Part shown: piece after piece, positions 1 to 20,333 of the stretch | Position numbering within the stretch: the stretch's first letter is position 1 | Layout of the letters: each line of letters opens with the position of its first letter | Origin: Gonapodya sp. JEL0774 | Taxonomy: Eukaryota; Monoblepharomycota; Monoblepharidomycetes; Monoblepharidales; Gonapodyaceae | Assembly (NCBI GenBank): GCA_027604505.1 | Contig: JADIIX010000249.1 | Location: 1 to 20,333 of the forward strand | Length of the DNA stretch: 20,333 bases | Direction: 5' to 3' | The notes under the pieces: model-generated | Databases searched by the model: none | The model's input: the letters and a program-made list of their open reading frames with translations, nothing else | What the model was told of the DNA's origin: nothing | Position numbers and translations under genes: made by a program

Positions 1-73
1 CAACTTCCATGTCCTGAGCACTTGCAAGCCCCACGCAGCAGGTGGTCTTCCACAAGAGTGTGTCCTCAAGACA
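1..73. other. Left flank, nothing recognised
   Basis: I see no feature here beyond its position just past the probable 3' end of the minus-strand host gene that ends at 74 or 126. It may be 3' UTR or intergenic DNA of that gene. Confidence 0.3.
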
Positions 74-150
74 TCAATCCAGTAGAAGCGGCGTGTGAAG
101 GCTCACATTTTGTCTCTCATCCAGTTTATAAGCTGCTGCAAGCTTCGACC
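74..150 (-). pseudogene. 3' end of interrupted host gene (left half)
   Basis: This is the last coding piece of a minus-strand gene whose other half lies at 8033-8404, beyond the Ty3 insertion. If the element and one copy of the atct duplication are removed, the minus-strand frame runs straight across the junction. Read without an intron, it continues to a TGA at 74-76. Read with the better-looking intron at 8127-8042 removed, it ends at a TAA at 126-128 after a tail that includes RGQMVEACSSL. Both are open across the empty site, which suggests insertion into a real exon. I do not recognise the protein. The truncated transcript would lose only its last few residues, so the insertion may have been tolerated. 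Confidence 0.45.
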
Positions 151-154
151 ATCT
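151..154. repeat. Target-site duplication, left copy (atct)
   Basis: The four bases atct directly precede the TG that opens the 5' LTR. The same four bases directly follow the CA that closes the 3' LTR at 8029-8032. Many Ty3/gypsy elements duplicate 4-6 bp, so this fits. It also fixes both outer LTR ends. Confidence 0.75.
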
Positions 155-288
155 TGTGGCCTACTGGGCACCTGGGGTGACCACAGTCCGGGGATGCATG
201 CAGGTAGTCATATATGTACTGTACGAGCTAGACATACATCAGATCCCCGTCCTACATCTACTGGTTAGGTCCAGTACGGAACATCACA
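155..288 (+). repeat. 5' LTR of the Ty3 element
   Basis: It starts TGTGG and ends CACA, and matches 7912-8028 apart from six substitutions and a 17-bp segment present only here (around 177-193). It would drive transcription; a TATA-like catatatg lies near 210-217. At 134 bp it is very short for an autonomous gypsy element. Upstream of 155 and beyond 290 the two copies stop matching, so the boundaries are well supported. Confidence 0.88.
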
Positions 289-290
289 AT

Positions 291-308
291 TGGGGGAACG
301 GCCGGCAG
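291..308 (+). promoter_or_regulatory. Candidate primer-binding site
   Basis: Two bases after the 5' LTR the sequence begins TGGGGG. TGG pairs with the CCA end of a tRNA, and the TGGGGG start with a later CCGG resembles tRNA-Pro-type primer sites known from other retroelements. The match is partial, so the tRNA identity is a guess; the position is right for a primer-binding site. Confidence 0.45.
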
Positions 309-385
309 CATCTCGCGTCCTGTCACTCCGCTGTGGCCTGTGTCCAAATACCGATTGAATCCGTTCTCCCATCTATCATCTTGCA

Positions 386-2383
386 ATGGCCAACAGTGAG
401 CCATTCAACGTCGTCGACTTCGATGAGCTTGACGAGGATGCCCCCAAAGGGCCTGGCATCGACGATACCCATTCTGGCGAGGGTTCTGGCACCCTGGTTG
501 ACGACCTCCCTGCTGTCTCCGTCAAAGGCAAAGGCCCCGTTGACACCGAAGAAAGCCCGAAACCACCCGGCTTCAGTCCAATAACCCCGAAGGACCCGGC
601 AAGTGCAGTAGGCGCTGGGACCCCGACGCCCCAAACTCGTCTTCTGCCAGCGTCTGATCATCTTCCTTCGCCAACAAACAAACTGTCCGCCACTCCGAAA
701 GCCCGAAAGCTCCCCAACAGCACCCCTCCCTCTTTGTTGTCCGGTATGCCTCCCCTTCGGCCACGCAAACTCCCCGGGACTCAGGGTGCGGCGAACCTCT
801 ACCCACCCCATGTTGCAGCAAGCAAACCATCTGTGGACGAGACAACAGAGTCACTGTGTGCGCGTGTCGTGGACATGAGGGAGCACGTGGCATTAAGACG
901 GGAGGAGATGGAATTGACACACCAGTTGGAGGAGAAGCAGTTGCGTGAGTTGCAGTTCCATCTCGACACAAGGATAATGGCGGCGGGGTACAAGGGTCCC
1001 CGAACAAACGAAGTGAGGTTTACAGCAAATGAAAAAGCGAGTATGTTGCTGGCAAATGAGAGGCAGCCCCAACCACCGGCAGTGGTTCCGAAACTGAGGT
1101 TGACCATTGCCGACCTCCCGACGTTCCAGAAGCAAACGTACAAGCCACCAAGTAGCGAAATGAAGAGAAGAGTCGGGGAGGACCCACATGATTGGGTGGA
1201 ACGCTTGCGTCGTGGTGTGGAGCAGGCTGGTGTGCCAGGCGGACCGGACGCAGTGAACTGGTGCACTCTTGCGCTCACAGAGTCGCTCAACAAAGCGTGG
1301 GGCAACACGAAGCAACCGGGCACGCTGCCCCCAACCCACCGTCTCTGGGACGCAAGGGTCTTCAACTACCCACCAGTTGAGGATCTGGACAGTTTCTTCG
1401 GGTGGTACTACACCATGGTAGTGACAGACGCCCTACGGGAGGAGGCGCAGCAAGTTGTGGACAATGCAAATTGGGCCGTAGTATGTGTGGATGGGTTGTG
1501 CACCGCAGACACTGCGTCTGCGTCGTTGGAGCAGCACATGGCGGACGTGCGGCGGTTGCAAGCGTACACAATGCCCCGTAGCAGAATGACAAGCGAGCAG
1601 CTCAATGAAATGTACGTCACAATGTTCCTGAAGGCCACTGGCCCCGAGGCACGTCAGATGCTGAACGTGGTGGTGAAGCCAGGAGACAAGCTCCAGATAC
1701 AGGAGCTCCGGGAGCGTGTGTCTGACTTGCAGGCATATGCAACATCAAGGTTCCCGCCTTTACCGGCAGGATGTCGTTGGGTGGGAGTGGCGCGCACCGA
1801 CCTGCCGCAGAAGCGCCCGGCACCGGAGTTTACGGAGATGGAGTTGGCGGACGGAATGAAGCGCCCCGCACCGGCCCCGCCAACCGAGCCGGAAGCGAGG
1901 CAGGCGGGAAGAGGTCACCATGGTGGTGGTCGTGGAAATGGAAACAGCCGGGGTGGCCGCGGACGAGGTGGAGGTGGCCCCATGAGGCGCCCGGAGAGCG
2001 GACCGAACCCCTACCTGCAACAGCAGCCGTACGCCCCATATCCACCGCCGTATCCCCCAGCAGGTCCGCAAGGATTTGCTCCGCCTTACCCACCGTATCA
2101 GCAGTGGTACCTGTATCCCCATCCGCCCTACCCACTGTACAGACCCCCTCCACCACAGCAACAATGGGGTCAAGGAAGCGCGTTGGGTCAGTGGGCCAAT
2201 GCAAACAACGATCGATGCTTCAACTGCAACAAGGGGGGTCACTTCAGCAGGGATTGTCCGGAGCCTGCGTCGGATAGCACGTTGAGAGCGAGGGCGAAGG
2301 CGGACGGGCTGGGACGGGGTGAAGTTTCAGATGCGAACAGGCAAGCGTTGGGCCGGAGGGGCAGAGGCCAGGGTCACCAGTGA
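386..2383 (+). CDS. gag: Gag polyprotein of the Ty3 element
   Basis: Structural protein of the virus-like particle, 665 residues. The N-terminal 130 residues are acidic, then proline- and threonine-rich and probably disordered. Residues about 155-195 form a charged helical stretch. Residues about 235-480 look like the globular capsid region. Residues about 505-605 are low complexity, first RGG-rich (RNA binding) and then Pro/Tyr/Gln-rich. A canonical CCHC zinc knuckle (CX2CX4HX4C) begins at residue 611, nucleotide 2216. The ATG at 386 has a purine at -3 and G at +4 and is the first in this frame after the LTR. The TGA at 2381 lies within the donor of the first intron, so the stop is used only in unspliced RNA. 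I see no internal stop; gag is the best-preserved gene of this copy. Confidence 0.9.
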   Translation: MANSEPFNVVDFDELDEDAPKGPGIDDTHSGEGSGTLVDDLPAVSVKGKGPVDTEESPKPPGFSPITPKDPASAVGAGTPTPQTRLLPASDHLPSPTNKLSATPKARKLPNSTPPSLLSGMPPLRPRKLPGTQGAANLYPPHVAASKPSVDETTESLCARVVDMREHVALRREEMELTHQLEEKQLRELQFHLDTRIMAAGYKGPRTNEVRFTANEKASMLLANERQPQPPAVVPKLRLTIADLPTFQKQTYKPPSSEMKRRVGEDPHDWVERLRRGVEQAGVPGGPDAVNWCTLALTESLNKAWGNTKQPGTLPPTHRLWDARVFNYPPVEDLDSFFGWYYTMVVTDALREEAQQVVDNANWAVVCVDGLCTADTASASLEQHMADVRRLQAYTMPRSRMTSEQLNEMYVTMFLKATGPEARQMLNVVVKPGDKLQIQELRERVSDLQAYATSRFPPLPAGCRWVGVARTDLPQKRPAPEFTEMELADGMKRPAPAPPTEPEARQAGRGHHGGGRGNGNSRGGRGRGGGGPMRRPESGPNPYLQQQPYAPYPPPYPPAGPQGFAPPYPPYQQWYLYPHPPYPLYRPPPPQQQWGQGSALGQWANANNDRCFNCNKGGHFSRDCPEPASDSTLRARAKADGLGRGEVSDANRQALGRRGRGQGHQ

Positions 2384-3342
2384 GTACCACGATGGGATGG
2401 AGTGGTCGGTGACACCGCGTTCTGCGGGCGGCGTTTCTGTTCAACACGTCCCGTGTACGACGTTGTTGCCGTTATAGACGAAGTGCAGAAGAGCACTTCC
2501 TGCGTACACTTATACGTAGAACACGCGTATTTTGACGTAGACGAAAATGCGAAAACATGTATTTGTACAGCCAACATTACATCCGTTCATGTGTAATCTG
2601 GCTCCGTTCTGGTGGTGGTTTCACCCAACTTCAGACCGTTTTGTCATTTCGATCACTTTCCCTCACATGCTCCTGGCGCACTTATTTTTCGTGCACAGTG
2701 GAATGTTAGTGGTTGAAGTGCCGTTCTGTGTCTGTGGGCTCGCACCCCCGGCACACGACACCCCAAAACACCTTCAGGACCACGTTCACCTACACCGACT
2801 ACTGTAGTGGCGTGAGGGTTTGTGGGACTGTCCCGTCACCACGTTGGTGCCGGCGGACGCTCGTGCGGTCATGCGGACGGACGTCTCCCCGTTTCGACGT
2901 ACGACATTGGCAATTTCGGTAGTTGGTGACTACTCGAATTTTGTATACGTACAGTGAACACGTCCTTCACTACCGTCAATTATTGCAACCGTTGTACGTG
3001 TACCCGACATTAATGTGGTACATGGGCACCGTTTTGTTTACTAGTGGGTCACCTGACTGCGTGCACAGTCTGCCACTCCGAACAACATTTGAACTGGCGC
3101 CCTAAGTAGGGATGTGACCTCCCTATGGCATGATCTCAGGGGGGTTAGATTGGAAAAACGATCCAACAAGACCTGCATACTGTGCAGCAGCGCAACGGTC
3201 GGCCGGCCAATGCATATGGCAGACAGCGTTGCAACCAGCACAGCACCTCAGTGCTGGGGGTTACGTTGTGTCAATTATTCCGTCGGTTTCTGTCCAAATA
3301 CCGATATATCTGACCTTCCACCTCGTCTGTCCTCCGTTTTAG
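2380..3342 (+). other. Intron 1 of the Ty3 element, 963 nt, gag-pol junction
   Basis: The donor is CA|GTGAGT at 2380. The acceptor is a pyrimidine-rich stretch ending ttttag at 3342, with a CTGAC branch site at 3310-3314. Splicing joins CA of the gag codon 2378-2380 to G at 3343, recreating CAG (Gln), and continues in frame into protease. The segment has no convincing ORF: its open stretches are short and unlike any family. It is far longer than the other introns here. It holds a second copy of a 15-base motif from the gag leader (3291-3305, matching 341-355). It may carry packaging or splicing signals, but that is inference. Confidence 0.72.
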
Positions 3343-3415
3343 GCAACAAGTTCCTCGCGTCCGGGTTGCTTCCCCACTGTGTGTCGAGATCGCACACAAC
3401 ATTGCTGGAGACGAT

Positions 3416-3485
3416 GTAAGTGAAGTGGGGTGTGTATCAGTCCCTCAGAATGCTGACGCTGTCAATTATAATTATTGATGTGCAG
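3416..3485 (+). other. Intron 2 of the Ty3 element, 70 nt
   Basis: Donor GAT|GTAAGT, acceptor gatgtgcag|GGT, with a CTGAC branch site at 3453-3457, 28 nt before the AG end. It is phase 0 on both sides, and the flanking exons read IAHNIAGDD then GVRDPPELH. Without removal the upstream frame would meet a stop within the intron region. Confidence 0.78.
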
Positions 3486-3560
3486 GGTGTGCGAGACCCC
3501 CCTGAGCTTCACATGAATAATGTGGCCGAGAAGTCCCTCCTGGATGATCCCATGACATTG

Positions 3561-3621
3561 GTATGTTTCCAGTGTTTTGGTGTGGCTGACGCACCACTGA
3601 CTGTCTCACTGTTTTGTGTAG
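3561..3621 (+). other. Intron 3 of the Ty3 element, 61 nt
   Basis: Donor TTG|GTATGT, acceptor ttttgtgtag|GAG, with CTGAC branch candidates at 3586-3590 and 3597-3601. It is phase 0 on both sides. The acceptor TAG is itself an in-frame stop, so protease can only be reached from upstream codons if this segment is removed. Confidence 0.8.
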
Positions 3622-5673
3622 GAGGTGCCTGTCGGCACACTCATTGCACAACTGCCACACAACGACCGGGTGAAGGAACATGACAGCAACCTACATGGTA
3701 CTGTCCTGACGTTAATGAAAGCGGAGGCCCTGCCCGGCGCTGTAGATGAGGACGATGGTGCGATACAGCACCGCACGGCGCTGATCAAAGCCCAAGTCTT
3801 CGGTGTATTGCTTGACGATGCGCTGCTCGACTCTGGTGCTAACTTTTAGGCTATTCGGGCGGACATTTACCGCGATTCTATTGCTTGGAAGTACGATTTT
3901 CGTGAACGAGCAAACACATGCAAGATTTGCATGACACTTGGTGTGTCAGGCACATATGCTACCACTATTGGCATTGTGTTTCGTGCTACAATTTTCCTTG
4001 CTGATGGCCCACCTATTACACAGTGGTTGCATGTTGTGGAAAACTTGCACCGCCCCGATGTTCAGACGTCAACGGGGTTATTAATCAATTGGCGAGCGCA
4101 AACTCTCCAGTTCCCACTTTCTTGGGAAGCGAAAGTTAAAACAACGGGATATTCTACACCAATCGCTATCGATGTGCGGTTGGATGCGGAACCGGCAGTA
4201 GATAAGCATGATGGCTACGGACTGCTCTTAGCAGGTGCTGTTCGTATTCCTGGTGAATCACGTGCCTACATTCGCCTCATCCCCACAGACGCGGGTTTGC
4301 GTGTAAAAGAAAATGAGGGGCGCAAGGTGTGTACTACGGCAAACGAGTTGTTTGCTGCACGAGACGGCGTCATGATTGAAAAAGGCGTACACAAAATGGA
4401 AGCCGGGGGTGTAATTTCTACACAATTAACAAATTGGACTACCTCACCAATCTTGGTTCCGGCAAACTCACATGTTGCCAGTTTTGAGTTCAGACATCCC
4501 GGGGATTATATTGCAGATTACCGCAAACTCAACACATTAACGAAGAAGGACGTCTACCCGCTTCCACGCGTGGATGACCTCCTTGATGCAACACAAGGCG
4601 CACGTTATTACACTGCGCTCGATATTACGTGGGGCTATTGGAACGTCAATATGACGCCGGAACACCGTGCGCTGACAGCTTTCATCACGCACGAGGGGTT
4701 ATTCGAACTGAAACGTATGACTTTTGGCATGACTAATGCCCCGGCAACGTTTCAACGGCTTATGGATGCTGTGTTACGAGGTATTAATTGGGTATACACT
4801 CTTGTATACTTAGATGATATCTTGGTATTCTCCAGCACGTTTGAGGATCACCTTAAGCACTTGGAGGAAGTGTTTCGGCGGCTGCGCAATACGAAGTTGA
4901 AGCTGCGAGCGGCTAAGTGCGCATTTTGCCAAAAGGAAACACCGTATTTAGGGCACGTGATTACGAACGACGGCATGATCAAAATGGATCCCAAAAAGAT
5001 CGCTGCGATTCGGGATTTCCCCCCGCCGTCTAATGTCTCAGCCTTGCGAAGTTTTCTGGGGTTGACGGGTTATTACCGTCACTTTATTCCAAAGTTTGCG
5101 CACATTGCTGCACCGCTCACTGATATGGCTGCTTTGAATACCGCACCGGACTGGACAAATGAAAACGCACGGTTGGCGTTTCATCAATTGAAAGAGTTGA
5201 TGTGCTCCGCTCCTGCGTTACGGCGAGTTGATTACTCGCGCCCGTTTATTCTGCAAACTGATGCATCGAAAGTGGCATTGGCTGCTATTCTCAATCAACG
5301 TGATAATGATGGGAGAGAGTATTTGATTGGGGCGGCGAGTAAAAAGTTGACGGCAGCGGAGAAACGCAGGGACGCACGCACCCTCGAAGCATTTGCCATT
5401 ATTTGGGGCTGTGAATACTTCCGGCATTTCTTGCTTGGAGTACCGTTTGAGCTTCAAACTGATCACGAAGCGCTGCGATTGATCAAGTTGCCTACAGCAG
5501 TGGGCAAGATTGTCCGATGGGCTATTCGATTATCTGAATATGATATTGGTCCGTCTTACAAAAAGGGAAAGCTGCACTCTTATGTGGATGCGATCTCCCG
5601 TGTTCCGCCCGACGACGACCGAGAACCGATGGAGTTGGACACGTCAGTCCCAACGTACGGTGATGTTTCCTGA

Positions 5674-7752
5674 CCTGAATTACCTGACGAAGCTGTGGGC
5701 CGCAAATCGGAAACTCATTTTGTCTTGCGCCCTTCCAGCATTCGGACATTTGTAGTGGTTGGCGAGAGTGATGCTGAAATGGCCGAGGGTGACGCTGTGC
5801 CAGAGTCTGGTGCACTTGGTGCCTTCTCCACTCACTCCTTCGCGGAGGCGCGCTACTGGGAGAGCTGGGCAAAAGCTCAGTATGCAGATTACGATTTGCA
5901 CTTGGTAATTAACGTTTTGCAGAATCGTGTTCCGGATGGGGAAGCTGATTTGCTGCGATACATTGAGGCTGCACAGATAGCATGGGGGTGCACGTTGTAT
6001 AATGGGTTGCTTTATCCTTTAGTACGGGAAGCGCCTAAACGCCATACTGTGGGGGATAGCGCTGACGTGACGCTACTGGTTCACGGATCATATGCGACGG
6101 TGCGTGGCCCTTTAGTTGTACCGTACGCTCGGCGTGAAGAGCTGTTACGCATGTTCCATGATCAGCCAATGGCCGCTCATGCCGGTATGACGCATATGAT
6201 CCGTTTACTGCGAGGTCAATATTATTGGTCTTACTGGGTCCGCGATGTGCGCCAGTACGTTGGGAGTTATATATCATGTCAGAGTCGGAAGCCTCCACAA
6301 CCGATGTGACAGGGTTTGTTGCAGCCATTCGACTTTTCGGCTGCACAACCGTTTGACAATGTTTGTGCGGATCATTGTGGGCTGTTCCCGGCTACACCCG
6401 AAGGTTATCAGTACATTCTGGTACTGGTTGATTTATTTACACGTTGGACGGAAGCAGTTCCTGTCCCCGACGTCTCGGCAATTACTACAGCCCAAGCAGT
6501 GTGGCATCATTGGATTTGCCGTCACTCGATGTTTTGCCGTTTTCACTCCGGTCGGGGTCCGGCTTTTCACAATGTGTTGTTCAAGGAGCTCGCGCATTAC
6601 CTTGATTTTGATCAAACACATTCGTCTCCGTTCCATCCCCAAGGGAACCCGTACGCTGAACGTATAATGAAGCCTTTGGTAGATGGGCTCACACATTATG
6701 TGAATTTGAAGGGTACGAATTGGAATGACGCGTTACCGGCCATTATGTTTGCGTTCAACACGCGGTATCATTCAACATTGAATGATTCGCCATTTTATTT
6801 TGCGACCGGTCGTGATGCTAAAATGCCGGTTAATGTTATTACGGGGATGTCTACTGGTGTGGTGCGCACGCTTCCGGTGGATGGGGAGGGAAAGCCCTTA
6901 CCCATTGCAGCGTCTTTGTCTGAAGCGTACTCTGCGCTCCGTGAACGAATTGATGTTGCGGCGAACGCTCGTAAGATGGCGTATGATGCAACGCACAAAG
7001 ATGTCGAATTCGAAATTGAAAGTATGGTGATGGTTTACTATGAGGAACGTCACCGTCCAGGCGAAAGCTCCAAATTCATTTCAAAATGGATTGGTCCGTT
7101 CCGTATCACTGAGAAAGTTGGTCCGGTCACTTACCGTGCGAAACATATTTATACGGGTCAAACTACGTTGGCACACGTTACACGCCTTCGGAAAATTCTG
7201 CCCCGTATTGGCATGTTTTCTTCCGCATTAGCTATTCCTGATACTACGCGTATCCCGGACGATTCTGTGTTGTCTGAACCTCCTGTTGTGGAGCCGGTGG
7301 AACCTGCACCCACTCCAACCGCTGTTGATGTTTCGGGTATGCCTGTTTATGAAGTCGAGGCACTTCTTGATCGCCGCCAGAATGGTCCGTTGGTGGAGTA
7401 CTATGTGAAGTTTAATGGTTACTCTGTCCCTGAGTGGATTGAGGAGGAAAACGTTTTGGCAGAGGCTATGTTGGATGATTATGAAAGCTGTCATCCAACC
7501 GGTCCAAATGGACGTGCTCTTACTGGAGGGCAACGCAAGCGTGCGATGAATACACGTTTGGAAATTCGCCGTGCAGCGTACTTCGGCCGTGTTGGTACTG
7601 ATGAGCCACCACCACAATTTACTTGGCCACACAAACGGCCTTGTGGTATGAAGCCCAGTGGCTCCGATTTGAAAAAAGGGCTACGTGGCTCCCTCTTAAA
7701 GAGGAAGGGGGAGAAAGTGGCTCAAGGAGCCATGGCCATCGACGCTGATTGA
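5674..7752 (+). pseudogene. pol: Pol part 2: integrase with C-terminal chromodomain
   Basis: Continues the pol frame. The zinc-binding module at about 6150-6285 has its His residues but carries Tyr at 6268 in place of the first Cys (YISC instead of CxxC). A TGA at 6307 breaks the frame just before the catalytic core. In the core the first Asp (6370) and the Glu (6658) are present, but the second Asp is Gly (GGT at 6550); 35 residues separate it from the Glu, exactly the DX35E spacing. The GPF-type module (IGPFRI) follows at about 7092. A chromodomain at 7348-7485 reads YEVEALLDRR, then EYYVKFNGY, then a Trp-Ile-Glu-Glu-Glu-Asn-Val segment; such domains guide integration to marked chromatin. 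The basic tail ends with TGA at 7750. This integrase should be catalytically dead. Confidence 0.88.
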
Positions 7753-7894
7753 GGGACCGTCGAACGTTTGCGTGTTAGGTGTTGATGATGATTAAGTTTA
7801 CGGGTCGGGGTGTTTTGTACACTTCTGTACGGTACGATTACGTTACGTCCTTTTCGTATGCGACTGCGTGCTTTTAGTGACGAGGGCGTCACTT
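7753..7894 (+). other. 3' untranslated region of the Ty3 element
   Basis: 142 bases between the pol stop and the polypurine tract, rich in G+T and cgt/gta words, without an ORF. I see no further signal. Confidence 0.5.
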
Positions 7895-7911
7895 GAAAGA
7901 GGAACGGGGAG
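7895..7911 (+). promoter_or_regulatory. Polypurine tract
   Basis: Seventeen bases, all purine except one C, ending exactly where the 3' LTR begins with TGTGG. The position and composition match the plus-strand primer of LTR retrotransposons. Confidence 0.82.
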
Positions 7912-8028
7912 TGTGGTGTACTGGGCACCTGGGATGCATGCAGGTAGTCATATATGTACTGTACGAGCTAGACATACATCAGATCCCCGTCCTACATCTA
8001 CCGTTCAGGTCCAGTACGGGACATCACA
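7912..8028 (+). repeat. 3' LTR of the Ty3 element
   Basis: 117 bp, TGTGG to CACA. It matches the 5' LTR except for six substitutions and lacks the 17-bp segment. It is preceded directly by the polypurine tract and followed by the atct duplication. Confidence 0.88.
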
Positions 8029-8032
8029 ATCT
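8029..8032. repeat. Target-site duplication, right copy (atct)
   Basis: Matches 151-154. The first two bases (at) also follow the 5' LTR, so the exact LTR end relies on the TG...CA rule. Confidence 0.72.
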
Positions 8033-8404
8033 GACCTCTATCTGGCAAGCGAGGGAGAGAGGTTGACCACGAGGCACAATGAAGCCATAAGAATAGCAGG
8101 ATAAGGGAAAGTAGTGAAGAGATTCACCTGTTGGATTGGTTGTGATTGTCTGGACAAACAGAACTCTGTCCCCAACATCCAAATGAAGTCTGCACCCATC
8201 TGGATGCTTTGCACATGTCCTGCTGTTGTCCTTTTTGCTAAGACCCACTACATCAATTAATGGAGGCATTGCGAGGGGTGTGGCGGCCAATAGAGCTCTG
8301 GAAACGTTCAAATCAGGCGGAATCGGAGTGCTTGAGACAGTTTTCAAGCACATGGGTAATGGCATAACCACGTGCAGGCCTTGGAGCGAAGCAAAAACAT
8401 CGTA
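8033..8404 (-). pseudogene. Interrupted host gene, unknown function (right half)
   Basis: An open minus-strand frame running from 8404 down to the insertion point. It includes LHVVMPLPMCLKTVSSTP, then CAKHPDGCRLHLDVGDRV and LFVQTITTNPT. I do not recognise the family. A likely intron lies at 8127-8042 on this strand (CAG|GTGAAT ... cccTCGCTTGCCAG, 86 nt, strong pyrimidine tract). With it removed the reading goes on through the insertion site into 150-126. Without it the frame stays open too and ends at 74. A start codon is not evident; the frame has an internal ATG near 8365, and earlier exons may lie further right. The Ty3 element inserted close to the 3' end of this gene. Confidence 0.42.
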
Positions 8405-9334
8405 TTATGTTGAAATTTTACATATATAACCGTAGAATCAAGTCCTGGCAACAATAGCACTCAAAAAACGGCTTCAGAAAAACTTTTCCGAGTTTATCCT
8501 TTGACCTGTCCACTTGTGGTCAGTTGGTCTGGGGTGTGTGTACAAGACAACTGCTGGGGGCGTGCCCAAAAGTACAAGGTAGATTCTGCTTGGTCATGTG
8601 AGGTTATGTTGTTTTTTGTGAGGGGGGAGAATGCTCAATTTGAATTGTTTTTATGGTTTGAAGGTGCTTAATTGAACATTGTCGGTTTTGGGCCTGTGCG
8701 CTGTATGCTTAGACAAGGATTTCATTTCCAGCATTTCACTTTCAAGCTTCTGACCAGGTATTTCTGGTTCAAATTAACACTGTTTCATTCAAACATTTCA
8801 CTTTTGACATTTGCAGTGTTCTCCTAGGTGTTATGCTCCCAAATAGACACAGCAAGTATGTGTGTACAGAATGGAAGAATGATGTATCATGTAAGCACAG
8901 ACTGGTTGAACACCAAAAAGCAAACGATATTGTTCAGACAATCATTTGGCAGAAGACCAGCTCCAGCATCAACAGTAGAGAAACTGATAGGCAAACCTCA
9001 GAACTTTGTTGATAGAAGTTTGACAAGGATAGAGGATGTCCTTGTCTGTGCAAATTAGTATATTATACCGCTGGTGCACAACCTGTGAAGGGGGGATTTT
9101 GAAGCACAAACAAACTATATTTCTTGTTCCTTCCTGATGATATACTGAAGTCATCCTAAACAATCTCTTTATTTTCTCCAGGCCTGAAAACTTTAAGCTT
9201 TGGTTATCAAATTTCTTTAAGTCAACTATTTTAATGCTTGTCATCATCTTTGTATAAATTGTTCAAGAAAATATTATATTTGTGTCCGTTTATTCATTTG
9301 ATTGAGTACAAATATTGTGATCTAGTCAATACAA

Positions 9335-9466
9335 TTGTTTGATAAGGCGCTCAAAAGTGGTTCTCACCAATAGGCTTCAAATTTGCAAATCAAGTGAGCA
9401 AACAAAATGAACAAATAACCATAAAATTTTGAGCCTTGTCGAAAATATGCGTCTCTTATCAAACAA
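9335..9466. repeat. 12-bp inverted repeat with 108-bp spacer
   Basis: TTGTTTGATAAG at 9335-9346 is the exact reverse complement of CTTATCAAACAA at 9455-9466. The arms could be the ends of a small decayed inverted-repeat element, but no target duplication is clear. Confidence 0.5.
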
Positions 9467-9479
9467 ACAAAATGAACAA
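9399..9479. repeat. 16-bp direct repeat, 65-bp period
   Basis: The 16 bases caaacaaaatgaacaa occur at 9399-9414 and 9464-9479, each followed by a near-identical (a/g)taa. The second copy overlaps the right arm of the inverted repeat. Confidence 0.6.
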
Positions 9480-9654
9480 GTAATCAACTTCATATCGACT
9501 TCAAATTGATCAACCACACTCGAGGTGCAAACGTTCACTCTGACTCGTGGGGACAGGCGGAAATTGAGAACTCACTTCAGTGAATGTCTCGGAATGACCG
9601 CACCGGCATAGTCAAGCTCTTGATAGAGCAAGGGGCCATTGCCAGCGCAGTGTG

Positions 9655-9728
9655 GTATGTGCACTTCACCTTGTGTCAAAGGTCCAAACAAAACTTATCT
9701 CTTTCCATACATTCCTTGGTTCAAATAG
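9655..9728 (+). other. Candidate 5' UTR intron of the F-box locus
   Basis: GTATGT donor at 9655 and caaatag acceptor at 9728, 74 nt, close to the other intron sizes here. The small frame starting at 9584 would stop at the junction, so this is more likely a leader intron than a coding one. Confidence 0.35.
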
Positions 9729-10027
9729 ATGTGGTGACGCCGTTATCCACCTCACACATACACAATGAGTGCATCTGAAAAAATGACTCTCCCCCTCCTC
9801 AACGCCGATTCTTCTGCCAATCCCTTCGAACCGCCGATGTTCCAGAACCAGCACCAAAACCATCAGAAACTTCTGGACCATCCTTTTGATTGCTCTTATC
9901 TGCTACAAGAAACACACTTGGGAAGGTGCTCCATCCATCATTGTGGGTGTCTCGTGGACATTCTGCTGCAGAAGTGCGCCTCAATTGCCACCAGAACACT
10001 TCACTCCCCCCTTCACACTTGGACCTG

Positions 10028-10088
10028 GTAAGTTGCTTACCCTCAGTCTATAACCTAATTTGATTCTTCTTGACTATATTGTTGACAG
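10028..10088 (+). other. Intron 1 of the F-box locus, 61 nt
   Basis: ACC TG|GTAAGT ... ttgacag|T GTC: phase 2 on both sides, recreating a Cys codon, with ttgac/ctaac-like branch candidates inside. It resembles the Ty3 introns in size and signals. Confidence 0.72.
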
Positions 10089-10223
10089 TGTCTGTACGAA
10101 GGACATATCTCCACCTCCCACTCTCCCTGACATCAGTAGCACAGTCACCGCACTCAATACACTTGAAGCATCTGATTTTTCTTCACAGAAACTCATCGAA
10201 GATCAGGATGGCAGAATTCTGTA

Positions 10224-10279
10224 GTGAGTCTTGCCTCACCACAATTTGGCGCACTCCGGATACCTTACGGTTTTAACAG
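10224..10279 (+). other. Intron 2 of the F-box locus, 56 nt
   Basis: CTG TA|GTGAGT ... ttttaacag|C GAC: phase 2 on both sides, recreating a Tyr codon. Retention would end the protein at TAG. Confidence 0.68.
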
Positions 10280-11406
10280 CGACCAGACAACCGCTTCGAC
10301 AACCCTCATTCATGCCCCACTGCTCCCCCAGAGATACTCAACCATATCTTCTACTGCGTTCCACTCCCTCGGCTCTATTCTACCATGAGACACGTTTGTT
10401 CCTCATGGCACACTTGTATCGGGTCTTACGGCCAAATTCCTTGTTGGGTGAATGTGGAAATCATCAACAGCACCGCCAACCCTTGTCCTGTCCATCTCGG
10501 ACTCATGAAACCAGGGTTTAACCTCATCACCTCTGACACACATCTCTTTACTCACGGCGGGACACTTCTTCCTTGCACCAGGTGTAACATCAAAATCGAT
10601 TTTGTTTGCAAAATGCCTCCGTGGTCGAGCTTTCAAGACATCGTCGCTCCCTACAGTCTTGGTGAAGTTTATGTCGGTCCCAGAGAACTTGAACGCAAGC
10701 ACATACAAAACAACAACATTGCTGCTCCTCTGTATCATGCAAGTGATGAGAGTATCGACGTTGAAAACATAGCAGATGCGTTGCACAGAACCACAGATCC
10801 CAACTTCCCCTATCGAGCTGGTAAAATGGTCGATTGCGGGTTGCAAGTGTGCATCCTTTGTAGTACAAGGAACCTTACGCTGGTGAAACTGCTGTTTAGA
10901 TGGTTTGGGATTTGGAGGACTTTGCTTTTCGCTGCCTTGAGAAGCATTTTCGTTATCCAATAACTGGACTTTTGCAAGGGGTTGGTCCGACAAAATGGTG
11001 TAACCCCCAAATGCTGATGGACATTGCTTTGTTTTCAACCACCACCTGTGATATAGGGGACAACTGTAGGTGTGATTTCCTTTATGCCACATGCAATATT
11101 GCTGAGGACTTGTGGAACAGCCATCCATTCCAGAAATATCGAAATATGTATAGACGACCAAAATATGATGGTTCAGAATGACGCTAGACACTAATGCTAA
11201 AGATGTTTGTGTGTGCAGGTGCACGCACATTTGTGCCACCATGTCCAAATACCCTTTCTTGTGTGCTGCAGCCAGCAACAAGGTCTCAGACGGGCGGATG
11301 AAACACAAGGTAGCATCAAAGCACTGGATTTCTGTCGCTGAAGCTCACATCGATGGTTCTCAAACTGTAACCACTTCCCACTGACCTCTACAAACCTCAA
11401 ACGCAG

Positions 11407-13047
11407 CTCTCCTGTGCAAATCCGAACTGAAGTTGCGAATAGATGGTTCAAAATGCTTGGTCTAGTTCCACTCAACAAGTACCAGGTTGATGAATCAAAA
11501 GAGGCCTTCTGTCACCCCCAAGTTGAACTTGAGTACAGGATAAAAGTTCTGGAATACACTCTAAGACTGATTAGGGAACTAGGGTCCAAAAACTTGACAC
11601 GTGCAGAGAACGATGGAATTGTTGCTAGTATACAAAAGTGTCTTATTGAGCAAAAGCGCTACTTGGCTGTTAAAGAATAGAGACATGATCTGTGAGTCCT
11701 CCCCCTTGCCTTGAATTTGGTCGGTATCTCTGGATGAGAGCATTCTGTACAGGAAATTGATGAAAGTACTTATGAATCCATTTGAGTTAGGAGGATTTGG
11801 AGGTACAGCTTCTTGGCTATTTTGAGCATGTGTTTCAGCCTGACCTGTTGAATTCAGAGCTTTCGGAACCAAAATGGAGGCTCATTGACCACACGCAGAA
11901 GCAGCTCCACACAGGGACAATATTTGAAGGTGTGAGAGGAAGCGATCTTCAAATCAGCCCAATGGAATTGTACAATAATTGGGTGAAAGAATCCCAGCCC
12001 ATTCGACTACTTGTAATCTTTTGGTGAGTTTTTTTACATCCAATGTTCAAGAAGGTACAGTAGAGTTCTTACTGATATAATTGCTGTCAAGGTGGCACAT
12101 GCTTGATGCAGTAAACCAGTCTGGTGCTTTTGATAGCGAAGAAACAACTACCTTGTTCACTGGGACATTGTTTGAAATGCTCTCAAAGCCCCAGCCCGGC
12201 AAAAAGATTCACAGAAACCAGAAACTACCCAATGGGAATGAGTTTGAACAACCTGACAAAGGTGTTACAGTTGGCAATTACACAGTCATGGACTTTGAAG
12301 CAAAGTCACCAAACAACCCAGATATTCCAGAAGATGCCATGAAAACCAATACCAGTGCTGGAAAAAGTGTCAGGGAAAGGCGTGATTACCTTGGTGCAAG
12401 AGCAGCTGACGAACCTCTACAGGAAGTGTTGTCTGTACTTGCACATGGACCGAAGTTCTGCATATACAGCACCAAAGAACCATACAGAGACAGTGGTATC
12501 GCTTTGTCCATGCCAATCACCGAACCAACTACCATCCCCACTGATTGTAATGCTAAGACAGAGGAATTCATGCTGTTTATTGGAGTGATATCTCAATATT
12601 GGGATCGAGTTGATGCAACATGCACAACCCTTTGGGAACGACTCCATATTTCTGGGGGTGACACTGTAAAACTGACAAAACAGCTCGAAAGTCTTCACAT
12701 CAGCTCTTCTTCAGAGTCCAGTATGTTTTGAGGAGCTTTTTCCACTTTGCAGTTTTATTCACTTGGAACTTGTCACAGGTCTTCTACTGAGCTGGATGAA
12801 GGCCAACCTAGTGCCCTAGAAGGTCATAGGAACAAGGTCCCATTTGCCTACACTTGGAAGAAAATATTCAAGTAAGACATATCCCTTACTGGAAGTTTTG
12901 ACACTATTCTGAACCCAATTCTTGCTACTAGGAAGGGAAGCAAATGAATTTGCTTTTTGGAGATCAACAGGGAGAGCTGGTTGCCTGACGAAGGAAGCCG
13001 GGGAGATTTTGCCAGGCCAGGATGGCCTTTGTCTGTGCGCAACTTAG
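11407..13047 (+). pseudogene. Unrecognised multi-exon host protein, decayed (3' part of locus)
   Basis: Proposed exons are 11407-11691, 11753-12023, 12092-12720, 12802-12871 and 12936-13047. Introns: 11692-11752 (GTGAGT...TACAG), 12024-12091 (GTGAGT...TCAAG, branch ttactgat; phase 2, remaking a Trp codon), 12721-12801 (or a 58-nt form ending 12778) and 12872-12935. The 12092-12720 exon is a clean 210-codon frame, acidic and polar, with TLFTGTLFEMLSKPQPGKK, a PNNPDIPEDAMKTNTSAGK stretch and a Ser-rich end. The last exon ends LPGQDGLCLCAT and TAG at 13045. Two lesions are seen: TAG at 11678 within the first exon and an extra T in the run 11820-11823 if the 61-nt intron is used. I do not recognise the family. 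It may be the 3' half of the F-box gene, but the junction near 11366-11407 does not keep phase. Copia-1 begins directly after its stop. Confidence 0.5.
12024..12091 (+). other. Intron in the unrecognised gene, 68 nt
   Basis: TTT TG|GTGAGT ... gtcaag|G TGG: the join gives Phe-Trp-Trp-His in frame. It is the best-supported intron of this gene, with open, coding-like sequence on both sides. Confidence 0.7.
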
Positions 13048-13056
13048 TGTACTCCA

Positions 13057-13150
13057 TGTGCGGCTGCTCATCTATGCGAGGCTGGCTAATCTAGTTTACG
13101 AGTATGGTACACATATTGTACACAATGTCTGAACATATACCAACACTCCC
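13057..13150 (-). repeat. 3' LTR of Copia-1 (inner edge firm, outer edge uncertain)
   Basis: On the minus strand a purine tract (atcagggggag) runs into TGTTGGTATATG at 13150, the typical polypurine tract/LTR junction of Copia elements. There is no second LTR in the window to compare with, so the outer end cannot be fixed. Confidence 0.5.
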
Positions 13151-13182
13151 CCTGATCATGAACATCAGGGGGAGTGTTGGTA
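13138..13182. repeat. 19-bp perfect inverted repeat at the Copia-1 3' LTR junction
   Basis: taccaacactccccctgat at 13138-13156 and its exact reverse complement at 13164-13182, with a 7-base loop. One arm is the polypurine tract plus first LTR bases; the other is an inverted copy of the same, lying in the last codons of pol. Confidence 0.9.
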
Positions 13183-13999
13183 CACTCTTAATGTCAGACA
13201 CTCCCACATGTGCTCTATGTTGTTCAAAAGAAGGCTTTGGAAGTGACTTGGTCAGTACATCTGAGGTGTTCTGATTTGTAGAACTATAGACCAGTCAAAG
13301 AGTATTCTGTTTGATGTAGTTACAGACAAAGAAATACTTGATTGGGAAATGTTTTGTCATCTGATGATTCTTCTGATTATGTGCCAAGGACAGTGCACCC
13401 TTTTAATCGCCATAGAGAGTTGCATCTGGTTTTCCAGGTCCAATCAACTCAATACTAGACTTCAAAGGCCAACCAAGCTCTGTGAAAACATAGGTGTACC
13501 ATAACAGTTCCTTGACAGCATAATGCTGGGATACAAACTCTGGAAATGTTGACGGGTCAGTTAGGAGATCCTGTTTTCCAGTCGACCAACTGATGGCTCC
13601 CCCTGACAACATGAAGAGGTATCCCTGTCTAGACTTGAAATCAGCTGGATCACTGGCAAATGTCGCATCATAGTAACCACGGAAGTCCATCCGACTAGTA
13701 GCCCTTTGCGGGTCATCTCGCCCAATGTAGGTAATCCCATAATTCATAGTTCCACTTAAATAACACAGAAGATAAACCATTGCATTGTAGTGCTGCTTGC
13801 CTGGGTTATTCAAAGTTTCAGAAAGAATGCGGAGCGCCATTGCAATATCAGGGCGACTAGTAATAGCAATGTAGTTAAGAACACCAACAACATGGCAATA
13901 ATGTGCATTATCAATTCCAACTTTCTCACTCTCAGATGTTGGACAGTTGTACGCAAAAGAACCAATCCGGGGTGCACAGGAGTAGATACGGGACAACAT
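13151..13999 (-). pseudogene. RNase H and end of pol, Copia-1
   Basis: On the minus strand, SRPDIAMALRILSETLNNP and YLLCYLSGTMNYGITYIG lead into the RNase H region: YYDATFASD, SGGAISWSTGKQDLL, AVKELLWYTYVF and LYGD. The expected Asn after LYGD is a TAA (about 13400). The same frame then continues KGALSLAHNQ and HQMTKHFPIKYFFV, meets a TGA, and ends with SDVLTKSLPKPSFEQHR, the usual Copia pol C-terminus. The two stops show decay, the TGA fitting CGA to TGA. The usual catalytic positions at YYD and LYGD are retained. Confidence 0.82.
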
Positions 14000-14843
14000 C
14001 CAACCATATTTTGGTCATCTGAAAGATCTTCAATTTTCTGTGCGTTCTGAACGGTAATAGACTTAGTAACTGGAGCACAGTGAGTTTCTGACCCAAGTTT
14101 GGGTTCAAGGCAGCGCTCAAGTTCAGCAATGAATTGGTCTGCCAGTTCTTCTGTCAGAGCCACCACTAGTCCATCATCTACATGTATCATCACAACCATG
14201 CGTAGAGTATCATCCTCGTATTACAAACAAATATGCAATTGTTGGATTCCAGCTGTTTAAAACTGAGGTCGTTCATGACATCCACAAATCCATTGAACCA
14301 GACATTGGCAGCTTGTTAAAGACCATACAAGGATTTCTTGAGTTTGCACACAAAGCCAGGCTTGGAGATAAAACCATGGGGCTGTTCTAAGTACACAGCT
14401 TCGGATAAGTTGCGATAGAGAAAAGCCTTTGTAACGTCAAATTGCCTTACGGCAAGACCTTTGTCGGCTGCCTTGGCCATCACAAGTTTCCATGATTTTC
14501 CATTCATAGTTGGGGCAAAGGTTTCATAGTAATCAAAACCAAAACGTTGTGTAAACCCACAGGCACACCATTGAGCTTTGAAACAAATCCAGGAACCTTC
14601 CATTTGCTTCGCATCATGTACCCATTTCCCAGTGATAATCTTATGTCTCTGCGGGACATCATTAACATCCACCAATTCCCATGTGTCATTATCAATGAGT
14701 TGATTGAGTTCCGCTTGCATGGCTAACTTCCATTGTTCAGTGTAAACAGAGGCACTTGCGTCAGCCCAAGTATTGGGTACTGGAACTATAGATAGTACCG
14801 CCATGGTGACCCAACCACTGTGTTGAGTATTGTTTATATACAC
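14000..14843 (-). pseudogene. Reverse transcriptase, Copia-1
   Basis: On the minus strand, EQWKLAMQAELNQLIDNDTW, then KWVHDAKQ, then YYETFAPTMNGKSWK, VRQFDVTKAFLYRNL and EAVYLEQPHGF are the classic N-terminal half of Copia RT, open at 14843-14316. A break near 14200-14315 separates it from the second half, where the active site reads HVDD (about 14171-14184; YVDD is usual). A STPVHPGL segment near 14000 marks the RT/RNase H boundary, again in a shifted frame. At least two frameshifts are needed to read it through. Confidence 0.82.
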
Positions 14844-15665
14844 TGGAGGATTGTTACTGGGATCTGTTACCTCATGGGGACTGTGAGCCAGAACTTCCTG
14901 TTGGAATGGTGTGAGTTGTGATACAATTTGCTGACATTTATCACAGAAGACTCCCCCTGGTTTTGTACATCAGATAGGGATTTGTCTGACATAGAAGGGC
15001 CAACTGGTTTGATCAATGGCTGCAATTATTGAGTAGGACAAGGAATACAAGAATACTTCCCCGCCAGTGAGGGGATTTCAACAGGCAGTTCCTGTCTGGT
15101 ACCTTTAGGGGCAGAAACTTTCGAAGTAGAAGGGCGCGGAATACGTGAGTATTTTCCAGGGGCTGGAGGGATTTCAACAACTAAATCTGGCTTCAATTGT
15201 GACTTAGCTGGTAAGATTGGTAAAGAAGGTGTTGGATGTAGTGATGAAATTGCAGGAAACTGAGTTGAAGAGGGGACAACAGAATCCCAGATTGTCTCCT
15301 TCCCTTTAGCACTTCAGAGAAGTACGCCATGAGTTGGGGACTGCAGTGGTTCTGGTAAAGCATCAGTAGCCACTTCAGGTTTCATGGAGGCTTCAGGCAC
15401 TGGACTGCGGGTCACAGGACCTGAAGAAGCTGGCTGGGCAGTTATTTCCGCTGGTGGGTTTGGAGGACAATGAGGTGGATCATCATCATCGTCATCAGCA
15501 GTAAAGCAAATGTTCAATTTCTGTGGTAATGGAGAATCTGCTTGAGGAACTTTTAGAGAGAGATTTTTGTCATCCTCCAATCCCAACTGACTGACATCTT
15601 TGATAGTGTGGCCAGAATGTGGGAGATAATACGATCTGATGAGAGCTTCTTCTATGAATTTGCAG
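14844..15665 (-). pseudogene. Integrase-RT linker, Copia-1
   Basis: Low-complexity linker typical of Copia pol between integrase and RT. On the minus strand it includes an Asp run (TADDDDDDPPHCPPNPP) and Ser/Pro/Glu-rich sequence at about 15314-15665. The stretch 14844-15313 is broken by stops and shows no domain. Confidence 0.55.
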
Positions 15666-16311
15666 TCATAAAGAGCGGATACTGTTGCGTGTCTTCGGAT
15701 TGTCAAAGACATACACAGTGGAGTCTGTGCCGTATCCAATCATGTAGCATACATCCGCACATGGTTGTAGTTTGTTTCGACTGCCATCTTTAATTAACAC
15801 ATTTGCACAGCACCCAAGAATGCGCAGATGGTCAAGTTTGGCTTTGCACTTTCTTGGAATTTCAATGGCGAGTCGATCGAGGGCGGATGAAGGAGAACAG
15901 TTTCGCAAGTAAGCAATAGCAAGCGCGCGATAGCCCCAAAGGCTGTCCAGTAGTTGGGCCATGACCAAAGTGCTTCACACATTAGTCATAATTGTTCTGA
16001 TTATTTGTTCTGCTTTTCCATTGTTAGAGGATGTATGTTCAGTTGAAGTCTCGGGTGTGATACCCCTTTTGTTCATCCATTTCCATCATAGCATGATTGA
16101 GTAGAATTTCTTTGGCATTGTCACTGTGGATTGCTTTTGTTTTCCAGTTGTATTAGCGTTCACCTCTGGTAATAACAGATTGTAAACACTTTGTTGCTTC
16201 CGACTGTCTTGTCATTAGTTTGGGGAAAATTGCTCCTGATGATTCATCCAGAAGGGCCATGAAATATTGGAACCCCCCATCACTGTTGTTGTTGAGTTTT
16301 GGGGGCCGCGA
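15666..16311 (-). pseudogene. Integrase core, 5'-truncated, Copia-1
   Basis: On the minus strand the core begins DGGFQYFMALLDESSGAIFP. The second catalytic Asp lies in KAIHSDNAKEIL (about 16110-16130) and the Glu in NNGKAEQIIRTI (about 16005-16030). After a TGA (fits CGA to TGA) come SLWGYRALAIAYLRNCSPS and HLRILGCCANVLI, the usual Copia integrase tail. The zinc finger and first Asp region are missing because the element is cut at about 16311. Confidence 0.8.
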
Positions 16312-16551
16312 TGTGTGTGTATTTATTTTTTTACTTGTACCAGAGCGTGCACTACTGTGGTCACACACCTACATTCTAGTCCCACACACAAGTAAGAGCA
16401 CTCACTACATAACTCCACAACCAAGAATGCTAGAGACTTTGTTCAACTACCAAAACGTATCTACTCTTTGATGTGGTTCTAATACGCTTATTGGTGTTGC
16501 CCTAGCGTCACTCCTTGTGGAGGAATTAAGGTCCAAAGACCCAACTTGACA
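16312..16551 (-). repeat. Probable 3' LTR of Copia-2
   Basis: On the minus strand a G-rich tract (ggtttcaggggcag) runs into TGTCAAGTTGGG at 16551. A TG...CA segment of 240 bp would end at 16312. No partner LTR is in the window, so this rests on position and boundary bases only. Confidence 0.4.
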
Positions 16552-16599
16552 CTGCCCCTGAAACCAATACTTCAGTTGCTGGGTTCATACAGCATTTCA

Positions 16600-17200
16600 A
16601 ATAATGTCTGACATTCGCATTGCTCCTCTATGTCGCTCAAAGATTTGTTTTGAAACTGGCTTGGTCATAATGTCTGCCACAATTTTTTGTGTCAGGCAGT
16701 ACAACAGTGAAAGTGTCCCCTTCTCATGCTCCTCCTTGATAAATGAAATTTGACATCAAAGTGCTTGGAAAGTTTGTGGTGGACTGGATTTCTTGCCAAG
16801 TTCTGAGCACTTTGATTATCTCCATACAATTTAGGAACACCTCTGTTAACTCTCCCATAAATTTTCACAGCTCCAGTTGGCCAAATATCATGTTCTGAAA
16901 AAAATTGCTTGATCCATAACATTTCCTGTGTTGCATGATCTTGGGCAACATATTCTGCCTGTGTTGTAGATGTGGCAACCAAGTCTTCTTTCCCACTAAA
17001 CCAACTAATAGCTCCCCCTCCCAATAAGAAGACATTACCACTTCGTGATTTTCTGTCTTGAACATCTCTTGCTGTTGAGATTATATATATGAGAATCCAG
17101 CACTCTGCCTCTGTACAGGTTTTGCACTTGGCCCAGTGGTTACATCAACACTTGCATAATCTGCATCATAGTATCCATGCAGATCCACATATACAGAAAG
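16600..17200 (-). pseudogene. RNase H and end of pol, Copia-2
   Basis: On the minus strand: LHGYYDADYA, an 80-nt intron-like break (17072-17151), then DVQDRKSRSGNVFLLGGG, AISWFSGKEDLVATSTTQAE, EMLWIKQFFSEHDIWP, PKLYGDNQSAQNLARNP and HHKLSKHFDVKFH. The catalytic positions (YYD, TQAEYVA, LYGDN) are all present. A frameshift follows near 16700, after which VADIMTKPVSKQIFERHR gives the pol C-terminus. Confidence 0.82.
17072..17151 (-). other. Intron-like 80-nt segment in Copia-2 RNase H
   Basis: On the minus strand, GCA A|GTGTTG ... ctcaacag|CA AGA. Removing it joins YYDADYA to TRDVQDRKSRSG in frame, close to the uninterrupted YYDSSFAEDHYDRKSRSG of Copia-3. Left in, the frame ends in TAA. The donor is weak, so a small insertion is the alternative. 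Confidence 0.45.
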
Positions 17201-17232
17201 CTGTTTTTATCATCACACATAGTAGCAGTGAC

Positions 17233-18202
17233 TGGAGGTGGAACATGGTTACTGGGGTGACCAAACGTCCTGAGGACCCACCAACATCAGCAAGTAGAGA
17301 AACTAAGGCGGAAATAGATGTGAAACAGGAAGAATGGGATGATGCTGAGCAGGGATTGACAGCAGCCCTCATATCTATCATTGATGACGATCTTTTCCTA
17401 TCGATCGTGGACTGCAACACGTCAGCAGAGCTGTGGGAGCGCCTGCTAGTGACATACCATGGAAATCGCAAAGCAGAGGAGTTCATTAAGAGGCGGGCAC
17501 TTGAGGATGTACAGATGGATGGGACTGTGACGGACAATCTTGCAACATTCAGCAAACTCAAGAACGAGTACAAAGCAACCGGCAGAACTCTATCACAGTC
17601 AGACAAGCAAAGGATTTTTCTGGACGGTGCAAAGCACAGATCTGCATCCATCTACAATCGTTTCACACTTTCCTCCGAACCCACCCCTGCAACTGTCGCT
17701 GACATTGCCAACGCTCTCCGCGACGCTGAGATTCAGGATCGCCTCTCAGGCACAGAAGTGAATGCAGTGGAGCATGGGCAAGCAGTTCCAGATGTGTTTC
17801 GACGAGTGGCTCAGAAGTTTGACAAGTGCAACTGTTGTCAAGGATACAGACACTTTGGTCATGACTGCGCAACACCTGTGGAGTGGGCAAACAATATTCA
17901 GGCCAGATATGAAGTTTCTCGTGGTGAAAATTGGGGAAGGTCTGGTGGTGGTGGCTGTGCAGTACCAGACAACCAAAGAGGTACTGGGAACTGCGGTGGG
18001 TATCGTGGAGGTGGAATCAACCAGGGGGAAGGAGCCTGGAGAGGAGCTGGTCACGGAAGCCGTGGAGGTCGCAACAGAGGTTGTGGCAGTTACTACGCAA
18101 GGGTGTACATTGCAGAAGAAGATTATAAAGATGGCAATACAGAGGACCATTCTCAGTACTCAGATCACAAGTCCAAATTTGTGGATCATGTCATGCCATC
18201 TG
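17233..18202 (+). CDS. Gag of Copia-3 (N-terminally truncated)
   Basis: Nucleocapsid precursor of a Copia element. An open frame starts within Copia-2 sequence, and coding-like residues begin around VTGVTKRPEDPP (about 17251). ALISIIDDDLFLSIVDCNTS and ELWERLLVTYHGN match the usual UBN2-type Copia gag core, where LW and the helical LxxLKNEYK follow. A CCHC knuckle (CX2CX4HX4C) spans 17827-17868. After it comes a Gly/Arg-rich RNA-binding tail (about 17935-18090). The frame reaches the GTGAGT donor at 18203. Read through, it runs on to a stop at 18426 with no recognisable sequence, which supports splicing. Confidence 0.75.
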
Positions 18203-18422
18203 GTGAGTGGAAGAGAGGCCTTGTCCGCAGATTTACGTCCTTGCAACACTGTGGCACAGCATTGCTACAAGGGGCGGCTTTGCGGGGCTCCCTCCCCTCC
18301 CCTCCGGCCCCACTGCGCAAAGTCACAGGGGGTCACCCCCCCTTTAGACTTTTGCTTGTGAGTCTGTCGGGGAGGGGAAAATCAAATCTCTCACTCCCAA
18401 ACTTTACAGAATTTTCATGCAG
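18203..18422 (+). other. Intron-like C-rich segment in Copia-3, 220 nt
   Basis: TCT G|GTGAGT ... catgcag|CT AAG: phase 1 on both sides, recreating an Ala codon and joining VDHVMPS to AKSPVGSLAYVSTLDPDGE in frame. The inside is unlike both flanks in composition, with long C and G runs. A nested insertion is the alternative; tcatgc occurs at both edges (18191-18196, 18415-18420), but removal at those repeats does not restore frame. Confidence 0.5.
18290..18311 (-). other. G-quadruplex-capable tract (minus strand)
   Basis: On the minus strand four G runs of 4, 4, 4 and 3 are separated by loops of 5, 1 and 1 bases. This is a textbook quadruplex pattern; the + strand is the matching C-rich tract. 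It lies inside the intron-like segment of Copia-3. Confidence 0.7.
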
Positions 18423-18997
18423 CTAAGAGCCCAGTTGGCTCGCTTGCTTATGTTTCTACACTTGATCCAGATGGTGAGACAATGGCTCTGAATGCACATG
18501 CATTTTCTGTGCCATCATCAAGTGATACACCTATTATACCCAAAGAGTCAGCAACAGAGGGAAGATCTGTTTGTTATCAGCAACTTGATGGTCCTGATAG
18601 TGATGATGAACATGACTTTGACCACAATGACAACATTCATTCTCATCCAATTGTACCTGCACCAGATCCATGTGGAGGAGGCCTTTCTGGTGTAGATAGT
18701 GGAGCATCTCTTAAGTTGGGAGCAAATGATAAAAATCCAGCACAGCCTGTAGATGCTGGTGGATCAAGTTCAGCAGCAGTGTCTGGCAACAATAATGTAA
18801 AGCCACCAATTAATAATCCCCGACCTGTTAGGGAAGCCAAATCAGAAGCTTTAAAGAAGCTTGTTACTGTGAAACCAGCTTGGAGGCCTGTCTTACCATC
18901 CCAACTGACATCTTCCTCCAGTGGCAAGCCAGCAGTGGGTGTACCAGTTTCTAATGACAAAGGCAAACAAAAGGCAGAGGCCTCAGCTTCTAAGTAA
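18423..18997 (+). CDS. Linker region of the Copia-3 polyprotein
   Basis: Frame-continuous with gag after splicing at 18203/18423. It is polar and disordered: Asp/His-rich near 18590-18650, then Ser/Gly/Asn/Pro-rich and Lys-rich to a TAA at 18995. It resembles the variable linker ahead of Copia RT. It contains VDSGAS (about 18692-18709), which looks like the protease active-site motif, but its surroundings do not resemble protease. A frameshift is needed to reach RT. Integrase sequence is absent between gag and this linker. Confidence 0.5.
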
Positions 18998-19900
18998 CCT
19001 GTGGCCAGGGGAGTACTATCCCAGTTCAGACAAACAAAGAGGTACCAGCTGACTTCTCTCGGGAAGAATCCCCAGATCCTATAGCCCACTATGATCCTGC
19101 AGATGCAAACATTGTGACTCTTGAAACCTCAGACACGATCAGAGTTCCAAAGAATCAAAGGGAAGCAGAGTCTTCCAAGGAAGCCCAGTATTGGAAAGAT
19201 GCAGAGATTGAGGAGGTCACTCAACTAAACGACTTTGGAACCTGGGAGCTGGTATCAAAACTGCCTTCATACAATATATTATCAGGGAAATGGGTTTATG
19301 CTATCAAAAAGCCGACTGATCACGTTGCAAAGTTCAAGACACGATAGGTTGCAAGAGGTTTTGACCAAAAGGAAGGCATTGACTTCTCTCAAACCTTTGC
19401 ACCAGTCATGATTGGAAAGTCATTGAACATACTGTTAGAAATAGCTGCTCAGAAAGGATACTATATCAGGCAGTTTGATATATCTAATGCTTTCTTACAT
19501 GGAGACCTTTCAGAAGAAGTTCACCTTGAACAACCTCATGGTTTTGAGTAAGGAAAAAATCTTGTCCGCCGACTGAGAAAGTCCTTGTATGGCTTACAGC
19601 AAGCAGCAAACGTGTGGTTCAAATTTCTCAGTGATATTCTCATCAATCAAATGGGCTTCAAGCAGTTGCAAACTGACCATGTGGTGTTTGTGAAAATGAT
19701 TGGTGACACAGAACTCAAGATTATTTTAGGTGGACCTTCTGGCCATCTCTCCTCTACAGAAGCACTTGGATGACTTTAAAGCAGAGCTAGATTCTCATCT
19801 TAAAAGCAAAAGTGGAGACCTTGGCGTATGCTTGGTGTGGAAGTTGTTCAAGATCCTGTCACATGCACTATCAACATCAACCACAGGAGAAAAGTGATGG
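18998..19900 (+). pseudogene. Reverse transcriptase, Copia-3, active site destroyed
   Basis: Begins in the frame VPADFSREESPDP, then SSKEAQYWKDAEIEEV, GTWELVSKLPS and GKWVYAIKKPTD. A TAG at 19345 breaks KFKTR from VARGFDQKEGIDFSQTFAPV. A TAA at 19549 breaks QPHGFE from GKNLVRRLRKSLYGLQQAA. At 19727-19738 the YVDD box is reduced to stop-Val-Asp-Leu with a frame change; the next frame reads LLAISPLQKHLDDFKAELDS. Further shifts lead to CRPVSTPMKPGTKL at about 19930. RT of this copy cannot be functional. Confidence 0.82.
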
Positions 19901-20333
19901 AGCTTTTTGAAGACTCGGGCATGGTAGACTGCCGGCCTGTGAGTACACCAATGAAACCCGGCACAAAGTTATCACGGGCAGACTGTCCAAAGACACCAGA
20001 AGAGAAAAGGGGTATTGATGTTAAGCGATATCAAAGTCTTGTGGGACTTGTCATGCATATAATGACCATGACACATCCAGACATCTATGCTGCTGTCAAG
20101 GTACTTTCTGAAGCTTTGGATAATCCCAGTCAGTCTCATTGGGCTGCTCTTATGTGGTTACTGCAATATCTTGTAGGGACACCAGATATTGGAATAACAT
20201 ATTTTGGAAAGAATGATCCCCAAGCAAAGCATGTCAATACTGGTTTGCATGGATACTATGACTCAAGCTTTGCAGAAGATCATTATGACAGGAAATCTAG
20301 AAGTGGCTATGTTTTTCTATTAGCAGGGGGAGC
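19901..20333 (+). pseudogene. Start of RNase H, Copia-3 (cut by window end)
   Basis: STPMKPGTKLSRADCP, KRYQSLVGLVMHIMTMTHPD, VLSEALDNPSQSHWAAL and YLVGTPDIGITYFGKNDP are the conserved RT/RNase H connection of Copia. The first RNase H Asp follows in GLHGYYDSSFAED, then DRKSRSGYVFLLAGG at the edge. The frame is open from about 19890 to the end of the window. Confidence 0.8.

Follow-up and report, generated by a model that had tools for sequence, protein, structure and literature searches.

The Ty3/gypsy chromovirus described here from Gonapodya sp. JEL0774 probably makes its Gag-Pol by nuclear splicing rather than by ribosomal recoding. Gonapodya is a chytrid genus within the Monoblepharomycota. 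Retroelements need far more Gag than Pol, and the usual means to this end is ribosomal recoding; a small number of plant and animal elements use splicing. The original prediction had read the junction as gag and pol of a Ty3 chromovirus joined by three introns, and both parts of that interpretation are supported, the chromovirus by its domains and the introns by features read directly from the DNA, namely the splice sites, their phases, the open frame that they create, the absence of exactly the third segment from a sister insertion and the recurrence of a gag stop codon within a 5′ splice site in one diverged element.

Identity and decay of the element

The window, a stretch of 20,333 nt (contig C248), belongs to a searched assembly of 25 Mb in 381 contigs. 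Positions 155–8028 hold a decayed Ty3/gypsy element with long terminal repeats (LTRs) and a 4-bp target duplication, ATCT, at 151–154 on the 5′ side and 8029–8032 on the 3′ side. The 5′ LTR (155–288, forward strand) is 134 nt long and runs from TG to CA, and the 3′ LTR (7912–8028, forward strand), of 117 nt, has a purine-rich tract just before it. Seventeen nucleotides of the 5′ LTR are missing from the 3′ LTR; at this place both LTRs of the sister insertion C300 are like the 5′ LTR.

The first exon (386–2379, forward strand) is an open reading frame (ORF) encoding gag with a CCHC zinc knuckle, matched by the Pfam profile PF00098 at residues 610–626 of the product, and its final codon, CAG, is split after CA. 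The fourth (3622–7749, forward strand) covers protease, reverse transcriptase (RT), RNase H, integrase and chromodomain. Pfam profiles recovered the RT, RNase H and integrase domains, and their order in pol (PF00078, PF17917/PF17919, PF17921, PF00665) is that of Ty3/gypsy elements. The protease was identified by eye from a DSGA motif near 3830, and no Pfam match was found for its piece at 3622–3846. The element can be classed as a chromovirus by the C-terminal chromodomain of its integrase, an assignment based on this domain and not on an RT tree; the chromodomain scored 25.8 bits when its stretch was scanned alone, above the Pfam cut-off of 25.1, but 21.7 bits, below the cut-off, within the long pol piece, and that of C300 scored 24.2 bits against the same cut-off.

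The pol of the window is broken by in-frame stops at 3847, 5671 and 6307. About 445 nt of coding sequence upstream of the RT core, present in C300, is absent from the window at 4514/4515, where the breakpoint has short shared letters. Since this stretch reads as coding, and since its aligned ends are neither GT at the start nor AG at the end, a fourth intron at this point of the RT region was rejected and the absence was called a deletion. CpG sites of the window read TG or CA at 110 of 274 positions in C300, 93 of 175 in C126 and 71 of 175 in C130, which suggests decay by CpG transitions. The window also holds Ty1/copia remains at 13403–18426, with RVT_2 at 14319–14843 and SH3_retrovirus at 15669–15968 on the reverse strand and a copia-type gag at 17089–18423 on the forward strand, and contains no tRNA genes over its whole length.

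Structure of the gag–pol junction

Three predicted GT–AG introns, whose sites were confirmed on recheck, would join gag to the protease in one frame on the forward strand. Intron 1 (2380–3342, 963 nt) runs from GTGAGT to TTTTAG with a CTGAC at 3310, and is followed by exon 2 (3343–3415), whose 73 nt comprise one base and 24 codons. Intron 2 (3416–3485, 70 nt, GTAAGT to TGCAG) precedes exon 3 (3486–3560), of 75 nt or 25 codons, and intron 3 (3561–3621, 61 nt) runs from GTATGT to TGTAG. The branch A of CTGAC lies 29, 29 and 32 nt from the ends of introns 1, 2 and 3, respectively, and intron 3 has a second CTGAC at 21 nt. The coordinates, the donor, acceptor and branch motifs, and the phases and lengths that keep a single frame through 24 and 25 codons across all three joins were reproduced exactly as originally predicted, and the first join indeed remakes a CAG codon. 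The gag stop TGA (2381–2383) lies inside the first donor, CA/GTGAGT, as G/TGA/GT, so that a ribosome on unspliced RNA would halt on entering intron 1, of which the stop forms bases 2 to 4. The original prediction mentioned neither this position of the stop nor the decay of the copy.

Under search rules of GTR[AT]GT donors, YAG acceptors and a CTRAY branch, 2200–3840 contains two open in-frame paths, the three-intron path and one that skips exon 3. Dinucleotide shuffles of 2380–3621 gave any open path in 12 of 400 cases in a first set and in 92 of 3000 in a larger one, where paths with at least two introns arose 72 times, paths with three introns 4 times, and paths whose first donor contains the gag stop 13 times, figures that flatter the intron model somewhat because the site patterns were chosen after the sites had been seen. 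The support for intron 2 consists of its frame, its sites and its retention in C300. Two introns of one host gene of the actin family, read by eye, measure about 75 and 70 nt (GTGAGT to GTGTAG and GTACGT to TATAG, respectively); introns 2 and 3 resemble them, and intron 1 is much longer.

Introns 1 and 2 contain stops in whichever frame they are read; one frame of intron 3 is stop-free, but the length of this intron shifts the frame. The stop-bearing spacer between gag and protease amounts to about 1.2 kb, and the two frames are neither overlapping nor adjacent. This bears on the possibility that the element follows other fungal chromoviruses in producing Gag-Pol by a frameshift or by reading through the stop, the introns being a prediction artefact comparable to that of Cryptococcus Tcn1 (PMC10085805). 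Frameshift and readthrough are the strategies given for related fungal elements in that source, the gag and pol frames of L053, an element of the same genome, overlap, and the +1 frame stays open for 31 codons beyond the window gag stop (2382–2474). However, a single recoding event could not reach pol across a stop-bearing spacer of this length, and recoding would leave the exact absence of segment 3 from C300 unaccounted for; we regard such a route as very improbable.

Seven phase-correct [ACT]AG sites occur in 2400–3400, and only the one leading to 3343 is open through to the end of exon 2. Pol might otherwise be made separately from Gag, on an RNA of its own that is spliced or starts internally and with donor 1 unused, in the manner of foamy virus, which translates a Gag-free Pol from a spliced mRNA (PMC3705302); an in-frame ATG in exon 3 is compatible with this. 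The phase match of gag with the sole open exon 2 acceptor would then be superfluous, as would the same phase in the diverged C78 element, and we consider Pol expression of this kind distinctly unlikely. Splicing that fuses gag to pol remains our preferred reading of the junction.

A sister insertion lacking the third segment

The strongest independent evidence for the introns comes from C300, a separate insertion 86–90% identical to the window element, with different flanks and its own 4-bp target duplication, GCCC. Besides the window, it is the only insertion that reaches into segments 2 and 3. Its alignment skips exactly 3561–3621, which is intron 3, with the frame kept, and introns 1 and 2 are retained. 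The fused exon 3–exon 4 frame of C300 sits in a 217-codon ORF, and its donor 1 also holds the gag stop TGA. Within intron 1 the two insertions differ by indels of 19 and 17 nt, whereas exon 2 carries no indel between them, and intron 2 of C300 is 70 nt long and ends in TGTAG. The homologous two-intron path of C300 (928 and 70 nt) is open; its intron 1 acceptor is not unique, as four open paths exist under slightly looser rules. The NCBI gene model of C300 gag (P0002) stops short of crossing the junction.

It is improbable that a chance deletion would both begin and end at predicted splice sites and also keep the frame, whereas a gap of this kind would be expected from, and directly explained by, reverse transcription of RNA from which intron 3 had been removed. 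It is also possible that segment 3 was gained in the line of the window. No second copy of segment 3 was found in the genome, where it matched only itself, and an introner origin was rejected on that account.

Interior of intron 1

The original prediction had expected conserved splice sites around a drifting intron interior, and this expectation failed for intron 1: over 926 aligned bases it matches C300 at 89.1%, a level similar to the 87.5 and 89.5% of gag and the 86.6% of pol. Differences in gag concentrate at third positions (16.8% vs 8.6 and 8.5%), which indicates that the copies descend from elements with a working gag. In 2384–2930, intron 1 differs by 8.5–14.3% depending on position class, values that are below those of gag third positions and uncorrected for CpG. 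A weak period-3 pattern, unlike that of gag, is present in the same stretch, with variable columns at 0.50, 0.33 and 0.45, and at 0.43, 0.27 and 0.36 when CpG columns are left out. Intron 1 was rejected as coding sequence, as a six-frame comparison with C300, C126 and C130 gave matches in all frames on both strands and the position-class counts depart from the gag frame. It is here treated as putatively noncoding with an unexplained constraint, and its low divergence hints at a role in the unspliced RNA, for example in packaging or export. Folding compared with shuffles gave z = 0.40 for 2730–2930 and z = −0.81 for 2930–3290, with no structure indicated, and no RNA family match up to E = 5 was found in 2300–3700.

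These results also bear on a different origin of the spacer, which might be a noncoding insertion that a defective master copy passed on to its descendants, with pol supplied in trans or absent and the splice sites coincidental. The window and the sister copies examined are all decayed, intron 1 seems to have been inherited as a block and is conserved like the exons, and any open path arises in about 3% of shuffles, all of which would suit such an origin. The gap of C300 at segment 3 is nevertheless precise and keeps the frame, the stop-in-donor arrangement is also present in C78, and the third-position bias in gag points to ancestors with a working gag. A defective master copy is therefore unlikely in our view, although less so than the two routes considered above, and a spliced gag–pol junction remains the favoured explanation.

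Other copies of the family

C126 and C130 keep the end of gag and the first half of intron 1, then pass into unrelated sequence near 2927–2945, which in C126 looks copia-like by eye. The GT of donor 1 is conserved in all four copies that reach it, and two of the four (the window and C300) have the gag stop in donor 1 and in frame; C126 has TCA at the stop position and C130 is off frame. C26 keeps an intron 1 fragment near the RT and has lost the junction. Two NCBI proteins of the same organism, P0001 and P0011, whose contigs measure 9115 and 1583 bp, match the family gag and pol. The copies behind them were not found in searches of the 381-contig assembly, and the proteins end before or begin after the junction.

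Diverged relatives

The C78 element, with an RT 56% identical to that of the window, has a CCHC gag ending in a TAA inside AA/GTAAGT, in the same phase as in the window. A phase-correct CAG acceptor lies 1411 nt downstream and is preceded at 26 nt by a branch motif. However, C78 has six open phase-correct acceptors and its frame reaches a stop at 5401, before the protease, so that the strength of this case lies on the donor side alone. Among 414 open frames of 100 codons or more in the loci examined, 10 were followed by a stop inside GTRAGT, a count that includes the cases of interest.

A stretch of 55 nt in the gag–pol spacer is common to C78 and L049 at 76% (L050 4646–4700 and L049 4745–4799, as reverse complements), and the two elements are otherwise diverged. 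The stop-in-donor layout was not seen in L049, L052 or L058. Two donors occur in 3300–5300 of L049, neither with a stop, and no gag end was recognised in this element; L052 has one donor with an embedded TAA that has no tie to gag, and 2000–2950 of L058 contains no donor of the pattern. L048 and L058 are degenerate elements, and their gag–pol spacer is noncoding. Long ORFs are found in L060 and L061, the gag alignment of C37 (L056) ends before the junction, and L051 begins at a contig end. A gag on C2 is 44% identical to that of the window, and its locus, L062 (C2:240600–245200), has no pol match within the 4.6 kb examined. It was not counted as a further stop-in-donor case, as its first stop does not fall within a donor and the TGA in TG/GTGAGT is read only in a neighbouring frame. 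A search of IMG/VR with P0003 found no relatives.

A proposed splicing switch

In the mechanism that we propose, unspliced full-length RNA would give Gag only, because the gag stop starts one base into donor 1, and the same RNA would be the genome. Removal of introns 1 to 3 would carry the stop away with intron 1 and fuse gag in frame to protease–RT–integrase, and the efficiency of splicing would set the ratio of Gag to Gag-Pol. We infer splicing itself, this setting of the ratio and the unspliced RNA as the usual genome. Introns 1 and 2 are kept in both insertions that reach them, which indicates that the RNA reverse-transcribed in these cases was unspliced there. Loss of intron 1 would abolish free Gag, whereas loss of intron 3 would not, and the pattern of intron 1 kept and intron 3 lost, as seen in two insertions, could fit this argument.

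We lean slightly towards a broader proposition for a clade of chytrid chromoviruses, in which a gag stop lodged in the donor of a long retained intron would serve two purposes and act as a Gag/Gag-Pol splicing switch, intron 1 would be under selection since its loss leaves no free Gag, and dispensable introns, such as intron 3, could be shed through reverse transcription of partly spliced RNA. If true, the insertions, with an intron present in one and absent from another, would record naturally how an element retains introns through an RNA intermediate, and the choice of unspliced RNA as genome would become testable.

Comparison with known systems

The chromodomain integrase and the fungal host are shared with the Tf1/sushi group (PMC10085805), fungal chromoviruses for which a −1 frameshift, an in-frame stop or a single ORF is described (PMC10085805). 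In Cryptococcus Tcn1, an annotated gag–pol intron was judged wrong (PMC10085805); the present element, if our reading is true, cautions that introns at the gag–pol junction are not always annotation errors. The cryptic intron of Tf2 is tied to silencing and not to Gag-Pol in a review of yeast elements (PMC7175516). No earlier report of a gag–pol intron in a chytrid element was found among the titles and abstract openings retrieved in searches of open-licence literature.

Pol expression also needs splicing in foamy virus, but foamy Pol is made without Gag, whereas here it would be fused to it (PMC3705302). The Ty1/copia elements copia, BARE1 and EVADE resemble the present element in balancing Gag and Pol by splicing, which in their case yields a Gag-only message (PMC3735527, PMC12786077). 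The arrangement would be reversed in Gonapodya: the spliced RNA encodes Gag in those elements, whereas here the spliced RNA would encode Gag-Pol and the unspliced RNA Gag (PMC3735527, PMC12786077).

The closest precedent appears to be the plant Ogre, and the Gonapodya element might represent a new version of its strategy. Ogre elements are not known to be chromoviruses. In these plant Ty3/gypsy elements, one intron between gag-protease and RT is spliced from a subset of transcripts, and the two ORFs are 274 bp apart on average (PMC6317226). The original prediction had called several introns at the gag–pol junction an unusual way to make the fusion and named no precedent; for splicing between parts of a polyprotein, Ogre is one (PMC6317226). 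Both share an inter-ORF intron whose splicing would allow the whole polyprotein (PMC6317226, PMC3735527, PMC12786077), and in the window the predicted introns restore one polyprotein frame, judged from the DNA alone. The intron position that marks the Ogre lineage, between protease and RT, is not that found here, where the segments precede the protease with its DSGA motif. In this chytrid element the break is instead between gag and protease and comprises three segments, with a first intron of 963 nt and the gag stop lying in its donor.
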